This document shows, in pieces, positions 1 to 64,000 of a stretch of 64,000 nt of DNA. The DNA is from Pleomorphomonas carboxyditropha (lineage in GTDB: Bacteria > Pseudomonadota > Alphaproteobacteria > Rhizobiales > Pleomorphomonadaceae). The notes under the pieces were generated by a model. It saw nothing but the letters and a program-made list of their open reading frames with translations, was not told the origin of the DNA and searched no databases. A program made the position numbers and the translations under genes. The stretch is taken from the NCBI RefSeq assembly GCF_002770725.1, contig NZ_NQVN01000002.1, forward strand, positions 460,622 through 524,621, in the 5' to 3' direction. Each line of letters begins with the position of its first letter. Position 1 is the stretch's first letter.

Positions 1-226
1 CAGAGGAGTCCTCGCGCATGGCCAGCGCCAGGCCATAGGCGCCGGTGGCGCCGATCAGCGGCGCGCCGCGCACTACCATGTCGCGGATGGCGCTTGCCGC
101 CTCCTGCCAGGAGCGCAGCGTGCGCGTCTCGACCGCGAACGGCAACCTGGTCTGGTCGATGATCTCGACCCCCCAGCTATCCGCCGCAACCCAGATCGTC
201 CGCATGGATTTGCCGTGGATCCTCAC
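1..226 (-). CDS. mtnA: Methylthioribose-1-phosphate isomerase, N-terminal part (cut by window edge)
   Basis: Only the first 75 residues are inside the window; the gene runs off the left end. MtnA converts 5-methylthioribose 1-phosphate to 5-methylthioribulose 1-phosphate in the cytoplasm, in methionine salvage or the related dihydroxyacetone-phosphate shunt. The fragment shows the family start (RTIWV at about residues 9-13, then EIIDQTRLP) and the conserved AIRDMVVRGAPLIGATGAYG block at about residues 46-65, which contributes to the substrate site. I chose the GTG at 226 because AGAAGGAAG lies just upstream; an in-frame ATG at 205 is the alternative. It is divergent from the binding-protein gene at 519, and the partner kinase mtnK lies 4.4 kb away. 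Confidence 0.85.
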   Translation of the reverse strand, partial: MRIHGKSMRTIWVAADSWGVEIIDQTRLPFAVETRTLRSWQEAASAIRDMVVRGAPLIGATGAYGLALAMREDSS

Positions 227-400
227 GAGGCGCTTCCTTCTCACCAGTGGCCAACCGCATCGAAACCGGCGGCGGCTCCGTCGCCCGTTCGTCCAGCCAT
301 AGCGTGACGGGGCGGCGATGGGGAGGAACAGTTTTCTTCTTCAGTGCCGGCTGACGAACCAAACATCACCGCTTCGGGTGAATACGGTCTCGGACGTTCT

Positions 401-430
401 TTGACTAGTTTGTCGATAGATAAATATCCT
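401..430 (+). promoter_or_regulatory. Candidate sigma-70-type promoter for the 519 gene
   Basis: TTGACT at 401-406 and TATCCT at 425-430 are separated by 18 bases, inside an AT-richer patch of the mtnA/binding-protein divergent spacer (227-518). It would give a 5-prime leader of about 80 bases. The -10 box is imperfect, so this is only a candidate. I see nothing else definable in the spacer. Confidence 0.35.
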
Positions 431-518
431 TTCGTCACGGTTGGCCGCACGCCGGGTGGCGGGAATGGCAGCGCCGTCGACACATTCCGGCCGCATGGCC
501 GCACTGGGGGAACGTTCC

Positions 519-1571
519 ATGAGCTTCATCGCAAGGACAGCCGCTTCGACCGCCGCGCTTCTGGCGCCCCTGCTGTTCGCCGGCGCGTCCCTGGCCGCCG
601 GGCTGGCCGGCGCGCCCGCGCCCTTCGATCAGGGTGGCGTCAAGTTCGCGCTGGTCGGCTACATTTCCGCCGGCGATTTCTTCTCGGCCGTCCAGGCCGG
701 CGCCAAGGCCCAGTCGGCGGCGCTCGGCGTCGACCTGCAGGTCTTTCCCGGCCGGCAGGACAGCGCCGAGCAGCGTTTGCAGATCGAGCAGGCGATCAAC
801 CTGGGCGTCAAGGCGATCGTCATCGACCACGGCGAGCCGGAAGCCTTGCGCGACGTCGTGCAGAAGGCGCTCGACGCCGGCGTCAAGGTGGTCGCCTTCG
901 ACGTCAATATCGACAATCCCGCCGTGCCGCAGGTCGAGCAGAGCGATCATGAGCTGGCCCGCCTCGCCCTGGAGCAGGCGGCAAAGGACAACGGCACCAG
1001 CTTCACCGCCGGCTATGCCTACGTCGCCGGCTTTGCGCCGCTCGATCGCCGCAACGAGGTGTGGCAGGCGTTCAAGAAGGCCAATCCCGGCGTGGTCGAG
1101 AAGGCGCAGTTCGGCGTCGTCAACGCCACCACCGCGCTCTCGACGTCCGACCAGGCCAAGGCCGTGCTGCGCGCCAACCCGGATATCTCGGTGGTCTTCG
1201 CGCCTTATGACGAATTTGCCCGCGGCGTGAAGCTGGCCGCCACCGAGCTCGGTGTCGCCGACAAGCTCAAGATCTACTCGGCCGACGTTTCGACCGCCGA
1301 CATCCAGGAGATCGTCGCCGACGGCAGCCCGTGGGTGGCGACCGTCGCCACCAATCCGGCCCTGGTCGGCGCCGCCGCCATCCGTGCCGCCGCCAAATTG
1401 GTCGCCGGCGAGGCCGTCGACCATAACCTCGTCATCAAGCCGACCCTGCTCACCCAGGCCGGACTGCGCGAGGCCGGCGTCACCACCATCGAGGAACTGG
1501 CGGCCAAGCTGCCGTCGTTCAACGAGAGCGATGTCGCCCTTGCCCCGTGGATTCCGGTGGCCAGCAAGTAA
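519..1571 (+). CDS. Periplasmic sugar-binding protein (ribose/RbsB-like), orphan
   Basis: A 350-residue substrate-binding protein of the periplasmic-binding-protein type I (sugar ABC, RbsB-like) family. Residues 1-26 form a Sec signal peptide with an alanine-rich core. The mature part begins KFALVGYISAGDFFSAVQAG, followed by the family's alternating Rossmann-like lobes (AINLGVKAIVIDHGEPEAL, GVKVVAFDVNID, NPDISVVFAPYDEFARG). The ATG at 519 was chosen because GGGGGA precedes it and the signal peptide starts there; upstream in-frame starts would add a non-signal extension. No permease or ATPase is adjacent; the next genes are dehydrogenases. It may serve a transporter encoded elsewhere, possibly for methylthioribose or another pentoside given mtnA and mtnK on either side, but that is inference. 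Confidence 0.8.
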   Translation: MSFIARTAASTAALLAPLLFAGASLAAGLAGAPAPFDQGGVKFALVGYISAGDFFSAVQAGAKAQSAALGVDLQVFPGRQDSAEQRLQIEQAINLGVKAIVIDHGEPEALRDVVQKALDAGVKVVAFDVNIDNPAVPQVEQSDHELARLALEQAAKDNGTSFTAGYAYVAGFAPLDRRNEVWQAFKKANPGVVEKAQFGVVNATTALSTSDQAKAVLRANPDISVVFAPYDEFARGVKLAATELGVADKLKIYSADVSTADIQEIVADGSPWVATVATNPALVGAAAIRAAAKLVAGEAVDHNLVIKPTLLTQAGLREAGVTTIEELAAKLPSFNESDVALAPWIPVASK

Positions 1572-1680
1572 GCGGGCGCTTTTCGCGTCTCTCCCGCGCG
1601 AACCGGTTCCGGCAGCCCGCCGGGGCCGGCCGCGCGGGACGCCGTTCGACAGGCAAGGATCGGAGCACAGGGAAGGGCAT

Positions 1681-2724
1681 ATGAAGGCCGTGCAATATTG
1701 GTCGAACGACGACGTCAGGCTCGTCGACCTGCCCGTTCCCGACATTTCGGCCGGAGAGATCCTGGTCCGGGTCGTCGCCTGCGGCCTCTGCGCCGCCGAC
1801 GTGCTGGAGTGGTACATGCGGCCGAAGGCGCCGGTCTACCTCGGGCATGAGATCGCCGGGGTGGTGGCCAGGGTCGGAGCGGGGGTAACCGCCTTCAGTG
1901 TCGGCGACCGGGTGTTCGTCCATCACCGCGCCCCATGCGGCCATTGCGACCTCTGCCGGCGCGGCCACGAAACGCTCTGCCGCGAGCACCGCCGCCATGG
2001 CATCGAGCCGGGCGGCATGGCCGAATATGTGCGCGTCACGGCGGCCGTGGTCGAAAAGGATGTGCTGCCGCTGCCGGACGGTTTCGGCTTCGAACAGGCT
2101 GCGCTGGTCGAGCCGGTATCCTGCTGCGTCCGGGCCTTGTCCCGCCTCTCCATCGACGCCGGCTCGCGGGTGCTGGTGATCGGAGCCGGCTTCAGCGGCC
2201 TCGTCTTCGTGAAGCTTGCCCGGCTGGCCGGCGCCGCGTCGGTCGCCGTCGTCGAGCCGCTGCCCTGGCGGCGGCAGCGGGCGCTGCAATTCGGCGCCGA
2301 CCTCGCCCTCGATCCGGACGAGCCGGATATTCGCTCCAAGCTTGGCAGCCTGGCGACCCAGGTGATCGTGACGCCATCGAGCGCGGCGGCCTGTGAACAG
2401 GCCTTCGACCTCGCCGACCAGGCGGCGGAGGTTCTCCTGTTCACGCCGTTGCCGCCCGAGGCGGCGCGACCCTTCGATTTCGGTCGCCTGTTCTTTGCCG
2501 AATGGACGGTGACCGCCTCGCACGGCAGCGGCCCGGCCGACACGCGCGCCGCGCTCGATCTCCTGGCGAGCGGCGCCATCGACGCGAGCCTGCTGGTGAC
2601 GCACCGCTTCCCGCTGGAGGAGATCGCCTCCGCCGTGGCGGTGGCGGCCAAGCCCGGCAACGCCCTCAAATGTGTCATCGAAATCGGCGGCGAGCCGCCT
2701 CCGGAGCATGTGGAATTGCCATGA
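1681..2724 (+). CDS. Zinc-dependent medium-chain alcohol/polyol dehydrogenase
   Basis: A 347-residue cytoplasmic MDR-superfamily dehydrogenase expected to interconvert an alcohol and an aldehyde or ketone with NAD(P). Visible features are the catalytic-zinc region with C34/C37 and the GHE motif at 55-57, the structural-zinc cysteines C86, C89, C92 and C100, and a Rossmann glycine motif (VLVIGAGFSGL) near residue 165. The start at 1681 is preceded by GGGAAGGGC. Its stop overlaps the ATG of the next gene (ATGA), so the three dehydrogenases are translationally coupled. The substrate is unknown. Its place between mtnA and mtnK makes an aldehyde from methylthioribose breakdown a possible substrate. 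Confidence 0.85.
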   Translation: MKAVQYWSNDDVRLVDLPVPDISAGEILVRVVACGLCAADVLEWYMRPKAPVYLGHEIAGVVARVGAGVTAFSVGDRVFVHHRAPCGHCDLCRRGHETLCREHRRHGIEPGGMAEYVRVTAAVVEKDVLPLPDGFGFEQAALVEPVSCCVRALSRLSIDAGSRVLVIGAGFSGLVFVKLARLAGAASVAVVEPLPWRRQRALQFGADLALDPDEPDIRSKLGSLATQVIVTPSSAAACEQAFDLADQAAEVLLFTPLPPEAARPFDFGRLFFAEWTVTASHGSGPADTRAALDLLASGAIDASLLVTHRFPLEEIASAVAVAAKPGNALKCVIEIGGEPPPEHVELP

Positions 2725-3686
2725 CCGAAACCATCAAGGCCGTGCAGATCGGCAGCTACGGCGGCCCCGGGGAGCTGCGATATGTCGACGTGCCCAAGCC
2801 GTCGCCGCGCGAAGGCGAGGTGCTGATCCGCGTTCACGCCGCCGGGCTCAACCCGGTCGACTGGAAGACGCGGGCCGGTCAGGGGGCGGCGCGCTTCTTC
2901 CAGAATCCCTTCCCGCTGACGCTCGGCTGGGATGTTTCGGGCGTCGTCGAGGCGCTCGGCAAGGGCGTGACGGACTTCGAGCCGGGCAACCAGGTGTTCG
3001 GCTACGTCCGCTTCCCGCAGCCCGGCGGCACGCATGCCGAATATGTCGCGGCGCCGGCGGCGCAACTGGTCCGGAAAGGCTCCGGGCTCGGCCACGTCGA
3101 AGCGGCGGCCTTGTCGGCGGCGGCGCTTACCGCTTGGCAGAACATCTTCGACAGCGGGGCGCTCGAAGCCGGCCAGACCATCCTGATTCACGCCGGCGCC
3201 GGCGGCGTCGGTCATTTCGCGGTCCAGCTGGCGAAATGGAAGGGCGCCCGCGTCATCGCGACGGCCTCGGCCGGTAACCGCGCCTTCCTCAAGCGGCTGG
3301 GCGCCGACGAGGTGATCGACTATCGGAAAGAGCCGTTCGAGGCGGTGGTCCGCGACGTCGATGTCGTCTTCGACCTGATCGGCGGCGAGGTCCGCGAGCG
3401 GTCCTGGCAGACGCTGAAGCCGGGCGGCGTTCTGGTCTCGACGCGCAGCGAGGCCTTTTCCGAGGCGCCGTTCCGCTACGGCGTTCGTGGCCGCTTCATC
3501 TGGGCGCAGCCCAATGCGCGCCAGCTGTCGACCATCCAGACCCTCGTCGAAGAGGGGCATGTCCGCGTCGAGATCGACAAGGTCTACGCGCTGAAGAATG
3601 CCCGGCGCGCCCACGAACGCGGCGCAAGCGGCCATAATCGCGGCAAGATCGTGCTCGGGGTGCGTGACAGAGGAGACGAGGAATGA
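2721..3686 (+). CDS. Zinc-free NADP-dependent oxidoreductase (quinone-oxidoreductase-like MDR), copy 1
   Basis: A 321-residue MDR-family reductase of the quinone oxidoreductase type. It lacks the zinc cysteines of its upstream neighbour. It has the conserved NPVDWKTR segment near residue 45 and the nucleotide-binding AGAGGVGHFAVQLAKWKGAR block near residue 155. Members reduce quinones or activated double bonds with NADPH. It overlaps the gene before it by 4 bases (ATGA) and its stop overlaps the next start in the same way. The following gene is a clear paralogue, so this looks like a tandem duplication. Confidence 0.85.
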   Translation: MTETIKAVQIGSYGGPGELRYVDVPKPSPREGEVLIRVHAAGLNPVDWKTRAGQGAARFFQNPFPLTLGWDVSGVVEALGKGVTDFEPGNQVFGYVRFPQPGGTHAEYVAAPAAQLVRKGSGLGHVEAAALSAAALTAWQNIFDSGALEAGQTILIHAGAGGVGHFAVQLAKWKGARVIATASAGNRAFLKRLGADEVIDYRKEPFEAVVRDVDVVFDLIGGEVRERSWQTLKPGGVLVSTRSEAFSEAPFRYGVRGRFIWAQPNARQLSTIQTLVEEGHVRVEIDKVYALKNARRAHERGASGHNRGKIVLGVRDRGDEE

Positions 3687-4618
3687 AAGCCGTTCGAATC
3701 CATGCCTTCGGCGAACCGGAAGTCTTGACCTATGAAGAGGCGCCGACACCCAAGCCGGGGCCGGGAGAAGTGCTGTTGCGGGTGCACGGCGCCGGCGTCA
3801 ACCCCGTCGACTGGAAGACCCGCAAGGGCGCCGGCGTCGCCGGTCAGCTCGGCGCGCTGCCGGCCATTCTCGGCTGGGAACTGGCCGGCGAGGTCGTGGC
3901 GATCGGCCCCGGCGAGACCGCCTTCGTCGCCGGCGATCGGGTCTATGCCCTGTCCCGCTTTCCGGCGCCGGCCGCCGCCTACGCCGAGTTCGCCGTGGTC
4001 CCGGCCGCCGAGCTCGCCCGCGCGCCCGCTGCCATCGATCTGGTGCGGGCCGGCGCCGTGCCGCTCGCCGCCCTGACGGCATGGCAAGCATTGTTCGAAG
4101 TCGCCGGGCTCGAATCCGGCCGGACCGTGCTGGTCCACGCGGCGGCGGGCGGTGTCGGCCATTTCGCCGTCCAGCTCGCGGCGTGGAAGGGTGCGCGCGT
4201 CGTCGCCACGGCGTCGGCCGGCAACCGCGCCTTCGTCGAAGCGCTCGGGGCGGACGAGGTGATCGACTACGGGGCAACGCCATTCGAGACGGTCGCGCGT
4301 GACGTCGATGTGGTGATCGACGCCATCGGCGGCGAGGTCCGGAATCGCTCCTGGTCGACGCTGAGGCCCGGCGGCCTCCTCGTCGCCCTCAACGGCGCGC
4401 TCGCCGCCGACGCCGTTCCGGCCGGCCGCCGCGGCGTGCGTCGCCTCGTCCAGCCGAACGGGCCGCAACTTACGACCCTGGCGTCGCTGATCGATCAGGG
4501 GCACGTCAGGCCGGTCGTCGAACAGGTGTTTCCGCTCACCGAAGCGGCGGCGGCGCACCGCCTCAGCGAGCAGGGGCACGTTCGGGGCAAGATCGTCCTC
4601 GACGCGATCGGCGGGTAG
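3683..4618 (+). CDS. Zinc-free NADP-dependent oxidoreductase (quinone-oxidoreductase-like MDR), copy 2
   Basis: A 311-residue paralogue of the preceding gene. It shares NPVDWKTRKG near the N-terminus, the nucleotide-binding AAAGGVGHFAVQLAAWKGAR segment, the ATASAGNRAF block that follows it, and a similar C-terminal GHVRGKIVLD end. No zinc ligands are present. It is the last gene of the plus-strand set. Its stop lies only 7 bases from the end of the convergent mtnK gene, so there is almost no room for a dedicated terminator. The reaction is probably NADPH-dependent reduction of an enone, quinone or aldehyde; the exact substrate cannot be read from sequence. Confidence 0.85.
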   Translation: MKAVRIHAFGEPEVLTYEEAPTPKPGPGEVLLRVHGAGVNPVDWKTRKGAGVAGQLGALPAILGWELAGEVVAIGPGETAFVAGDRVYALSRFPAPAAAYAEFAVVPAAELARAPAAIDLVRAGAVPLAALTAWQALFEVAGLESGRTVLVHAAAGGVGHFAVQLAAWKGARVVATASAGNRAFVEALGADEVIDYGATPFETVARDVDVVIDAIGGEVRNRSWSTLRPGGLLVALNGALAADAVPAGRRGVRRLVQPNGPQLTTLASLIDQGHVRPVVEQVFPLTEAAAAHRLSEQGHVRGKIVLDAIGG

Positions 4619-4625
4619 CGCTTGC

Positions 4626-5930
4626 CTACCAGGAGCGGCTGGGGCGCGGATCGAGCCCGATGTCGTCGAAGCGCGGCAGCGCGCCGACGATGGCCGCGAT
4701 GTCCGGATAGCGGTCGGGATGGAGCAGCAGCGACCGGGCGAGAGCCAGCGCGCCGGCCTTGGCGCGCGCCTGCGCCTCGGGCTCGGCGATCACCAGGAAG
4801 TCGGCGATCTGGGCGTAGCCGAGCACCCGCCGGATGATCTTGAGGGCCAGGAAGCCGATCGCATCCCGGAAGATGTCGTCCAGATAGGCCTGCCGCAGGC
4901 TTTCGAGGCGCGCCGCTCCGGCCGGGCCGGCGAAATGCGCCGCCGGATAGGCGTCGCCGCCGTTGTCTTCCGTCCGCCAGATGTCCAGGAAGCGCCGGCG
5001 GAACGTCTCGTGGAAGGTGACGATGTCCTCGGCGATGATATCGCGGAAGCCGGCCCGCTCGGCCGGGTCGCCGGGCTGACGCGCCTTGGCGAACCAGGCC
5101 ATCGCGTAGTGGGCGATGAAATTGCCGACGTCGAAGCCGCTCGGCCCGACCCAGGCGAACTCGCCGTCGATGACGCGCGTGTCGTCGGCCGTGACCATCA
5201 CCGATCCGGAATGCAGATCGCCGTGGATCAGCGACTGGGTCTTGGTGAAATAGATTGCCCTGAGCCGCGCCACCGCCGTCTTGATGTCGAGATCCGACCG
5301 GAAGGCGTCGCCCCAGGCCGCAAGGTGGGGCTCGATCACCTTGTTGCGCCAGACGGTCTGGTAGGGATCGGTGAAGATCAGGTCGGCGGAAATGCGCTGG
5401 AGGGAGAGGTTGCGGGAAAACAGCGCCACGTCGGCGGCCTTCGCCTCGAAGGACGCGGCGAGGTCGGAGGTGAAGAAGCTCGCCCTGGCGATGTAGTCGG
5501 CCACCGCCGCCGGCACCTTGGGATAGCGAACGCCGTCGATCAGCGCTCTGCGCAGGATGATGTGCGGCTCGAGCTTTTCCATGACGATGACGAATTGCTC
5601 GGCGTCGAAATGCAAGATCTCCGGGGCGAGCGCGCCGACATGCGGCGCGAGGCGCTCCGAATAGGCGTTCTCGTAGATCGCCCGGTTGATGTCGAGCGGC
5701 CAGCCTTCGCCGTGGATGCGGGCGTAGGGCAGCGCCTGCTTGACGCAGAGGCCGCCATGCGGCCCGTCGACGAGGAAAACCGAATTGAGGTTGCCGTCGG
5801 CGACATCCCGGATCCGCCAGTCGTCCGGACCGCCGCCGAGGCGGTCGCGCACCGCCGGCAGCGTGGCGAGATAGCCGGCGAGCGTGGCGGCGTCCAGAAT
5901 GCGATAGTGGCTGTTGGGAGTGTCGAGCAC
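4626..5930 (-). CDS. mtnK: S-methyl-5-thioribose kinase
   Basis: A 434-residue aminoglycoside-phosphotransferase-fold kinase that phosphorylates 5-methylthioribose at C1, giving the MtnA substrate. Diagnostic segments are DGNLNSVFLV near residue 46, VKQALPYARIHGEGWPL near residue 63, the catalytic loop LIHGDLHSGSVMV near residue 238, and the metal-binding VIDGEFAWVGPSGFDVGNF just after it. Length is close to that of characterised MtnK proteins. Together with mtnA this implies a kinase-type route (nucleosidase plus kinase) for methylthioadenosine rather than a phosphorylase route. It is convergent with the dehydrogenase set; the 184-base gap to the next permease gene shows no other gene. Confidence 0.93.
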   Translation of the reverse strand: MLDTPNSHYRILDAATLAGYLATLPAVRDRLGGGPDDWRIRDVADGNLNSVFLVDGPHGGLCVKQALPYARIHGEGWPLDINRAIYENAYSERLAPHVGALAPEILHFDAEQFVIVMEKLEPHIILRRALIDGVRYPKVPAAVADYIARASFFTSDLAASFEAKAADVALFSRNLSLQRISADLIFTDPYQTVWRNKVIEPHLAAWGDAFRSDLDIKTAVARLRAIYFTKTQSLIHGDLHSGSVMVTADDTRVIDGEFAWVGPSGFDVGNFIAHYAMAWFAKARQPGDPAERAGFRDIIAEDIVTFHETFRRRFLDIWRTEDNGGDAYPAAHFAGPAGAARLESLRQAYLDDIFRDAIGFLALKIIRRVLGYAQIADFLVIAEPEAQARAKAGALALARSLLLHPDRYPDIAAIVGALPRFDDIGLDPRPSRSW

Positions 5931-6114
5931 GTTTGACCTGCCTGCGCCGCCGGACGGCGCCGTTGCGAAGAAAGTTGGTTGTTGCGGCAGGATAGCAAAT
6001 GGTCGCCATCGGCAGAGTAATAGGGGTCTTTGTTTGGCGCCGATCCTGGAATGTCCGGCCCGAAATTCTATCGGCTGGAGAATTGGTTGCTACGCCTCAT
6101 TTCATCGGCGAAAG

Positions 6115-6936
6115 TCATTTGACGCCGCCATGGGCCAGTCCGCTCACCAGGTGGCGCTGCATGAACAGCGCGATCAGGTAGACCGGCGCGATGCCGGTCA
6201 GCGAGGCGGCGGCCATCTGGCCGAAGTTGACCAGCCGGTCGCCCTGGAACAGCGAGATGCCGACGGTCAGCGTGCGGGTGGCGTCGCCGAAGGCGAAGGT
6301 CGAGGCGAGCAGGAATTCGTTGTAGGCGAGGATGACGACGATGATCAGCGTCGCCACGATGCCGGGCAGCACCAGCGGCAGCACGATCGACCAGAGGATG
6401 CGGAGCGGCCCGGCGCCGTCGAGGGCCGCGGCATGCTCGATGTCGATCGGCACCCGCCGCAGGAAGGGCGTCAACAGCCAGAAGGCCACCGGCACGTTGA
6501 TGCAGCCGTAGACCAGCACCAGGCCGGCCACCGAGTTGATCAGCCCGATCTGCTTCAGGAGATAGAACAGGGGAATGAGCGCCACGACCGGCGGCGCCAT
6601 GTAGCTCGACAGCGCCACCTGGGGCAGCCATTTGCCGCCGACGCCGAGCCGAAGGGTGGCGTAGACGGCGGGCAGGGTGATCGCCAGCGTGAGGATGCCG
6701 GCCAGCACCGACGACGCCACCGAGTTGGCGATGAACGTGACCAGCGGCACCGAATTGAAGGCGTGCGGCCAGTTGTCGAACGTGATCGTGGACGGCAGGA
6801 AGCCGCCGGACAGGGTGTCGTCCTTGGTCTTGAACGACACTGAAACGAGATAGGCGATCGGCAGGGCGAAGAAGCCGGCCACCAGCGCCGTGATGAGCCA
6901 GCGTCCTGCCGCGACGGTGGAAAACTTGCGGCTCAT
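6115..6936 (-). CDS. Sugar ABC transporter permease, MalG type
   Basis: A 273-residue inner-membrane permease with six predicted membrane spans, of the binding-protein-dependent carbohydrate (CUT1) class. The cytoplasmic EAA loop that contacts the ATPase is visible as EHAAALDGAGPLRILWSIVLPLVLPG near residue 190. The ATG at 6936 overlaps the end of the MalF-type gene by 4 bases. It is the last gene of a binding protein, reductase, permease, permease operon that has no ATPase of its own. Confidence 0.9.
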   Translation of the reverse strand: MSRKFSTVAAGRWLITALVAGFFALPIAYLVSVSFKTKDDTLSGGFLPSTITFDNWPHAFNSVPLVTFIANSVASSVLAGILTLAITLPAVYATLRLGVGGKWLPQVALSSYMAPPVVALIPLFYLLKQIGLINSVAGLVLVYGCINVPVAFWLLTPFLRRVPIDIEHAAALDGAGPLRILWSIVLPLVLPGIVATLIIVVILAYNEFLLASTFAFGDATRTLTVGISLFQGDRLVNFGQMAAASLTGIAPVYLIALFMQRHLVSGLAHGGVK

Positions 6937-7877
6937 GTATCCCAGCGCTCCAGCGCCGCGTGCAGTTTCACCACCGGCAGCGTCACCAGCCCGATGACCA
7001 CCGCGTAGATCAGCGTTTCGGCCGCCGCCTGCGCCACGTCGAACTCCTGCAGGCCGTGCTTCCAGATGGCGAAGCCGGCGTTGGTGGTGTCGAAGCCGGG
7101 GCCGCCGAAGGTCAGCACGTAGACGAGATCGAACAGCTTGAAGGCGATGATCAATTTCAGGACGAAGATCGAGGCCAGCGGCGCGGCCAGTGCCGGAAGG
7201 ATGATGTGGATGAGCCGCTGCCGCGCGTTGGCGCCGTCGATCACCGACGCCTCGATGACGCCGTCCGGCAGGGTCGTCAGCGCCGCGAAGCAGAGGATGA
7301 CGATGAACGGCGTCCACTGCCAGAAATCGGCGAGGCCGATCGACAGCCAGGCCCACCCTCCGGTGCCGAGAAAGGAGATCGGCGCCTCGATGATGCCGGC
7401 CGCCAGCAGCCAGCCGTTGAGAAGGCCGCCGGCCGGCGCCAGGATCAGCTTCCAGGCGACGCCGACCATCACCGGCGGCGTCATCAGCGGCAGCAGCACC
7501 AGGCTGACCAGGAGGCGCCCGCCCGTGATCAGCGACGAGAACAGCAGCGCGATGGCAAAGCCGGCAACCAGTTGCAGGGCGCTGCCGACGAAGCCGTAGA
7601 CGATGGAGCGGCCGATGGCCGCCAGGAACACCGGATCGGTCAGTACGCGTCCGAACTGGTCGAGGCCGACGAAGGCGCGGAACGGCGAGCCGAGCGAGCT
7701 CTTGCTGAGCGACAGCGCGATCAGGAAGACGGTGGGATAGAGCGTCGTGACGGCGAGGGCGGCGACGATGGGCGCCAGCCACAACCCGCGTCCGCCGGCG
7801 GCGACCAGCCGGCGGACGGCCGACAGGCGCCGTTCGCCCAGGCCATCGACGTCGAAGCGTTCGAGCGCCAGCGTCAT
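6933..7877 (-). CDS. Sugar ABC transporter permease, MalF type
   Basis: A 314-residue CUT1-class permease. Hydrophobic spans begin at about residue 33 after a charged N-terminal stretch (MTLALERFDVDGLGERR). The EAA-type loop EASVIDGANARQRLIHIILPALAAP lies near residue 205. It starts within the last codons of the aldo/keto reductase (4-base overlap) and ends in overlap with the MalG-type gene, so the three are translated together. The substrate is probably a sugar or polyol judging from the family and the neighbouring reductase. Confidence 0.9.
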   Translation of the reverse strand: MTLALERFDVDGLGERRLSAVRRLVAAGGRGLWLAPIVAALAVTTLYPTVFLIALSLSKSSLGSPFRAFVGLDQFGRVLTDPVFLAAIGRSIVYGFVGSALQLVAGFAIALLFSSLITGGRLLVSLVLLPLMTPPVMVGVAWKLILAPAGGLLNGWLLAAGIIEAPISFLGTGGWAWLSIGLADFWQWTPFIVILCFAALTTLPDGVIEASVIDGANARQRLIHIILPALAAPLASIFVLKLIIAFKLFDLVYVLTFGGPGFDTTNAGFAIWKHGLQEFDVAQAAAETLIYAVVIGLVTLPVVKLHAALERWDT

Positions 7878-8920
7878 TCCGTGACCTCGGCCGTGACCTC
7901 GGCCTCCGATGGCTGCAGCGGGCCGCTGCCGGCGCTGGTCCGCCGCAGCGCATCGGCGATCTCGTCGAGGTCGGCCGGCGTCAGCTCAAGCGTGGCGGCG
8001 TCGATCCAGCCGTCCACCTGCGCCGGCGCCCGGGCGCCGACGATGGCGCCGCTGACGCCCGGCCAGGCCAGCGTCCAGGCGATGGCCACCGCCGCCACCG
8101 ACGTGCCGTGCCGCTCGGCCACCGGCCGGATGGCCTCGACGAAGGCAAGGCTGCGCTCGACGGCCGGTTGCTGGAAGTCGGCGGACTCGCGCCGCCAGTC
8201 GTCGGCCGGCAGGGCCGCGATGCGCGCCGTCGATAAGGCGCCGGTCAGCAGGCCGCTTTGCAGCGGGCTGTAGACGATGACGCCGGTCTGGTGGGCGGCG
8301 CTCCAGGGCAGCTCGGCGCGGGCGACATCGCGCGCCAGCGCCGAAAAGGGCGGCTGCAGCGTGTCGACATGGCCGATCCGCTCGGCCCGTTCCAAAGCGG
8401 CGACGTCGTGATTGGAAAGGCCGATCGCCCGGACCTTGCCTGTCTGTTTCAGCTCGACGAGCTTGCCCCAGTAGCTCTCGATCTCGGTACCGTCGCGCGG
8501 CGGCCAGTGGATTTGCAGCAGGTCGATGGTGTCGACTCCGAGGCGGCGGAGCGACGCCTCGACCTGCGCTTCGAGCCGTTCCGGCGAGGCGATGAACTGG
8601 GGATACGCGGTTGGATTGGCGTCGTCCCATTCGAGGCCGGCCTTGGTGAACACCAGCGGCCGCTCGCCGGCCGGAATCTCGGTCAGCGCCCGGCGGACGA
8701 TCTCCTCCGAATGGCCGAGGCCGTAGATCGGCGCCGTGTCGATCCAGTTGATGCCGCGTTCGACGGCATGGCGGATGGTGGCGATCGACGCCCGGTCGTC
8801 CTGTTCGCCCCAGCCGAAGGTCCAGCCGGCGCCGCCGATCGCCCAGGCACCGAGGCCGACGGGCGTGATGGAAAAGCCTGACCGGCCGAGCGGCCGCTTC
8901 GGAAGCTCTGTCTGGGACAT
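7874..8920 (-). CDS. Aldo/keto reductase
   Basis: A 348-residue aldo/keto reductase with the (alpha/beta)8 fold. The N-terminal RPLGRSGFSITPVGLGAW, the catalytic-tyrosine segment DTAPIYGLGHSEEIVRRAL near residue 63, the lysine in VFTKAGLEWD near residue 88, and the histidine in LLQIHWPP near residue 132 together give the usual Asp-Tyr-Lys-His set. It uses NAD(P)(H) to interconvert aldoses or ketones and alcohols. It sits between the binding-protein and permease genes of a sugar importer, so it most likely acts first on the imported sugar. The start at 8920 follows a hairpin-bearing gap of 92 bases. Confidence 0.9.
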   Translation of the reverse strand: MSQTELPKRPLGRSGFSITPVGLGAWAIGGAGWTFGWGEQDDRASIATIRHAVERGINWIDTAPIYGLGHSEEIVRRALTEIPAGERPLVFTKAGLEWDDANPTAYPQFIASPERLEAQVEASLRRLGVDTIDLLQIHWPPRDGTEIESYWGKLVELKQTGKVRAIGLSNHDVAALERAERIGHVDTLQPPFSALARDVARAELPWSAAHQTGVIVYSPLQSGLLTGALSTARIAALPADDWRRESADFQQPAVERSLAFVEAIRPVAERHGTSVAAVAIAWTLAWPGVSGAIVGARAPAQVDGWIDAATLELTPADLDEIADALRRTSAGSGPLQPSEAEVTAEVTE

Positions 8921-8957
8921 TTCGTCGACCTCGCGGGATGGGTTGGAAAGCAAAACT

Positions 8958-8989
8958 CCCGGGCCGGGCGCCAAGGCGCCCGATCCGGG
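8958..8989 (-). terminator. Intercistronic hairpin after binding-protein gene
   Basis: Inner arms CGGGCGC (8965-8971) and GCGCCCG (8976-8982) with a 4-base loop, plus outer arms CCCGG (8958-8962) and CCGGG (8985-8989). On the minus strand it is followed by AGTTTTG. It lies between the binding-protein stop and the reductase start, so it is probably a partial terminator or an mRNA 3-prime-end stabiliser. Confidence 0.6.
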
Positions 8990-9012
8990 CAATGTCTGTT
9001 CACGAGGGACGA

Positions 9013-10353
9013 TCAGCCCTCGATGATCTGCGTCCAGGCCGCATGGGCATCCTTGATCGCCGCTTCCGGCGACTTGGAGCCGGCGAGCGCCAGCGCCAGT
9101 TCGTCGATCAGCGCGCTTTCCAGCTTGGGCGCGTTGGCGGTGGTCGGCAGGGCCAGGCTGTGCTCCAGCGCGCCGTCGGCCAGCAGCGGCTGCACCTGCG
9201 GTTGGAAGGCCTTGAACTCCGGCGAGTTGAGGCTCGACTGCCGGAAGGGATCGATGCCCGAACCGGTCAGGCTGGCGAGCTCGCCGTGGTACTTGCGGCC
9301 GGTGGCGAACTTGATCAGCTCCCAGGCGATCTCCGGCTTCTTGGAGCCGCCGGTGACGCCGAAGGCAAAGCCGGCGTTGAAGGCGAGGCGCGGCGTCTTG
9401 TTGGCGCCGCCGAGCGGAATGCGGGCCACGCCCCACTTGTCGACGATCTGCGAGCCCTTGGGATCCTGCGCGTAGCCGCCGAGGTCGGTCCAGAACTCGA
9501 TCTGCGCCGCCTTGCCGCCGAGGAAGGCCGGCAGGCCCTGGTCGAAGGCGGTTTCGAGCGGCGTCGGCAGCGCGTAGGGCGCCGACTTGACGAGGCTTTC
9601 CAGCGCCCCGACCGCCGCGTCGCTGTCGAGCGCCGAACTGCCGTCGGCGTTGACGAACTGGCCGCCGAAGCCGGTCAGGCGGTTGGCGAAGGTCGAGATC
9701 AGGATGATCGGGATCTTGGCGCCCAGGATGGCGGCGCCGTAGACACCGTTCTTCGATTCCGCCTCGGTGATCGCCTTGGCGTTGTCTGTATACTCGTCCC
9801 ATGTGGCCGGCGGCTTCAGGCCGTATCTGTCGAACAGCTCCCTGTTGTAGAACAGGAGGTGGCTGTCGCCGTCGTAGGGCAGGCCGTAGCGCCGTCCCTT
9901 GTGCAGCGTGTAGGTGTCGTAGATGGTCGGGATCAGGTCGTCGGGCTCGATCTCGGCCTTGTCGCGCTCGATCCAGTCGGTGACGTCGCGAATGACGCCG
10001 TCCTCGGCGAGTTGGCCCTTGTAGGCGTAGTAATAGTCGACGACGTCGAACTCGTTGGCGCCCGACTGGTGGTCGAGCGTCGCCTTGACGCCCACCTGGT
10101 CGTAGGGCGCGGCGGTGACGTTGACCTTGGCGCCGGTCGCCGCCTCGAAATCCTCGGCGATCTTCTTGCCGGTCAAGGCATGGGGCTGGATGATCAGGAG
10201 GTTGATGCTCTCGCCGGCGTATTTCTGCGCCGCGAAGGCCGGCGTCGGCAGCAGACGGGAGGCGAGCGGCAGGGCCGCGCCGGCCGCCGCTCCCCTCAGG
10301 AGGCTGCGGCGGCTGAGGGAGAAACGCCCCCTCGGATCGAATAGACTGGTCAT
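9013..10353 (-). CDS. Extracellular sugar-binding protein, Tat-exported
   Basis: A 446-residue family-1 solute-binding protein. The N-terminus carries a twin-arginine motif (LSRRSLLRG near residue 15) followed by an alanine-rich hydrophobic stretch and a cleavage region before AQKYAGES. The mature domain shows the family pattern (INLLIIQPHALTGKKIAEDFEAATG reads as the usual filament-to-lobe start, then GVYGAAILG, NPEIAWELIKF-like segments). I chose the ATG at 10353 because it places the signal peptide at the start; a GTG 42 bases upstream is in frame. It is the first gene of the operon and is followed by a hairpin. Confidence 0.88.
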   Translation of the reverse strand: MTSLFDPRGRFSLSRRSLLRGAAAGAALPLASRLLPTPAFAAQKYAGESINLLIIQPHALTGKKIAEDFEAATGAKVNVTAAPYDQVGVKATLDHQSGANEFDVVDYYYAYKGQLAEDGVIRDVTDWIERDKAEIEPDDLIPTIYDTYTLHKGRRYGLPYDGDSHLLFYNRELFDRYGLKPPATWDEYTDNAKAITEAESKNGVYGAAILGAKIPIILISTFANRLTGFGGQFVNADGSSALDSDAAVGALESLVKSAPYALPTPLETAFDQGLPAFLGGKAAQIEFWTDLGGYAQDPKGSQIVDKWGVARIPLGGANKTPRLAFNAGFAFGVTGGSKKPEIAWELIKFATGRKYHGELASLTGSGIDPFRQSSLNSPEFKAFQPQVQPLLADGALEHSLALPTTANAPKLESALIDELALALAGSKSPEAAIKDAHAAWTQIIEG

Positions 10354-10658
10354 GGCTACCCCGTTGCGAAAATGGCGCTCGGGAGGCTCCGTCACGGCGG
10401 CCCGCGCCCGGTGCGACGCCGCCGGGACCGAAGGGAGCGCTCCTCGATTGTCATCAGGATAGGCAGGACGGGAATTTATACATAGAAATTATAGACTATT
10501 CCTGACGCCCAGGGAGAACGGTTCTCCCTCCGATCAGCATCTGGCGGAAATCGGTATGTCTGTGCTGAAGCGCATGCCTGTCTTTGAAGCACCGGGGCGG
10601 TGACCATCCGAGGTGTCCCGCTTGCGGCTAGCCCGTAGCGATGGCGAGCTCCTTTCGC
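10354..10658. promoter_or_regulatory. Promoter-bearing spacer upstream of the 10353 gene
   Basis: This 305-base gap separates the binding-protein gene (start 10353) from the end of the double-length permease. It has an AT-rich stretch at about 10470-10500 containing, on the minus strand, a perfect TATAAT (10488-10493) and a nearby TATAAA (10474-10479 region). No good -35 box is spaced correctly, which may indicate an activator- or repressor-controlled promoter. No further gene or terminator is recognisable. Confidence 0.4.
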
Positions 10659-12377
10659 TCAACTGCGCCATGGCAGCGTTCCGGCCGGCAGGCGGGAGCC
10701 GAGGCGGTCGACCAGCAGCGCCAGGACCAGGACGAAGCCGATCGAGGCCACCGAAAGGGCGGCCGCCGAGGTCGAATTGCCTTCGTATTGCAGCGAGAAC
10801 ACCATCACGCCGATCGTCTCCACGCCGCTCGACCACAGTAGCGCCGAGACCGTCAGCTCGTTGAAGGCGGTCATGAATACCAGGATGGCGCCGGCCGCCG
10901 CCGCCGGTGCGGCAAGCGGCACGATCAGCTTGACGATGCGCCGGAACGTCCCGGCGCCGAGGATGCGGCCCATCTCGTCTAGGTTGGGATCGAGGCTTGC
11001 CAGCGCGGTCTGCACCGGGCCGATGGCCAGCGCCAGAAAGCGCGAGATGTAGGCGAGCAGGAGGATGGTCGCGCTGCCGTAGATCGACACGCCGATCACC
11101 GGCAGCGGCGGCAGGAAGACGAGGATGTAGGCGAGCGCCAGCACCGTTCCCGGCACGATGAAGGGAAGCTCGGCGAACCAGGCGGTCCAGCGCGCCAGCT
11201 TCAGCCTGCGCACGGTCCCGAGATAGGCAAGGCCGACGGCGATGCCCGCCGCGGCGACGGCCGCGCCGGCCGACAGCAGGATGGAGTTGGCGAAGGCGCG
11301 CCGCACGGTGGCGCTGCCGATCAGCGTCGAGCGGAAGCCGTCGAGTGTCAGCGTGTCCGGCGCGAGGCGGACGCCGACGGCCGGGCTGAGGGCGGCGCCG
11401 ACAAGCGCCAGGAGCGGCACCACCGCCAGCAGCGTGACGACATTCCAGAGCACGACGACGATCGGCCGGCGGAACCTGCCGGCGTCGAACGGCACGAGCG
11501 GACGGCCGCTCCGGTCGATGGGCACGGACCGGCTTAGCACGATGCCGCGCAGACCGAGCGCCACGCCGGCCATGGCGACCAGCACCAGGGCCAGGACGGC
11601 GACCTGGCCGATCACCGCCGGCCCGAAGCCGTTGAGCCGCTGATAGATCAGCGTCGTCAGCATCGGATAGCGCCCGGGAATGCCGAGCAGCGCCGGCACG
11701 CCGAAATTGCCGACCGAGGCGGCGAAGGCGAGGCTGGCGCCGGCGACCATCGCGGGTGCCGTCAGGGGCAACAGGACGCCGGCGACGATCCGGAATGTAC
11801 CGGCGCCGCCGATCCGGGCCGCTTCGACGAGGTCTTCCGGCAGGCTGGTCAGGCTGGCGCGCACCGCCAGGAAGACCAGCGGCATATGCTCGATGCCCAT
11901 CAGCCAGACGATGCCGCCGCGCGAATAGAGCGGGTTCATCGCCCCCGGCGCCGGCGCGAGGCCGAGAAGGCCTAGGATCGGCGACGACGACCCCATCAGC
12001 TCGATCCAGGCGAGCGCCATGATCTGCGATGGAATGAGCAGCGGCGACAGCACGAGGAAGGTGAGCGCCACGCGGTTGCCGATCCTGATCAGGCTGATCG
12101 CCAGCGCCAGCGGCAGGCCGAGCAGCACCGACACCGCCACCGAGGCCGCGGAGGTCTCCAGCGTGTTCCAGAAGGCACGCCCGAATGCCCGGCTGGCCAT
12201 CGCCTCGGAAATCAGGCCGAAGCTCCGCCCGCTCTCGCCGGTTCCCAGGGCTTCGGCGAACAGCCGGCCGAGCGGCCAGACGGCGAGAACGAAGACGAAT
12301 ACGGCGAGAAAGGCGACGAGCATGGGCTCGCCGCCTCCCGACACGAGTTGCCGGCCGGTCGGAAAGACCCGCGGCAT
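10659..12377 (-). CDS. Double-length ABC permease (iron/2-aminoethylphosphonate type)
   Basis: A 572-residue permease made of two fused homologous membrane domains, as in the FbpB/AfuB and phosphonate-type importers. Each half has about six spans and its own EAA-type loop: EAARIGGAGTFRIVAGVLLPLTAP near residue 208 and the matching MGRILGAGTFRRIVKLIVPLAAP near residue 480. A single chain thus forms the whole channel. The ATG at 12377 with GGTGGC upstream was preferred to a GTG at 12392 that lacks a ribosome site. It follows the binding-protein gene by 7 bases. Substrates of this class include ferric ion, phosphonates, sugar phosphates and thiamine. Confidence 0.9.
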   Translation of the reverse strand: MPRVFPTGRQLVSGGGEPMLVAFLAVFVFVLAVWPLGRLFAEALGTGESGRSFGLISEAMASRAFGRAFWNTLETSAASVAVSVLLGLPLALAISLIRIGNRVALTFLVLSPLLIPSQIMALAWIELMGSSSPILGLLGLAPAPGAMNPLYSRGGIVWLMGIEHMPLVFLAVRASLTSLPEDLVEAARIGGAGTFRIVAGVLLPLTAPAMVAGASLAFAASVGNFGVPALLGIPGRYPMLTTLIYQRLNGFGPAVIGQVAVLALVLVAMAGVALGLRGIVLSRSVPIDRSGRPLVPFDAGRFRRPIVVVLWNVVTLLAVVPLLALVGAALSPAVGVRLAPDTLTLDGFRSTLIGSATVRRAFANSILLSAGAAVAAAGIAVGLAYLGTVRRLKLARWTAWFAELPFIVPGTVLALAYILVFLPPLPVIGVSIYGSATILLLAYISRFLALAIGPVQTALASLDPNLDEMGRILGAGTFRRIVKLIVPLAAPAAAAGAILVFMTAFNELTVSALLWSSGVETIGVMVFSLQYEGNSTSAAALSVASIGFVLVLALLVDRLGSRLPAGTLPWRS

Positions 12378-12384
12378 CGAGACA

Positions 12385-13371
12385 TCAGCCACCGAACAGG
12401 TCCGCGAACTTCTGCTTGTTGGCGGCATCGTCGGCCAGCATCCTGGCCGGATCGGCCGGCATGATCTTCAGGCTGTCGAGCGCCGGATAGCCGGCCGGCG
12501 GGTTGACGCCAGCCAGAATCGGGAAATAGCCCTGCTCGACCGACTGCTCCTGCGCCGCCTTGCCGATCTGCCAGTCGACGAACACCTTGGCGGCGTCGAT
12601 GTTGTCGCTGTCCTTCAGAATGGCCACCGGCTGGGTGATCGACGACACGCCTTCCTTGGGGAACACGAAGTCCACCGGCGAGCCCTTGGCCTTGGCGTTG
12701 AGGGCCATGTATTCGATGATGATGCCGTAGGCCTTCTCGCCGCGCGACACCGCCTCGACCACCGTGCCGTTGCCCTGGCCGGCCACCGCGCCGGCGTCGG
12801 CGAGGGTTTCGTAGTATTTCCAACCGAACTCGGGCTGCTGCACCATGGTGTCGACGTGGATCACCGCCGCTCCGGAATAGAGCGGGCTCGGCATGATCAG
12901 CGACTTGGCGACGTCCGGAGCCGTCAGGTCGTTCCAGGAGGTGGGAGCCGTCTTGACGAGGTTGGTATTGTAGATGATGCCGGTGGTGATCAGCTTGGTG
13001 CCGAAGAAGGTTCGGTCCGGATCGACCACCGCCTCGGGAAGGCCGCCGATCGGGGCGTCGGCATAGGCGAGGAGGCGGCCCTCGTTCTTGAGTTTGGTCA
13101 TGGCGACGGCGTCGGCGATCAGCATCACGTCGGCGGGCGTCGAGCCGGCGGTGAATTCCGCCTCGAGCTTGGTCATCAGCTCGGTCGTGCCGGTGCGGAA
13201 GACGTCGACGGTGATCTCGGGATGATCCTTGTTGAACGCGGCGACGACGGCCGCCATCTGGTCGTTCGGCTGGGACGTGTAGACGGTGATGGTGCCGGAA
13301 GCGGCGAGAGCCGCCTGGGAGAGCGTCAGCGCGGTCACGGCGGCGGCGAAAGACGCAAGTTTCATCGACAT
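12385..13371 (-). CDS. ABC substrate-binding protein (AfuA/FbpA/phosphonate-like)
   Basis: A 328-residue periplasmic protein with a Sec signal peptide (about residues 1-23, ending SQAALAAS). The mature part opens GTITVYTSQPNDQMAAVVAAF, which is the hallmark of the iron/2-aminoethylphosphonate binding class. It lacks an obvious paired-tyrosine ferric site: the usual YxxxYY region near the C-terminal third reads differently, with GYFPILAG. That argues against simple iron uptake, but not strongly. It is coupled to the double-length permease downstream. An 88-base gap precedes it, so it may have its own promoter. Confidence 0.85.
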   Translation of the reverse strand: MSMKLASFAAAVTALTLSQAALAASGTITVYTSQPNDQMAAVVAAFNKDHPEITVDVFRTGTTELMTKLEAEFTAGSTPADVMLIADAVAMTKLKNEGRLLAYADAPIGGLPEAVVDPDRTFFGTKLITTGIIYNTNLVKTAPTSWNDLTAPDVAKSLIMPSPLYSGAAVIHVDTMVQQPEFGWKYYETLADAGAVAGQGNGTVVEAVSRGEKAYGIIIEYMALNAKAKGSPVDFVFPKEGVSSITQPVAILKDSDNIDAAKVFVDWQIGKAAQEQSVEQGYFPILAGVNPPAGYPALDSLKIMPADPARMLADDAANKQKFADLFGG

Positions 13372-13459
13372 GGGGGCGGTCCTTCCTTTTGATGATAGCG
13401 GCAAACCTAGTGATCGGACTTGACGTCTCCATGACGCTTGGGCCCGGATCGGGCGGTCG

Positions 13460-14560
13460 CTACCAGGTCAATTCGGATGTCGACGCAAAGTTTTCCGCCG
13501 GAAGCGCCCGGGCCAGCCGGCGGACGCCGTCGACTTCCAGAAAGGCGGCCATGACGATCTCCGGACGCACGGCGGCCAGAAGGGCACGGCTGCCGGCAAG
13601 ACGAGGATGGACGTTCCAGCGGCAGAACGCGGCCTTTCCCTCTTCGACGAGGGTTTTGGCCGGCGTGCCGGCCGCCAGATGACCGGTGAAGACGATCCGC
13701 CCGCCGCCATCCGCGACAATGCGGGCCGCAAGGCGAGCGGCGACGCCGCGCGCGGCGTCCGCCGTGCCGGCGATCATCACCGCATCCGGCAGGCGCTGCC
13801 GGTCGGCCGCGTCGTCGGCGAGCGGCAGGCTGTCTCGGAGGAGACGGGCGAGCGCCGCCGCCGCTTCGGCCGGACCGGCGTCCTGATCGATCAGCGTTTC
13901 GGCGACGCGGCGATGGGCGGGGCAAAGGGCGACGCGGCACCCCGCCGCCGTGAGATGCAGCGCCATTTCCAGCCCACGACCGGCCGGCGGCGCCGGCAGA
14001 AGGCAGGGACCGTCGCCGATCGCCGTTTCGAGTTCAATGATCTGGTCGGCGAGCGGCTCGTCGGCGATGCCGTAGGAGGCGTCGAATACCATTGCCTTGG
14101 CCGGAAGAGGCAGGGTTACGGGAAAAAGCCTGCCCTCGCCGCTGTAGTCGCCGGTGTAGAGGAGCCCGTCGGCACCGCCGATCCGCATCCAGACGGCGCC
14201 CGGCGCGTGACCGGCCGGTCCCGTTTCGACGGCAAGGCCGGCGACCTCTGTCCTGCCGTTCATCGGCAGGGACGATATGGAGGCGGGCAGTCGCGAGGCA
14301 CGCATCAGGCGCCGCGTGAGGTCCGTCGCAAAGACCGGCGGCGAGCCCACCGCCGCAACAAGGTCCAGCGCGCCCGTGTGATCGTGATGGAGGTGGCTGA
14401 TCAGCACCGCGTCGACCGGTCCGATGGCGGAAAGATCGGGGCGGATAGCGAAATCGGGGCCTTCGCCGAGGTCGAGCAGCAGGCGCCGTCCGGCAATCTC
14501 CAGCAGGAAGCAGGCCGGGCCTTTGGCGCCGAAGCCCGAGACGGCGAGGAGGCGGTTCAT
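13460..14560 (-). CDS. Metallo-beta-lactamase-fold hydrolase
   Basis: A 366-residue protein with the metal-binding HxHxDH motif at residues 56-61 (HLHHDH), a further metal-binding histidine in ETGPAGHAPGAVWM near residue 115, and the conserved aspartate in LLYTGDYSGEG near residue 135. The C-terminal part resembles the extended beta-CASP or RNase-J-like hydrolase layout in length, with FTGHLAAGTPAKTL near residue 300. It is coupled to the ATPase (ATGA overlap) and precedes the binding-protein gene. In phosphonate systems an MBL protein (PhnP) is a cyclic phosphodiesterase, so a phosphate-ester or phosphonate role is possible. No C-P lyase genes are present here. Confidence 0.8.
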   Translation of the reverse strand: MNRLLAVSGFGAKGPACFLLEIAGRRLLLDLGEGPDFAIRPDLSAIGPVDAVLISHLHHDHTGALDLVAAVGSPPVFATDLTRRLMRASRLPASISSLPMNGRTEVAGLAVETGPAGHAPGAVWMRIGGADGLLYTGDYSGEGRLFPVTLPLPAKAMVFDASYGIADEPLADQIIELETAIGDGPCLLPAPPAGRGLEMALHLTAAGCRVALCPAHRRVAETLIDQDAGPAEAAAALARLLRDSLPLADDAADRQRLPDAVMIAGTADAARGVAARLAARIVADGGGRIVFTGHLAAGTPAKTLVEEGKAAFCRWNVHPRLAGSRALLAAVRPEIVMAAFLEVDGVRRLARALPAENFASTSELTW

Positions 14561-15624
14561 GTCGCTTCGCGCGCCAGAACCCAGCCGCCACGCAGCGCAA
14601 GCCGGACCGCCTCGCCGATGCGTCCGCGCTGGGGACTGAGGACGTCGACGAGGCCGGTGGCTCCGGCCGCGCCCACTTCCACGGTCAGCCTGTGGTCTCC
14701 ACCTTCGAAGCGGCTGGCGACGACACGGCCGTTGAGCCGTTCTCCGGCAGCGCCGTCTCCGGCCAGTTCCACGTCGCGAGCCCGCAGGCACAACCAACCC
14801 GGGCCGATCGGCGCCGCGCCTTCCACCTGGAACTCCGTATCGTCGAGCCGGATGCGCGTCGTTCTGCCGGCCGACGCGACGACGTCGGCGGCCAACAGCC
14901 GTCCCTGTCCGACGAAGCGGGCGACCATCGGCGACGCCGGCCGCGAGAAAAGCTCTTCCGGCGGCGCCAGTTGCTGGAGCCGGCCGTGATCCATGACGGC
15001 GACCTGGTCGGCCAGTGCCATCGCCTCGTTCTGGTCGTGGGTGACGAACACGAAGGTGGTCCGCGCCTGAGCGTGGATGCGCCCGAACTCGGCGAGCATC
15101 GTCTGCCTGAGGTGCGCGTCGAGGTTGGCGAGCGGTTCGTCGAGCAGGATGATGCCCGGGCGGACGGCCAGGCTGCGCGCCAGGGCGACGCGCTGCCGCT
15201 GGCCGCCCGACAACTGGTGCGGGCGCCGCGCGCCTTCGGCGCTCAGCCCAACCAGATCGAGCGCCTCACGCACCCTGTTCCGCCGCTCGGCCCGGCTGAG
15301 GCCGCGGCCGGCCAGACCGAAATCGACGTTTGCCGCCACCGTCATGTGCGGCCAGAGGGCGTAGGACTGGAAAACCATGCCGAGGCCGCGATGCTCGGGC
15401 CCGACGAAGCGGCCATGGCCGGCCACCGGCTTCTTGCCGATGGCGATTTCGCCGGCGTCCGGCCTCTCCAGTCCGGCGATCAGCCGCAGAATGGTCGTCT
15501 TGCCGCAGCCGGACGGGCCGAGCAGCGCGAAGAAGGTGCCGTTCGGCACCTCGAAGGAGACGCGATCGACCGCGATCTTGCCGGGATAGCGCTTGCTGAC
15601 GTCGTCGAACCGGATGTTCGCCAT
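14557..15624 (-). CDS. ABC transporter ATP-binding protein (PotA/FbpC type)
   Basis: A 355-residue ATPase that powers the importer encoded downstream. Walker A is GPSGCGKTT near residue 37, the signature LSGGQRQRVALARSLA is near residue 135, and Walker B IILLDEPLANLD is near residue 157, with the switch histidine in FVTHDQNEAM. A C-terminal OB-fold (TOBE-like) regulatory domain follows from about residue 270. The ATG at 15624 is preceded by AAGGTGG. It is the first gene of the ATPase, MBL, binding protein, permease operon and faces an 827-base divergent spacer. Confidence 0.93.
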   Translation of the reverse strand: MANIRFDDVSKRYPGKIAVDRVSFEVPNGTFFALLGPSGCGKTTILRLIAGLERPDAGEIAIGKKPVAGHGRFVGPEHRGLGMVFQSYALWPHMTVAANVDFGLAGRGLSRAERRNRVREALDLVGLSAEGARRPHQLSGGQRQRVALARSLAVRPGIILLDEPLANLDAHLRQTMLAEFGRIHAQARTTFVFVTHDQNEAMALADQVAVMDHGRLQQLAPPEELFSRPASPMVARFVGQGRLLAADVVASAGRTTRIRLDDTEFQVEGAAPIGPGWLCLRARDVELAGDGAAGERLNGRVVASRFEGGDHRLTVEVGAAGATGLVDVLSPQRGRIGEAVRLALRGGWVLAREAT

Positions 15625-16451
15625 AATTCCACCTTGCCGATCTTTGCGCGTAATGCGCCGTCGGTGAAGGTTTGATGACGGCAGGCCGATGGGCGGACAT
15701 GAGATGCCAAGCGATTTTCCGGACGACGGGGCCGCTTCCGAGCGTCGCTGGCTGACGTGGCCTCTGCCGAACGGCTTCAACCACTTCCGCGTCAGGAGCA
15801 TCCGCCGATCAAATTGAACCAACCCGATCGAAAAGCGGCTACTCAATCAAAGGAATCCAAGGGCAGTCGCCGACCACCTGATTTCACTTTCTTTTCTGGC
15901 GTCTCGCTCGTGAAAAGGTCGGTGTTATGCCGAAGGCCTCCAATTTATCGGACGCGCCCCGATAGGGTGTGGGAGCTATTTCAGGCTGCGTCGACGGTCA
16001 CGGAAGGCGATAGGATGGTCAGAAATTAATCCATAACGGGGATCAAATTCATCAACAACGAATGGCCGGGTGATTTTACGCTTCGCCTTGTCTGCATGAT
16101 AGCTTGCTTCTTGCAGGCGATAAAGCGCAAAGCCGCGAAAAACCGCGATTGCGGGGCATGGCGACAGCGATCTGGATCGGCGGAAAATACTGCTGGAGCG
16201 CACGCGAGGCGACCGAGAAGCGGCGGCCGACTTCCGGTGAAATGCCTACGAAAGGCGGAACCCAAAAGTCACAAGCCTTCAGAAAAGTCGCTTGACAACT
16301 TCGATATAGTCCATGCTAAGATTTTAAAAATCGTCGGGCATGGCAATCATAAGCTTAAAAAAGCCGGGCGTGAGGAGCGGGAACGGGCCTTTTCACGGGC
16401 CAGTCATCAAAAGACGGAGTGTCCATGACGCCGTCTGAAGGGGAGGTTCAT
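15625..16451. other. 827-base divergent intergenic region
   Basis: No convincing gene is seen in either strand, and base composition is noticeably richer in A and T than the surrounding genes. It must hold the promoters of the ATPase operon (minus) and of the binding-protein operon (plus). The best plus-strand candidate is listed separately at 16292. No riboswitch, tRNA or repeat could be recognised by eye. The length is unusual for this compact window, and a small RNA or short unannotated gene cannot be excluded. Confidence 0.5.
16292..16322 (+). promoter_or_regulatory. Candidate promoter for the 16452 operon
   Basis: A perfect TTGACA (16292-16297) is followed after 17-19 bases by GCTAAGAT, giving a weak -10 (CTAAGA or TAAGAT). 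It lies in an AT-rich patch about 130 bases before the binding-protein start. The perfect -35 is the main support. Confidence 0.4.
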
Positions 16452-17588
16452 ATGCTGAGACGCGACTTTCTCAAGTATTCCGCCGCGGGTGCCGGGCTAC
16501 TGCTGGCCGGCCCGCGGGTGGCCTTCGCGGCGCCGGGCGTTCTGGATATCTTTTTCAACAGCGACACCAACGTCATCGACTTCTGGACACAGGTGGTGAA
16601 GCCCGGCTTCGAGGCCGCCAATTCCGGCGTGTCGCTGAACCTTGTTCCCGGCGGCGGCGGTTCCGGCATCAACACATTGGCCGATCGCGCCTATGCCGCT
16701 TTCCAGGCGAAGAAGGATCCGCAGGTCGACATGCTCGAGGCGGCGACGCCCTTTTACCCGGCCGGCTCGCTTGAGGCCGGGCTGTGGGTCGACTTCGCCA
16801 AGGCAGGGCTTGGCAATTATGAAAAGGTCAATCCGGTCGTCGTCCAGTCGCCGGCGCTGCTGCCCTATCGCGGCTCGCAGGTCGTGCTGATGTACAATTC
16901 TGCGGTGGTCAAGGAGGTCCCGACCACCTTTGCCGGCCTTGTCGAGTGGATCAAGGCCAATCCGGGCCAGTTCGCCTATTCACGGCCGGATCTCGGCGAC
17001 AGCGGCGCCTGCTTCATCGAACGCGCGCTGCAGGAAGTGACCGGCCAGAAACCGGAACTGTTCCTGCCGGACAACTATACGGACGATTATGCCAAGCCGA
17101 TGTTCGAGAAGCTCTGGCCACTGCTGAAGGACATTCAGCCGGCGTTGTTCAACGGCGGCGAATATACGTCCGGCAACACCGCGTCGATCCAGCTTTTGGC
17201 CAGCGGTGCAGTGGCCATGACGGTCGCCTGGTCGGACATGGCGCTGCAGGCGATGAGCCAGGGCGTGGTTCCCGATACGACGGCCGTCGCCCAGTTGCAG
17301 GATCTCGCCTTCACCGGCGGCTTCTCCGGCGTCATCGTACCGTCCGTTGCCGGCAACAGGGACATCGCGCTGAAACTCTCCGACTACCTGATCTCGCCGG
17401 AGGTTCAGAACCACGTCGTCACCGATCTCGGCGGCTTCCCCGGCATCAAGTGGGAGTTCCTTTCCAAGGAACTGCAAGAAAAATTCGCTAAAGTGGCGCC
17501 AAAGTCGATCCCGATCTTCCCGAGCACCTGGGAGCCGAGCCTGTTCGAGGCTTGGTACCGCAACGTCGCTTCCGACCTCAAACGCTGA
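16452..17588 (+). CDS. Extracellular solute-binding protein, Tat-exported (spermidine/putrescine-like class)
   Basis: A 378-residue binding protein beginning MLRRDFLKYSAAGAGLLLAG, a clear twin-arginine signal (RRDFLK). It is followed by a mature domain with LDIFFNSDTNVIDFWTQVVK, AYAAFQAKKDPQVDMLEAA and late GVIVPSVAGNRDIALKLSDY segments typical of family-1 binding proteins paired with PotB/PotC-type permeases. The ATG at 16452 has GGGGAGGTT just upstream; an ATG-like start at 16425 would displace the signal. It leads a four-gene transporter operon. Nearby isomerase and oxidoreductase genes point to a sugar or cyclitol rather than a polyamine. Confidence 0.85.
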   Translation: MLRRDFLKYSAAGAGLLLAGPRVAFAAPGVLDIFFNSDTNVIDFWTQVVKPGFEAANSGVSLNLVPGGGGSGINTLADRAYAAFQAKKDPQVDMLEAATPFYPAGSLEAGLWVDFAKAGLGNYEKVNPVVVQSPALLPYRGSQVVLMYNSAVVKEVPTTFAGLVEWIKANPGQFAYSRPDLGDSGACFIERALQEVTGQKPELFLPDNYTDDYAKPMFEKLWPLLKDIQPALFNGGEYTSGNTASIQLLASGAVAMTVAWSDMALQAMSQGVVPDTTAVAQLQDLAFTGGFSGVIVPSVAGNRDIALKLSDYLISPEVQNHVVTDLGGFPGIKWEFLSKELQEKFAKVAPKSIPIFPSTWEPSLFEAWYRNVASDLKR

Positions 17589-17597
17589 GGCCGATTG

Positions 17598-18464
17598 ATG
17601 AGCGCGACCGCGATGTCGTTGCGCAACGGCTGGAGGGGGTTGGCGTTCATCGCCATCCCCGTGATGGCCATTACAATCTTCCTGTTTTACCCGGCCGCGC
17701 TCTCGATCATCGGAACGCTCGTGCATCCCAAGGATGGCGGCGGCTATACGTTCAGCCTCCAGAGCTACGTCTTCTTCTTCACCGACGGTTACAGCCTCGC
17801 CAATCTTGCGCGTACGCTGTGGACCACGGTGGTGACGCTGATTCTGCTGATCGCCGTGACCCTGCCCATCGCCCTCTATATGCGCTTCACCAAAGGACCA
17901 CTGGCAACCGTGATCCAGGCCTTGGCGCTGTTTCCGATGTTCGTGCCGGGCATCATCATCTGCTACGCGCTCATCCGCTACATGGGGCCGAATGGCTGGC
18001 TTCAGAGCCTCCTGTCCCTCGTCGGCTTCCACCATTATGCCTCGCCGCACCTGACGCCCTGGGGGCCGGTGATCGGTCTCATGTGGGACGGCATGCCTCT
18101 GACGCTGCTGATCCTGATCTCGGGCCTCTCCAACATTTCCAATGCGTCGATCGAGGCGGCCCGCGATGTCGGCGCCGGCCGGCTGCGCATCCTCGTCAGC
18201 ATCATCACGCCGGAGATCACCCATTCCCTTTTGATCGTCTCGGCGCTGAATTTCCTCGGCATCTTCGGCCAGGCCTTGATGCCCTTCATGCTTGGTCCGA
18301 CCAATCCCGAGATGATGGGGCCGTTCATGCTACGCACCTTCTCGAGCGTCCGCGATCCGCTGCAGGCGTCGACCCAGGCGACCATCACTTTCCTGATCTG
18401 TTCGCTAGCCGGCGTCGCCTATGTCCGGTCGATCGCCCGTCGCCCGCAGGAGGATAGGAAATGA
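17598..18464 (+). CDS. ABC permease, PotB-like
   Basis: A 288-residue membrane protein with about six spans. The EAA loop appears as EAARDVGAGRLRILVSIITPEI near residue 190. It starts at the ATG at 17598, preceded by TGAGG, nine bases after the binding-protein stop. Its stop overlaps the next permease's ATG by 4 bases. It forms the channel with that permease. Confidence 0.9.
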   Translation: MSATAMSLRNGWRGLAFIAIPVMAITIFLFYPAALSIIGTLVHPKDGGGYTFSLQSYVFFFTDGYSLANLARTLWTTVVTLILLIAVTLPIALYMRFTKGPLATVIQALALFPMFVPGIIICYALIRYMGPNGWLQSLLSLVGFHHYASPHLTPWGPVIGLMWDGMPLTLLILISGLSNISNASIEAARDVGAGRLRILVSIITPEITHSLLIVSALNFLGIFGQALMPFMLGPTNPEMMGPFMLRTFSSVRDPLQASTQATITFLICSLAGVAYVRSIARRPQEDRK

Positions 18465-19279
18465 TCTTCCTGTCCACCCGGCGCTTCGATTTCTTTGGCT
18501 ACGGCATCCTGCTGTTTCTGATTTTCTTCATCGTGCTGCCGGTCCTCACGGTCTTTCTGTGGGCCTTCGCCGAGCAGTGGTTCTACCCGGCGGTACTGCC
18601 GACCAAATGGGGCTTCCGCTTCTGGTCGCTGGTTCTCGCGCGGCCGGACGTCTGGTCCGCCTTTGTCACTTCGATCGAGCTGTCGCTGACGGTGACGGCG
18701 CTGTCGGCGGTGATATGCCTGCCGGCCGCCTATGCCTTCGCCCGCATGGACTTCCCCGGCAAGTCCGTCTTCATGATGTCCTTCCTGATGGCCAATGCCT
18801 TTCCGCGCTTTGCCCTCATCATTTCGATCGCCGTATTGTTCCTGTCGCTCGATCTCGTTGGCACCTTTACCGGCGTCGTGATCATCCAGTTGCTCAATAC
18901 CCTGCTGTTGATGATCTGGCTGCCGACCGCCGCCTTCCGGGCAGTGAGCCGGGAGATGGAGGAAGCTGCCCGCGACGTTGGCGCGTCCGCCTGGCAAGTG
19001 TTCCGCTACGTGACGCTGCCGCAGGCCTTTCCGACCATTGCCGCGGCTCTATTGATGACCTTCGTATGGACCTTCTACGAGACGGAAGGGGCCTGGCTGG
19101 TGGGAGCGCCGCGCATCCGCACCATGCCGCTCTTGATGATGCAGATGATCAACAATCAGCTGGTTGTCCAATATGGCGCGGTGCTGTCGGTCATGCTTTG
19201 GGTGCCATCGCTGGCCGCCATCCTGATGGCGCGGCGCATCATCGGCGGGGATACTTTTGCCAAGGGGCTCGGCGGCTGA
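18461..19279 (+). CDS. ABC permease, PotC-like
   Basis: A 272-residue permease with about six spans and the EAA loop EEAARDVGASAWQVFRYVTLPQA near residue 167. The start overlaps the previous gene (ATGA). A 37-base gap separates it from the ATPase gene. Together with the previous gene it would form a heterodimeric channel driven by the ATPase at 19317. Confidence 0.9.
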   Translation: MIFLSTRRFDFFGYGILLFLIFFIVLPVLTVFLWAFAEQWFYPAVLPTKWGFRFWSLVLARPDVWSAFVTSIELSLTVTALSAVICLPAAYAFARMDFPGKSVFMMSFLMANAFPRFALIISIAVLFLSLDLVGTFTGVVIIQLLNTLLLMIWLPTAAFRAVSREMEEAARDVGASAWQVFRYVTLPQAFPTIAAALLMTFVWTFYETEGAWLVGAPRIRTMPLLMMQMINNQLVVQYGAVLSVMLWVPSLAAILMARRIIGGDTFAKGLGG

Positions 19280-19316
19280 TTGTCCGGCCGCGCCCGGCTC
19301 GAACGATAGGATACCG

Positions 19317-20360
19317 ATGTCGACGCTAGAGCTTGAAAACGTCAGCAAGCAATTCGGCACCATGGCTGCGTTGGAACCGCTCGCGTTGCGCATAGCCGAT
19401 GGCGAACTGGTCTGCCTGCTCGGCCCGTCCGGCTCCGGCAAGTCCACGCTGCTGCGGATCATCGGCGGGTTCGAAATGCCGACCGGCGGCAAGGTACTGA
19501 TCGATGGCGCCGATGTCGCCCGCACGCCGCCCGAGAAGAGGCCAACTGCCATGGTGTTTCAGAGCCATGCGCTATGGGGCCACATGACCGTCGAGGGCAA
19601 CATTGGTTTCGGTCTCAAGTTGCGCGGCCTGAAGAAGCCCGAGATCGCCGCCAAGGTCGACGCGGCGCTGAGGCTGGTCGGCCTCGCCGAGTATGGTAAG
19701 CGCCATCCGGCGCAGTTGTCCGGTGGCCAACGACAGCGAGTGGCTATCGCCCGCTGCCTGGTGCTCGAGCCGAAGATCCTGTTGATGGACGAGCCTTTTG
19801 CCAGTCTCGATCAGCATCTGCGCGATCGCCTGCGCGAGGAAGTCCGCCAGATTCAGAGGAAGCTCGGGATCACTACGGTATTCGTGACCCATGGCCAGGA
19901 TGAAGCGCTGTCGATCGCCGATCGCATCGCGGTAATGAGCATGGGGCGGATCGAGCAGGTGGGAACGCCGGCCGAAATCTACACCCATCCGCAGACGCCT
20001 TTCGTCGCCGGGTTCATCGGCGATATGAACATGATGAAAACCACCGTGCAGGGTGGTGCGGCGCTGATCGGCGGCGTCCGGTTTGACGCCCCGATGGCGG
20101 ATGGGGAAGCCCTCATCGCCGTTCGGCCCGAGGACGTTACGCTGATGCCGTCTCGGGACGGAGAGGGCGCACGCGTGCGTCGCATCGTCAATTACGGCGC
20201 GGTGCTGAAGATCGAAGCGGAAGCTGCCGACGGAGCCGTGTGGAAGGTGCAGACGCTGAAGGACGTTCCGGTGACCGAGGGCGGCTTCTATCGCCCGACC
20301 GTGTCGCGCCACATCGTCTTCCGCGACGATCGCGTCGTGCACCGGGTTGATCCAACCTGA
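19317..20360 (+). CDS. ABC transporter ATP-binding protein (PotA type)
   Basis: A 347-residue ATPase with Walker A GPSGSGKST near residue 37, signature LSGGQRQRVAIARC near residue 136, and Walker B ILLMDEPFASLD near residue 158. A switch histidine follows in FVTHGQDEAL, and a C-terminal TOBE-type domain runs from about residue 270. Histidine-glycine replaces the common histidine-aspartate in the H-loop, a conservative change. It ends only 15 bases from the convergent ROK gene. Confidence 0.93.
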   Translation: MSTLELENVSKQFGTMAALEPLALRIADGELVCLLGPSGSGKSTLLRIIGGFEMPTGGKVLIDGADVARTPPEKRPTAMVFQSHALWGHMTVEGNIGFGLKLRGLKKPEIAAKVDAALRLVGLAEYGKRHPAQLSGGQRQRVAIARCLVLEPKILLMDEPFASLDQHLRDRLREEVRQIQRKLGITTVFVTHGQDEALSIADRIAVMSMGRIEQVGTPAEIYTHPQTPFVAGFIGDMNMMKTTVQGGAALIGGVRFDAPMADGEALIAVRPEDVTLMPSRDGEGARVRRIVNYGAVLKIEAEAADGAVWKVQTLKDVPVTEGGFYRPTVSRHIVFRDDRVVHRVDPT

Positions 20361-20375
20361 AGGACGACTGCTGGC

Positions 20376-21659
20376 CTATTGGGCGTCGTCGGAGCCTTCG
20401 TCGGACAGCAACTGCCGGAAATAGAGGTGGCGGAAATTGTGGCTGATGTTGACGAAGATCGGCAGCATGGCCGCTCCGGTGACCGCAGCGTCCTCTATCA
20501 GCTTGGCCGGCAACAGGCGTGGCAGCGACCTGTCGTGGCGCGCCGCTGGCGTCGGCCGTAGCGGGTAGGCCCGATCGACGAGGCGCTCGACGATGGCGCG
20601 CGGCAACGGGCCGCCGACGGCGATGAACCCCGGATCGTACATGACCTCGATGATGGCGGTGACGTCGCGCAGAACGTTGGCCGCATGGGCGAGCCAGTTC
20701 ATCAGGCGGTGGTCGCGTATGGTCAGCATGTGATCCACGAGCTGATCGCTGAGGCTTGCCTCCTCGACGCCGCAGGCTGCCGCCAACCCTTCGAGCGACA
20801 GCGGGCTTGGGGCTTGTTCGCGGCTATCGGCCGTGCCGTTCGACCACACCGGGTTGGCGGGAATCCCGGGCACCGGCAACAGGCCGATTTCGCCGGCGTT
20901 GCCGCCGACGCCCTTGAAGGGATAGCCGTCGATGATGACGCCGGCTCCCGAACCATGACCGACATAGTAATAGACAAAGGTGGCCTCGCCGGCATCCGGC
21001 CGGTGGATGCGCTCGCCGATGGCGGCGGCGGTGGCGTCGTTCTCGACGAGGACCGGCATGCCGGTAAGCTGCTGTAGCTCTTCGGCGAACGACGCGTCGC
21101 GCCAAGCGTCCCAGTGCTGAATGGAAAAGTCGAAGTCGTAAACGTCGGAGCCGAACGTCGGCAAGACGAGGCCGATCCCCCAGACTTTATCGACCGGCTG
21201 CCCGTTCTCTTCGAGAAGGCCGAGAATGGCGGTCGATAGCGCCCGCACCGCCGCGGCCGGGCTCTTTGTGTCGAGCCGGAGCGACAGGCGGCCGCGTTCC
21301 CGGCGTCTGAGGTCGAAGGCGAGAATCGAACAATGGTTCTGGTCGAGATGGACGCCGATCGACCAGCCGGCTTCGGCATTGGCTTCCAGATAGATTTGCG
21401 GCTGACCGCGCAGGCCGGACGAGCGGCCGGCCTCCACGATCAGTTCCTGCTCCAGAAGCTCGCGGGTAATCGAGGAGATCGTCTGTGGCTTCAGACCGAC
21501 GATGCCGGAAATCTCGACACGGCTGATCGGGCCGCGCTGGAAGATTGTCTCGAACACCAGACGACGGTTGTGGATGCGGGCATCCTCGATGCGGCTGCCC
21601 GCGATCAGGTCGTCTCCATCTCGGCTCGCGCCGCCGTCCAGGCGATCCAGAATGGTCAC
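20376..21659 (-). CDS. ROK-family transcriptional regulator
   Basis: A 427-residue protein with an N-terminal winged helix-turn-helix (about residues 32-85, including RVEISGIVGLKPQTISSITR) followed by a ROK sugar-kinase-like domain. That domain contains the phosphate-binding GVHLDQNHCSILAFD near residue 117, VENDATAAAIGE near residue 213 and YVGHGSGAGVIIDG near residue 240. The catalytic-aspartate region is kept as ENDATA, but such repressors normally sense sugar rather than phosphorylate it. The cysteine-rich zinc motif of NagC/Mlc is not obvious. It follows the isomerase gene by 45 bases and likely represses the adjacent transporter and isomerase genes. Confidence 0.88.
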   Translation of the reverse strand: MTILDRLDGGASRDGDDLIAGSRIEDARIHNRRLVFETIFQRGPISRVEISGIVGLKPQTISSITRELLEQELIVEAGRSSGLRGQPQIYLEANAEAGWSIGVHLDQNHCSILAFDLRRRERGRLSLRLDTKSPAAAVRALSTAILGLLEENGQPVDKVWGIGLVLPTFGSDVYDFDFSIQHWDAWRDASFAEELQQLTGMPVLVENDATAAAIGERIHRPDAGEATFVYYYVGHGSGAGVIIDGYPFKGVGGNAGEIGLLPVPGIPANPVWSNGTADSREQAPSPLSLEGLAAACGVEEASLSDQLVDHMLTIRDHRLMNWLAHAANVLRDVTAIIEVMYDPGFIAVGGPLPRAIVERLVDRAYPLRPTPAARHDRSLPRLLPAKLIEDAAVTGAAMLPIFVNISHNFRHLYFRQLLSDEGSDDAQ

Positions 21660-21704
21660 GGCCCATCCTTCGTCATGCGGTATTCGGTCCCGACGCCGTC
21701 GCCC

Positions 21705-22571
21705 TCACAACCCGAGGCGACGAAGAGCTTCGCGATTGCGTTTGGCGATCGGAAACGGCTTGTCGGGCGGACACGGATACATGTCCTGTTCATAGACCGC
21801 ATATCCATCAAAGTGGCGCGACGCAAGGAAATCCCGGACTTCGGCGAAGTCGATAAGCCCCTTGTCGAGCTCGCACATCACCCCGGACTGGAAGCCGGTA
21901 ATGAAGTCGATGTCGTCGCGACGGATGCGGTCGAGGATGACCGGATCGACATTCTTGAAATGATAGTAGGGAATGCGGTCGGCGTAGCGCTTCATGAAGG
22001 CGACGGCATCGGCCCCGGTATAGGCATGGTGACCGAAATCGAAGCAGAGGCCGACGGTCTCGGGCGGTGTTTCCTCGAGCAGGCGGACGATTTCCCCTTC
22101 GGTCTCAACGCCTGATCCGACATGCGGATGAAAGACGAAGGACAGACCATGCTCGCCACCGACATAAGCGGCAGCTTCCTTGACGTTGGCGATCAGTGAT
22201 TTCCAGTCGGTCGGGGAGAGCTCCCGGCTCCGACCCGGCGGCGGAATGCCGGAATCGTCCATGACCACCACCCATTCGGCGCCAACTGCCTTCAGAAGTT
22301 TGCAGGTGTCGTGGAGGCGCGGTCGTAGCGTATCCATGGCATCAGGCGGAGCCAGGAGGTGGACGAGCGCGGAGCCGCAGACGTCGAGCCCGCGTTGGCC
22401 GAGTTCGTCCCTCAGGTGGGCAGGGTCGGTCGGCAGATAGCCCCATGGACCGGTCTCGGTGGAGGTGAAACCGGCGTCGCGCACTTCGTCGAGATAGCGG
22501 GTCCAAGCGGTCTGGCGAGGATCGTCCGCATACCAGACACCCCAGGCGTCCGGAGCCGTGGCCAGTTTCAT
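21705..22571 (-). CDS. Sugar-phosphate isomerase/epimerase family TIM-barrel protein
   Basis: A 288-residue xylose-isomerase-like (AP endonuclease family 2) TIM barrel. The metal-ligand pattern is visible in SFVFHPHVGSGVETEGEIVRL (histidines and glutamate, near residues 150-170), VGLCFDFGHHAYTG near residue 178, and the YYHFKNVD segment near residue 208. Members isomerise, epimerise or dehydrate sugars and inosose. The ATG at 22571 has AATGGAG upstream. It is divergent from the Gfo/Idh/MocA gene, a pairing often seen in inositol and unusual-sugar catabolism. The exact reaction is unknown. Confidence 0.85.
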   Translation of the reverse strand: MKLATAPDAWGVWYADDPRQTAWTRYLDEVRDAGFTSTETGPWGYLPTDPAHLRDELGQRGLDVCGSALVHLLAPPDAMDTLRPRLHDTCKLLKAVGAEWVVVMDDSGIPPPGRSRELSPTDWKSLIANVKEAAAYVGGEHGLSFVFHPHVGSGVETEGEIVRLLEETPPETVGLCFDFGHHAYTGADAVAFMKRYADRIPYYHFKNVDPVILDRIRRDDIDFITGFQSGVMCELDKGLIDFAEVRDFLASRHFDGYAVYEQDMYPCPPDKPFPIAKRNREALRRLGL

Positions 22572-22836
22572 GATGCACTCCATTGCGAAATTAAATCCTT
22601 AAAGACACCTTATTCCAGCTTTGCACTTCGTGAAAGCAGGAAAGGCGATTCAGAAGGGAATTTTCTACATTTTTGCGGTTACGCCTTCCGCTCCGGTTTG
22701 CTCGGCTATCGGAGATTCGAGGCCGTCTTGGTGATTGTGTCGCGGAATGCCAGACGAGGCCTCTTGATAAATCTATTTAGTGTATTTATTCTCGCGACCA
22801 TGTCGGACCACCAGGACTGCGCGGGCGGGGAATGGA

Positions 22837-23916
22837 ATGAAAATGCTCAAGCTTGGCCTCATCGGACTTGGCGAAGTCGCCCAGCTTATCCACCTGCCCA
22901 TTCTGCAAAGACTTGGCGAATTGTATCAGCTTGCCGGCGCCTTCGACCCGTCGCCGTCTGTCGCCGCGGCGATCTCCAAGCGCTGGAACATCGCGAAGAC
23001 CTTCGACAGTGCCGAAGCGCTGATCGCGTCTCCGGACATCGATGCCGTTCTGGTCCTGAGTCCCGATGCCTATCATGGTCGTCACGCACGGGCCGGGCTC
23101 GCCGCCGGCAAGCATGTCCTGATCGAGAAGCCTTGCTGTCTCGCGCCGGACGACCTTGCGGAGCTGACCAAGGTTGCCGCTGCCCATGCCGACCGCGTTG
23201 CCATGGTCGGCTACATGCGGCGCTTCGCTCCGGCTTTTGTCGAGGCGAAGAAGCGGCTGCCGTCCAAGGGTGACATCACCTACGTCCGCGTCCGCGACGT
23301 GATCTGCGAAGGTCCCTGGTATTTCCGCCAGACCGACGGCGTCGTCGTGCCGCAGGGCGATATCCCCGAGCCGCTGCTGGCCGAAGGGCGCGAGCTGCGC
23401 ACGTCCATGCTCGACGCCGTGCTTGGCCGCGAGGCTCCCGCCGACATCAAGACCGCCTATACGGTGATGACCGGCTTGTCGTCGCACTCGCTTTCGGCGA
23501 TGCGCGATCTTCTCGGCAGTCCCCATCGGGTGATTGCCGCGGAAATCAAGCAGGGCGGCACCCAGATTACCGCGCTGTTCGACTACGGCAACTTCACCGC
23601 CATCTACGAGTGCATGATCGGCGACGTCGTTCGCTTCGAGGCCGGCTTCGAGATCAATACCCGCTGGAACCGGATCGCCTTCGAGTATCCGACCCCTTAC
23701 ATCCGCAACATGCCGATGATGTTGGAATTGCAGAACTCGAGCGAGGACGACAACACGATCACCCGCCTCGGTCCCTTCCATCGCGACCCCTTCGAGGCCG
23801 AACTGCGCGCTTTCCACGCGGCCATCACCGAGGGCGGCGAAAACCGCACTCCGCCGATGGAGTCGATGGCGGACCTCGCGCTCTTCACCGACATTATCAA
23901 GGCGGCGTGCCGGTGA
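22837..23916 (+). CDS. Gfo/Idh/MocA-family oxidoreductase
   Basis: A 359-residue NAD(P)-dependent dehydrogenase. The N-terminal Rossmann domain opens LKLGLIGLGEVAQLIHLPIL and continues with VLVLSPDAYHGRHARAGLAAG and the family signature HVLIEKPCCLAPDDL (EKP at about residues 96-98). The C-terminal alpha/beta domain has a catalytic-type histidine in SSHSLSAMRDLLG near residue 220. It oxidises or reduces a sugar, inositol or sugar acid. The ATG at 22837 has GGGGAATGGA upstream; a second ATG lies two codons later. A divergent spacer of 265 bases with AT-rich tracts separates it from the isomerase gene. Confidence 0.9.
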   Translation: MKMLKLGLIGLGEVAQLIHLPILQRLGELYQLAGAFDPSPSVAAAISKRWNIAKTFDSAEALIASPDIDAVLVLSPDAYHGRHARAGLAAGKHVLIEKPCCLAPDDLAELTKVAAAHADRVAMVGYMRRFAPAFVEAKKRLPSKGDITYVRVRDVICEGPWYFRQTDGVVVPQGDIPEPLLAEGRELRTSMLDAVLGREAPADIKTAYTVMTGLSSHSLSAMRDLLGSPHRVIAAEIKQGGTQITALFDYGNFTAIYECMIGDVVRFEAGFEINTRWNRIAFEYPTPYIRNMPMMLELQNSSEDDNTITRLGPFHRDPFEAELRAFHAAITEGGENRTPPMESMADLALFTDIIKAACR

Positions 23917-24050
23917 AGGAGACCATACTGTCGGGCAGAGCCTCGAGACAAGGCTCGCCTCTGGTCTGTACGTCGAGGGGGCGGAACGGCGTCATGCCAG
24001 GGCCGCCGTCCACCAGATGAGGCGTAAGATCCTTCTCCGTTCCGGATGCC

Positions 24051-25118
24051 TCAGTCGGCAAAGACGTGGCAAGCCTCGGTGGGAAAGCGGCAGGTCACCC
24101 GTTCGCCGGCGTGGATATCCGCGAGATCGCGCGGCTGGCGCATCACCAGCGGGCTGCCGGACAGGTCGATGTGGAGAAGCGTGTCGCAGCCGAGGCGCTC
24201 GACGACCTGAACCGTGCCGCTGACGCGGTTGTCGGCCGCCATGCCGTCGCCGAATTCGATGTGCTCCGGGCGGATGCCGAGCGTCACGCGGTCGGCGGCG
24301 ATCGGAGCGGCGCTCCGGTTGGCGACGATCTCGGTGCCGTCGGCGAGACGCAGCAGCAATTCGCCTCCCGCGTTGCCGCGCAGGTCGGCGTCGAAGAAGT
24401 TCATCGACGGCGAGCCGATGAAGCCGGCGACGAAGCGGTTGGCGGGCTTGTGGTAGAGGTCCATCGGCGCGCCGATCTGCTCGATGCGGCCCTTGTTCAT
24501 CACCACGATGCGGTCGGCGAGCGTCATCGCCTCCACCTGATCGTGCGTCACGTAGATCATGGTGGCGTCGAGGCTCTGGCGCAGGCGGGCGATCTCGACG
24601 CGCATGCCGCCGCGGAGCGCCGCGTCGAGATTGCTGAGCGGCTCGTCCAGCAGGAAGATCTTCGGGTCGCGGGTGATGGCCCGGCCGATGGCGACGCGCT
24701 GGCGCTGGCCGCCGGAGAGCTCGCGCGGCATACGGGCGAGCAGCGCGTCGAGCCGCAGCTTCTCGGCGGCGGCATCCACCTTCTGCCTGATTTCATCAGC
24801 GGCGCGGCGGGCGATCTTCAGCCCGAAACCGATGTTGGCCGAGACGTTCATGTGCGGATAGAGGGCGTAGGACTGGAACACCATGGCGACGCCCCGCTCC
24901 GGCGGCTCGGCACCGGTGACGTCCTCGCCGTCGACCAGCACCCGGCCGGAGGTCGCCGGCTCGAGGCCGGCGATGATCCTGAGCAGCGTCGACTTGCCGC
25001 ATCCCGAGGGGCCGACCAGGGCGCAGAACTCGCCGTGCTCGACGGTGAGGTCGAGCGGCGGGATGATTTCGAGCGAGCCGAACGACTTGGAGACGGCCTG
25101 AAGCGCAAGCTTGGACAT
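24051..25118 (-). CDS. Sugar ABC transporter ATP-binding protein (UgpC/MalK type)
   Basis: A 355-residue ATPase with Walker [10 protein letters not shown] near residue 36, signature LSGGQRQRVAIGRAI near residue 132, Walker [13 protein letters not shown] near residue 153, and a switch histidine in YVTHDQVEAM. The C-terminal regulatory TOBE domain includes GIRPEHIEFG near residue 286. It is the last gene of the RpiR, transketolase, transporter, kinase operon and starts 1 base after the kinase stop. This MalK class often serves more than one CUT1 permease set, so it could also energise the ATPase-less transporters in this window. Confidence 0.94.
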   Translation of the reverse strand: MSKLALQAVSKSFGSLEIIPPLDLTVEHGEFCALVGPSGCGKSTLLRIIAGLEPATSGRVLVDGEDVTGAEPPERGVAMVFQSYALYPHMNVSANIGFGLKIARRAADEIRQKVDAAAEKLRLDALLARMPRELSGGQRQRVAIGRAITRDPKIFLLDEPLSNLDAALRGGMRVEIARLRQSLDATMIYVTHDQVEAMTLADRIVVMNKGRIEQIGAPMDLYHKPANRFVAGFIGSPSMNFFDADLRGNAGGELLLRLADGTEIVANRSAAPIAADRVTLGIRPEHIEFGDGMAADNRVSGTVQVVERLGCDTLLHIDLSGSPLVMRQPRDLADIHAGERVTCRFPTEACHVFAD

Positions 25119-25119
25119 T

Positions 25120-26538
25120 CTATCGGCCCTTCTGGTGGAAATCGCTGCCGGCGAGCGCGCTTTCGCGGGCGCGGCGCCAGTCGTCGCGGAGGGCGAGGGG
25201 TCGGGCGCGAGGCGCGGCGGCGGTGCTGAGACAGAGGCGGTTGGCCGGTTCCAGATGATCGAGGGCGGCCAGTGCCGCGCCGACCGCGCTGGCTTCGGCG
25301 GCATCGACCAGCCGGCACTCCGACGGCAGGAAGGCGGCGAGCGTGGCGACGAGGCCGGGCAAATGGGTCGCGCCGCCGGACAGCACGACGGCGTCGGTCG
25401 GGGCCCCGATCGCCGCCGCCTCCTGGGCGATCGCCGCCAGTTCCTGGGCCAGGCCGTCATAGACCGCCCGGACGATGCCGGCGAGGTCGGTGCCGACGGT
25501 GAGGCCCGAGAGACTGCCGGCGAGGCCGTGGTCGGGATGCGGCGCGCCGGCGCCCGCCAGATAGGGCACGAACAGCGCCCTGCCGTCGCCGATCGGCAGG
25601 CCGGCCGCGGCGGCGTCGAGTTCGGCCATCGAACGGTCGAACAGGGTCTGCAGCCAGCGCAGCGTGGCGCCGAAGGCCGGCACCGTGCCGATCACCTGAT
25701 AATTGTCGTCGAAGCCGGTCGGGAACAGGTGGAAGGCGCCGTCCCAACTGGCCGGCAGGGCGGATTTCATCAGCGGAATCGACAGCACGCCGGACGTGCC
25801 GAGCGACAGCGAGGCGACGCCGGGGATGAGCGCGCCGATCGCCCGCGCCGCGGCCGCCTGATCGCCGACGCCGACCACCAGGGGAATGCCGCGCCAGGCA
25901 CCGGCCGCCGAGGCGGCCGGCACGGGTTCCGGCAGGGCCGCTCGCGGCAAGCCGGCTTTGTCGAGGATGTCCCGATGCCAGCGGTCGGCGAAGGGATCGA
26001 ACACCTGCATGCCGGTCGCCTCGTTGCGGTCGACGACGAACGGCGCCGACGGATCGAGCGCGGCGCGGACGTAGTCCTTGGCGCAGTAAAGCCGGGCCGT
26101 CTTGAGCGCGAGGCTAGGGTCGAGCCGCCGCGCCCACAGCCACTTGGCCAGCGTGAAGTCGGGCAGCGGGATGTTGCCGGTGTCCGAGGCAAAGCTGCCG
26201 GGATAGGCGGCGACGAAGGCCTCGAGGTCGGGCGCGCCGTCCATGTCGAGCCAGAGCCGGACCGGAGCGGCCAGCGCGCCGTCGGCGGCGACGGCGACCA
26301 GCGCATGCATCTGCCCAGTGAAGCCGATGGCGGCGATGATCTCGCCGTCGGCAAGCACGGACAGCGCCGCCTCGGCGAGCCGCGCCCACAGTCCGGGGTC
26401 GCGCGTCGGCGCGCCACCCTCGGCATAGGGCTTGGAGACCGCCGCCTCGACCACGACGCCGCCGTCTGCCCGGATGCGCACGGCCTTGACCGACGATGTT
26501 CCGATATCGATGCCGATCAGTTTCATCGCTTGGGTCAT
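25120..26538 (-). CDS. FGGY-family pentulose kinase (xylulokinase-like)
   Basis: A 472-residue ATP-dependent sugar kinase. The N-terminal phosphate-binding loop is IGIDIGTSSVKAV near residue 8, a sugar-site segment AIGFTGQMHALVAV is near residue 72, and the second-domain ATP motifs are VVGVGDQAAAARAIG near residue 224 with LSLGTSGVLSIP and VVLSGGATHLPGL near residue 398. It overlaps the MalG-type permease stop by 4 bases and is followed directly by the ATPase. Its product would feed the split transketolase in the same operon, which fits D-xylulose 5-phosphate or D-apulose 4-phosphate. The exact ketose is not determined. Confidence 0.88.
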   Translation of the reverse strand: MTQAMKLIGIDIGTSSVKAVRIRADGGVVVEAAVSKPYAEGGAPTRDPGLWARLAEAALSVLADGEIIAAIGFTGQMHALVAVAADGALAAPVRLWLDMDGAPDLEAFVAAYPGSFASDTGNIPLPDFTLAKWLWARRLDPSLALKTARLYCAKDYVRAALDPSAPFVVDRNEATGMQVFDPFADRWHRDILDKAGLPRAALPEPVPAASAAGAWRGIPLVVGVGDQAAAARAIGALIPGVASLSLGTSGVLSIPLMKSALPASWDGAFHLFPTGFDDNYQVIGTVPAFGATLRWLQTLFDRSMAELDAAAAGLPIGDGRALFVPYLAGAGAPHPDHGLAGSLSGLTVGTDLAGIVRAVYDGLAQELAAIAQEAAAIGAPTDAVVLSGGATHLPGLVATLAAFLPSECRLVDAAEASAVGAALAALDHLEPANRLCLSTAAAPRARPLALRDDWRRARESALAGSDFHQKGR

Positions 26539-27365
26539 CCTTTGACGGCGCCGGCCAACAGGCCGCGGACGAAGGCGCGCTGCACCACCACGTAGAGCAG
26601 GATCAGCGGCAGGGCGATCAGGGTCAGGATGGCGAACAGGGCGCCGGGGTTGGCCATGTAGAGGCCCGAATACTGCATGGGCACGATGGTCAGCGTCTTG
26701 ACCTCGTCGCGGGTCAGGATGATCAGCGCCAGGAAGAACTCGTTCCAGGTGGTGATGAACTGCCAGATGCCGACGAACACCAGCGCCGGCCGGACCAGCG
26801 GCAGGGCGACGTGCCAGTAGGTCTGCCAGGCGTTGCAGCCGTCGACCCGCGCCGCTTCGAACAGTTCCTTGGGCGAATCCTCCATGAAGGCCTTGAGCAC
26901 CACCACCGCGAACGGCACGCCGAGCGCGGCGTAGGGGAAGATCAGGCCGGCATAGGTGTTCACCCAGCCGAAGGTCTTGAGCAGGATGGCGAGCGGCAGC
27001 ACCAGCGACGCCATCGGCACCATCAGCGTGGTGAGAAGCGTGGCATAGAGCGTCAGCGAGCCGCTGAGGTTCAGCACGGCGCAGGCGAAGGCGAACAGCG
27101 AGGAGAAGGCGACGACCAGCGCCACCGTCGACAGCGTGATGATCAGGCTGTTCAGGAAGAAGGTGATCAGCGGATTGTCGCGGATGACGGTGATGAAGTT
27201 GTCGAAGGTCAGCGGCCAGGCGAACAGCGTCGCGTCGAAGGCCTGACTGGGCGTCCGGAGGCCGATCGACAGCGTGTAGACTTCCGGGATCATCCAGAGG
27301 ACGAGCACCAGGAGCAGGACGACGTGGATGACCACGCGGTTGACGGCGGGGTGGTGGCGGCGCAT
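26535..27365 (-). CDS. Sugar ABC transporter permease, MalG type
   Basis: A 276-residue CUT1 permease with about six spans. The EAA loop EAARVDGCNAWQTYWHVALPLVRP is near residue 180. It begins on the last base of its partner's stop (TGATG) and ends in a 4-base overlap with the kinase gene, so translation of the channel and of the kinase is coupled. Confidence 0.92.
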   Translation of the reverse strand: MRRHHPAVNRVVIHVVLLLVLVLWMIPEVYTLSIGLRTPSQAFDATLFAWPLTFDNFITVIRDNPLITFFLNSLIITLSTVALVVAFSSLFAFACAVLNLSGSLTLYATLLTTLMVPMASLVLPLAILLKTFGWVNTYAGLIFPYAALGVPFAVVVLKAFMEDSPKELFEAARVDGCNAWQTYWHVALPLVRPALVFVGIWQFITTWNEFFLALIILTRDEVKTLTIVPMQYSGLYMANPGALFAILTLIALPLILLYVVVQRAFVRGLLAGAVKG

Positions 27366-28306
27366 CAGGCTCTCTCCTCCCGGCGCCCCGACGGGGAGAG
27401 GTTGGCGCCGAGATAGACGATCTGGATGATCGACAGGATCAGCGCCAAGAGCAGCACGATCACCGAGATGGTGGCGCCGCGGCCGGTGTCGCCGAGCACG
27501 AAGGACGTGCGGAACACATAGGTGCCGAACACCTCCGAGGCGTGGTTCGGGCCGCCGCCGGTCATCAGCTGGACGACCGGGAAGGTCTGCAGGGTGCCGA
27601 TGATGCCGAGCAGCAGCAGGGACTTGGTCACCGGCGACAGCATGGGGATGATGACGCTCCAGGCCAGCCTGAGGCCGCGCGCGCCGTCGACGCGCGCCGC
27701 GTCGAGCACTTCGGTCGGCAGGTTGGCGATGCCGGCGACGTACATCAGCATGGAGAAGCCGGTCCACTGCCAGATGTTGACGACGATCAGCGCGTAGATG
27801 GCGGTGGAGGGATCGCCGATCGGCGACGACGCCATCTCGATGCCGAAAAGCTTAAGGTATTCTTGGGCGATGCCATAGTAGGGCGCGTAAATCTGCACCC
27901 ACACCAGGCTGATGACCGACACCGAGGTCACCACCGGCAGGAAGAACATGGTGCGGAAGAAGCCGCGCCAGGCGTCGGTGTGCCGCTCGATGAAATAGGC
28001 GATCGTGCCGCCGATGATCATCTGCACGGGGATGGTGATGAGGCCCCAGACGAACATGTTGCGGACGACGACCCAGAACACCGGATCGGCCAGCACGGAC
28101 AGATAGGTATCCAATCCGACGAAGTTGTTGGCGCCGCCGCGATCCAGGCTGAAGAAGCTCTCGCCGAGCACCCAGACGATGGGATAGGCGATGAAGACGA
28201 CGAACAGCGCCACGGCCGGCAGCAGGAACAGATAGGTCCACGGCCCCGCGAAGCGACGGTGGCGCTTCGATACCAGCTCCGGCGCTCTCCCTGATATGGC
28301 TGACAT
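27365..28306 (-). CDS. Sugar ABC transporter permease, MalF type
   Basis: A 313-residue CUT1 permease starting MSAISGRAPEL, with TTGGAGAAGCC upstream of the ATG at 28306. The EAA-type loop is LDAARVDGARGLRLAWSVIIPML near residue 210. It is separated from the binding-protein gene by a 139-base gap holding a very stable hairpin. Confidence 0.92.
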   Translation of the reverse strand: MSAISGRAPELVSKRHRRFAGPWTYLFLLPAVALFVVFIAYPIVWVLGESFFSLDRGGANNFVGLDTYLSVLADPVFWVVVRNMFVWGLITIPVQMIIGGTIAYFIERHTDAWRGFFRTMFFLPVVTSVSVISLVWVQIYAPYYGIAQEYLKLFGIEMASSPIGDPSTAIYALIVVNIWQWTGFSMLMYVAGIANLPTEVLDAARVDGARGLRLAWSVIIPMLSPVTKSLLLLGIIGTLQTFPVVQLMTGGGPNHASEVFGTYVFRTSFVLGDTGRGATISVIVLLLALILSIIQIVYLGANLSPSGRREERA

Positions 28307-28369
28307 GGCTTCTCCAACAGGGCCTGATATGCCAAGCGAACAGGCCTTCCGGCCATTCGGGCGCGGTTC

Positions 28370-28437
28370 CCCGTTTCCGGGGCGCCCGCTTCGGCCGGAC
28401 ATGCGAAGTCCGGCTTCAAAGGGCGCCCCGGAACGGG
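28370..28437 (-). terminator. Long two-tier hairpin after binding-protein gene
   Basis: A perfect 11-base outer stem (28377-28387 with 28421-28431) extends with one bulged T to about 17 pairs (from 28370 and to 28437). A second 7-base stem (28394-28400 with 28408-28414) sits in its loop. It begins 8 bases after the binding-protein stop. No long T run follows, so transcript protection or partial termination is more likely than full termination. Confidence 0.7.
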
Positions 28438-28445
28438 AGGAGCGG

Positions 28446-29729
28446 TTACTTGCCGAGCGCCTTGTCGGTCGCCGCCTGGACGTTGTTCAGCGCCGCTTCC
28501 GGATCGACGCTGCCGGCGGCAACCGCCGCCAGGGCGTTGTCGAGGGCTTCGCTGATCGCCGGAATGGCGAAGCGCTGGTTCTCGGCCTTCGGCAGGTCGT
28601 CCATGAAGCGCTTGTAGAGATCCTTGACGTGATCCGACACGTCGCCCTTGGGCTCATGCCCGGCGAAGGCCGGCAGGTCGTTGAGATCGTTCAGCGCCTC
28701 TTGCAGCGCCTCGCCGTTGGTGAGCGAGGCGAGGAAGGTCCAGGCTTCGGGGTTCTTGGCGCCGTTCTTGGTCAGGCCGTAGCCGATGTCGACGCCGCCG
28801 ACCGGCGGACTGGCCGTCTTGGCGCCCGGCACCGCCGGCAGGTAGAAGAAGTCGAAGCCGTCCATGTTCTGGACATATTGCGACAGCGGCGGCGGGAACT
28901 TGCTTTCCTGCATCCACCAGGAGCCGAGCGCCATCATGCCGACCTTGCCCTGGGCGAACAGCTGGGCGCCGGTCGGATAGGCGTGGGCGCCGAGCGCACC
29001 CTTCTGGAAGATGCCGTCGTCGAACAGCGCCTTCCAGGCCTTCATCGCCGAGACGAGCTCCGGCGACGTCCACGGCGCCTCGCCGGCCTGGGCCTTGTCG
29101 GTGAGGCCGGGCGCGAACTGGCCCGCCAGCATCAGGAAGATATTCTCGTTCTGCCAGCCGTCGGCGGCGCCCTGGAACAGCGGCAGGTAGCCTTCGTCGC
29201 TGAGCTTCTTGGCGGCGGCCTTCAGTTCGTCATAGGTCTTGGGCACGGCGATGCCGAGCGTCTCGAAGATCTTGCGGTTGTACCAGACGCACAGGACCTG
29301 CGATTCCTGCGGAATGATGTAGTAGTTGGTATCGCCCGCCGGGTTTCCCATCAGCATCTGCTTGCGGTTGACGGGGAACACCTTTTCGGCCCAGTCGGCG
29401 CCCCATTCCTTGGCCGCCAGTTCGTTGACCGGCGAGAGATGGTCGCGGTACTGCTGGGTCAGCGAGCCGGGCTGCAGGCCGATCACGTCCGGCAGGCTGT
29501 CCGACGCGGCGGCGGCCTTGAGGGCGGTGATATATTCCGGCGAGTAGTTGTAGTAGGTGTAGGTCACCTTGATGCCGGGATGCGCCTTCTGGAAGGCGTC
29601 GATCGACTTCTGCATCGTGCTCTGGATGAACCAGGACCAGACCGTCACCTCCTTGTCGGCCGCGAGCGCGGCGGTCGACAGGATGCTGGCGCTCAGCAGC
29701 GTCGCACCCAATACCAGCACTTTTTTCAT
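28446..29729 (-). CDS. Extracellular sugar-binding protein (CUT1 family)
   Basis: A 427-residue binding protein with a Sec signal peptide (about residues 1-23, ending STAALAAD). The mature start is KEVTVWSWFIQSTMQKSIDAFQ. Family features include GIKVTYTYYNYSPEYITALKAA, LCVWYNRKIFETLGI near residue 150, FAQGKVGMMALGSWWMQ near residue 265, and the C-terminal repeat-like AALNNVQAATDKALGK. GGGAGGAACG lies upstream of the ATG at 29729. It recognises the operon's sugar, probably a pentose or pentulose-related compound. Confidence 0.92.
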   Translation of the reverse strand: MKKVLVLGATLLSASILSTAALAADKEVTVWSWFIQSTMQKSIDAFQKAHPGIKVTYTYYNYSPEYITALKAAAASDSLPDVIGLQPGSLTQQYRDHLSPVNELAAKEWGADWAEKVFPVNRKQMLMGNPAGDTNYYIIPQESQVLCVWYNRKIFETLGIAVPKTYDELKAAAKKLSDEGYLPLFQGAADGWQNENIFLMLAGQFAPGLTDKAQAGEAPWTSPELVSAMKAWKALFDDGIFQKGALGAHAYPTGAQLFAQGKVGMMALGSWWMQESKFPPPLSQYVQNMDGFDFFYLPAVPGAKTASPPVGGVDIGYGLTKNGAKNPEAWTFLASLTNGEALQEALNDLNDLPAFAGHEPKGDVSDHVKDLYKRFMDDLPKAENQRFAIPAISEALDNALAAVAAGSVDPEAALNNVQAATDKALGK

Positions 29730-29808
29730 GGTCTCGTTCCTCCCAAGGATGCGCGGAATTTCCGGCCGCGCGCCGATCTCTTCGTTAGGCGATGTGAACT
29801 CTCTCCTT

Positions 29809-29839
29809 CGGCGGCCGGCATTCGGGCATCCGGCCGCCG
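29809..29839 (-). terminator. Intercistronic hairpin between transketolase C subunit and binding-protein genes
   Basis: Perfect 10-base arms (29809-29818 and 29830-29839) with an 11-base loop. It lies in the 133-base gap before the binding-protein gene and may separate expression levels of the enzyme and transporter parts of the operon. Confidence 0.55.
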
Positions 29840-29862
29840 TCTTTGCGTGAACATGCGGGGTT

Positions 29863-30834
29863 TCACCCCCTGGCGGCGGCCTTGAGCCTCTCCCTGAGCG
29901 GCGCCCCGGCCAAGCCGAAGGCTTCGAGCAGGGCGTCGGGATGGCCGGACTCGCCGAAGCGGTCGGGCACGCCGATGCGCTCGATGCGATGGGAGATGCC
30001 GGCGCCGTCGAGCAAGGCCGACAGTCCGTCGGCGAGACCTCCATGAATGGAATGCTCCTCGACGACGGCGATCGACTTGCCGGCGAACTCCTCCGCCTCG
30101 GCGGCGATCTCCTCGCCGAGCGGTTTCAGCCGCGTGATGCCGAGGACGCGGATGCCGATGCCCTCCGCCTTGAGGGCGGCGGCGGCCTCGATCACCTTGG
30201 CGGCCAGCGTCGAGGTGGTGAAGACCAGGAGGTCGCCTCCCTCGGTGAGCAGGCGGCAGGCGGCGGCGCGTTCGTCGGCCGATGCCACCTTCGGCGTCAG
30301 CAGCGGCGAGGGGAAGCGCGACAGGCGGACGTAGGTCGGTCCCTCGACGTCGGCCACCTCGTTCATGACGCGCGCGAGGTCGTTGCCGTCGATCGGCGCG
30401 TAGCAGCGGATGCCTGGGATGCCCTGCATGATGGCGAGATCCTCGACCGCCTGCTGCGTCGCGCCGTCCTCGCCGAGGTTGATGCCGCCGTGGAAGCCGA
30501 AGAATTTGACGTTCAGCTTCGGATAGGCGACCGAGATGGCGATCTGGTCGCAGGCCCGCCGCGTCAGGAAGGACGCGAAGGTATTGACGAACGGGATGTA
30601 GCCGGAGATCGCGAACCCGGCGGCGGCGCCGACCATGTTCTGCTCGGCGATGCCGAAGTTGTAGTGGCGATCCGGATAGGTCTTCTTGAACTTCATCGTC
30701 CGGGTGGAGCTGGCCAGATCGGCATCCAGCATGACGATGCGGGGATCGCGGGCGCCGAGCGCCATGATGGCGTCGCCGAAGACGTCGCGCAGCGACACAT
30801 AGCCTTCGGGAACGTTGGTAGGGGTAGCAGCCAT
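29863..30834 (-). CDS. Transketolase, C-terminal subunit
   Basis: A 323-residue protein equal to the pyrimidine-binding and C-terminal domains of transketolase. Visible features are the cofactor-activating glutamate in NFGIAEQNMVGAAAGFA near residue 68, FASFLTRRACDQI near residue 90, FFGFHGGINLGEDGATQQ near residue 115, and a C-terminal domain from about residue 195 (LLVFTTSTLAAKVIEAA). It pairs with the N-terminal subunit encoded immediately upstream (TGATG overlap). Split transketolases often act in dedicated sugar pathways rather than the central pentose phosphate cycle; D-apulose 4-phosphate transketolase is one known example. Confidence 0.92.
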   Translation of the reverse strand: MAATPTNVPEGYVSLRDVFGDAIMALGARDPRIVMLDADLASSTRTMKFKKTYPDRHYNFGIAEQNMVGAAAGFAISGYIPFVNTFASFLTRRACDQIAISVAYPKLNVKFFGFHGGINLGEDGATQQAVEDLAIMQGIPGIRCYAPIDGNDLARVMNEVADVEGPTYVRLSRFPSPLLTPKVASADERAAACRLLTEGGDLLVFTTSTLAAKVIEAAAALKAEGIGIRVLGITRLKPLGEEIAAEAEEFAGKSIAVVEEHSIHGGLADGLSALLDGAGISHRIERIGVPDRFGESGHPDALLEAFGLAGAPLRERLKAAARG

Positions 30835-31670
30835 CAGCCCATCACCTCCTCGAGACCGGCCTTCAGTTGTTCGTCGCTGACCGTGTGGCTGTGCCAGTCC
30901 GCCCGATCGGCCATGAAGGAGACGCCCGCGCCCTTGGTGGTGTGGGCGATCAGGAAGCGCGGCTTGTCGCCCGGCGCGTCCGACGAGGCCCAGTCGACGG
31001 CGTCGACCACCTCGGCCATGTTCTGGCCGTCGAATTCGCGGACGGCCCAGCCGAAGGCCTCGAGCTTGGGAGCGTAGGGGCGAAGCTCCAGCACCTCCTC
31101 GATGCGGCCGTCGTTCTGGATGCCGTTGGCGTCGAGGATGGCCACCAGCCGGTCGATCCTGTTGGCGCCGGCGTAGGCGATGGCCTCCCAGATCTGGCCG
31201 GAGTTGATCTCGCCGTCGCCGAGGATGGCGTAGGAATAGAACGGTTCCTTGCGGAGCTTGAGGGCAAGCGCGATGCCGAGGCTGACCGACAGGCCCTGAC
31301 CGAGCGAGCCGGTCGACATCTCCACTTCCGGCAGGCGGGTCCGATCGGGATGGCCCTGCAGGCGGCTGCCGAGCTGGCGCAGCGTCCGGAGCTCGGCTTC
31401 GGGGATCATGCCGACTTCGGCGAAGGTGGCGTAAAGGGCAGGGGCGGCATGCCCCTTGGACAGGATGACATGATCGCGCGCGTTGCGGCCGAACCAGCCG
31501 GCGCCGGCGGCGGCCCGGTGGGAAAACAGCGCCGCCAGGATTTCCACGCACGACATGCTGCCGCCGGGGTGGCCGGAACCGGCCGCGTTGATTTGCGTCA
31601 GGATATGCGCCCTTATTCGTCGCGCGGACGCTTCAAGTTTCTCGATGTCCTTCTGGTCGGTCACGATCAT
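30834..31670 (-). CDS. Transketolase, N-terminal subunit
   Basis: A 278-residue thiamine-diphosphate-binding half of transketolase. It shows the family start HILTQINAAGSGHPGGSMSC near residue 23, the substrate loop VILSKGHAAPALY near residue 67, the cofactor motif ILGDGEINSGQIWEA followed by an NGIQND segment (about residues 148-180), and HTTKGAGVSFM near residue 245. GCAGGGAGCG precedes the ATG at 31670. Its first 13 codons lie inside the end of the RpiR gene (38-base overlap), coupling it to the regulator. Confidence 0.92.
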   Translation of the reverse strand: MIVTDQKDIEKLEASARRIRAHILTQINAAGSGHPGGSMSCVEILAALFSHRAAAGAGWFGRNARDHVILSKGHAAPALYATFAEVGMIPEAELRTLRQLGSRLQGHPDRTRLPEVEMSTGSLGQGLSVSLGIALALKLRKEPFYSYAILGDGEINSGQIWEAIAYAGANRIDRLVAILDANGIQNDGRIEEVLELRPYAPKLEAFGWAVREFDGQNMAEVVDAVDWASSDAPGDKPRFLIAHTTKGAGVSFMADRADWHSHTVSDEQLKAGLEEVMG

Positions 31671-32664
31671 CGCTCCCTGCTGGCCGGCGACGGAAATCTC
31701 CGGCTCCGATTTTTTCGCTGTTGAGCACCGCGTCGATGCGTCTGACGTTTTCGAGCAGGCCCACGTCCTTCACCGCCAGGCAGTGAAAGAGCACTTCGTT
31801 CAGCATCATCTGCAGGATGCGCGTCATCGACGCATCCGTGCCGAACAGCCCGACGCCGGGCGGCGTCAGAACCTTGAGGTCGGCGATGTCGCCGAGCGGC
31901 GACTGCGCCCTGGCCAGGATCGCCGCCACGCTGGCGCCGCGCGAACGGGCGGTTGCCGCGGCTTCCACCGTGGTGCGGGTCATGCCGGAGAAGGAGATGG
32001 CAACGGCGAGGTCGCCTTCGCCCATCAGCGCCGCCTGGGCGATCTGGGTGTGGGCATCCTGCGCCATGCTGATCCTGAGCCCCAGACGGACCAGGCGCTG
32101 GTGCATGTCGAGCGCCACCACCGCCGAAGCGCCGGCGCCGAACAACTGGATCGAGCGCGCGTCATGCATCGCCGTGACGAGGCGCGGCAGCACGTCGATC
32201 TGGGCCAGCAATTCGGCGAACTTCAGCGCCCTGACCGAGGCGTTGTTGAACACCTTGTAGGCGATCTCCACCGGCCCGTCGTCGAGCGCGATCTGCGGCG
32301 ACGGCGTGACGATCTCGTCGACCCCGGCCCGCATCGCCCGGCTCTCCCGGAGGAGAGCGTGCCTCATCTCCTTTTGTCCCGCATAGCCGAACCGGCGGGC
32401 CAGACGATCCACGGTCGCCCGCGAGGCGCCGGCCCGTTCCGCCAACGCCGCGGAGGTCAACGTGGCGAGCTCGTAGTCGGCCAGGGAGAACAGCGTCTCG
32501 ATCAGCCGCTTTTCGGCGGAGCTCAGGTCCGCCTGCGACAGCCGAGTCATCAGGGACACGGATTCCTCCGCTCCCGACGTGGCGTCGGTCATGACGCCGT
32601 CCTCCCCTTGGGCGGTCCCCGACGTTTTCGTCGTGGCGACCTTCGTTGTTTTTCTATGCTTCAT
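31633..32664 (-). CDS. MurR/RpiR-family transcriptional regulator
   Basis: A 343-residue regulator. The N-terminal helix-turn-helix domain is at about residues 38-115 (TSAALAERAGASRATVDRLA), and the SIS sugar-phosphate-sensing domain is at about residues 150-290 (SIQLFGAGASAVVALDMHQR, AVAISFSGMTRTTVEAA). The ATG at 32664 is preceded by GAGGTAAT, although an internal ATG at 32592 would give a more usual length. The basic, low-complexity C-terminal tail (after about residue 318) lies in the overlap with the transketolase start. It heads the operon and probably controls it in response to a phosphorylated sugar. Confidence 0.88.
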   Translation of the reverse strand: MKHRKTTKVATTKTSGTAQGEDGVMTDATSGAEESVSLMTRLSQADLSSAEKRLIETLFSLADYELATLTSAALAERAGASRATVDRLARRFGYAGQKEMRHALLRESRAMRAGVDEIVTPSPQIALDDGPVEIAYKVFNNASVRALKFAELLAQIDVLPRLVTAMHDARSIQLFGAGASAVVALDMHQRLVRLGLRISMAQDAHTQIAQAALMGEGDLAVAISFSGMTRTTVEAAATARSRGASVAAILARAQSPLGDIADLKVLTPPGVGLFGTDASMTRILQMMLNEVLFHCLAVKDVGLLENVRRIDAVLNSEKIGAGDFRRRPAGSDDRDRPEGHRET

Positions 32665-32964
32665 ATTACCTCACATTTTTCGATTAGCAATAGTTTTTGA
32701 GACATTTTGTCGCGCACGCAGGGCGCGTGCCGACGGATAGTATCGCGTCGGCGAAGACCTGAATGCAGGGGCTTGCGAAAGGATGGGGAATGGGTGCGCG
32801 ATGAAGGCGCAATTCAACGGCCCGGCATGGGGACCGCCAGCGAAACGTCGGCAATCGGGCACATCGGCGCGGGCCGAGGTCCGTGCGTTCGCCCGTGCCT
32901 CGGATCGTCATTCGAGGAAAACGGTCTGGCCGCGAGGCGAACGGCGCCTGCCGTTCCGGCCTGC
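32665..32964. other. 300-base spacer between beta-propeller gene and RpiR operon
   Basis: On the minus strand it first holds the terminator hairpin of the upstream operon (32939-32956) and then the promoter region of the RpiR operon. Near the RpiR start is an AT-rich stretch with an 11-base inverted repeat GACA-TTT-TGTC (32701-32711), a possible operator. No gene is recognised. Confidence 0.4.
32939..32956 (-). terminator. Hairpin at end of amino-sugar operon
   Basis: Perfect 7-base arms GAACGGC (32939-32945) and GCCGTTC (32950-32956) with a 4-base loop, 8 bases after the beta-propeller gene's stop. A T-rich patch follows further on, not immediately, so it is a weak intrinsic terminator. Confidence 0.5.
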
Positions 32965-33792
32965 CTATTTATCCCGATCGTAGCGCACGAAGGCGAAAGC
33001 GGCGGAATCCGGCGCCCAGGACGGCACGTTGATGGTGCCCTGGCCGCCGTAGAGCGGCAGCAGCACTTCCGGCTTGCCGCCCTCCGCCGGCATCAGCCGA
33101 AGCTCGACGTGCTCGTCGCGCGGGTGGCCCTTCACGCCGGGCAGATAGGCGAGATAGGCGATGTGACGCCCGTCGGGCGAGGGGTGCGGAAACCAGTTGA
33201 CCCGTTCGTCGCCGGTCATCTTCTGGAGATCGCTGCCGTCGGGACGGATGCGCCACAAATCGACGGCGCCGTTCCTCTCGCCATTGAACCAGATCCAGGC
33301 GCCGTCCGGCGAATAGTCCGGGCCGTCGCAGTGGTCGAAATCCGAGGTTATCTCCCTCTCGGCGCCGCCGCCGACCGGGATCGTGAAGACCTGGAAGGTG
33401 CCGGTCCGGTTGGCGACATAGGCGAGCGTCCCGCCGTCCGGCGACCAGCCGTGCCAATAGGACGGCACCTCGTCGGTAACGGCGGTCGGCGGCCCGCCGC
33501 CGATCGGCAGCGTGTAGATGCCGCTCGATCCCCGCTCGGTGGAATCGGAAATCGCCAGCAGCGTGCCGTCGGGCGATATGCCGTGGTCGTTGTTGCAGTT
33601 GCCGGCAAAGCCGGTGTCGATCTCGACCATGGCCGGCCGGGCAAGCTCGACCCGATGGAGCCGGCCGTCGCCGTTGATCACCAGCGCCTTGCCGTCCTTG
33701 GTCCAGTTGGGCGCCTCGACCAGCCGGTCGGTCTTGAGAACGGTCTCCACCGTCCGGCTTTCGAGGCGGAAGATTGCAACTTCGCTGCCCAT
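32965..33792 (-). CDS. TolB-like beta-propeller protein (PD40/WD40-like repeats)
   Basis: A 275-residue protein made of repeated PDG-type blades: NWTKDGKALVINGD, GISPDGTLLAISDS, GWSPDGGTLAYVAN, DYSPDGAWIWFNGE, HPSPDGRHIAYLAY and SWAPDSAAFAFVRY. About six blades account for the whole length. No signal peptide or membrane span is seen, so unlike TolB it should stay in the cytoplasm. It lacks the TolB N-terminal domain. It is the last gene of the DeoR-led operon, 133 bases after the gatZ-like gene. Such propellers may be sugar lactonases, epimerases, oligosaccharide-processing enzymes or binding scaffolds; none can be chosen from sequence. Confidence 0.8.
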   Translation of the reverse strand: MGSEVAIFRLESRTVETVLKTDRLVEAPNWTKDGKALVINGDGRLHRVELARPAMVEIDTGFAGNCNNDHGISPDGTLLAISDSTERGSSGIYTLPIGGGPPTAVTDEVPSYWHGWSPDGGTLAYVANRTGTFQVFTIPVGGGAEREITSDFDHCDGPDYSPDGAWIWFNGERNGAVDLWRIRPDGSDLQKMTGDERVNWFPHPSPDGRHIAYLAYLPGVKGHPRDEHVELRLMPAEGGKPEVLLPLYGGQGTINVPSWAPDSAAFAFVRYDRDK

Positions 33793-33925
33793 AGACGTCC
33801 CCCGAAATCACGCCGCCCCGGCGACAATATCCGTCATCGCGACGAACTGCCATTGCGCAACACGCAGGTGGCGCCGGATCCGGTGGTGTGCGGGAGCTTC
33901 CTCTTCCCGGTCCCGTTTGCCCACC

Positions 33926-35203
33926 TCAGAGGCAGGCTTTGAAATAGTCTTCGAGGACGAGGTCGACCATGGCGAGCGACAGCCCGTGGGCTGTGGGCTC
34001 GACCCGGCCGCGCCGGACGCCCTCGTAGACGCCGCGAACATACTGGCTGATCAGCGTCTCGGATATTGTGGCGGTACCGAACAGGGCGAGCAGCTCCTCG
34101 GCCGCCCTGGCGATCTCCGGCTCCGGCCAGTAGTAGCGGATGCGGTCCGAATAGCTGAAGTGGCGCTGCAGCCGCTGCTCGTCCGGCGTGCCGAAGTAAT
34201 ACTTGGCCCAGTTGTCGGGATGGGCGAGCATCACCCGCTCGAAGGTGGCCCTCAGCGTCTCCTTGCGGCGGCCGGCGTAGAGCACCTCGGCGATGTGGTC
34301 GAGGCCGTAGAGCGCCTCGCGCAAGGCGAAGGTCAGGGCAGGGCCGACCTTCAGGATGGAGAAGCCGTTGTCGACCAGCGCCTTCAGCGCCTCCGGCGTC
34401 TGGTAGTCGGTGGAATGCGCCTCGAACACGAAGCCCTTGAGGTCGGCGAGCACGGCCGACAGCGATGCCGCCTTCTCCGCATCGAAGGCGACGACGTTGT
34501 GGTTGCCGAACTCGACGCCCGGCTGCACCACGGCGCCGACCGCCCGCTCGAAGGCGTCGGTGATGCCGGCCTTGGCGAACGCCTCGCGGTGGACGGCGAT
34601 GGTCTCGCGCGCCGCCTCGGGCCTGGTGACCTCCAGTTCTTCGATCTCCTCCATGGCGCCGCCGGGGATCGGCACCTCGGTGCCGACGATGTAGATCGGC
34701 TTGACGGCGGCGTCCCTGGTCGCCGCCTCGGCGACGGCGGCCAGCGACGCCGCCCGCTCGGCGGTCAGCGCATCGGCCAGCGCCACCGGCTCGCCGGCGC
34801 AGCCCATCGAGGTATCGAGGTGCAGCTTGGTGAAGCCGGCCTTGGCGAAGGCGCCGATCATCACCCTGGCCTTGTCCATGGCCTCGGAGGCGGAGAGCTT
34901 CTTCCACGGGTTGGGGCCGAGGTGGTCGCCGCCGAGGACGACGCGATCGAACGGGAAGCCGACTTTCCTGGCGATGGTCTCGACGAAGTCGCGGAAATCG
35001 CCCGGCGTCATGCCGGTGTAGCCGCCGTCCTGGTTGACCTGGTTGCAGGTGGCTTCGATCAGCACCGGCAGGTCGAGCTTGGCGGCGTGCCGCATCGCCG
35101 CCTCGATCACCACCGGGTGGGCCGAGCAGATCGACGGAATGCCGCGCAAGCCGGAGGCGCGGAAGCGCCAGGTGGAAATGTCGCTGAGCGGATTGGGGGA
35201 CAT
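33926..35203 (-). CDS. GatZ/KbaZ-family protein (probable D-tagatose-6-phosphate 4-epimerase)
   Basis: A 425-residue TIM-barrel protein of family PF08013. Key segments are GIPSICSAHPVVIEAAM near residue 20, LIEATCNQVNQDGGYTGMTP near residue 48, VVLGGDHLGPNPWK near residue 88 and TKLHLDTSMGCAGE near residue 125. It was once thought to be only a non-catalytic partner of the GatY/KbaY aldolase, but an Agrobacterium member was shown to epimerise D-tagatose 6-phosphate to D-fructose 6-phosphate. No GatY/KbaY gene is in this operon, which favours the epimerase role. GAGGAGCTG precedes the ATG at 35203, four bases after the ATPase stop. Confidence 0.85.
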   Translation of the reverse strand: MSPNPLSDISTWRFRASGLRGIPSICSAHPVVIEAAMRHAAKLDLPVLIEATCNQVNQDGGYTGMTPGDFRDFVETIARKVGFPFDRVVLGGDHLGPNPWKKLSASEAMDKARVMIGAFAKAGFTKLHLDTSMGCAGEPVALADALTAERAASLAAVAEAATRDAAVKPIYIVGTEVPIPGGAMEEIEELEVTRPEAARETIAVHREAFAKAGITDAFERAVGAVVQPGVEFGNHNVVAFDAEKAASLSAVLADLKGFVFEAHSTDYQTPEALKALVDNGFSILKVGPALTFALREALYGLDHIAEVLYAGRRKETLRATFERVMLAHPDNWAKYYFGTPDEQRLQRHFSYSDRIRYYWPEPEIARAAEELLALFGTATISETLISQYVRGVYEGVRRGRVEPTAHGLSLAMVDLVLEDYFKACL

Positions 35204-35207
35204 GTCT

Positions 35208-36293
35208 TCAGCTCCTCTCTGCCGTGTCAATACGCTGGCCGCTCGTCCGGTCGAAGAGATGCAGGCCGCCCGGCGCGATGGTGACGAAGACGCTGCCCGC
35301 TTCCGTCACCCGTCCCGAATGAGCAACCACCACCTGGTGCCGGCCGAGCCGGCCGAATACGTGCGTCTCGTGGCCGGTCGGCTCGATCAGGTCGACGGCG
35401 ATGGCGAGCGCCCCCGGCGTGCCGGCCTCGGCAAGCGTCAGATGCTCCGGCCGGACGCCGACCGTCACTGCCGTTCCTTCCGCCACTTCGTAGCCGTCGA
35501 GCGGCAGGCGCAGGCCGTCGTCGGTGTCGGCGGCCAACCGGTCGCCATCCCTTCGAACGGTCGCCTCGATGAGGTTCATGGCCGGCGAGCCGATGAAGGT
35601 GGCGACGAACAGGTTGGCCGGCCGGTCGTAGACGTCGAGCGGCGCGCCGACCTGCTCGACGCGGCCGCCATTCAGGATGACGATGCGGTCGGACATGGTC
35701 ATCGCCTCGATCTGGTCGTGCGTGACGTAGATCGACGTGGTGCCGAGCCGCCGCTGCAACGCCTTGATCTCCGTGCGCATCTGCACGCGCAGCTTGGCGT
35801 CGAGGTTGCTGAGCGGCTCGTCGAACAGGAAGACGCGCGGCTTGCGGACGATTGCCCGCCCCATGGCGACGCGCTGGCGCTGGCCGCCCGACAGCGCCTT
35901 CGGCATGCGCTCGAGATAGGGCGTCAGGCCGAGAAGCTCGGCCGCTTCCGCGACCGCCCGTTTGATCTCCGGCTTCGGCACGTCGCGCAGCTTCAGGCTG
36001 AAGCCCATGTTGTCGGCGACCGACAGATGCGGATAGAGCGCGTAGTTCTGGAACACCATGGCGATGTCGCGGTTCTTCGGCGCCACGTCGTTGACCTCGC
36101 GGCCGTCGATCGAGATGGTGCCGCCGGAGATGTCCTCCAGCCCGGCGATCATCCTGAGCAGGGTCGACTTGCCGCAGCCGGACGCGCCGATCAGCGAGAT
36201 GAATTCTCCGTCGCGGATCGCGAGGTCTATGCCGTGGATCACCTCCTCGGTGCCGTAGCGCTTGACGAGGCGATGAATGTCGACGGTGGCCAT
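35208..36293 (-). CDS. Sugar ABC transporter ATP-binding protein (UgpC/MalK type)
   Basis: A 361-residue ATPase with Walker A GASGCGKST near residue 36, signature LSGGQRQRVAMGRAIV near residue 133, Walker [13 protein letters not shown] near residue 154, and a switch histidine in YVTHDQIEAM. The C-terminal TOBE region includes GVRPEHLTLA near residue 285. It lies between the SIS-domain isomerase and GatZ genes and should energise the importer at 37342-40545. Confidence 0.94.
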   Translation of the reverse strand: MATVDIHRLVKRYGTEEVIHGIDLAIRDGEFISLIGASGCGKSTLLRMIAGLEDISGGTISIDGREVNDVAPKNRDIAMVFQNYALYPHLSVADNMGFSLKLRDVPKPEIKRAVAEAAELLGLTPYLERMPKALSGGQRQRVAMGRAIVRKPRVFLFDEPLSNLDAKLRVQMRTEIKALQRRLGTTSIYVTHDQIEAMTMSDRIVILNGGRVEQVGAPLDVYDRPANLFVATFIGSPAMNLIEATVRRDGDRLAADTDDGLRLPLDGYEVAEGTAVTVGVRPEHLTLAEAGTPGALAIAVDLIEPTGHETHVFGRLGRHQVVVAHSGRVTEAGSVFVTIAPGGLHLFDRTSGQRIDTAERS

Positions 36294-36318
36294 GGAAAAC
36301 TCCTGCAGTGGATCGTGC

Positions 36319-36341
36319 GGGCCGCCGGTTTCCGGCGGCCC
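36319..36341 (-). terminator. Intercistronic hairpin between SIS isomerase and ATPase genes
   Basis: Perfect 10-base arms (36319-36328 and 36332-36341) around a TTT loop, 8 bases after the isomerase stop. No T run follows on the minus strand, which suggests mRNA stabilisation or partial termination. Confidence 0.55.
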
Positions 36342-36349
36342 AAGCGCAT

Positions 36350-37303
36350 TCAGCCGAGCACCACCACCTTGGAGAGGTGGCGCGGCTGGGTGCTGTCGAT
36401 GTTCTTGGCGTTGGCGATCCGCTCGCCGAGGATCTGCATCGCCGCCAGCATCTCCAGCGAACGCTGCAAGCCCCTGGTGGCGATCGGCAGGCTGAGGTCG
36501 CCCGGCCCGCCGAGGCCGATCACCTTGACGCCCTTGGCCCTGAGCTCGGCGACCAGCTTCGCCTCTTCGGCCGGCTGGTCCTCGCTGTAGAGCATCACCG
36601 CCAGCATGTCCTCGTCGGCCAGGCTCATCGGGCCGTGCCGGTATTCCATGGTGTGGAACGGCTGCGACACCGAGATGCTCATTTCCTGCAGCTTGAGGGC
36701 GCCTTCGGAGGCGATGCCGAAATAGACGCCGCCGCCGAGCACCACGAACTTGTGCCGGCCGGCCGCCACCGCCGGCGCCTTCTCGCCCATCGCCGCCACC
36801 GTGGCGCGGGCGCCGGCCACCACCGCCGGCTCCACCGTCACGCCGGCCATGCGCAGGCCCATCAGCAGCATCAGGCTGGCCGACGACGACATGACGATGC
36901 CCTCGTCGGGGTGGGTCGGCGCGAAAGCGACGATGTCGGCCGCCCTGGCCATCGAGCTGTCCTTCTCGCAGGTGATGGCCAGCGTGCGGATGCCGAGCTT
37001 GTGGCTTTCCCGCACCGCCTGCACCACTTCGGTCGATTCACCGCTGCGCGAGATGCCGACCACCACGGCGCCGGTCAGGTCGGGCAGGTAGGAGCGGTGC
37101 CGCAGCGCCCACTCCGAGCCGGCGACGGCGATGGCGCGCTTGCCGTTCTCGTTGAAGGCGACCGCGAGGCTCATGGCGACATAATAGGAGGTGCCGCAGC
37201 CGACGAAGACGAAGGTGTCGGCCTCGATGGTCGGCAGCGCGATGTCGATCGCCTTTTCCCAGAAGGGGAACTGCTCGACGATGACTCGTTCGGTGGTGTT
37301 CAT
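36350..37303 (-). CDS. Double-SIS-domain sugar isomerase/deaminase (AgaS/GlmS-isomerase-like)
   Basis: A 317-residue cytoplasmic protein with two SIS domains. The first has FVFVGCGTSYYVAMSLA near residue 32 and VGISRSGESTEVVQAV near residue 83. The second has FVVLGGGVYFGIASEGALKL near residue 186 and TMEYRHGPMSLADED near residue 218, much like the isomerase half of GlmS. There is no glutaminase domain, so it likely works in the catabolic direction, removing the amino group of a hexosamine 6-phosphate. With a BadF-type kinase and GatZ in the same operon, galactosamine 6-phosphate to tagatose 6-phosphate is a reasonable guess. Glucosamine 6-phosphate is the main alternative. Confidence 0.85.
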   Translation of the reverse strand: MNTTERVIVEQFPFWEKAIDIALPTIEADTFVFVGCGTSYYVAMSLAVAFNENGKRAIAVAGSEWALRHRSYLPDLTGAVVVGISRSGESTEVVQAVRESHKLGIRTLAITCEKDSSMARAADIVAFAPTHPDEGIVMSSSASLMLLMGLRMAGVTVEPAVVAGARATVAAMGEKAPAVAAGRHKFVVLGGGVYFGIASEGALKLQEMSISVSQPFHTMEYRHGPMSLADEDMLAVMLYSEDQPAEEAKLVAELRAKGVKVIGLGGPGDLSLPIATRGLQRSLEMLAAMQILGERIANAKNIDSTQPRHLSKVVVLG

Positions 37304-37341
37304 GGAAAGTCGTCCTTGTTTGACTGTCTATTCTCTGGGGG

Positions 37342-38214
37342 TCACTTGGTCGCGCCGGCCATCAGCCCGCTGACGAGATAGCGGTTGAGGAACAGCACGA
37401 GCAGAACGGGCGGGATGATGGCGAGGATGCCAGCGGCGTTCATCAGGCCGAAGTCGATGTAGTTGCGGGTCACGAATTCGGGGATCAGCACGGTCAGCGG
37501 CTTGGTGGCGAGCGTCGGCGAGAACACCAGGGGCACCATGAACTGGCCCCAGGCGTTGAGGAAGGTGAGGATGGCGCTGGCGATCAGCCCCGGCGCCGAC
37601 AGCGGCAGCACGATATGCACCAGCGTGTAGATGCGCCCCGCGCCGTCGAGCCAGGCCGCCTCCTCGAGCGAAATCGGCATCGCCTGGTAGACCGACCGCA
37701 TCAGCCACAGCGCCAGCGGCAGGAAGGCCGAGACGTAGATCAGCGTGATGCCGGTGTAGGTGTCGATCAGCTTCAGCGAGATCATCAGCCGATAGAGCGG
37801 GATCATCACCGTGTAGGCGGGGATGGCCAGCGTCGCCACCACGGCGACGAACAACAGGTCGCGGCCGGGAAATTCGAGGCGCACGAAGGCATAGGCGCCG
37901 AAGGCGGCGATCACCACCGTCACCACGGTGGCCAGTCCCGACGTGACAAGGCTGTTGACGAGCGCCGCCGAGAACTGCGGCCACACCGACTGGACGGCGT
38001 TGCCCTGCGAGACGCTGGTGGCGCCGACGAGCTTGGCGTAGTGCTCGAAGGTGATCTCCCGCGGCCACAGCGACGGCGTCCCCAGAAGGTGCAGCGGCGG
38101 CGTCAGCGAGGTGACCAGCGACCAGTAGATCGGCCCGAGCGACCAGGCGACCAGCAGGGCCACGGCGACGGCGGTGCCGATCCGCCTGGGCAGCGTTGAT
38201 ATCAGGCTGCGCAT
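37342..38214 (-). CDS. Sugar ABC transporter permease, MalG type
   Basis: A 290-residue CUT1 permease with about six spans. The EAA loop EEAAWLDGAGRIYTLVHIVLPLSAP is near residue 195. Its ATG follows the MalF-type gene by 1 base, and the isomerase gene follows after 38 bases. It forms the importer channel with its upstream partner. Confidence 0.92.
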   Translation of the reverse strand: MRSLISTLPRRIGTAVAVALLVAWSLGPIYWSLVTSLTPPLHLLGTPSLWPREITFEHYAKLVGATSVSQGNAVQSVWPQFSAALVNSLVTSGLATVVTVVIAAFGAYAFVRLEFPGRDLLFVAVVATLAIPAYTVMIPLYRLMISLKLIDTYTGITLIYVSAFLPLALWLMRSVYQAMPISLEEAAWLDGAGRIYTLVHIVLPLSAPGLIASAILTFLNAWGQFMVPLVFSPTLATKPLTVLIPEFVTRNYIDFGLMNAAGILAIIPPVLLVLFLNRYLVSGLMAGATK

Positions 38215-38215
38215 G

Positions 38216-39115
38216 TCAGTCGTACCTCGTTTCGCGATAGACCCTGAGCACGTAGATCAGCGACACCATGAGCGAGGCGAGCATCGCCAGGATCGACAGG
38301 GCCATGCCGCTCGAAAAGCGCAGGTTCTGGAAGGCGGTCAGGTAGACCTGGATGATCACCGAGCGGGTGTCGAGGCTGGAGCCGGACAGGATCCAGGCCT
38401 CGTCGAACAGGTTGAAGGCGAACACCGTCGACTGGCTGAGCGCGATGGCGAGACCGCTCGAGATGAGCGGCAGCGTCACAAGACGAAAACTCTTGATCGG
38501 CCCGGCGCCGTCGAGCCGCGCCGCCTCGTAGAGGTCGCGCGGAATGCTCTGGAGAGCCGCCAGCAGGATCACCGCCGTCAGCGGCATCATGCGCCAGACA
38601 TGCACCAGCGACACCAGGAACAGCGCCGTCGCCTGGTCGTTGAACCACACCTTGCGGGCGTCGATGACGCCGAGCCACAGCAGGGCGTGGTTGAGCAGGC
38701 CGTAGCTCGGATTGAAGATCCACATCCAGACGATGGCGTTGACCACCGGCGGCAGGCACCAGGGCAGCACGGTGATGGCCAGTAGCCACTGCCGGCCGTG
38801 CTTCACCCGGTTGAGCAGCAGCGCCGCGCCCATGCCGCCGATCGTCTCCAGCACCACCGCCATCGCCACGTAGGCGAAGGTGTTGAGCCAGGCCGCCCGC
38901 GTGTTGGCGTCGGCAAGCAGCGAGCCGTAGTTGGCAAGACCCACGAAGGGCGTGCCCGGCCGCATCGGATCGATCCGGTAGAAGCTGTCGAGCACCGACG
39001 TGGCGAGCGGCCAGAACACCAAGCCGCCCATCACCACGACGATGGGAACGACGAGCGCGGCGGCAAGGGCGAGTTCGCCCGGCTTTCGGCTTCGTCTGGG
39101 AGAAGAGGTGGACAT
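38216..39115 (-). CDS. Sugar ABC transporter permease, MalF type
   Basis: A 299-residue CUT1 permease. A short basic N-terminus (MSTSSPRRSRKPGE) is followed by the first span. The EAA loop YEAARLDGAGPIKSFRLVTLPLISS is near residue 200. It is the first permease after the binding-protein gene, from which it is separated by 179 bases holding a strong hairpin. Confidence 0.92.
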   Translation of the reverse strand: MSTSSPRRSRKPGELALAAALVVPIVVVMGGLVFWPLATSVLDSFYRIDPMRPGTPFVGLANYGSLLADANTRAAWLNTFAYVAMAVVLETIGGMGAALLLNRVKHGRQWLLAITVLPWCLPPVVNAIVWMWIFNPSYGLLNHALLWLGVIDARKVWFNDQATALFLVSLVHVWRMMPLTAVILLAALQSIPRDLYEAARLDGAGPIKSFRLVTLPLISSGLAIALSQSTVFAFNLFDEAWILSGSSLDTRSVIIQVYLTAFQNLRFSSGMALSILAMLASLMVSLIYVLRVYRETRYD

Positions 39116-39244
39116 CGGAACTCTGTGTTCTCCAGGCGACCGTCAGGGCACGGGATCGCGTCCTGGGCGTCGGGCGGCGCCATGGCAGGAAAGAAAGCGG
39201 TGAGGCGGCGGGCAGGCGCCGCCTTCACGATGCGGCAGCGACGA

Positions 39245-39292
39245 GCCGGCTCCGTCGTCCGGTCTGGCTCCCGGACGACGGTCGGGACCGGC
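39245..39292 (-). terminator. Intercistronic hairpin after binding-protein gene
   Basis: A perfect 11-base stem (39252-39262 with 39271-39281, 8-base loop) is extended by an outer 5-base stem (39245-39249 with 39288-39292). It starts 2 bases after the binding-protein stop codon. Without an immediate T run it probably protects the binding-protein message or causes partial termination. Confidence 0.65.
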
Positions 39293-39294
39293 GA

Positions 39295-40545
39295 TCAGTT
39301 GCTCTGCGCATCCTCCGCCGCCTTGGCGATCGCCGCGATGGCCTCGTCGACGCCGAGCTGCCCCTTGGCCGCCTGGTTGATGGCGCTCGCCACCGCGGTC
39401 GAGAACTGCGGATACCAGCCGGGCGTGCCCTGGGCGATCAGCGGTTCGACGACCGCCGCCTGTTCGAGCAGCACGTCGCCCTGCTTCAGCTTGCCCTGCT
39501 CGTTGAGTGTCCTGAGCACCGACATGCGCGGCGGCAGGTTGCCGAGCGTCTCGTAGGCGGCGATCTGGTTCTGGGGCATGTTCAGCCAGGTGATGAAGGT
39601 TTCCGCCGCCTTGGCGTTGGCGGCGCCGGTCGGGATGCCGACCGCCTCGGGCAGGCCGAAGGTGCGCGACTTGCCGGTGACGGACGGCATCAGCGCCGCC
39701 GCGACGTCGTTGGCCACCTGCGATTTGGCCGGATCGCTGTAGACGGAGAGATTGCCGGCCCAACCGGCGACGTCGAAGGTGAGCTTGCCGGCCTTGAAGA
39801 CCTCGTGCACCTCGACGTCCTTGAGACCGGTGGCGGCGGGGTCGATCAGCCCGTCCTTCAGCGCGCCGATCTCGAAGGCCAGCGCCTTGTAGCCGCCGGA
39901 GTCCTTGGCCGTGAACAGCGGCTTGAAATCCTTGTCGAACAGGTCGCCGCCGAAGGCCTTGGTCAGCAGATACCAGGCGGTCGAGGTACCCTCGGTCGCC
40001 GACAGCGGCAGGCCGATCGGATATTCGGCGATGCCGGCGCTCTTCACCGCCTTGGCGGCGGCCAGCAGTTCGTCGGGCGTCGTCGGCGGCGCCTTGATGC
40101 CGGCCTTGTCGAGGTGGGCCTTGTTGTAGATCAGGATGCGGAAATCGTTGCTGTAGGGCACGGCCAAAAGCTTGCCGTCGTAGCGGAAGATCGAGGCGGT
40201 CGGGATGTCGCCGACGACGGTCTTGTCGATCTTGTCGTCGAGCGGCTCGTACCAGCCGGCGGAGCCGAACTGGCCGACCCAAGACCAGTCCACCTCGGTG
40301 GCGTCGGCCGGCGCCGTGCCGGCCACCATCGAGGTGATGATCTTGGTGCGGATGTCGTCCCAGCCGAGCGTCTGCGCATCGAGCGTCACGCCGGCATCCT
40401 TGGCGAAGCGGTCGGTCATCTCCTTGGGCAGCGTGCCCCAGGGCGGCAACAGCACGGTGAGCGTGTCGGCGGCGAATGCGCTGCCGGCAAAGGCGGCGAG
40501 CAGCGGCAAGGTCAGTGCTGAGGCAAGAAAATCGCGTCTTTTCAT
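39295..40545 (-). CDS. Extracellular sugar-binding protein (CUT1 family)
   Basis: A 416-residue binding protein beginning MKRRDFLASALTLPLLAAFA, a twin-arginine-like signal (KRRDFLA), cleaved around residue 25 before ADTLTVLLP. Mature features are WVGQFGSAGWYEPLDD near residue 85, FRILIYNKAHLDKAGI near residue 132, and AAETFITWLNMPQNQIAAYE near residue 310. It should determine the specificity of the amino-sugar-type importer. It follows the kinase gene by 29 bases. Confidence 0.92.
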   Translation of the reverse strand: MKRRDFLASALTLPLLAAFAGSAFAADTLTVLLPPWGTLPKEMTDRFAKDAGVTLDAQTLGWDDIRTKIITSMVAGTAPADATEVDWSWVGQFGSAGWYEPLDDKIDKTVVGDIPTASIFRYDGKLLAVPYSNDFRILIYNKAHLDKAGIKAPPTTPDELLAAAKAVKSAGIAEYPIGLPLSATEGTSTAWYLLTKAFGGDLFDKDFKPLFTAKDSGGYKALAFEIGALKDGLIDPAATGLKDVEVHEVFKAGKLTFDVAGWAGNLSVYSDPAKSQVANDVAAALMPSVTGKSRTFGLPEAVGIPTGAANAKAAETFITWLNMPQNQIAAYETLGNLPPRMSVLRTLNEQGKLKQGDVLLEQAAVVEPLIAQGTPGWYPQFSTAVASAINQAAKGQLGVDEAIAAIAKAAEDAQSN

Positions 40546-40574
40546 TATCGTTCCCCTTCTTGGTCAGAATGCCT

Positions 40575-41516
40575 TCAGGCGAGAGCCGGCCGCAGGGCGG
40601 CGCCCAAGCGGTCGACCCAGGCGTCATCGACAGCCCAGCCGGCGAGCCGGGCTGCCCTGAGCGCCGCGCCGCCGACGGGCGGCAGACGCGGCACCGATGG
40701 CGGCGTGCCGAGGCGCGCCGCCATGTGGTCCAATACGCCGGCGGCGTTGAACACGCCGCCGCCGTAGCTCCAGCGGATGGGCGCCGTGCCGCCACAGCGG
40801 CGCCAGGCGGTGGCGAGCTGTTCCGAGAGTTCGGCGGCGGCCCGCTCGATCAGCCGGCCGGCCACCTCATCGCCGTCCGTAGCAAGAGCGGTCACGTGGC
40901 GGGCGAGGCCGGCGATGCCCGAACGGCGGCTTTCGAGCCCGTAGCACCAGGCCATCAACCGGTCCGGCGCGATGCCGATGGCGGCGAACATCCGGCCGGC
41001 GAAGGCCGGCGACGGCTCGCGGCCGTCGATATGGCGCGACAGCAGGGCGAGCACCTCGCGCCCGAGCCAGTAGGCGCTGCCTTCGTCGCCGAAGATATCG
41101 CCCCAGCCGCCGACCCGGACATGCGGACTGTCGGTTTCGCCGAGGCTCGCCCAGGCCATGGAACCGGTGCCGGCCAGGATGAGGGCGCCGGCGCCGCAGG
41201 CGAAGGCGCCGTCGAAGGCGATGCGGACGTCGTTCTCGACGATGGCATGCCGCGGGAAGTGGAGGCGCACGGCGGCGATCTGCGCCTCGCTATATTCGTC
41301 GACCTCACCGTGAAACGGCAGGCCGAAGGCCGACGCACGGAGGTCGGCTTCATCGACGCCGGCGGCGAGAGCGGCGATCCCGGCGGTCCAGTCGCCGTCG
41401 GCGGTGGGATCGAGGCTCGGCAAATGCCGCAGCGAGACGATGCCGGCATCCGCCGTCACCAGGGCCGCGACGGTCTTGGTGCCGCCGCTGTCGACGCCGA
41501 GGACGACCTCGCTCAT
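40575..41516 (-). CDS. BadF/BadG-type sugar kinase (N-acetylglucosamine-kinase-like)
   Basis: A 313-residue ASKHA-fold ATPase. Phosphate loop 1 is LGVDSGGTKTVAAL near residue 6. The family core includes ALILAGTGSMAWA near residue 112 and VGGWGDIFGDEGSAYWLGR near residue 132, as in N-acetylglucosamine and glucosamine kinases. The C-terminal SYGGGVFNAAGVLDHM near residue 257 completes the adenosine site. It overlaps the DeoR gene by 4 bases. It probably phosphorylates the imported hexosamine at C6. Confidence 0.88.
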   Translation of the reverse strand: MSEVVLGVDSGGTKTVAALVTADAGIVSLRHLPSLDPTADGDWTAGIAALAAGVDEADLRASAFGLPFHGEVDEYSEAQIAAVRLHFPRHAIVENDVRIAFDGAFACGAGALILAGTGSMAWASLGETDSPHVRVGGWGDIFGDEGSAYWLGREVLALLSRHIDGREPSPAFAGRMFAAIGIAPDRLMAWCYGLESRRSGIAGLARHVTALATDGDEVAGRLIERAAAELSEQLATAWRRCGGTAPIRWSYGGGVFNAAGVLDHMAARLGTPPSVPRLPPVGGAALRAARLAGWAVDDAWVDRLGAALRPALA

Positions 41517-42310
41517 GGCGCGTCTCCGTCCGGTTCGTCGGCCTCGAGGCCGACCGTTCGCGTCCGGCAGCCGGCCTGCGCCAGCTTGTCGAGCCAATGG
41601 GCGGCGAGGCTGTCGTCGGTGATCAGGTCGAGCCGCTCGTCGAGCGGCGTCACCTTGTAGGTGGCGCGCGGGCCGAACTTGCTGGCGTCGGCGAGGACGG
41701 TGGTGCGCGCCGCCCGGGTGATCATCTTCTCGTTGAGGCGCGCCTCGTCCTCGTCCATCGTGTAGGTACAGCCGTCGTCGCCGACCGTGCTGGCGCCGAG
41801 GAAAAGCTGGTCGAACCACAGCCGTTCCAGCATGCTTTCGGCCAGCGCGCCGAGCACCGAGGCGTTGCGCGAGCGGAGGCGGCCGCCGAGCAGCGTCACC
41901 TGGACGTCGCGGATGTCGGTCAGCACCTGCGCCACCGCCAGGCAGTTGGTGAACACCGAAAGCGGCAGCGGATTCATCCGGATGCGGCGGGCGACCTGCA
42001 GCACGGTGGTGCCGGCGTCGAGAAACACCGACATGTCCGGCCTGAGGTCGGCATAGGCGGCGAGGCCGATCGCCCGCTTGGCGGCGATGCAGGTCTGCTC
42101 GCGCACCTCGAAGGCCGCCTCGATGCCGGCGGAATCGGCGATGCGGGCGCCGCCATGGGTGCGATGAACCGCCCCTTCGGTTTCGAGCGTGAGCAGGTCG
42201 CGCCGGACGGTCGGCAGCGAAGCCCCCACCGCCTCGGCGATCTCGTGGATCGAGGCGGAGGTTTTTTCGAACAGGTAATGGCGGATGGCCGACAGGCGGT
42301 CGTCCTTCAT
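41513..42310 (-). CDS. DeoR-family transcriptional repressor
   Basis: A 265-residue regulator. The N-terminal helix-turn-helix is at about residues 4-58 (ASIHEIAEAVGASLPTVRRD then LETEGAVHRTHGGAR, the DeoR signature). The sugar-phosphate sensor domain includes VFLDAGTTVLQVARRI near residue 95, VFTNCLAVAQVL near residue 120 and LFLGASTVGDDGCTYTMDEDE near residue 170. AAAGGATC precedes the ATG at 42310. It is the first gene of the operon, so it most likely autorepresses and is released by a phosphorylated intermediate. Matching repeats overlap the promoter just upstream. Confidence 0.92.
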   Translation of the reverse strand: MKDDRLSAIRHYLFEKTSASIHEIAEAVGASLPTVRRDLLTLETEGAVHRTHGGARIADSAGIEAAFEVREQTCIAAKRAIGLAAYADLRPDMSVFLDAGTTVLQVARRIRMNPLPLSVFTNCLAVAQVLTDIRDVQVTLLGGRLRSRNASVLGALAESMLERLWFDQLFLGASTVGDDGCTYTMDEDEARLNEKMITRAARTTVLADASKFGPRATYKVTPLDERLDLITDDSLAAHWLDKLAQAGCRTRTVGLEADEPDGDAP

Positions 42311-42324
42311 GTTTTGATCCTTTG

Positions 42325-42395
42325 TGATCGTACGTCGGATTAGGATCCAGGGAACGATCAATGTCAATCAGAAATTTGATGATATAGTGATCGTT
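42325..42395 (-). promoter_or_regulatory. Promoter and probable DeoR operators of the amino-sugar operon
   Basis: On the minus strand TTGACA (42362-42367) and CCTAAT (42339-42344) are 17 bases apart. The octamer TGATCGTT or its complement occurs at 42353-42360 (between -35 and -10), at 42388-42395 (upstream) and, as TGATCGTA, at 42325-42332 (downstream). The first two form an inverted pair. Three copies around one promoter, beside a DeoR gene, suggest a looped or cooperative operator. Confidence 0.55.
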
Positions 42396-42478
42396 TTGGA
42401 TGCCCGGCTGGTCGGTAAATGAGCATCCGGCAGCTTTGGCCAGTCGCCGGGCCGCTGGCGGACGTGCCGAGAACCGCC

Positions 42479-42498
42479 CCGGGAGGGTTGCCTCCCGG
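42479..42498. repeat. Perfect 8-base-stem hairpin
   Basis: Arms CCGGGAGG (42479-42486) and CCTCCCGG (42491-42498) with a GTTG loop. It is intergenic and has no T run on either side. Confidence 0.5.
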
Positions 42499-42644
42499 TC
42501 GGCAGCGCCATGAAATAATTCAGGGAACGGTTCCTGTCGGCGGCGACCGGAGCGAGCAGCCCACGGGCTGGTCGCGGCGGGGCATGCGATCGCGTAGAGG
42601 CAAGGCGGCGGCCCGGTCGCTGGGTTCTAGCCGCAATTTTCCCG

Positions 42645-42674
42645 CCGGGACAGCGCAGTCTCGCGCTATCCCGG
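42645..42674 (-). terminator. 12-base-stem hairpin downstream of creatininase-family gene
   Basis: Arms 42645-42656 and 42663-42674 pair with one mismatch around a 6-base loop. It is the stronger of two hairpins following the operon and is followed on the minus strand by an A-rich rather than T-rich stretch. Confidence 0.5.
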
Positions 42675-42682
42675 ACAACAAG

Positions 42683-42700
42683 GCCGGTTGTCAAACCGGC
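42683..42700 (-). terminator. Hairpin directly after creatininase-family gene
   Basis: Arms GCCGGTT (42683-42689) and AACCGGC (42694-42700) with a 4-base loop, 11 bases past the stop at 42712. It is followed on the minus strand by CTTGTTGTCC, a moderately T-rich tail. This is the likely end of the eight-gene operon. Confidence 0.6.
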
Positions 42701-42711
42701 TTACGGCATGG

Positions 42712-43518
42712 CTAGCCGGCGGTGTAGCGCGTCACGAATTCGTCGGCCTTGCCGAGGTCGCTGACCAGCTCGACGAGCCGTGTCGCCACGTGGTCGAGGA
42801 GGATGCGGCCGTTCTCGGCCGTGGCGGCGGCGGCGTTGCCGGTAACGCCGGAGCGCTGGAGATCCTGCGCCTTCCAGCCGAAGCCGCCGAGGCGGCCGTT
42901 GCCGGGGTTGGCCGAGAACTGGCGCGCCGTGGCCTCGATCTCCCGGGTGACCGGCTGGAAGTCGGCGATCTCGTCCTGGCGGACCAGGTCGGGGCGGAGG
43001 TGCAGCATCAGGCTGGTTTCGATGGCGCCGCCGTGCATGCCGTAGGCGATCTCCTCGGGCGTGAACATGCCCTCGGGATAGCCGGCGTCGAACCAGGCAG
43101 CATAGGCGACGAACAGGCCGAGGCGGACGCGCAGGTCGAGCGCGGCGTGGGCGAGGAAGCCGCTCTGGCCGCCATGGCTGTTGAAGATCAGGAAGCGCCT
43201 GACGCCGGCCCGGGCGGCGCAGGCGATGATGTCCGTCCAGTTGTCGATCAGGCGGGCCGGTGAAAATGCCAGGCTGCCGGCGAAATCGAGATGTTCGGCG
43301 GAGGCGCCGACCGTCTGCTCGGGCAGCACGACGGCCGGCACATTGTCTGGCAGAAGTTCTAGAAAGCGGACGATCATGCCGCGGTTGATGAAGGCGTCGG
43401 TGCCGACGGGCAGGTGCGGTCCGTGCTGCTCGACGGCGGCGACCGGCAGGATGGCGACGGTATCGGGCGGCAGCGCCGCCGCGTCGCGGGTGGTGAGGTC
43501 GGTCCAGTAGCGGCGCAT
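42712..43518 (-). CDS. Creatininase-family amidohydrolase
   Basis: A 268-residue metal-dependent hydrolase of the creatininase family. Metal and catalytic motifs are VEQHGPHLPVGTD (residues 29-41), IFNSHGGQSGFLAHAALDLR near residue 110, and MHGGAIETSLMLHLRPDLV near residue 160 (glutamate ligand). Relatives open cyclic amides or remove formyl groups from pyrimidine intermediates (creatinine amidohydrolase, FAPy deformylase, MftE). It is the last gene of the operon, 2 bases after the ADP-ribosylglycohydrolase-family gene. It may act on the base or lactam part of the compound imported by this system. Confidence 0.9.
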   Translation of the reverse strand: MRRYWTDLTTRDAAALPPDTVAILPVAAVEQHGPHLPVGTDAFINRGMIVRFLELLPDNVPAVVLPEQTVGASAEHLDFAGSLAFSPARLIDNWTDIIACAARAGVRRFLIFNSHGGQSGFLAHAALDLRVRLGLFVAYAAWFDAGYPEGMFTPEEIAYGMHGGAIETSLMLHLRPDLVRQDEIADFQPVTREIEATARQFSANPGNGRLGGFGWKAQDLQRSGVTGNAAAATAENGRILLDHVATRLVELVSDLGKADEFVTRYTAG

Positions 43519-43520
43519 GG

Positions 43521-44561
43521 TCAGGCGGTCTCCGGCGGGAGGGAGGCGGCGAATTCGGCCGCGAAGGCGGCGAGGTCGAGGCCGTTCTGCCGCTCGATCT
43601 CGGCGAGGATGTCGGCCGGCCAGCTCTTGGACGACTCGTAGGCGGCGGCGACGGCGCCGGCGATCATGGCGATGGTGTCGCTGTCGTTGCCGCCGTTGAC
43701 GGCGCCGAGGATCGCCTGCCAGGCATTGCCGCGTGCCGCGGCCACAAGGCCGAAGGCGTGGGGAACGGCTTCGGCCATGGCGACGCCGTTGCCGATCACC
43801 TCGGTCAGTTCGGCGGCCGCGGCGTGGACATCGCCGGCATGATGCCGGCCGATCTCGACCGCCATGCCGATACGCCGGATCACGCCGGCGCCGCCGACGA
43901 CGCGGCCCCAGGCGACGGCCTCGGCCTCGCCCGCACGCGCGCCAGTGACGGCGGCCTCCTCGATGTCGGCGAATTTGGCGCCGCCCAGGCCGGCGGCAAT
44001 CGCCCCGGCAACCGCGCCGGCGCCTCCGAAGGCCACTTGCGTGTTGTGGGTCGGCGCCGACAGGATGGCGGCCAGCTTGGCCGCTTCCTCCGGCTGGCCC
44101 GGCCGGGCGCAGCCGGCGGCCGGGGCGCGCATCGCGCCGCCGTTCGACGTGCCGAACATGCAGGAATAGACGGCCGGGCTGGCGACGGCGGCCGGATCGG
44201 CCCCGGCTTTCAACTGCTCGACGGCGATGCGGGTGGTCGGTCCGGCGAAGCGGGCAAAGACGTCGCTATCCTCGGCCCAGTCGAGCATGCCGGCGACGGC
44301 GTCGTCGACGGTCGGCCGGCCACCGGTGGCGATGATGCGCCGCGCCATCGCCAGCATCTGCGTCGCGTCGTCGGTCAGCCGGCCGGGCGTCAGGCCGGCC
44401 GCGAAGGGCGCCTTGGGTGGCGGCGGCAACAGGCGGTCGACCCGGCCGCCGAACACGGCGACGATGTCGTCCGGGTGCATGGCCTCGGTGGCGGCGCCCA
44501 GGGCATCGCCCAGGCAGGCGGCGGCGAACACGCGGCGGATGGCCTCGGGGGAAGTTTTCAC
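43521..44561 (-). CDS. ADP-ribosylglycohydrolase-family protein
   Basis: A 346-residue all-alpha hydrolase. Magnesium-binding motifs of the family are visible as AACLGDALGAATE near residue 14, GRLTDDATQMLAMAR near residue 60, and NGGNDSDTIAMIAGAVAAAY near residue 295 (the paired aspartates). Members cleave N- or O-glycosidic bonds to ADP-ribose or related ribosides. Its position in a transport operon with a nucleoside phosphorylase and a PfkB kinase suggests a catabolic ribosidase rather than a protein-modification role. Its ATG region overlaps the PfkB gene stop by 4 bases. Confidence 0.9.
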   Translation of the reverse strand: MKTSPEAIRRVFAAACLGDALGAATEAMHPDDIVAVFGGRVDRLLPPPPKAPFAAGLTPGRLTDDATQMLAMARRIIATGGRPTVDDAVAGMLDWAEDSDVFARFAGPTTRIAVEQLKAGADPAAVASPAVYSCMFGTSNGGAMRAPAAGCARPGQPEEAAKLAAILSAPTHNTQVAFGGAGAVAGAIAAGLGGAKFADIEEAAVTGARAGEAEAVAWGRVVGGAGVIRRIGMAVEIGRHHAGDVHAAAAELTEVIGNGVAMAEAVPHAFGLVAAARGNAWQAILGAVNGGNDSDTIAMIAGAVAAAYESSKSWPADILAEIERQNGLDLAAFAAEFAASLPPETA

Positions 44562-45508
44562 GGCAGGACTCCTGCGGAAAGAGGGCGAACGTCCACCGTC
44601 GCGGCGGCGCGTTCCACCTCGGCCCAGCCGTCACCGGAGCCGGCCAGATGGAGGCCGGCCGCCGCGACGCCATGGGCGAGCGACCGGTCGAAGGAGATAC
44701 CGGCGGCCAGCGCCCGGGCGAGCCCGGCCAGGAAGCGATCGCCGGCGCCGGTGGTGTTCTTCGGCGTCACCGGCATCGCCGCCAGGCGGAGGAGGCGGTC
44801 GCCGTCGCGGGCGAGCACGCCGTCGGCGCCGAGCGTCACGCAGACGCGACCGCCGGCCGGCCTGAGTTGGCGGGCGAGTGTCGCTGCGGCTTCGTCGTCG
44901 GGCGCGATGTCCCGCTCCTCGGCGAACGCCTTCAGCACCTGCCGATTGGTGACGGCGACATCGGCCGCCGCGGCGGCGCGCCTTGCCGCCGCCCAGCCCC
45001 ATCGCCCGATCTCCGGCCATTCCAGGTCGACGAAGGCGAGGGCGCCGGCGGCGCGGGCGCCGGCCAGGGCATCGATGGCGGCATGGTCGTGGAACAGGTT
45101 GGCCAGCACGGCGTCGCCGGCCGCCGGCCGCAGCCCCGATCCGATGCGGGCGAGCACGGCGTCGTCGATCGGATCGATGAGGATCGCCCGCTCACCGGTC
45201 TCGTCGACGATGATGGTGCAGCTTGCCGTTTCGAGGTCCGGCAGCCGCTCGATGGCGTCGGTGCCGACGCCGGCTTCGCTGAGCCGGTCGAGCAGCCGCT
45301 GGCCGATGGCGTCGTCGCCGACCACCGAGGCCACGGTCACGCGCTCGCCCCAGCCGGCCAGCGCGAAGGCGACGTTGCGGGCCGGTCCGCCGGCCGTATC
45401 GTACTTGGCGCTGACGAAAGCCTTGTCGTCGGGGCCGGGAATGCGGTCGACCCTGATCATCCGGTCGAGGACCACCGGTCCGATGCAATGGAACTCGGGG
45501 CGTCTCAT
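44558..45508 (-). CDS. PfkB-family carbohydrate kinase (ribokinase-like)
   Basis: A 316-residue kinase of the ribokinase superfamily. Visible features are the N-terminal sugar-binding GGPARNVAFALAGWGERV near residue 40, VASVVGDDAIGQRLLDRL near residue 60, CVTLGADGVLARDG near residue 230, and the catalytic signature NTTGAGDRFLAGLARALAAG near residue 255 (aspartate base in GAGD). It overlaps genes on both sides by 4 bases. The likely substrate is a ribose-type sugar or nucleoside released by its operon neighbours. Confidence 0.9.
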   Translation of the reverse strand: MRRPEFHCIGPVVLDRMIRVDRIPGPDDKAFVSAKYDTAGGPARNVAFALAGWGERVTVASVVGDDAIGQRLLDRLSEAGVGTDAIERLPDLETASCTIIVDETGERAILIDPIDDAVLARIGSGLRPAAGDAVLANLFHDHAAIDALAGARAAGALAFVDLEWPEIGRWGWAAARRAAAAADVAVTNRQVLKAFAEERDIAPDDEAAATLARQLRPAGGRVCVTLGADGVLARDGDRLLRLAAMPVTPKNTTGAGDRFLAGLARALAAGISFDRSLAHGVAAAGLHLAGSGDGWAEVERAAATVDVRPLSAGVLP

Positions 45509-46590
45509 CGGGCGTCGATCCTGAGGCCGGTATTGATGTCGAACAGCATGACGTCGGCGGTTCGCGGCCGGAGGCCGACCACCTGGCCGATTTCGGGCGA
45601 CGCACCGGCATGGGCGACCGCCACGCGATGACCGTCCGCCAGGAAATGCAGCAGTCGCTCGCCGCCGAGATATTCCGACGAGGTGAGTTCGGCCGGGAAG
45701 GCGCCCGGCGCGTCGCGCTCGACGAGGTCGATCCGTTCGGCGCGAAGGCCGAGCGTGACGTCGAGGTTCCGCACCATGTCCAGCCTGTCGGCCAGCGCCG
45801 GATCGGGAGCCCATGCCATGTCGCCGATGCGCCAGCCGCCGGAAAGATGGCGGCGCGCCGTCACCATGCTGGCGGGCGGATTGCCGACGAAGGTGCCGAT
45901 GAAGGCGGTGGCCGGCCGTTCGTAGATGTCTTCCGGGCTGCCCCACTGCTCGATGGCGCCGTCGTGCATCACCGCCACCTTGTCGGCCATGCTCATCGCC
46001 TCCTCCTGGTCGTGCGTGACCATGACGGTGGTGGCGCCGACGCGATCGTGCAGTTCGCGCAGATCGACGCGCACGCTCTTGCGCAGGATGGCGTCGAGGT
46101 TGCTGAGCGGCTCGTCGAGCAGCAGCAGGCGAGGGCGAATGGCGAGAGCCCTGGCGATGGCGACGCGCTGCTGCTGGCCGCCGGACAATTGGCGCGGCAT
46201 GCGGTCGCCGAGGCCGTCGAGCTTGACGAGGGCGAGCGCCTCGCGCACGCGGTCGTCGGCCTCCGCCCGTCCCATGTGGCGCATGTCGAGGCCGAAACGG
46301 ACGTTTTCGGCGACGCTGAGATGGGGGAACAGCGCATAGCTTTGAAAGACCACGCCGATGTCGCGCCGGAAAGCCGGCACGCCGGCCAGCCACTCGCCGG
46401 CAAGGCGGATGCGGCCGGCCGTCTCGGTCTCCAGGCCGGAAATGATCTTCAGAAGCGTCGACTTGCCGCAGCCGGACGGACCGAGCAGCGCCACGAAGCC
46501 GCCCTTGGGGATGGTGAGGGATATTCCGTTCAGCACCTCGGTTTCCCCGAAGCGCTTGGCGACCTCCTCGATGTGGAGATAGTCCTTCAT
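45505..46590 (-). CDS. ABC transporter ATP-binding protein (PotA/UgpC type)
   Basis: A 361-residue ATPase with Walker [10 protein letters not shown] near residue 38, signature [16 protein letters not shown] near residue 134, Walker [13 protein letters not shown] near residue 156, and switch histidine in [10 protein letters not shown]. The C-terminal TOBE domain includes [10 protein letters not shown] near residue 285. It lies between the nucleoside-phosphorylase and PfkB genes, overlapping both, so transport and metabolism are translated together. Confidence 0.94.
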
Positions 46591-47405
46591 CGCCCCTCCT
46601 CGGCAAGACGCGCCAGCGCGCCGAGCCCGACGAGGATGGCGTTGCGCTGGCCGGAGCCGGAGCGGTGCGGCTCGCCGGTCACCACGTTGTCGCCGACCGA
46701 CGATACGGCGCCGCCGCGCCGGCCGTAGAGGCTCGACAGCGTCAGGATCGCCGCCGCCTCGCGGTCGGTGTTGAGGATGCCGGCCCGCCGCCAGTAATCG
46801 ATGATCTGCTTGTGCTCGTCCTGGAGATAGCCGCCGGGGCCGGGCTTGCCCCAGCCGCAATATTCGCTGTCGCCGGAGCGGGTGATGCCGACGTGGAAGG
46901 GATGGCCGATCGCCTCGGCCTCGGCCGCCATGGCGGCCACGACGCGCCAATCGGCGACGGCCGGATATTCGGCGCGGACGTGCGCCTTGGTCATTCCCTC
47001 GTCGCGCACGGCGCCGGAGGAGACGACGATGTCGCCGACGCGCACCTTTTCGCCCCAGGCGCCGCAGCCACCGATGCGGATCACCGTGTCGCAGTCGGTG
47101 TAGTTGAAGAGGTCCATCAGCGCGAGTTCGGCTTCCGGCGAGCCGGATCCGCCGAGCACCACCGAAATCGGCACGCCGCGATAGCGGCCGGTGTAGGTGG
47201 TGAACAGGCCGGTGCGGGCGACCTGCTCGGCGCCATCGAGTTCGGCGACGATCTGGTCCTCGTCGGCCCCCTCGCCGACCACCAGCGGATCGCGGACGGC
47301 CAGCACCACCTTGGCGGCGACGCTCTCGCGCCGGAAGCCGGTGAGCGAGGGAATGCCGTCGCGTTCGAACTTCGGCATGCGGTCGAGATAGGGATAGTCT
47401 GTCAT
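46587..47405 (-). CDS. Nucleoside phosphorylase (uridine-phosphorylase family)
   Basis: A 272-residue PNP/UDP-family phosphorylase, which splits a nucleoside with phosphate into a base and ribose 1-phosphate. Characteristic segments are VRDPLVVGEGADEDQI near residue 37, SVVLGGSGSPEAELALMDLF near residue 80, DTVIRIGGCGAWGEKVRVGD near residue 105, and the ribose-binding region NTDREAAAILTLSSLYG near residue 217. The base-contact region differs from classical uridine phosphorylases (SEYCGWGKPGPGGY near residue 180), which could mean an unusual base. It is placed 7 bases after the permease stop and overlaps the ATPase start. Confidence 0.88.
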   Translation of the reverse strand: MTDYPYLDRMPKFERDGIPSLTGFRRESVAAKVVLAVRDPLVVGEGADEDQIVAELDGAEQVARTGLFTTYTGRYRGVPISVVLGGSGSPEAELALMDLFNYTDCDTVIRIGGCGAWGEKVRVGDIVVSSGAVRDEGMTKAHVRAEYPAVADWRVVAAMAAEAEAIGHPFHVGITRSGDSEYCGWGKPGPGGYLQDEHKQIIDYWRRAGILNTDREAAAILTLSSLYGRRGGAVSSVGDNVVTGEPHRSGSGQRNAILVGLGALARLAEEGR

Positions 47406-47412
47406 GGTTCAC

Positions 47413-48222
47413 TCACACTTGCCGCGACCATTTCATGGTTAATTCCCCGATGACGGCCGCCACGAGAATGATCGCGATGATGCCCGCGCCGATGGCGAGC
47501 GTGGTGGGGTCGACGCCCTGGCCGCGCAGTTGCGAGTAGAGGCGGACCGGAAAGGTCATCCAGCGGCCGCCGGCGATCAGCGCCGACACGATGACGTCGT
47601 TGAACGAGACGAGGAGCGAGAAGGCCACCGAGGTCAGCAGGCCCGGCAGGGCGAGCGGGATGACGACGCGCCGCGCCACGTCGAACGGCCGGGCGCCCAG
47701 GCTGACCGCCGCGGCTTCGAGCGCCGGGTCGATGCGCTCGAACGTGGCGTGCATGATGCGCACGGCGTAGGGCAGGGTGATCACCGTATGGGCGAGCACC
47801 AGGCCGGTCAGCGTGCCGGTGAGGCTCAGCGCCGAGTAGATCTGCATCAGGGCGATCGCCCAGACGATCAGCGGCAGCACCAGCGGGGCCAGCAGGACGG
47901 CCTCGATGATCCTGGCGCCGCGCGGCCGGTGCCGCACCAGAACATAGGCGGCGAGCGAGCCGGCGACGACCGCGATGGCCGCCGCGAGCAGCGCCACCAG
48001 CGAGGAGATGCCGAGCGCGCTGCGGTATTCGCGGCTGGCGGTCGCCGCCTCGAACCAGCGCAGCGACAGCCGCTGCGGCGGAAAGCGGAAGAAGCTGCCG
48101 TCGTCGAACGAGGCGAGGATCAGCACGGCGATCGGCGCCAGCAGCATGACATAGGCAAGCAGCGTCCACAGCGCGTGGAGACCGCGCGCAAGACGGGCGG
48201 GCATGGTTTGGGGGGTGGTCAT
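47413..48222 (-). CDS. ABC permease, PotC-like
   Basis: A 269-residue membrane protein with about six spans. The EAA loop EAAAVSLGARPFDVARRVVIPLALP is near residue 180. It overlaps its partner permease by 4 bases (ATGA) and precedes the phosphorylase gene. Confidence 0.9.
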   Translation of the reverse strand: MTTPQTMPARLARGLHALWTLLAYVMLLAPIAVLILASFDDGSFFRFPPQRLSLRWFEAATASREYRSALGISSLVALLAAAIAVVAGSLAAYVLVRHRPRGARIIEAVLLAPLVLPLIVWAIALMQIYSALSLTGTLTGLVLAHTVITLPYAVRIMHATFERIDPALEAAAVSLGARPFDVARRVVIPLALPGLLTSVAFSLLVSFNDVIVSALIAGGRWMTFPVRLYSQLRGQGVDPTTLAIGAGIIAIILVAAVIGELTMKWSRQV

Positions 48223-49064
48223 TGGCGCGCCTCCCGACGGCGGGCGAAGCGGCTGCCGACGGTGATGGCGGCCTGCAGGAGGCCGATCATGGCGAGCGCC
48301 ACCATGGCCAGCGCCGAGGCGAACGGCCAGTCGAGCACCTGGCCGGCCTGCTGGTAGGCGACGGTGCCGAAGGTGGCGATGTGGCCCTGTCCGAGGATCT
48401 GCGGCGTGACGAAGGAGGTGAAGGTGGCGCAGAACACCAGCACCGAACCGGCGACGACGCCGGGCATGGCCAGCGGCAGGATCACGCGGCGCCAGACGGC
48501 CGCCGCCGGGGCGCCGAGCGAGGCGGCCGCCTGTTCGAGATCGTTCGGCAGGCGGGCGAGCGTGTTGACGAGCGGCAGCACCATCAGCGGCAGGAAGGAC
48601 TGGACGAGGCCGATCAGGATGCCGGCCGGCGTGCCGAGCAGCTTCACCGTCGGCAAGCCCATGAGGCGGGAGGCGCCGTTGACCACGCCGAGCGGCCCCA
48701 TCAGGTGCAGCATGCCGAGCGAGGGCAGCAGGGCGCCGGATACCAGCGGCACCAGCATCAGCGCCAGCAGGATGCCCTTGAAGCGGCCGGCGCGGACGAC
48801 GATGAAGCGGGCGACCGGCAGGGCGACCACCAGCGAAACGGCCGTCGTGACGACGCTGTAGGCCAGTGTCCGCAGCAGCACTTCGACAAAGAACGGATCG
48901 GCGAACAGGCGGATGTAATTGTCGAGCGACAGTCCGTCCGCCAGCAGCAGCGATCCCTCGGCCTGGGTGCGGAAGGACGTGCTCGCCAGCCACAGGAAGG
49001 GGGCGAGGAACACCACGGCCGAAAGGGCGAGCGCCGGCAGCAGGAGCAGGATCGATGGCGGCAT
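48219..49064 (-). CDS. ABC permease, PotB-like
   Basis: A 281-residue permease beginning with a span directly after the initiator (MPPSILLLLPALAL). The EAA loop EQAAASLGAPAAAVWRRVILPLAMP is near residue 183. It follows the binding-protein gene after a 175-base gap that contains an apparent intrinsic terminator. Confidence 0.9.
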   Translation of the reverse strand: MPPSILLLLPALALSAVVFLAPFLWLASTSFRTQAEGSLLLADGLSLDNYIRLFADPFFVEVLLRTLAYSVVTTAVSLVVALPVARFIVVRAGRFKGILLALMLVPLVSGALLPSLGMLHLMGPLGVVNGASRLMGLPTVKLLGTPAGILIGLVQSFLPLMVLPLVNTLARLPNDLEQAAASLGAPAAAVWRRVILPLAMPGVVAGSVLVFCATFTSFVTPQILGQGHIATFGTVAYQQAGQVLDWPFASALAMVALAMIGLLQAAITVGSRFARRREARQ

Positions 49065-49085
49065 CGGCTACGACAACCTCGGATG

Positions 49086-49123
49086 AAAAAAGACCGGCGC
49101 ACGGGGGAGACATCGCGCGCCGG
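49086..49123 (-). terminator. Apparent intrinsic terminator inside the operon
   Basis: On the minus strand, arms CCGGCGC (49117-49123 complement) and GCGCCGG (49094-49100 complement) flank a 16-base loop and are followed by TC and six T residues (49091-49086). It lies between the binding-protein and first permease genes. It should stop part of the transcripts and leave the binding protein in excess. A 12-base GC palindrome follows at 49130-49141 on the plus-strand numbering. Confidence 0.65.
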
Positions 49124-49239
49124 AAAGTGCCCCGGCCGGGGACGCCCGGACTGCGGTTCGGGCAGGGGAGCGAGCGCCGCAGTCGCGGGCGTGGCCATCA
49201 GGTTCGCAGCGGTGCCTTCCGGGCACGCCGCGACATGGC

Positions 49240-50283
49240 TCACTGGCCGAGGATTTCCTTGTTCCAGCGCTGGGTCCAGTCGGAGCGCTGCGAGATCACG
49301 TAGGGCCAGTCGAGCTGCAGCAGACCCTTGACCTCGTCGGGCGTGTCGATGACGTCGGCCGACACCTCGGGCGACAGCTTGACGTTCTTGTTGGTCGGGC
49401 CGAAGTAGAGCTGCTCGGCATAGTCCGTCTGGTTCTTGACGCCGAGAGCCAGCGCCACGAACTTCTTGGCGAGTTCCGGTTCCGGCGAATTCTTGACCAG
49501 GCACAGCATGTCGCGCACCAGCACCGGGCCGGGCTCCTTCGGGAAGGAGAAGCCGATATCCGGGTGGGTCTTCAGCGCGGCGAGCACGTAGCCGGAGATC
49601 ATCGGCGCCATGGCCACCTCGCCGGCGTCCATCATGGCGAAGATTTCGTCGAGGTTGGTGTAGGTCATGGCGATCGGCGTCAGCTCCTTGAGCTTGCCGA
49701 AGGCGGCATCCGGATCGTGCTCGTCCTTGCCGGCGAGGCGGGCGGCGACGCCGAGCACGCCGTCGCCTTCCGAGCCGGGATAGCTCGACAGGGCGATCTT
49801 GCCCTTGAACTCCGGCTTCCACATGTCGGCCCACTCGGGCGGCGTCGAAACCAGCTTCTTGTTGTAGGCGATGCCGAGGCCGACCAGGGACATGGCGTAG
49901 CAGCCGTTGTTCATGCCGTCCCAGACGTCCTTGAAATAGGGCGCCTCCGGATCGGGCGCCTCGACCATGCCGTCCTTCAGCGCCTGCGGCGCCTCGTAGA
50001 TGTTGACGAAGGCGACATCCATCGTCGGGTTGGCCTTCTCGGCGTAGATGCGCGCCATGCGGTCGCCGGAGCCGCCCAGCACGAACTCGACCTTGGCTCC
50101 GGTCTCCTTCTCCAGCGGCTCGGCGGCGTTCTGGCGCAAGAGGCGCTCGATGTCGCCGCCCCACGTGCCGACCACCAGGGTCTTGCCCTTGAAGTCCTGG
50201 GCGAAGGCGGGCAGACCCGCCGTCACGAGCATGGTGGCCGCAAGACCGGCCGCGGCGGCCCTCGAAAGTCTGTTGTCCGACAT
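49240..50283 (-). CDS. Extracellular solute-binding protein (PotD-like class)
   Basis: A 347-residue periplasmic protein with a Sec signal peptide (about residues 1-28, ending LPAFAQD). The mature start is FKGKTLVVGTWGGDIERLLRQN. Class features include AYFKDVW-like central segments, SLVGLGIAYNKKLVSTPPEWAD near residue 140, GKIALSSYPGSEGDGVLGVA near residue 165, and AMMDAGEVAMAPMISGYVLA near residue 217. GGGGAACAACC precedes the ATG at 50283. The class is often labelled spermidine/putrescine, but the operon enzymes point to a ribosylated substrate. Confidence 0.88.
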   Translation of the reverse strand: MSDNRLSRAAAAGLAATMLVTAGLPAFAQDFKGKTLVVGTWGGDIERLLRQNAAEPLEKETGAKVEFVLGGSGDRMARIYAEKANPTMDVAFVNIYEAPQALKDGMVEAPDPEAPYFKDVWDGMNNGCYAMSLVGLGIAYNKKLVSTPPEWADMWKPEFKGKIALSSYPGSEGDGVLGVAARLAGKDEHDPDAAFGKLKELTPIAMTYTNLDEIFAMMDAGEVAMAPMISGYVLAALKTHPDIGFSFPKEPGPVLVRDMLCLVKNSPEPELAKKFVALALGVKNQTDYAEQLYFGPTNKNVKLSPEVSADVIDTPDEVKGLLQLDWPYVISQRSDWTQRWNKEILGQ

Positions 50284-50363
50284 GTTGGTTGTTCCCCGAT
50301 GTTTGGCTTGGACGGACACCGATTGAAGCGGATTTTCCGCTCGGAGAAAGGTCTTTGCAGCTA

Positions 50364-50374
50364 ATAATGATTAT
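50364..50374. promoter_or_regulatory. AT-rich palindrome upstream of the ribosyl-compound operon
   Basis: ATAAT-G-ATTAT is a perfect inverted repeat with one central base. It sits about 80 bases before the binding-protein start and touches the LysR stop codon. On the minus strand it reads GATAATCATTAT, resembling part of a Fur-type box. A second small hairpin (50327-50341) lies between it and the gene. Confidence 0.35.
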
Positions 50375-51366
50375 CAGGTGGGCAATATGGAGGCCGCCTG
50401 TTTTTTCGGCGACTGTATGGCTTGATGTTCGGGCAGCTCCTGGGAGACGCGCCGGACCAGTGATCTGAGCCAGCGGTTGAAGGGCGAATGGTGGGCGCGC
50501 TCATGCCAGAGCAGATAGAATTTCATGACGCCGAGTTCCGGCGGCGCATCCACCAGCGCAAACGGCATGTTGGCGGCCATTTCCTCGGCGAAGGGCCGGC
50601 TGGAGGTGAACACCAGGCCGGCCGAAGCGGCGAGCACCCACGGCACCAGGGTGAATTCCGGAACCGTCATCGAGATGCGGCGCTTGCGGTCGAGCTGGGC
50701 GAGGCGCCCGTCCACCGGGCTGATCGCCGCCGACGCGGTCGGCGTGGGCGACAGGTGCTCGAGCGCCAGATATTCCTCGAGGCTGAGGCCGCTCCGCTCC
50801 GCCAGCGGATGGTCGCGGCGCATCACCAGCACCATGTCGGCGTCGAGCAGCGGCGCGATCCTGAGATTCTCGCGCGGCGCCGGCCAGTTGCCGATGGTCA
50901 GGTCGACGGTTCCGGCCTCCATCTCCCCGAAGATGTCGCGCTCGTCCGGGATGGCGCTGAAATCCACCTGCATGGCCGGCGCTTCCCGGCGCAGGGCGGC
51001 GGCGATCCGCGGCAGGAAGAAGGTGCCGAGACAGTTTGCCGCCTGGATGCGCAGGCTGCGCGCGTCGGTGGACGGCTCGAATGTCTCTGCGTTGAGCACC
51101 ATGCCGTCAATTTCAGCAAGGATGTCCGCCACCCGCCGGCCGATCTCCGCCCCGCGTTCCGTCGGCACCAGATGGGCGCCGGAGCGGACCAGAAGGGGAT
51201 CTCCCAGGATTTCCCTGAGCCGCTTCAAGGCCAGGCTGACCGCCGGCTGGCTCTGACCGAGGCGGACGGCGGTCCGGGAAACCGAGCATTCCTCGATCAG
51301 AATCAGGAAGATGCGCATCAGGCGCACGTCAAGTCCATGTTCGATCGGGCGAAGCATCGGCCCCAT
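50374..51366 (-). CDS. LysR-family transcriptional regulator
   Basis: A 330-residue regulator. The helix-turn-helix at about residues 10-70 reads LILIEECSVSRTAVRLGQSQ then PAVSLALKRLREILGDPLLV, the LysR signature. The co-inducer-binding domain starts at about residue 95 (SLRIQAANCLGTFFLPRIAA, DLTIGNWPAPRENLRI). The ATG at 51366 has TGAGG close upstream; an ATG at 51357 three codons in is possible. It is divergent from the amidohydrolase gene and lies upstream of, and co-directional with, the ribosyl-compound operon. It could control either or both. Confidence 0.92.
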   Translation of the reverse strand: MGPMLRPIEHGLDVRLMRIFLILIEECSVSRTAVRLGQSQPAVSLALKRLREILGDPLLVRSGAHLVPTERGAEIGRRVADILAEIDGMVLNAETFEPSTDARSLRIQAANCLGTFFLPRIAAALRREAPAMQVDFSAIPDERDIFGEMEAGTVDLTIGNWPAPRENLRIAPLLDADMVLVMRRDHPLAERSGLSLEEYLALEHLSPTPTASAAISPVDGRLAQLDRKRRISMTVPEFTLVPWVLAASAGLVFTSSRPFAEEMAANMPFALVDAPPELGVMKFYLLWHERAHHSPFNRWLRSLVRRVSQELPEHQAIQSPKKQAASILPT

Positions 51367-51389
51367 ACACCTCAGGTTTGCAATGTAAC

Positions 51390-51406
51390 CGCCGAAAACT
51401 TCGGCG
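51390..51406. promoter_or_regulatory. Palindrome in the LysR/amidohydrolase divergent spacer
   Basis: CGCCGAA (51390-51396) and TTCGGCG (51400-51406) form a perfect 7-base inverted repeat with a 3-base centre, placed between the two divergent starts. This is the expected location of a LysR-type operator. Confidence 0.45.
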
Positions 51407-51469
51407 ATGCCGTCAAAGCAGATTCCGTGCCGCCGCCCGGCGCACCCTTGCCTTAACGAGGAAACACAC

Positions 51470-53020
51470 ATGGCCCTTCTGATCCGAAACGGACGCATCT
51501 TCTCGAACGATGCGCCCGGTACTGAATTCGATGGCGGCGACATCTTGGTGGTCGGCGACCGCATCGCCGCCATCGGCGCCGATCTTTCGGCCGAGGCGGC
51601 GCGCCATGCCGATATCGAGGTGATCGACGCCGGGCGCTCCCTCGTCCTGCCCGGCTTCATCGACGCCCACATGCACTCGAACGAAGGCTTCGAGATGGGG
51701 CGCTACGACAACCTGCCGCTGGAGATCTGGCTGTCGGAGGTCTACCCGCCGTTCGGCGCCCCGACGCTCTCCTGGCGCGAGCACTATCTGAGGGCGATGC
51801 TGGTCGGCATCGTCTCCCTCCGGTCGGGCGTGACGTCTTTGCAGGACGACGTCATCAACATGGCCTTCACGCCCGACGCGGTGGACGCCACGGCGACCGC
51901 CTATCGCGATCTCGGCCTCAAGGGCTGGATCACCGCCTCCATGTGGGACGAGGGCTTTCTCGACAGCCTGCCGCCGTTCACCGCCGGTCTTGTAGATGCC
52001 GACCTGCGCGAGCGTCTCGGCAGGCTGACGACGCCGGGACGCGCCGAGCAGATCGCGCTTTTCCGTGAATTGCGCCGGCGCTGGCACGACAAAGACGGCA
52101 TGCGCATCATCCTCGGCCCCTGCGGACCGCAGCGCTGCTCGCCGGAACTGCTCGAAGAGGTCGGCGAACTGTCGCGCACGCTCGACCTGCCGATCCACTG
52201 CCACGTCCTGGAAACCAAGACGCAGGCGGTCACCGGCGAGACCAAGTACGGCATGACGCTGCCGGCCTTCCTCGACAAGGTCGGCTGCATGACCCACCGC
52301 CTCACCATGAACCATGCCATCTGGCTGACCGACGCCGACATGGAGATGATGGGGTCCGCCGGAGCCTCGACCACCCACAATCCGCTGGCCAACCTCAAGC
52401 TCGGCTCGGGCGTTTCGCCGATCCGCAAGCTCAAGCAGGCCGGCGTCAACGTCGCCCTCGGCTGCGACGGCGTCGCCTCGGCCGACAGCGCCGACATCTT
52501 CCAGGCGATCAAGGTGGCGGCCGGGCTGCATAAGATCGGCAGCCACGATTTCCACACCTGGGTCTCGGCCCACGAGGTCTACGACATGGCCACCCGCGCC
52601 GCCGCCCGGTCCAGCCTGATGCAGCACGAGGTCGGCTCGCTCGAAGCCGGCAAGAAGGCCGACATCATCCTGCTCGACCGCTACGATTGGGGCTTCCTGC
52701 CGCTGCACGACATCCGCAACCAGATCGCCTTCTCGGTGAATTCCGAGGCGGTCAAGACGGTGATCGCCGATGGTCGTGTCGTGATGGCCGATCGCAAGCT
52801 GACGCGCGTCGACGAGGCCGCGCTGCGCGAGGAGATCTCCGAAACGGCCGAGCGGTTCAGGCGCGACCATTGTCCGGCGATGAGCGCCGGCGCGGCGACG
52901 GTCCGGCCGGCGCTCGAAGCGATGCACTTCAAGGCGACGGCGATGAGCGTGCCGGCGGGCCACCTGCCGCTCCGCTTCCCGCCTGCCGTTGCCAAGGCGG
53001 CCGGCTACCCGGTCGATTGA
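51470..53020 (+). CDS. Amidohydrolase/deaminase (ATZ/TRZ-type, nucleobase-deaminase-like)
   Basis: A 516-residue metal-dependent hydrolase. A small beta-sandwich opens the chain (MALLIRNGRIFSNDAPGTEF). The metal site is formed by HMH at residues 67-69 (IDAHMHSNEG), PIHCHVLETKTQAVTGE near residue 240, TMNHAIWLTDADM near residue 278 and the aspartate in ALGCDGVASADSADIF near residue 325. This pattern is typical of deaminases and dechlorinases of purines, pyrimidines and triazines. The chain is somewhat longer than the usual 450-480 residues because of its C-terminus. ACGAGGAAAC precedes the ATG. It lies between two gene sets that look nucleoside-related, so a nucleobase deaminase role is plausible. 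Confidence 0.88.
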   Translation: MALLIRNGRIFSNDAPGTEFDGGDILVVGDRIAAIGADLSAEAARHADIEVIDAGRSLVLPGFIDAHMHSNEGFEMGRYDNLPLEIWLSEVYPPFGAPTLSWREHYLRAMLVGIVSLRSGVTSLQDDVINMAFTPDAVDATATAYRDLGLKGWITASMWDEGFLDSLPPFTAGLVDADLRERLGRLTTPGRAEQIALFRELRRRWHDKDGMRIILGPCGPQRCSPELLEEVGELSRTLDLPIHCHVLETKTQAVTGETKYGMTLPAFLDKVGCMTHRLTMNHAIWLTDADMEMMGSAGASTTHNPLANLKLGSGVSPIRKLKQAGVNVALGCDGVASADSADIFQAIKVAAGLHKIGSHDFHTWVSAHEVYDMATRAAARSSLMQHEVGSLEAGKKADIILLDRYDWGFLPLHDIRNQIAFSVNSEAVKTVIADGRVVMADRKLTRVDEAALREEISETAERFRRDHCPAMSAGAATVRPALEAMHFKATAMSVPAGHLPLRFPPAVAKAAGYPVD

Positions 53021-53062
53021 GCGAACAAGGCGGGACGCGAGCTTCGGCCGAACGAGGATGGC

Positions 53063-53093
53063 GGGCGTGGCGATGGAGCTCGCCACGCCCTTT
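53063..53093. terminator. Bidirectional terminator between amidohydrolase and deoxyribosyltransferase genes
   Basis: Perfect 11-base arms (53063-53073 and 53080-53090) with a 6-base loop, followed on the plus strand by TTT. It serves the two convergent genes ending at 53020 and 53097. Confidence 0.75.
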
Positions 53094-53096
53094 CCG

Positions 53097-53690
53097 TCAG
53101 GCCCGAACGGCCAGGCCGAAGCGCACGGCCGCCGCCCGGAGGCAGTCCTCGAAGGCGGCGAGGTCTGACCAGAGACGCGCCGGCTCAACCTGCCGCCGCA
53201 CCAGGATGCCGCCCATCGTCTCGATGCCGCCGTCGAGCATCAGGTTGTCGACCATGCCGTGATCCTCGACCATCATGCCATCCGGACCGCGGGTGGCGCC
53301 GTCGGCCGCCCTGGCGATGGCGCCATGGTAATAGTCGTCCCGAAGCCGCTCGAAATAGGGGCGCACCGTGTTGGTGTAGCCATAGGCGGCCCGGCCGAGC
53401 GCGCACATGAATCCGAGCTCGTAGGCCGTGCCGATGTCGGCCGAGATGCCGCGGAACGGCGTCAGGTTGGCGACGATCACATCCGAGGCCCGCATCGCCT
53501 TCTCGTTGGCGAGGCTGATGCGGTGACCGAATTCGAAGGGCGACAACCCGGCCGGATTGAGCTCGTCCTCGGCGATGCCGTTGGGCAGGAAGCCGTAGGC
53601 GAGGGCGAGATCGTTCTTGGCGGCGATGATCGCCGCGCCGTCGGCGAGGAACACCTCCGGCCCGGCGAGATAGGCGCGCGGCCGGCTCAT
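53097..53690 (-). CDS. Nucleoside 2-deoxyribosyltransferase
   Basis: A 197-residue enzyme that exchanges the base of a 2-deoxynucleoside or hydrolyses it. The family start RAYLAGPEVFLADG at about residues 4-17 is followed by the active-site region VIVANLTPFRGISADIGTAY then ELGF (near residues 72-95), with the catalytic glutamate in AYELG. An inserted C-terminal segment with DGMMVEDHGMVDNLML near residue 140 belongs to the longer bacterial subfamily. Its start overlaps the preceding gene by 4 bases. It is the last gene of an NMT1/THI5-type transport operon, so it may release or remodel an imported pyrimidine or purine (deoxy)nucleoside. Confidence 0.9.
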   Translation of the reverse strand: MSRPRAYLAGPEVFLADGAAIIAAKNDLALAYGFLPNGIAEDELNPAGLSPFEFGHRISLANEKAMRASDVIVANLTPFRGISADIGTAYELGFMCALGRAAYGYTNTVRPYFERLRDDYYHGAIARAADGATRGPDGMMVEDHGMVDNLMLDGGIETMGGILVRRQVEPARLWSDLAAFEDCLRAAAVRFGLAVRA

Positions 53691-54271
53691 GCCAGCCTCC
53701 CGTCGGCCAGCGCCTTCAGGATCCATTGCTTGTACTTCTGGTCCTTGTCCTTGATCTCGGGAACGACCTTCGACGCCTCGGACATGAAGAACAGGTAGTC
53801 GCGGCCCATCTCCTGGCCGCGCCGGGTATGCATGTCGAGCGCCACGTCGGGGATTTCCGGCAGGGTGTCGCCGAGTTCGATCGAGCGCTTCGCCCAGTTG
53901 ACCATGTCGTCGGAGGTGCGGTCCTTCTCGCTCTTGGTCAGAACGCGGATGGCGTGGGCGGCGAACAGGAAACGATCGCCGGCCGGGCGCGGATAGCGCT
54001 TGTGCTGCTGGTAAAGCGTCTCGACGAGGATGGGCGCGTTGGGATTGCCGAGGCCGATGTCCTCCACCGCCATCACGCACAGGCGGGACCACATCATCTC
54101 CTCCATTTCCGGGCTGGTGATGAACATTTCCCAGCCGAGCAGCAGCACGTTGTCGGTCATGCCGCGCCGCGTGCATTTCTGCAGGGCGGAAATGACCTCG
54201 TCGGCGAAGAAGCCGTGCTCGGTGGTAGTGCGCTGCCAGGGATCGGGGGGCTGCTGAACCTTGACCATCAT
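53687..54271 (-). CDS. Stand-alone RarA/MgsA C-terminal-like protein
   Basis: A 194-residue protein that resembles the helical C-terminal domain of the replication-associated recombination ATPase RarA (MgsA). The clearest segment is WSRLCVMAVEDIGLGNPNAP near residue 60, which matches the RarA pattern of an arginine-leucine pair before ASEDIGLADP. The AAA+ ATPase domain is missing: no Walker A or B is present. It starts at the ATG at 54271 (AAAGGACAAC upstream; a second ATG follows directly) and overlaps the deoxyribosyltransferase gene. Its function is unknown. Because the two genes are fused translationally, it may act with that enzyme, for example as a regulatory or oligomerisation partner. 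Confidence 0.75.
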   Translation of the reverse strand: MMVKVQQPPDPWQRTTTEHGFFADEVISALQKCTRRGMTDNVLLLGWEMFITSPEMEEMMWSRLCVMAVEDIGLGNPNAPILVETLYQQHKRYPRPAGDRFLFAAHAIRVLTKSEKDRTSDDMVNWAKRSIELGDTLPEIPDVALDMHTRRGQEMGRDYLFFMSEASKVVPEIKDKDQKYKQWILKALADGRLA

Positions 54272-54376
54272 GTTGTCCTTTCACTGTCTTGATGCGGGAG
54301 GTCGAAACCGCCCGCGGCTCGATCCAGCGCCCGTTGTGTCAAAGCGGTGTCCGGATGATCTGATGCCGCGCCGGGC

Positions 54377-55138
54377 TTAAGTCCAGCGGCGGAGAACGCG
54401 GCGCTCGGCGGCGAGCGCCAGGCCGAAACAGGCCACCGAGGTGATGGTGGCGATCAGCGAGGTGGCCAGCGCCCGTTCGGTGTCGAATTCGCCGGCCGCC
54501 TTGCGGAACATGTAGCCGAGGCCGTCGGTGCCCATCAGGAACTCGGCGACGACGGCGGCGAGCACGGCCTCCGGCGCCGTCAGGCGGAAGGCCAGCATCA
54601 GGTTGGGGATCGACGACGGCAGCACGAGGCGCAGGAAGCGCTGGCGCCGCGAGCCGCCGAACACCCGGAACAGGTCGTCGCTGCCGGGCGGCAGCGCCCT
54701 GAGGCCGGCGCCGACATAGACGAAGGCCGGGAAGAAGCAGATCAGGGCGACGATGGCGATCACCGTCCGGACGTCGTAACCGAGCATTCGCGCGATGATC
54801 GGGATCAGCGTCACGACCGGGATCGACGTGAAGATCAGGCCGAGCGGCGTCAGGAGGCCGTTCAGGATGCGCGACGACCAACTGAGCACCGCCAGCCCCC
54901 CTCCCAGCGCGAAGCCGAGCAGCAGGCCGGCGAGGGCGACGGCGAAGGTGCGGCCGGCCGGCTCGGCGTAGCTCAGCGGATCGCCGGCGAAATCCTTCAG
55001 GACGGCCAGCGGCCCCGGCAGGACGATCGACGACAGGCCGGCCGCCGAGACCCAGATCTGCCAGCCGGCGACGACCAGCGCCACGGCCCAGTAGCGCCGT
55101 ACCACGTGAGAGACCGAGGCGAGGGCGGCGGAACTCAT
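54377..55138 (-). CDS. ABC permease (SsuC/TauC/ThiX-like), copy 2
   Basis: A 253-residue permease with about six spans. The EAA loop is in DDLFRVFGGSRRQRFLRLVLPSSIPN near residue 165. It belongs to the nitrate/sulfonate/pyrimidine-precursor class. It overlaps the preceding permease by 4 bases and is followed by a 105-base gap before the RarA-C-like gene. Confidence 0.9.
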   Translation of the reverse strand: MSSAALASVSHVVRRYWAVALVVAGWQIWVSAAGLSSIVLPGPLAVLKDFAGDPLSYAEPAGRTFAVALAGLLLGFALGGGLAVLSWSSRILNGLLTPLGLIFTSIPVVTLIPIIARMLGYDVRTVIAIVALICFFPAFVYVGAGLRALPPGSDDLFRVFGGSRRQRFLRLVLPSSIPNLMLAFRLTAPEAVLAAVVAEFLMGTDGLGYMFRKAAGEFDTERALATSLIATITSVACFGLALAAERRVLRRWT

Positions 55139-55887
55139 CGCATGCGCTCCTGCACCAGACGCTCGAACAGGCTGAACAGGGCGAACATAGACAGCGAGGC
55201 GACGGCGGTGATCAGCACGGCGCTCCATAACAGCGGGATCTGGAAGTTCTGCATGGCCGAGACGATCAACAGGCCAAGGCCGCGCGAGGCGCCGAACCAC
55301 TCGCCGATGATGGCGCCGATGAAGGCGATCGGCACCGACAGCTTCATCGCCGAGGCGATGGCCGGCAGGGCGGACGGCAGGTCGAGCCGCAGCGCGGTGG
55401 AAAGCCGGCTCGCGCCCAGCACGGCGAACAGGTCGCGATGGGAAGCGCCGGCCGTCGCCAGACCCGAGGTCGCCGCGACGTAGAAGATATAGCCGACGCC
55501 AAGCCCCGAGATGATCGGCGGCGTCGCGTCGGCGCTGGCCAGCACGATCAGCAGCGGCGCCAGCGCGATCGACGGGATGGCGTGGATCACCGCCACCAGC
55601 CGGTCGAGGCCGGGCCGGACCGGGGCGATCAGGTGGCTGGCGAGCGCCAGGACCAGCCCGCCGACGCCACCGCAAACGTAGCCGATGGCGACCGACGTGA
55701 AGCTGGCGGCGGCGGCCCGGCCGAACAGCGGCAGCCTGGCCGGCGTCGACAGGAAGGCGAGCACCGTGGACAGCGGCGGCCAGGTGAGGCCGGCAAGGCG
55801 ATAGGTGCCGATCACCTCCCAGGCGGCCAGAAACAGCGAGACGCCGATCAGGCCCAGCACGAAGGACTGGCTGCGGGCGGAGGTCAT
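55135..55887 (-). CDS. ABC permease (SsuC/TauC/ThiX-like), copy 1
   Basis: A 250-residue permease of the same class, with the EAA loop RDLFAVLGASRLSTALRLDLPSALPA near residue 150. Its ATG lies in the end of the ATPase gene (4-base overlap). The two permeases probably form a heterodimer. Confidence 0.9.
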   Translation of the reverse strand: MTSARSQSFVLGLIGVSLFLAAWEVIGTYRLAGLTWPPLSTVLAFLSTPARLPLFGRAAAASFTSVAIGYVCGGVGGLVLALASHLIAPVRPGLDRLVAVIHAIPSIALAPLLIVLASADATPPIISGLGVGYIFYVAATSGLATAGASHRDLFAVLGASRLSTALRLDLPSALPAIASAMKLSVPIAFIGAIIGEWFGASRGLGLLIVSAMQNFQIPLLWSAVLITAVASLSMFALFSLFERLVQERMR

Positions 55888-56663
55888 GCGTGGGCGCCCT
55901 CCGGTTCCAGCGCTTCGGTCAATTGGTCGACCAGATCGTGGAACGCCGGCTCGCGCATCACCGAGGGCGCGCGCGGGCGGGCGAAGGGAGCCGGCAGGTC
56001 GAGGATGACGCGGCCCGGCCGGCCACTCATCACCACCACGCGGTCGGCCAGGAACAGCGCTTCGTCCACCGAATGGGTGACCAGCAGCGTCGTAATGCGG
56101 TGGCGGCTCCAGATGCGCTGCAACTCGACGTTCATCTGCCGGCGCGTCACCGCGTCGAGGGCGCCGAACGGCTCGTCGAGCAGCAGCACCTCCGGCTCCA
56201 GCACCAGGGCGCGGGCGATGGACGCTCTCTGGCGCATGCCGCCCGACAGTTGCCTGGGCCGCGCCTTCTCGAAGCCGGTGAGACCGACGAGGGCGATCAG
56301 GTCCCTGACGCGGGCGCCGTCGACCGGCCGCCCGGCCAGGTGGAACGGCAGGGCGACGTTGGCTTCGATGTCGAGCCATGGCAGCAGGGCGTGATCCTGG
56401 AAGGCGACGCCGAGCCGGTGGCTTTGGCAAAGCTCGGCCGGCGCCCGGCCCTCGATGGTGACGCGCCCGGCCGTCGCCGCTTCCAGCGCCGCGACGAGGC
56501 GCAGGATGGTGCTCTTGCCGCAGCCCGACGGGCCGAGCAGCGCCACGAATTCGCCGGAGGCGATCGAGAGGTCGATATCGGTCAGCGCCGTCAGCTCCCG
56601 TCCGTCGCCGAGGCGGAAGGTCTTGCTGACGCGATCGATGCGGATGGCGGGCTTTTCGGGCAT
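55884..56663 (-). CDS. ABC transporter ATP-binding protein (SsuB/TauB/ThiZ-like)
   Basis: A 259-residue ATPase without a C-terminal TOBE domain, as usual for this class. Walker A is GPSGCGKST near residue 45, signature LSGGMRQRASIARALV near residue 138, and Walker B VLLLDEPFGALD near residue 160, with the switch histidine in LVTHSVDEAL. CAGGATTCC precedes the ATG at 56663. Confidence 0.93.
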   Translation of the reverse strand: MPEKPAIRIDRVSKTFRLGDGRELTALTDIDLSIASGEFVALLGPSGCGKSTILRLVAALEAATAGRVTIEGRAPAELCQSHRLGVAFQDHALLPWLDIEANVALPFHLAGRPVDGARVRDLIALVGLTGFEKARPRQLSGGMRQRASIARALVLEPEVLLLDEPFGALDAVTRRQMNVELQRIWSRHRITTLLVTHSVDEALFLADRVVVMSGRPGRVILDLPAPFARPRAPSVMREPAFHDLVDQLTEALEPEGAHA

Positions 56664-56686
56664 GGAATCCTGTGACCTGCGAACAC

Positions 56687-56719
56687 CCGCCGCCGACCCC
56701 GATACAGGGCCGGCGGCGG
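56687..56719 (-). terminator. Intercistronic hairpin after NMT1/THI5-like gene
   Basis: Arms CCGCCGCC (56687-56694) and GGCGGCGG (56712-56719) with a 17-base loop that can itself pair weakly. It lies in the 77-base gap between the binding-protein stop and the ATPase start and has no T run. Confidence 0.5.
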
Positions 56720-56740
56720 CCGTGCCGACGGGACGTGGTG

Positions 56741-57775
56741 TCAACTGGCGGCGAGCGCCTCTTCGAGCGGGCCGAGATCGATCAGATCCTTGGCCGGCGG
56801 CACATCCTTATGGCCCGACAGGCGGGCGACCTCGGCCATCGGGCCGTCGACCAGGGCGGGATCGAACCAGAACAGCTTGTCCGAACCGGCGGCCTTGGTC
56901 AGCGGGATCTGCAATTCGTTCTGGCGGATCTGCTGGTCGAGATCGAGCCCGAGGTCGGCGCCGAACTTGTTGACCGCCAGCTCGGCCGCCACTTTCGGAT
57001 CCTTGGCGTTTTCCTGCCAGCCCTTGATGTAGGCCTTGAAGTAGCTGACGATGGCGGCGCGGTTTTCCTTGACGAACGACTTGTGGGCCACCAGCACGCC
57101 GCCGGGCGCCTTGTAGCCGAGGCTGTCCTGCAAGGTGACGAAGAAGTCCTTGCCTTCGGTAAGCCCCATCTTCTCGAGGGTGATCGGCTGGTTGGTGGCG
57201 AAGCAGAAATAGGCGTCGCCGTCGCCGGCCAGCAGCGGCTCCGGCGAGAAGCCGGTCGGCACCATGGTGTATTCGAGCGGCAGTCCGGCGTTGCGCAGGA
57301 TGATCTCGACGATCGTCTTGTTGGCGGGCGTCTGGCCGAGAATGCGGGCGCCGACCAGGTCCTTGGGCTCGCGCACCGGCTTCTTGGCAAGCGACAGCAG
57401 GGCGGCCGGGCTGGTAGGGAAGGCCGAGGCGAGGATGACGAGATCGCTGTTCTTCCCGTAGGCGTCGATGAACGGCAGCCAGTCGCTGGCGGCGAATTGC
57501 GCCTTGCCCGATTCCAGGACCACCAGCGGATCGGGGGCGTTCGGCCCGCCCGGGCTGTAGCTGAAGTCGATCCCCTCGGCCGCGTAATAGCCTTGCTCCA
57601 GGGCGATCCAGACACCGGCGTGCTCGACATTGGGCACCCAGCCCATGGCAAGCTTGAGCGGCGTGGCGGCGAAGGCCAGCGAGGCCGGCAGCACCGTTGC
57701 CAGGCCGGCGGCCGCGGAGGCGCGCAGCAGTTGGCGGCGGCTCAACATCGGCGAAAAAATGGGATCGGCGGGCAT
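56741..57775 (-). CDS. NMT1/THI5-like substrate-binding protein, Tat-exported
   Basis: A 344-residue binding protein with a twin-arginine signal (SRRQLLRASAAAG near residue 12, cleavage near residue 36). The mature start LKLAMGWVPNVEHAGVWIAL and GYYAAEGIDFSYSPGGPN identify the NMT1/THI5 family, whose members bind hydroxymethylpyrimidine and related heterocycles. ASDWLPFIDAYGKN, FCFATNQPITLEKMG and VNKFGADLGLDLDQQI complete the fold. No thiamine-pyrophosphate riboswitch is seen in the 116-base upstream spacer. With the deoxyribosyltransferase in the operon, a pyrimidine-type base or nucleoside is a likely ligand. Confidence 0.88.
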   Translation of the reverse strand: MPADPIFSPMLSRRQLLRASAAAGLATVLPASLAFAATPLKLAMGWVPNVEHAGVWIALEQGYYAAEGIDFSYSPGGPNAPDPLVVLESGKAQFAASDWLPFIDAYGKNSDLVILASAFPTSPAALLSLAKKPVREPKDLVGARILGQTPANKTIVEIILRNAGLPLEYTMVPTGFSPEPLLAGDGDAYFCFATNQPITLEKMGLTEGKDFFVTLQDSLGYKAPGGVLVAHKSFVKENRAAIVSYFKAYIKGWQENAKDPKVAAELAVNKFGADLGLDLDQQIRQNELQIPLTKAAGSDKLFWFDPALVDGPMAEVARLSGHKDVPPAKDLIDLGPLEEALAAS

Positions 57776-57833
57776 CGAGGCGGCATCCTTTCCTGAATTG
57801 GCAGACTGGCGGCAGCGCGAGGTTTGTATTTTT

Positions 57834-57862
57834 TGTTACATCGGAGGCTAGCATATGTTACT
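57834..57862. promoter_or_regulatory. Direct repeat in the divergent spacer (possible RpiR operator)
   Basis: TGTTACA (57834-57840) and TGTTACT (57856-57862) are repeated 22 bases apart, about two helical turns, in the AT-rich spacer between the NMT1-like operon and the RpiR gene. Spacing and position fit an operator for the divergent regulator, but the repeat is short. Confidence 0.35.
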
Positions 57863-57891
57863 ACACTTCCAAGCACGATGAAAAGGCAAGC

Positions 57892-58809
57892 ATGCCGCAA
57901 TTTCAGTCAAATCCCTCGGGGCGCCTGCCGGACAGCACGATTGTCGCCCGGCGCATCGCCGAGAAATACGCTGACATGACCGGCGCCGTGCGGCGGTTCG
58001 CCGATCTGGTGAAGGCCGAGCCGCTGAAGGTGGCGCGCATGAGCATCCACGAGGCCGTGGTGGGCGCCGACGTCTCGGTCGCCACCGCCAATCGCTTCGC
58101 CCATCTCATCGGCTTTTCCGGCTATGCCGAGTTCCGCGCCGAGCTCATCCGGGGCTTCGAGAAGCTGTTCGAGCCGGTCGACGCGATGAAGCGGCACCGG
58201 GCCGAAGCGGGCAGCGCCTTCGAGGTGCTTGAAGCCTCGCTCCGGGAGGACATCGCCAACATCGAGGCGACGCTGCGGTCGCTCGATCCGGAGACCACCG
58301 AGCGGGCCGTCGAGATGATCGCCCGCGCCGAAAAGGTGTTCGTCCTCGGCTTCGAAAACGCCGCCCAGCTCGCCGGCATGCTCGCCTGCGGGCTGGAGAT
58401 GACCGGCGTGCCGACGCGCAGCCCCGAGAACGGCGGCGGCATGGTCGGCGTGGCGCGCCAGCTGTTCAAGTTCGGACCGAACGACCTTCTGATTCCCATC
58501 GCCTTCTCGCTCTACATGCGCGACACCATCATCATGACGCGCTATGCGAGGCGGGCCGGCATCCCGATCCTGGCCATCACCGATTTCCTCGATTCGCCGC
58601 TGGTGCCGCTCGCCGACCGCACGCTGTTCGTCACGGCCTTTCATTCCATGCACCCGCCCTCCGACACGGCGATCCTGGCGCTCATCGAGGCCCTGATCGC
58701 CGCCGTGGCGCGTCAGCGCCCCGGCGCGCCCGAGGTGGCGGAGAAATTCGCGAGCTTCGCCTATCCCTGGATGCGCAGCACCGGTCCGGACTGGTCGCCG
58801 GAGGAATAG
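57892..58809 (+). CDS. MurR/RpiR-family transcriptional regulator
   Basis: A 305-residue regulator. The helix-turn-helix domain spans about residues 14-90 (SIHEAVVGADVSVATANRFA then HLIGFSGYAEFRAE), and a SIS domain follows at about residues 135-275 (KVFVLGFENAAQLAGMLACG, LLIPIAFSLYMRDTIIMTRY). AAAAGGCAAG precedes the ATG at 57892. It is divergent from the NMT1/THI5-like operon and most likely controls it, perhaps sensing a (deoxy)ribose phosphate. It ends 12 bases from the convergent phosphoesterase gene. Confidence 0.9.
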   Translation: MPQFQSNPSGRLPDSTIVARRIAEKYADMTGAVRRFADLVKAEPLKVARMSIHEAVVGADVSVATANRFAHLIGFSGYAEFRAELIRGFEKLFEPVDAMKRHRAEAGSAFEVLEASLREDIANIEATLRSLDPETTERAVEMIARAEKVFVLGFENAAQLAGMLACGLEMTGVPTRSPENGGGMVGVARQLFKFGPNDLLIPIAFSLYMRDTIIMTRYARRAGIPILAITDFLDSPLVPLADRTLFVTAFHSMHPPSDTAILALIEALIAAVARQRPGAPEVAEKFASFAYPWMRSTGPDWSPEE

Positions 58810-58821
58810 CGGCCGGTCTCG

Positions 58822-59577
58822 TCAGGCTCGACCGATTTCCTGGGCGTGCACGACGATGTCCGGCCCATCCACCAGGATCACGTTGTAGGCCGGCGTATCG
58901 AAGCCGACGGCGAAGTCCTTGGCGCCGAACAGCGGCGCGGTCTGGTGGTTGGTGCCGCGTCCGGTGCTGAAGGCGATGCCGTTCCAGGTGCCCGAGCACA
59001 GGCGGTGCACATGGCCGGCAAAGATGTGGCGGACATTGCCGTGGCGGCGGAGAACGTCGGCAAAGGCCCGGGGATCGGCGAGCTTCACGCCGTCGAGCGG
59101 CGGCATGCCGATGTCGAACGGCGGATGGTGCATGAAGACCAGCGCCGAAGCCGGCGCTTCGGCAAGACGGTTATCGAGCCAGGCGAGACGATGTTCGCAG
59201 AGCCGCCCTGCAACGGCACCTTCATCGAGCGTGTCGAGGAACAAAAGCCGGTGGTTGCCGACATCCGTTGCCGATTGGACGAAGCCGTCTTCGGCCGGTG
59301 CATCCGGGAATACGGCGGAGAAAGCGGCGCGGCCGTCATGGTTGCCGAGCAGCAGGCGGGAGGGCGGAACCAGCGGCCCGATCGTCTCGGCGAGCAACCG
59401 GTAGGAAGCGGCCGAGCCGTCGTCGGAGAGATCGCCGGTGATCGCCACCAGATCGGCATCGGCGTGGTAGCGGTTGATGTCGGCGATTGCCGCTTCAAGG
59501 TTTGCCGCGGGATCGAGCCCGCAGACCAGTTCGCCACGCCGGCGCAGATGCGGATCGGTGACCTGGATCAGTTTCAC
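58822..59577 (-). CDS. Calcineurin-like phosphoesterase (CpdA-like)
   Basis: A 251-residue metallophosphoesterase. All family motifs are present in order: VTDPHL (residues 6-11), GDLSDDG near residue 48, LLGNHDGR near residue 76, a MHHPPF segment near residue 148 and IFAGHVHRL near residue 185. CpdA-type enzymes hydrolyse cyclic AMP, and related ones hydrolyse phosphodiesters such as glycerophosphodiesters. It is the last gene of a binding protein, permeases, LacI, phosphatase operon, so hydrolysis of an imported phosphodiester or sugar phosphate is a reasonable guess. It ends close to the convergent RpiR gene. Confidence 0.88.
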   Translation of the reverse strand: MKLIQVTDPHLRRRGELVCGLDPAANLEAAIADINRYHADADLVAITGDLSDDGSAASYRLLAETIGPLVPPSRLLLGNHDGRAAFSAVFPDAPAEDGFVQSATDVGNHRLLFLDTLDEGAVAGRLCEHRLAWLDNRLAEAPASALVFMHHPPFDIGMPPLDGVKLADPRAFADVLRRHGNVRHIFAGHVHRLCSGTWNGIAFSTGRGTNHQTAPLFGAKDFAVGFDTPAYNVILVDGPDIVVHAQEIGRA

Positions 59578-59587
59578 GCCTGTCTCC

Positions 59588-60403
59588 TCAAGGGCTGCGC
59601 CGACGGGCGCCGGCGATCAGCTCGTTGAGCGGCCCGGCAATTTGCGGCGCCGCCGCCAGCACCGGTCCTCCGGCGAGAAGCGAACGTCCCCTGCCGGGGA
59701 AATCGGCGGTGAAGCCGCCGGCCTCGCGGACGATCAGCAATCCGGCGAGGCAGTCCCAAGCGTTGATATGCGGCTCGTAATAGGCGGCGAGCCGGCCGGC
59801 CGCCACCTCGGCGATCGACAGCGCGCCGGAGCCGGACCGGACGAACATGCCGCCCTTGGTCAGCAGAGCTTCCAGCACGGACGCCACATCGACAGCGGCG
59901 ATGCGATGGCTGGCGCCGAGCCCGACCAAGCCGGTTTCGAGGCTGGTTTGCCGGTCGACCTGGATTGGCTTGCCGTTGAGACGGGCGCCTTCGCCCGCAA
60001 CGGCTTCGTAGAGCTCGCTGCTGACCGGCGCCAGGATCAGGCCGAAACGCGTCTGCCTCTCGGCATCCGACAGCGCGATGGAGATGCACCAGCTCGCGAG
60101 GCCGTGGACAAAGCAACTGGTGCCGTCGATCGGATCGACGATCCAGCGCCAGCCGGAATGGCCCTCGGCAAGGCCGCTTTCCTCGCCGAGGAAGCCGTCG
60201 CCGGGAAAGGCGGCGGCAATGCCCGTTCGGATCAGCGCCTCGACATCCCGGTCGGCGGCGGAGACGACGTCCTGGCCGTTGAGCTTGGCGTCGATCCCGA
60301 GGTGCGCGCGGTCGGCAAAGTGAGAAAGCGCCAGGCGGCCCGCTTCATTTATCAGCGCGCGGGCGAGGTCGAGACGAAGGCGGACGTCGTCGGCGAGAGT
60401 CAT
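59588..60403 (-). CDS. Inositol-monophosphatase-family sugar phosphatase
   Basis: A 271-residue magnesium-dependent phosphatase. Motifs are VVSAADRDVEALIRTGIAAA near residue 45, FLGEESGLAEGHSGWRW near residue 70 (metal glutamate), the signature WIVDPIDGTSCFVHGLASWC near residue 86, and INAWDCLAGLLIVREAGG near residue 210. The substrate could be inositol phosphate, a hexose bisphosphate, PAPS or another sugar phosphate. Its start overlaps the LacI stop by 4 bases. Confidence 0.88.
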   Translation of the reverse strand: MTLADDVRLRLDLARALINEAGRLALSHFADRAHLGIDAKLNGQDVVSAADRDVEALIRTGIAAAFPGDGFLGEESGLAEGHSGWRWIVDPIDGTSCFVHGLASWCISIALSDAERQTRFGLILAPVSSELYEAVAGEGARLNGKPIQVDRQTSLETGLVGLGASHRIAAVDVASVLEALLTKGGMFVRSGSGALSIAEVAAGRLAAYYEPHINAWDCLAGLLIVREAGGFTADFPGRGRSLLAGGPVLAAAPQIAGPLNELIAGARRRSP

Positions 60404-61452
60404 GGGAGAGGCGCTCCGTCGTCCAGCGGGCGGAAAGTGTCGCGTATCATCAACCGGGCGGCGATGCGCAGGCTGACCGGCGCGGCAAGCGGATCGGCGG
60501 CCCTGTCTTCGAGGAGCGCCACCGCCCGTTCGGCCATTTCCAGCGGGTCCTGCCGGAAGGTGGTGAGGCGGTAGCCGAGCCAGGCGGCTTCCGGCAAGTC
60601 GTCGAAGCCGACCACTGCCACGTCCGCCGGGACGCCGAGGCCGAGCCGGCTCTTCAGGTGATCGATCAGCGCGAAGGCGACGAGGTCGTTGACGGCGAAC
60701 ACGGCGGTCGGCCGCTCTTCCTCCGCGAACAGGCGCTCGGCCGCCAGAAGCCCGCCGGCATAGTCGGTGTCGGGGCCGCGCGCCACCGCCGCCGCGATGC
60801 CGAGGCGGGCGGCTTCGTCGACGAAAGCCCGTTCGCGCTCGACGATGGCCGGCGTGCCGCTCTGCGAGCCGGCGAAGGCGAGGCGGCGATGGCCGGCGGC
60901 GACGAAGGCGGCGGCGATGCGACGGGCGGCGCCGGCGTTGTCGGTCTGCACGCGGTCGATTTCCGGCGCCTCGCGGCCGATGGCGACCAGCGGCAGGCCG
61001 TTCGACCGGGCGAGCTCGATGAAGGACGACGGCGGCGATCCCGACAGCACGATCACCGCCTCGGCCCGATGGCCGAACAGCGTCCGCTGCGCCGCTTCGG
61101 TTTCCTCGGCCGTCTCGCCGGCGTTGATCAGCACCGGCACCGAGCCGCGACGGATCAGCACGGCGGCCAGCGCGGCGGTCAGATGGGCGCGGAAGCCGAC
61201 TTCCGGCTTGGTGGCGACCAGGCCGACGATGCGGCTGCGATTGGCGAGCAGGCCGCGCGCCAGGTCGTTGACCTGATAGCCGAGGCGGGCGGCGGCCGTC
61301 ATGATCTTCTCGCGCGTGTCCGGCGCCACCGAGGCGCCGGGCGTGAAGGCGCGGGAGACCGCCGATCGCGACACGCCGGCCAGTTCGGCGACGTCGCGGG
61401 CGCTCACGAAACGCGGGGCGGATTGCGGTTTGCCGTTGATATCGCCGGTCAT
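60400..61452 (-). CDS. LacI-family transcriptional regulator
   Basis: A 350-residue repressor. The helix-turn-helix is at about residues 16-40 (DVAELAGVSRSAVSRAFTPG), followed by the hinge near residue 60 and a periplasmic-binding-protein-like sensor domain (RIVGLVATKPEVGFRAHLTA, RIAAAFVAAGHRRLAFAGSQ, VPADVAVVGFDDLPEA). It lies inside the operon between the permease and phosphatase genes, which is unusual and suggests feedback on the whole transport operon. Confidence 0.93.
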   Translation of the reverse strand: MTGDINGKPQSAPRFVSARDVAELAGVSRSAVSRAFTPGASVAPDTREKIMTAAARLGYQVNDLARGLLANRSRIVGLVATKPEVGFRAHLTAALAAVLIRRGSVPVLINAGETAEETEAAQRTLFGHRAEAVIVLSGSPPSSFIELARSNGLPLVAIGREAPEIDRVQTDNAGAARRIAAAFVAAGHRRLAFAGSQSGTPAIVERERAFVDEAARLGIAAAVARGPDTDYAGGLLAAERLFAEEERPTAVFAVNDLVAFALIDHLKSRLGLGVPADVAVVGFDDLPEAAWLGYRLTTFRQDPLEMAERAVALLEDRAADPLAAPVSLRIAARLMIRDTFRPLDDGAPLP

Positions 61453-61461
61453 GAGAAAAGC

Positions 61462-62316
61462 CTACTGTCCCACCTTGGCGAGCACATCGGCGCGCAGGAA
61501 CTTTTCCACCACCAGCATGAAGGCGATCGACGGAACGAGCAGCAGCAGCGCGGTGATCGAGGCGATCTGGTAGTTGCCGCCGGCGCCGGCGGAATAGAGC
61601 AGCAGCGGCAGCGTCGTCACGTCGGGCGCGCCGACGAAATAGCTGCCGGTGAATTCGTCGAGCGATTCCAGGAAGACGAAGATGGCGCTGGCCATCAGGC
61701 CGGGCGCGGCGAGCGGCAGCGTCACGTCGGCGAAGGCCTTGAGGCCGGAGGCGCCGAGGTTGCGGGCGGCGAGCTCGAGATCGCGGTCGACGGCCGAGAA
61801 GGCGGCGGCGGCGATCCAGACGGCGTAGACGAGGCCGTGCGTCACATGCACCAGCACGACGCCGAGAACGGTGCCGTTGAGGCCGATTTCGTAGAACAGG
61901 CGGGCGATGTTGACGTAGACCGGCAGGTTGGGAAAGGCCTGCGGCAGCAGGAAGGCAAGGAGGATCAAGTTTCTGAGCGGCAGCTTCAACCGGGCGAGCG
62001 CATAGCCGGCGGGAATGGCGAGCGCCAGCGAACCCGCCACGGTGAAGACCGCGATGCTGATCGAGGCGACGAGCGACTGCACGGCGTTGCCGCGCGGCGC
62101 GAACACCCGGCCCCAGTAGCTGAAGCCGTAATCGATCGGCAGCGCATGCGGGAAGTACCAGCGCTCGGCCACGGTCCAGATCAAAAGGTTCAGAAGCGGG
62201 CCGAAGATGACGAAGGCGAGCGCGCCGAGCACGGCGGCGCGCGGCAGCCACCAAAGAAGGTTCCGAACGAACCCGAGGTCGCGCGGTGCGGCAAGGGAAG
62301 CGGTCGGCGCACTCAT
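61462..62316 (-). CDS. ABC permease (PotC/UgpE-like)
   Basis: A 284-residue permease with about six spans. The EAA loop ELAARNLGASGLKAFADVTLPLAAP is near residue 180. It overlaps its partner permease by 4 bases and is followed by the LacI gene after 9 bases. Confidence 0.9.
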   Translation of the reverse strand: MSAPTASLAAPRDLGFVRNLLWWLPRAAVLGALAFVIFGPLLNLLIWTVAERWYFPHALPIDYGFSYWGRVFAPRGNAVQSLVASISIAVFTVAGSLALAIPAGYALARLKLPLRNLILLAFLLPQAFPNLPVYVNIARLFYEIGLNGTVLGVVLVHVTHGLVYAVWIAAAAFSAVDRDLELAARNLGASGLKAFADVTLPLAAPGLMASAIFVFLESLDEFTGSYFVGAPDVTTLPLLLYSAGAGGNYQIASITALLLLVPSIAFMLVVEKFLRADVLAKVGQ

Positions 62317-63137
62317 CGGCCCTGCCTCATGTTGACGCGGAGATAGAACCAGGCGGCGACGGCGCTGATCGCCAGCGAGATCAGGCCGAGCGCGTTGGCG
62401 ACGCCGTAGTCGCGATAGGTGCTCAGGCGGAAGGCGATGTCGGCGGTGATCATGGTCGGCGCCTGGGCGTTGATCATCAGCGGCACCGACAGCACGCCCA
62501 TCATGGTGACGAAGGACAGGACGAGGCCGACCAGCAGCGTGGTCGTCACCTGCGGCACGACGATCTCGACGAGGATGCGAAGGCGCGAGGCGCCGAGGTT
62601 GCGGGCCGCCTCGATGGTGCCGCGGTCGAGCGAGGCCATGGCGCCGGATACCATCAGGGCCACGAAAGGCGTCTGCTTCCAGACGAAAGCCACCACCACG
62701 CCGCGCCAGTCGAGGTAGCTGGTGGCGGTCAGCGGATCGAGTAGGCCGAACGCCACCAGCGTCGAATTGAGAAGGCCGCTCTTGGCGAGGAAGGTGCGCA
62801 GCACCTGTCCGACGACGATGAACGGAATGAACATCGGCCAGCGGTAGAGCCAGCGCAGGATGGCGACGGCGGCGCGGTTTTCGCCCAGCGTCAGATAGCC
62901 GCCGATGGCGATGGCGAGCAGGCCGGTCAGGACCGTCGAGAGGCCGACGATCACCGCCGTGAAGACGATGTCCTGGGTATAGAAATCATAGGCCTTGGTG
63001 AAGTTGCCGAGGCCGTAGGCTCCCTCCACCTCGAAGGCGCCGATCACCGAAGCGGTGAGCGGCACCATGAAGAGAAGCAGGATGACGATCAGCGCCGGCG
63101 AGACCAGCAGCGGGCCGAGAAGACGTGCCATCGGCAT
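62313..63137 (-). CDS. ABC permease (PotB/UgpA-like)
   Basis: A 274-residue permease with the EAA loop EAARNLGASRLRILVEIVVPQVTTT near residue 180. An internal ATG two codons in (63131) is a possible start. A 72-base gap with a perfect hairpin separates it from the binding-protein gene. No ATPase is encoded on this side of the operon; it may lie beyond the right edge or be shared. Confidence 0.9.
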   Translation of the reverse strand: MPMARLLGPLLVSPALIVILLLFMVPLTASVIGAFEVEGAYGLGNFTKAYDFYTQDIVFTAVIVGLSTVLTGLLAIAIGGYLTLGENRAAVAILRWLYRWPMFIPFIVVGQVLRTFLAKSGLLNSTLVAFGLLDPLTATSYLDWRGVVVAFVWKQTPFVALMVSGAMASLDRGTIEAARNLGASRLRILVEIVVPQVTTTLLVGLVLSFVTMMGVLSVPLMINAQAPTMITADIAFRLSTYRDYGVANALGLISLAISAVAAWFYLRVNMRQGR

Positions 63138-63159
63138 ATCCGGAAAAGGCAGGGAGGAC

Positions 63160-63194
63160 GGGACCGCCCGCTAGGAATAAGGGCGGGCGGTCCC
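63160..63194 (-). terminator. Intercistronic hairpin after binding-protein gene
   Basis: Perfect 12-base arms (63160-63171 and 63183-63194) with an 11-base loop, 15 bases past the binding-protein stop. It is one of the strongest in the window and has no T run. Confidence 0.65.
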
Positions 63195-63209
63195 TGATGC
63201 ATTGGCCGA

Positions 63210-64000
63210 TCAGTTGGCGACCTTGGCCTCGTAGGCCTCGAGGATCGCCGTGTTGTACGGGGCGAGCGGGAAGGGCTTGCCCTTGTCGGCGAGGTCGGCC
63301 GGCGTGATGTCGACGAACAGCTTGTTCCAGGTGGCGTCGTCGAGCTCGGCCTTGACCTGGTCGGCGTCGATGCCCGGATACCAGTTGAACTTCTTGACGA
63401 TGCCCTCGGCCTGCACCTTCGGCGAGGTGGCCAGCTCGACGAACTTCTCGGCCAGTTCCTTGTTCGGCGCCTTGGCCGGGACGACGTAGTGCATCGGCTG
63501 ACCCGGCATGCCGGGGGCCGGCAGCACCAGCTTCAGGTCGGGCGGCAGGCGGCCGTCGGCCTGCCAGGAGTAGAACATGTCGACCCACACCGGTCCGAGG
63601 GCGATCTCGCCGCGCGACAGCAGGTCGAGCGTGCCGGCATTGCCCGGCGTCAGGGTGGCCGACTTGGTGAACTCCTTGAGGCTGTCGAGCGCGCCGTCCC
63701 ACTTGGCTTCCTCGGCCTGATCGAACGGGCCGTACATCAGCTTCTGGGCATCGCTGCCGGAGAAGGCGTAGACCCAGCCCATCACGAAGCTGACGCCCGA
63801 GGCGCCGCCCTTGATGCCGTTGTAGCCGAACTGGCCGGGATGGGCCTTCGCCCAGTCGGCGAGCTCGGCATAGCTCTTGGGCGGGTTGGGAACCAGGGCC
63901 GGATTGTAGGCGAGGGCCGTCTGGCTGTTGAACATCGGCATGACGTAGCCCTTGACGTCGGTGCCCAGGGCGTTGTCGGCGTTGGCGCGGGTCACCAGCT
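63210..64000 (-). CDS. Extracellular solute-binding protein, C-terminal part (cut by window edge)
   Basis: The last 263 or so residues of a family-1 binding protein; the 5-prime end and signal peptide lie beyond the right edge, as the reading frame is open to the last base. Family segments are KGYVMPMFNSQTALAYNPAL, FGYNGIKGGASGVSFVMGWV, LSRGEIALGPVWVDMFYSWQ, and the C-terminal AEKFVELATSPKVQAEGIVK. It would bind the substrate of the permeases encoded after it. Its resemblance to Ugp/Pot-type binding proteins and the phosphatases downstream suggest a phosphorylated or phosphodiester ligand. Confidence 0.88.
   Translation of the reverse strand, partial: LVTRANADNALGTDVKGYVMPMFNSQTALAYNPALVPNPPKSYAELADWAKAHPGQFGYNGIKGGASGVSFVMGWVYAFSGSDAQKLMYGPFDQAEEAKWDGALDSLKEFTKSATLTPGNAGTLDLLSRGEIALGPVWVDMFYSWQADGRLPPDLKLVLPAPGMPGQPMHYVVPAKAPNKELAEKFVELATSPKVQAEGIVKKFNWYPGIDADQVKAELDDATWNKLFVDITPADLADKGKPFPLAPYNTAILEAYEAKVAN

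Follow-up and report, generated by a model that had tools for sequence, protein, structure and literature searches.

Several described systems resemble parts of the locus analysed here. Phage gene clusters that combine TET-associated glycosyltransferase (TAGT) and ParB-like genes modify DNA bases, and the C-terminal domain of RarA makes the tetramer of that protein. According to PMC8735627, RarA is active as a tetramer; the abstract of that paper describes what the RarA family does at the molecular level as obscure. In the nucleoside 2-deoxyribosyltransferase LdNDT, Glu98 is the catalytic glutamate and Tyr157 is contributed by the C terminus, as described in a section of PMC9570332. In the window (the whole 64-kb stretch of DNA that was analysed), an operon combines an ABC importer, a nucleoside 2-deoxyribosyltransferase (NDT)-like enzyme and a stand-alone protein resembling the RarA C-terminal domain (RarA-C; hereafter the orphan). 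Known parts are combined in the operon in a new way: importer and glycosidase are both of established kinds, and the interest lies in the orphan RarA-C family. What is unexpected is a repair-protein domain without its ATPase, kept beside unrelated importers and enzymes of N-glycosidic bonds in more than one phylum.

Gene content and probable regulation of the operon

Six genes lie on the minus strand between positions 53097 and 57775 (Table 1): a binding protein, an ATPase, two permeases, the orphan and a PF05014 enzyme. ORF coordinates and Pfam matches bear out the first-pass annotation in its description of an importer operon ending in these last two proteins. The same annotation spoke of a fusion of importer, deoxyribosyltransferase and RarA-C protein; the six genes are separate ORFs, which rules out a gene fusion. 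Its claim of one coupled operon stood in part: coordinates place 4-nt overlaps at three of the five junctions (ATPase/permease 1, permease 1/permease 2 and orphan/NDT), but the binding protein and ATPase genes lie 77 nt apart, and permease 2 and the orphan 105 nt.

Table 1. Features of the operon and its flanks, with positions in the window
Feature	Position	Strand	Evidence
TRZ/ATZ-type amidohydrolase, convergent, outside the operon	51470..53020	+	PF01979 9.3e-47
NDT-like N-glycosidase/deoxyribosyltransferase family enzyme, 197 aa	53097..53690	-	PF05014 9.2e-25
Orphan RarA/MgsA C-terminal-like protein, 194 aa	53687..54271	-	PF12002 5.2e-8, 33.4 bits (cut-off 27)
ABC permease 2	54377..55138	-	PF00528 5.4e-23
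ABC permease 1	55135..55887	-	PF00528 8.5e-20
ABC ATPase	55884..56663	-	PF00005 2.3e-32
NMT1/THI5-type substrate-binding protein, Tat signal	56741..57775	-	PF09084 3e-29, PF10518 3.7e-5
Two GTAACA half-sites, RpiR/binding-protein intergenic region	57834..57861	-	Likely operator
Divergent RpiR-family regulator	57892..58809	+	HTH_6 5.7e-11, SIS 2.3e-7

The best PDB sequence relatives of the NDT-like enzyme are 6qai and 2a0k, both 2-deoxyribosyltransferases. Residues Y7, D85, E91 and N149 were invariant in all 17 aligned NDT-like rows, and in every row E91 lies within a G-T-x-[FY]-E-[LV]-G segment, matching the catalytic Glu98 of LdNDT both by motif and in the 6qai and 2a0k alignments.

The predicted RpiR regulator has both HTH_6 and SIS domains. 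Of the 17 loci where an NDT gene is in reach, 15 also carry the RpiR gene, and the divergent regulator of the first-pass annotation holds up. The two half-sites, 22 bp apart from start to start, are the only GTAACA sequences in the window, and among 15 related loci, 14 have GTAACA in the equivalent interval; L113 has one copy. No copy was seen around the RpiR genes of a divergent orphan subfamily (L108-L110), or 5' of the orphan gene in L153, L155 and L159. A gapped operator pattern gave no matches, its spacing not fitting the half-sites. The first-pass annotation had RpiR sensing a released sugar phosphate, but NDT-type cleavage would leave the sugar unphosphorylated except with a nucleotide substrate or the help of a kinase; there is no kinase gene in the operon.

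The convergent amidohydrolase was also considered as a conserved member of the operon. This was unsupported: one congener (L114) retains the gene at 92%, and tblastn found it in none of the four loci L033-L036. Related loci repeatedly contain other members of this superfamily. The TRZ/ATZ-type enzyme is a possible deaminase partner.

The orphan RarA-C protein and its neighborhoods

PF12002 was the only Pfam family matching the orphan at E ≤ 0.1, with no AAA+ core. For wider comparison, the window's protein was aligned with those of 42 of 51 related loci, excluding seven near-copies (L033, L035, L036, L040, L043, L048 and L051), one sequence with stops (L082) and one partial sequence (L083). 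PF12002 matched all 43 rows at E ≤ 1, and a Walker A motif was present in none. The AlphaFold2 model of the orphan (pLDDT 93.1) resembles RarA structures, with Z scores of 13.2-15.9 overall and 15.0-15.9 to 2r9g, 8g28 and 3pvs; a fold search with the model returned nothing notable besides RarA-C and clamp-loader lids, a result that excludes nothing. Across the 43 rows, which span Alphaproteobacteria and Chloroflexota, 54 columns are invariant and 23 of these are charged or His, which argues for a functional site. Comparison of 22 of the 43 orphan rows with RarA identified residues common to both (K32, R36, R63, E70, D71 and K116) and residues specific to the orphans (D10, R35, R118, D142, H148 and R157). 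The motif D-x-H-T-x-x-G occurs in 43/43 orphans and 0/29 RarA rows. On plasmids, members of the orphan family carry the annotation hypothetical protein, and in phages that of an AAA-ATPase; a literature search that stopped short of full texts found no account of a stand-alone RarA-C family.

A single peptide-pattern scan with the window's orphan protein supplied the 51 loci; several are short contigs, and many are from Devosia, so the loci are not independent. Gene calling in the high-GC loci relied on a simple GC-frame rule, which got some genes wrong. Two systems, in Alphaproteobacteria and Chloroflexota, were evident among the loci: type A has an NMT1 importer and an NDT-like enzyme, and type B has a BMP nucleoside importer, a nucleoside hydrolase and deaminases. 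An NDT or nucleoside hydrolase gene lies within ~9.5 kb in 39 of the 51 loci (NDT in 17, nucleoside hydrolase in 23, one with both) and neither is in reach in the other 12; adding the NMT1 and BMP importers brings the count to 41, and any of ten sought gene types to 46, leaving five loci with none of the ten (L044, L052, L054, L057 and L073). As a rough background, 54 hydrolase and 69 BMP genes in 21 relatives (~92 Mb) place ~2.5% of positions within 9.5 kb of one. RpiR, NMT1 binding protein, RarA-C and NDT occur together in 15/51 loci, and the arrangement is therefore not a one-off. In a separate set of 24 orphan places, seven (L093-L098 and L107) had no partner within 3.5 kb, and one of these had none within 18 kb either (L112).

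Individual loci illustrate the range. The type-B representative L055 encodes a BMP protein (PF02608, 7.9e-60), a nucleoside hydrolase (IU_nuc_hydro, 8.8e-73) and a ribokinase (9e-95), together with adenine-deaminase-like and cytidine-deaminase-like genes whose matches fall below curated cut-offs. In the type-A locus L113, a nucleoside-hydrolase-like gene (35%) lies beyond RpiR. The start of an apparent guanine deaminase, named by eye only, was also seen in L113. The orphan follows an ADP-ribosylglycohydrolase gene (ADP_ribosyl_GH, 3.9e-70) in L151, one deep Chloroflexota copy, and members of the divergent subfamily L108-L110 belong to a different NMT1-type importer operon that also has RpiR. 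On a phylogenetic tree, the minimum number of label changes was three for type A and four for type B; these counts depend on context labels set by hand and on a tree with long branches, in which 3 of 14 RarA rows stand apart and one phage row joins RarA. The root and the orphan/RarA split are unsure.

These contexts bear on the link to NMT1 importers drawn in the first-pass annotation. The set of NMT1, RarA-C and NDT does recur, but the importer is not essential to it: RarA-C also accompanies BMP importers and other carriers, and a RarA-C protein tied to NMT1 importers was rejected because the importer class varies between loci. Among the findings that the annotation named as speaking against it was that the last two genes are unlinked to such transporters elsewhere. 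This describes the NDT gene, whose relatives in the order sample adjoin RarA-C in 6 of 45 matched places; it describes the RarA-C gene in part only, which is usually near importers, but of several kinds.

Many phage copies of the orphan fold adjoin TAGT-like genes, one example of which matches PF20691 (8.6e-16), and ParB-like (ParB_N) genes. Phage and bacterial orphans are ~31-42% identical in their best segments. With the queries used, tblastn found no match to NDT, nucleoside hydrolase, ADP-ribosylglycohydrolase (ARH) or TIR in 85 viral loci, among which some contigs were counted more than once and the orphan ORF was recovered in 70. ORF lengths and motifs were scored in 28 of 80 kept viral loci, and the HT and RRG motifs were each present in 24 of the 28, counts biased by search patterns that contained both motifs. 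Pfam matched neither L242, a member of the ParB cluster, nor the glycosyltransferase of Phrancesco. The 'RarA' of Bacillus phage SP-15 was rejected as an orphan, its 1290-nt gene being too long.

Proposed uptake and cleavage of an N-glycoside and the competing readings

Gene content, the conserved layout of RpiR and half-sites, and the recurrent link of the orphan to importers and non-homologous enzymes of N-glycosidic bonds are direct observations. The reading we favor, with somewhat more confidence than doubt, is that the operon serves the uptake and N-glycosidic cleavage of a (deoxy)nucleoside-like compound and that the orphan is a catabolic protein rather than a repair factor. The wider gene contexts fit import and breakdown of a base- or nucleoside-like compound, in line with the first-pass annotation. 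The Tat-exported NMT1-type protein would capture the solute for import by the ABC transporter, and the NDT-like enzyme would use its conserved glutamate to cleave the N-glycosidic bond, by hydrolysis or by exchange with another base. Amidohydrolase-type deaminases might process the freed base, and RpiR would leave the GTAACA sites as the sugar or sugar-phosphate product accumulates. The orphan is placed in catabolism because it is the constant element while importer and glycosidase are swapped. It would be a soluble component acting on the imported glycoside or the freed sugar side, either as an enzyme in its own right or as an oligomeric ligand-binding partner of the glycosidase. Several observations count against this reading: the loci that lack such partners, the Bacillota/Fusobacteriota copies described below, Asn75 and the missing C-terminal Tyr of the NDT-like enzyme, the non-independence of the loci, and the phage orphans in clusters where these enzymes were not found.

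The common substrate might instead be a sugar or glycoside and not a nucleoside, the orphan handling a pentose or other sugar (or its phosphate) delivered by a carrier or glycosidase; we consider this possible, if doubtful. A PTS-IIC gene (PF02378, 4e-43) adjoins the orphan in the four Enterococcus plasmids examined out of 12 and in the two Cetobacterium plasmids, Subdoligranulum and one faecal contig have sugar-ABC-type importer genes beside it, and no glycosidase was found next to these Bacillota/Fusobacteriota copies with the queries used, so the common substrate may be a sugar. The RpiR and LacI regulators, the ribokinase of type B and an SMP-30/gluconolactonase gene in L066 are consistent with this. 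However, the neighbors in types A and B include base deaminases, which point to a whole nucleoside, and type A has no kinase.

A scaffold, in which the RarA tetramerization fold holds glycosidase or importer in an oligomer and does no chemistry of its own, seems unlikely. The modelled match to RarA C-terminal fragments, the tetrameric state reported for RarA in PMC8735627 and the 4-nt overlap of orphan and NDT genes in the window would suit it, but a fixed interface would be hard to keep with partners as non-homologous as NDT, nucleoside hydrolase, ARH and PTS-IIC, and the 23 invariant charged or His columns are seemingly more than a scaffold needs.

An importer for a thiamine precursor (hydroxymethyl- or formylaminopyrimidine) like ThiXYZ, with the PF05014 enzyme acting on a pyrimidine conjugate, is improbable. 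PF09084 is the NMT1/THI5 family, and the best solved relative of the binding protein is 3ix1 (3e-16), which binds N-formyl-4-amino-5-aminomethyl-2-methylpyrimidine (FAMP). Against this, the window gave no Rfam match at the gathering threshold, and hence no TPP riboswitch at that threshold, and Pfam and NCBIfam assigned no thiamine gene among the nine proteins scanned, both as the first-pass annotation had stated. Many NCBIfam importer ATPase models match the ATPase below their cut-offs, the ThiQ models far below. The same RarA-C protein also accompanies BMP nucleoside importers and nucleoside hydrolases in other loci, and thiamine-precursor uptake is less likely than nucleoside-like uptake.

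A degraded or moonlighting DNA-repair protein, present in metabolic operons by chance, is very improbable despite the RarA C-terminal sequence and fold of the orphan: the genome has a separate 438-aa RarA with AAA+ core and Walker A motif, the orphan conserves residues that are missing in 29 RarA rows, its linkage is seen repeatedly in two phyla while the partners change, and a repair role is not expected.

Returning to uptake and cleavage, the occurrence of the orphan beside unrelated importers and bond-cleaving enzymes suggests an unrecognized metabolic protein family. A broader and distinctly tentative proposal is that stand-alone RarA-C proteins, in bacterial uptake operons and beside phage TAGT genes, may be unrecognized enzymes or obligate partners whose targets are glycosylated nucleosides or the sugar portion of N-glycosides; in that case the RarA tail may derive from a small-molecule-binding domain or be the ancestor of one. 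If the orphan is an enzyme or ligand-binding protein, a function would be gained for a family now annotated as hypothetical or AAA-ATPase, along with a new angle on the tail of RarA, whose family function is called obscure in the passage cited above (PMC8735627).

Comparison with known systems

Importer and enzyme each have described counterparts. The locus shares an NMT1/THI5-type binding protein, ATPase and permeases (all present by Pfam) with the ThiXYZ-type HMP/FAMP importer (ThiY) but differs in that Rfam gave no TPP riboswitch in the window and in the catabolic look of the neighbors in relatives. The enzyme shares with the PF05014 nucleoside 2-deoxyribosyltransferases, which include trypanosomatid enzymes, the Pfam match, the glutamate motif and the matches to 6qai and 2a0k. 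This putative transferase differs in having Asn75 where 6qai and 2a0k align Asp, and from LdNDT in lacking the C-terminal Tyr. The window's protein gives the clean reading on this Tyr, since most other aligned rows end at the matched stretch.

The orphan connects the locus to three further systems. BMP/PnrA nucleoside ABC importers with nucleoside hydrolases carry the same orphan in type-B loci, whereas the window's importer is of a different class and its glycosidase belongs to an unrelated family. Phage TAGT and ParB-like clusters adjoin orphans of the same fold, but in a phage setting and with no importer. With the C-terminal domain of RarA/MgsA (WRNIP1 family, PF12002), the orphan has in common the fold and several residues; it differs in standing alone at 194 aa, without the AAA+ ATPase core and with a residue set of its own.

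Operon structure and a candidate operator

The first-pass annotation had claimed a six-gene operon with importer, RarA-C-like and nucleoside 2-deoxyribosyltransferase genes, and coordinates and Pfam matches place six separate genes on the minus strand as described. Three of the junctions are 4-nt overlaps and the remaining two are gaps of 77 and 105 nt. Known parts are combined here in a new way. Rfam at gathering thresholds gave no matches in the whole window.

Features of the operon and its surroundings (window positions)
Feature	Position	Orientation	Evidence
Six-gene operon	53097-57775	minus strand	
NMT1/THI5-type binding protein, Tat-exported		operon (-)	PF09084, 3e-29
ABC ATPase and two permeases		operon (-)	
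Orphan RarA-C protein, 194 aa		operon (-)	PF12002 (RarA/MgsA C-terminal), sole match, 5.2e-8, above cut-off
PF05014 (NDT-like) enzyme		operon (-)	9.2e-25
RpiR-family gene	57892-58809	divergent from operon	HTH_6 and SIS
TRZ/ATZ-type amidohydrolase	51470-53020	convergent, operon's other side	
SpdA-like cyclic-nucleotide phosphodiesterase	58822-59577	end adjoins RpiR gene	NF050112, 252 bits (cut-off of 400 not reached)
GTAACA, two copies	57834, 57856	minus strand	

The two GTAACA copies are the only ones in the 64-kb window, and both lie between the RpiR and binding-protein genes. This interval contains GTAACA in 14 of 15 related loci of the same type (type A: RpiR, NMT1 importer, RarA-C and NDT), with seven copies in total elsewhere across the 15 (8.6–18.4 kb each); locus L042 has no exact copy. 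The motif was missing at the corresponding place in the divergent orphan subfamily and the Bacillota/Fusobacteriota loci tested, and one copy was found in locus L113. This sequence pattern supports a conserved type-A operator; we infer the binding of RpiR to it, as well as the signal that RpiR senses. TGTAAC at 51384 (one of three in the window), 86 nt upstream of the amidohydrolase start, hints faintly that the convergent gene might share the operon's regulator.

Genomic neighbors of the orphan

The distribution of the orphan is rare and patchy: it occurs in 23/397 genomes of the order (divergent subfamily counted), 2/301 genomes sampled from the phylum of a Chloroflexota genome (the central genome included), and 1/299 genomes of the window's phylum, the one being the window's own. 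A single scan of genome contigs with the orphan sequence yielded 51 loci, the closest (94–97% identity) being three Pleomorphomonas records and one unplaced MAG (L033–L036; named contigs). The Rhizobiales MAG Loclat_bin-01400 has copies on two contigs (L064 and L083), one of them partial, beside ribokinase-like genes. The MAG locus L081, labeled Bacteroidetes, encodes an orphan almost the same as that of Chloroflexota locus L072; the label is probably a binning error.

The 51 loci were searched for the window's genes and recurrent neighbors, and some misses are truncations, since some contigs are short. The type-A arrangement was found in 15/51, and L038 combines RarA-C and NDT with importer genes of another sort. 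Type B, whose families were named from representatives in L055, contains a BMP/PnrA nucleoside importer, an inosine-uridine hydrolase-type gene, and a TRZ/ATZ amidohydrolase, to which Devosia-like genomes add LacI, GATase1-like, adenine-deaminase-like, cytidine-deaminase-like, creatininase-like, and ribokinase genes. In many Chloroflexota loci, two permease genes precede the orphan. An NDT (17 loci) or nucleoside hydrolase (23; both in L064) lies within ~9.5 kb of the orphan in 39/51 loci, these or an importer in 41/51, and at least one of ten gene types in 46/51; none of the ten was found in L044, L052, L054, L057, or L073. Among places with the orphan in the order survey, 7/24 had no partner within 3.5 kb. 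A set of 21 relatives (~92 Mb) contains 54 hydrolase and 69 BMP genes, giving a rough background of ~2.5% of positions that near such a gene, a figure that ignores clustering and shared ancestry. The labels change on the tree at least three times for type A and at least four for type B, and partner swaps are therefore more than one event.

Relatives on plasmids, in phages, and at other loci

In L108–L110, a divergent subfamily (~37% identity) is embedded in a different NMT1-type importer operon accompanied by an RpiR gene; no such neighbors were found in L111. A single deeper Chloroflexota copy (L151) immediately follows an ADP-ribosylglycohydrolase gene (PF03747, 3.9e-70) that is encoded in the same direction. 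On a Bradyrhizobium barranii plasmid (L156:8091-10543), a divergent orphan (31–33% identity) is two genes from a ThsB-type TIR protein (PF08937, 1.9e-19), near phage-like genes, possibly a defense setting. Plasmid copies 46–51% identical were found in 12 Enterococcus, 2 Cetobacterium, and 1 Subdoligranulum records. The order divergent RpiR-type gene, orphan, PTS-IIC was seen in the 4 of 12 Enterococcus records opened and in both Cetobacterium records, the latter with an amidohydrolase past the RpiR-type gene. On Enterococcus faecium DO plasmid 3 (L154:9278-13717), the RpiR-type gene was matched as two pieces and an IS110 transposase gene separates orphan from PTS-IIC; E. raffinosus has uninterrupted arrangements. 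In Subdoligranulum and a 4.8-kb fecal contig, sugar-ABC-type importer genes, some of them identified by eye, precede the orphan. Glycosidase queries found nothing at these Enterococcus, Cetobacterium, Subdoligranulum, and fecal-contig loci. Given these PTS and sugar-ABC neighbors, a sugar competes seriously with a nucleoside-like compound as the substrate.

Scanning viral contigs with patterns from a second alignment gave 207 relatives, of which 80 were kept; the 28 examined encode 189–252 aa and lack Walker A. PHROG 33349 (described as ATPase) and 16866 were matched by six viral and four other orphans. Among 85 partly overlapping viral loci, a glycosyltransferase-like gene was present in 62 (48 within 3 kb of the orphan) and a ParB-like gene in 60 (46 within 3 kb). 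Example neighbors matched TAGT PF20691 (8.6e-16 and 1e-12; second cluster, 8.6e-7) and ParB_N (1e-8 and 1.6e-8); Pfam gave no match for one ParB-cluster member or a Microbacterium phage glycosyltransferase. On many of the viral contigs L168–L247 (e.g., L187:4544-6624), the orphan adjoins TET-associated glycosyltransferase-like and ParB-like genes, and the next genes appear terminase-like by eye. Queries for NDT, nucleoside hydrolase, ARH, and TIR found none in the 85 loci, which counts against a shared partner enzyme. Arthrobacter phage Kitkat gp80 (L163:3968-4687; 239 aa) is annotated AAA-ATPase, a name that looks wrong because PF12002 is its sole Pfam match; the short, 621-nt gene of Microbacterium phage Phrancesco gp87 (L253:3948-4568) has the same annotation.

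Proposed function and comparison with LdNDT and RarA

Most likely, a nucleoside-like N-glycoside would enter via the ABC importer and be cleaved by the PF05014 enzyme, its base would be handled by amidohydrolase-type deaminases (here perhaps the convergent gene), the orphan would act either on the glycoside itself or on its sugar portion, and RpiR would control the operon through a sugar-type signal. The main argument is that the orphan stays while importer and glycosidase are exchanged. The initial uptake-and-cleavage interpretation is partly supported. The orphan may be a scaffold or an enzyme. Literature searches found no report of a stand-alone RarA-C family; it is this family, which occurs both in uptake operons and in glycosyltransferase clusters of phages, that merits an experiment.

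According to PMC9570332, LdNDT uses Glu98 and a C-terminal Tyr157 (marked # there). In the window enzyme the Glu sits in the expected motif, but there is no Tyr at the C-terminus, so hydrolase and transferase activity are equally likely. Its Y7, D85, E91, and N149 are invariant in 17/17 aligned rows. Such a gene occurs in 42/297 genomes of the order sample, and 6/45 matched places there adjoin the orphan.

The AlphaFold model of the orphan, built from 43 sequences (mean pLDDT 93.1), resembles RarA structures (2r9g, Z 15.9, 2.4 Å over 122 residues; 8g28, Z 15.4; 3pvs, Z 15.0), far ahead of the next matches, clamp-loader lids at Z 7–9. A separate PF12002 match in the genome (222 bits) belongs to a 438-aa gene with Walker A, which is a full RarA; the orphan is therefore a different protein from the cell's RarA. 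The 43 sequences (Alphaproteobacteria and Chloroflexota, plus one Bacteroidetes-labeled MAG near-identical to a Chloroflexota row) all lack Walker A and share 54 invariant columns, 23 of them charged or His. When 29 RarA rows from a class survey were compared with 22 of the 43 orphan rows and three divergent-subfamily rows, K32, R36, R63, E70, D71, and K116 were common to orphans and RarA, whereas the orphans' own fixed residues include D10, R35, R118, D142, H148, and R157; D-x-H-T-x-x-G is present in 43/43 orphans and 0/29 RarA rows.
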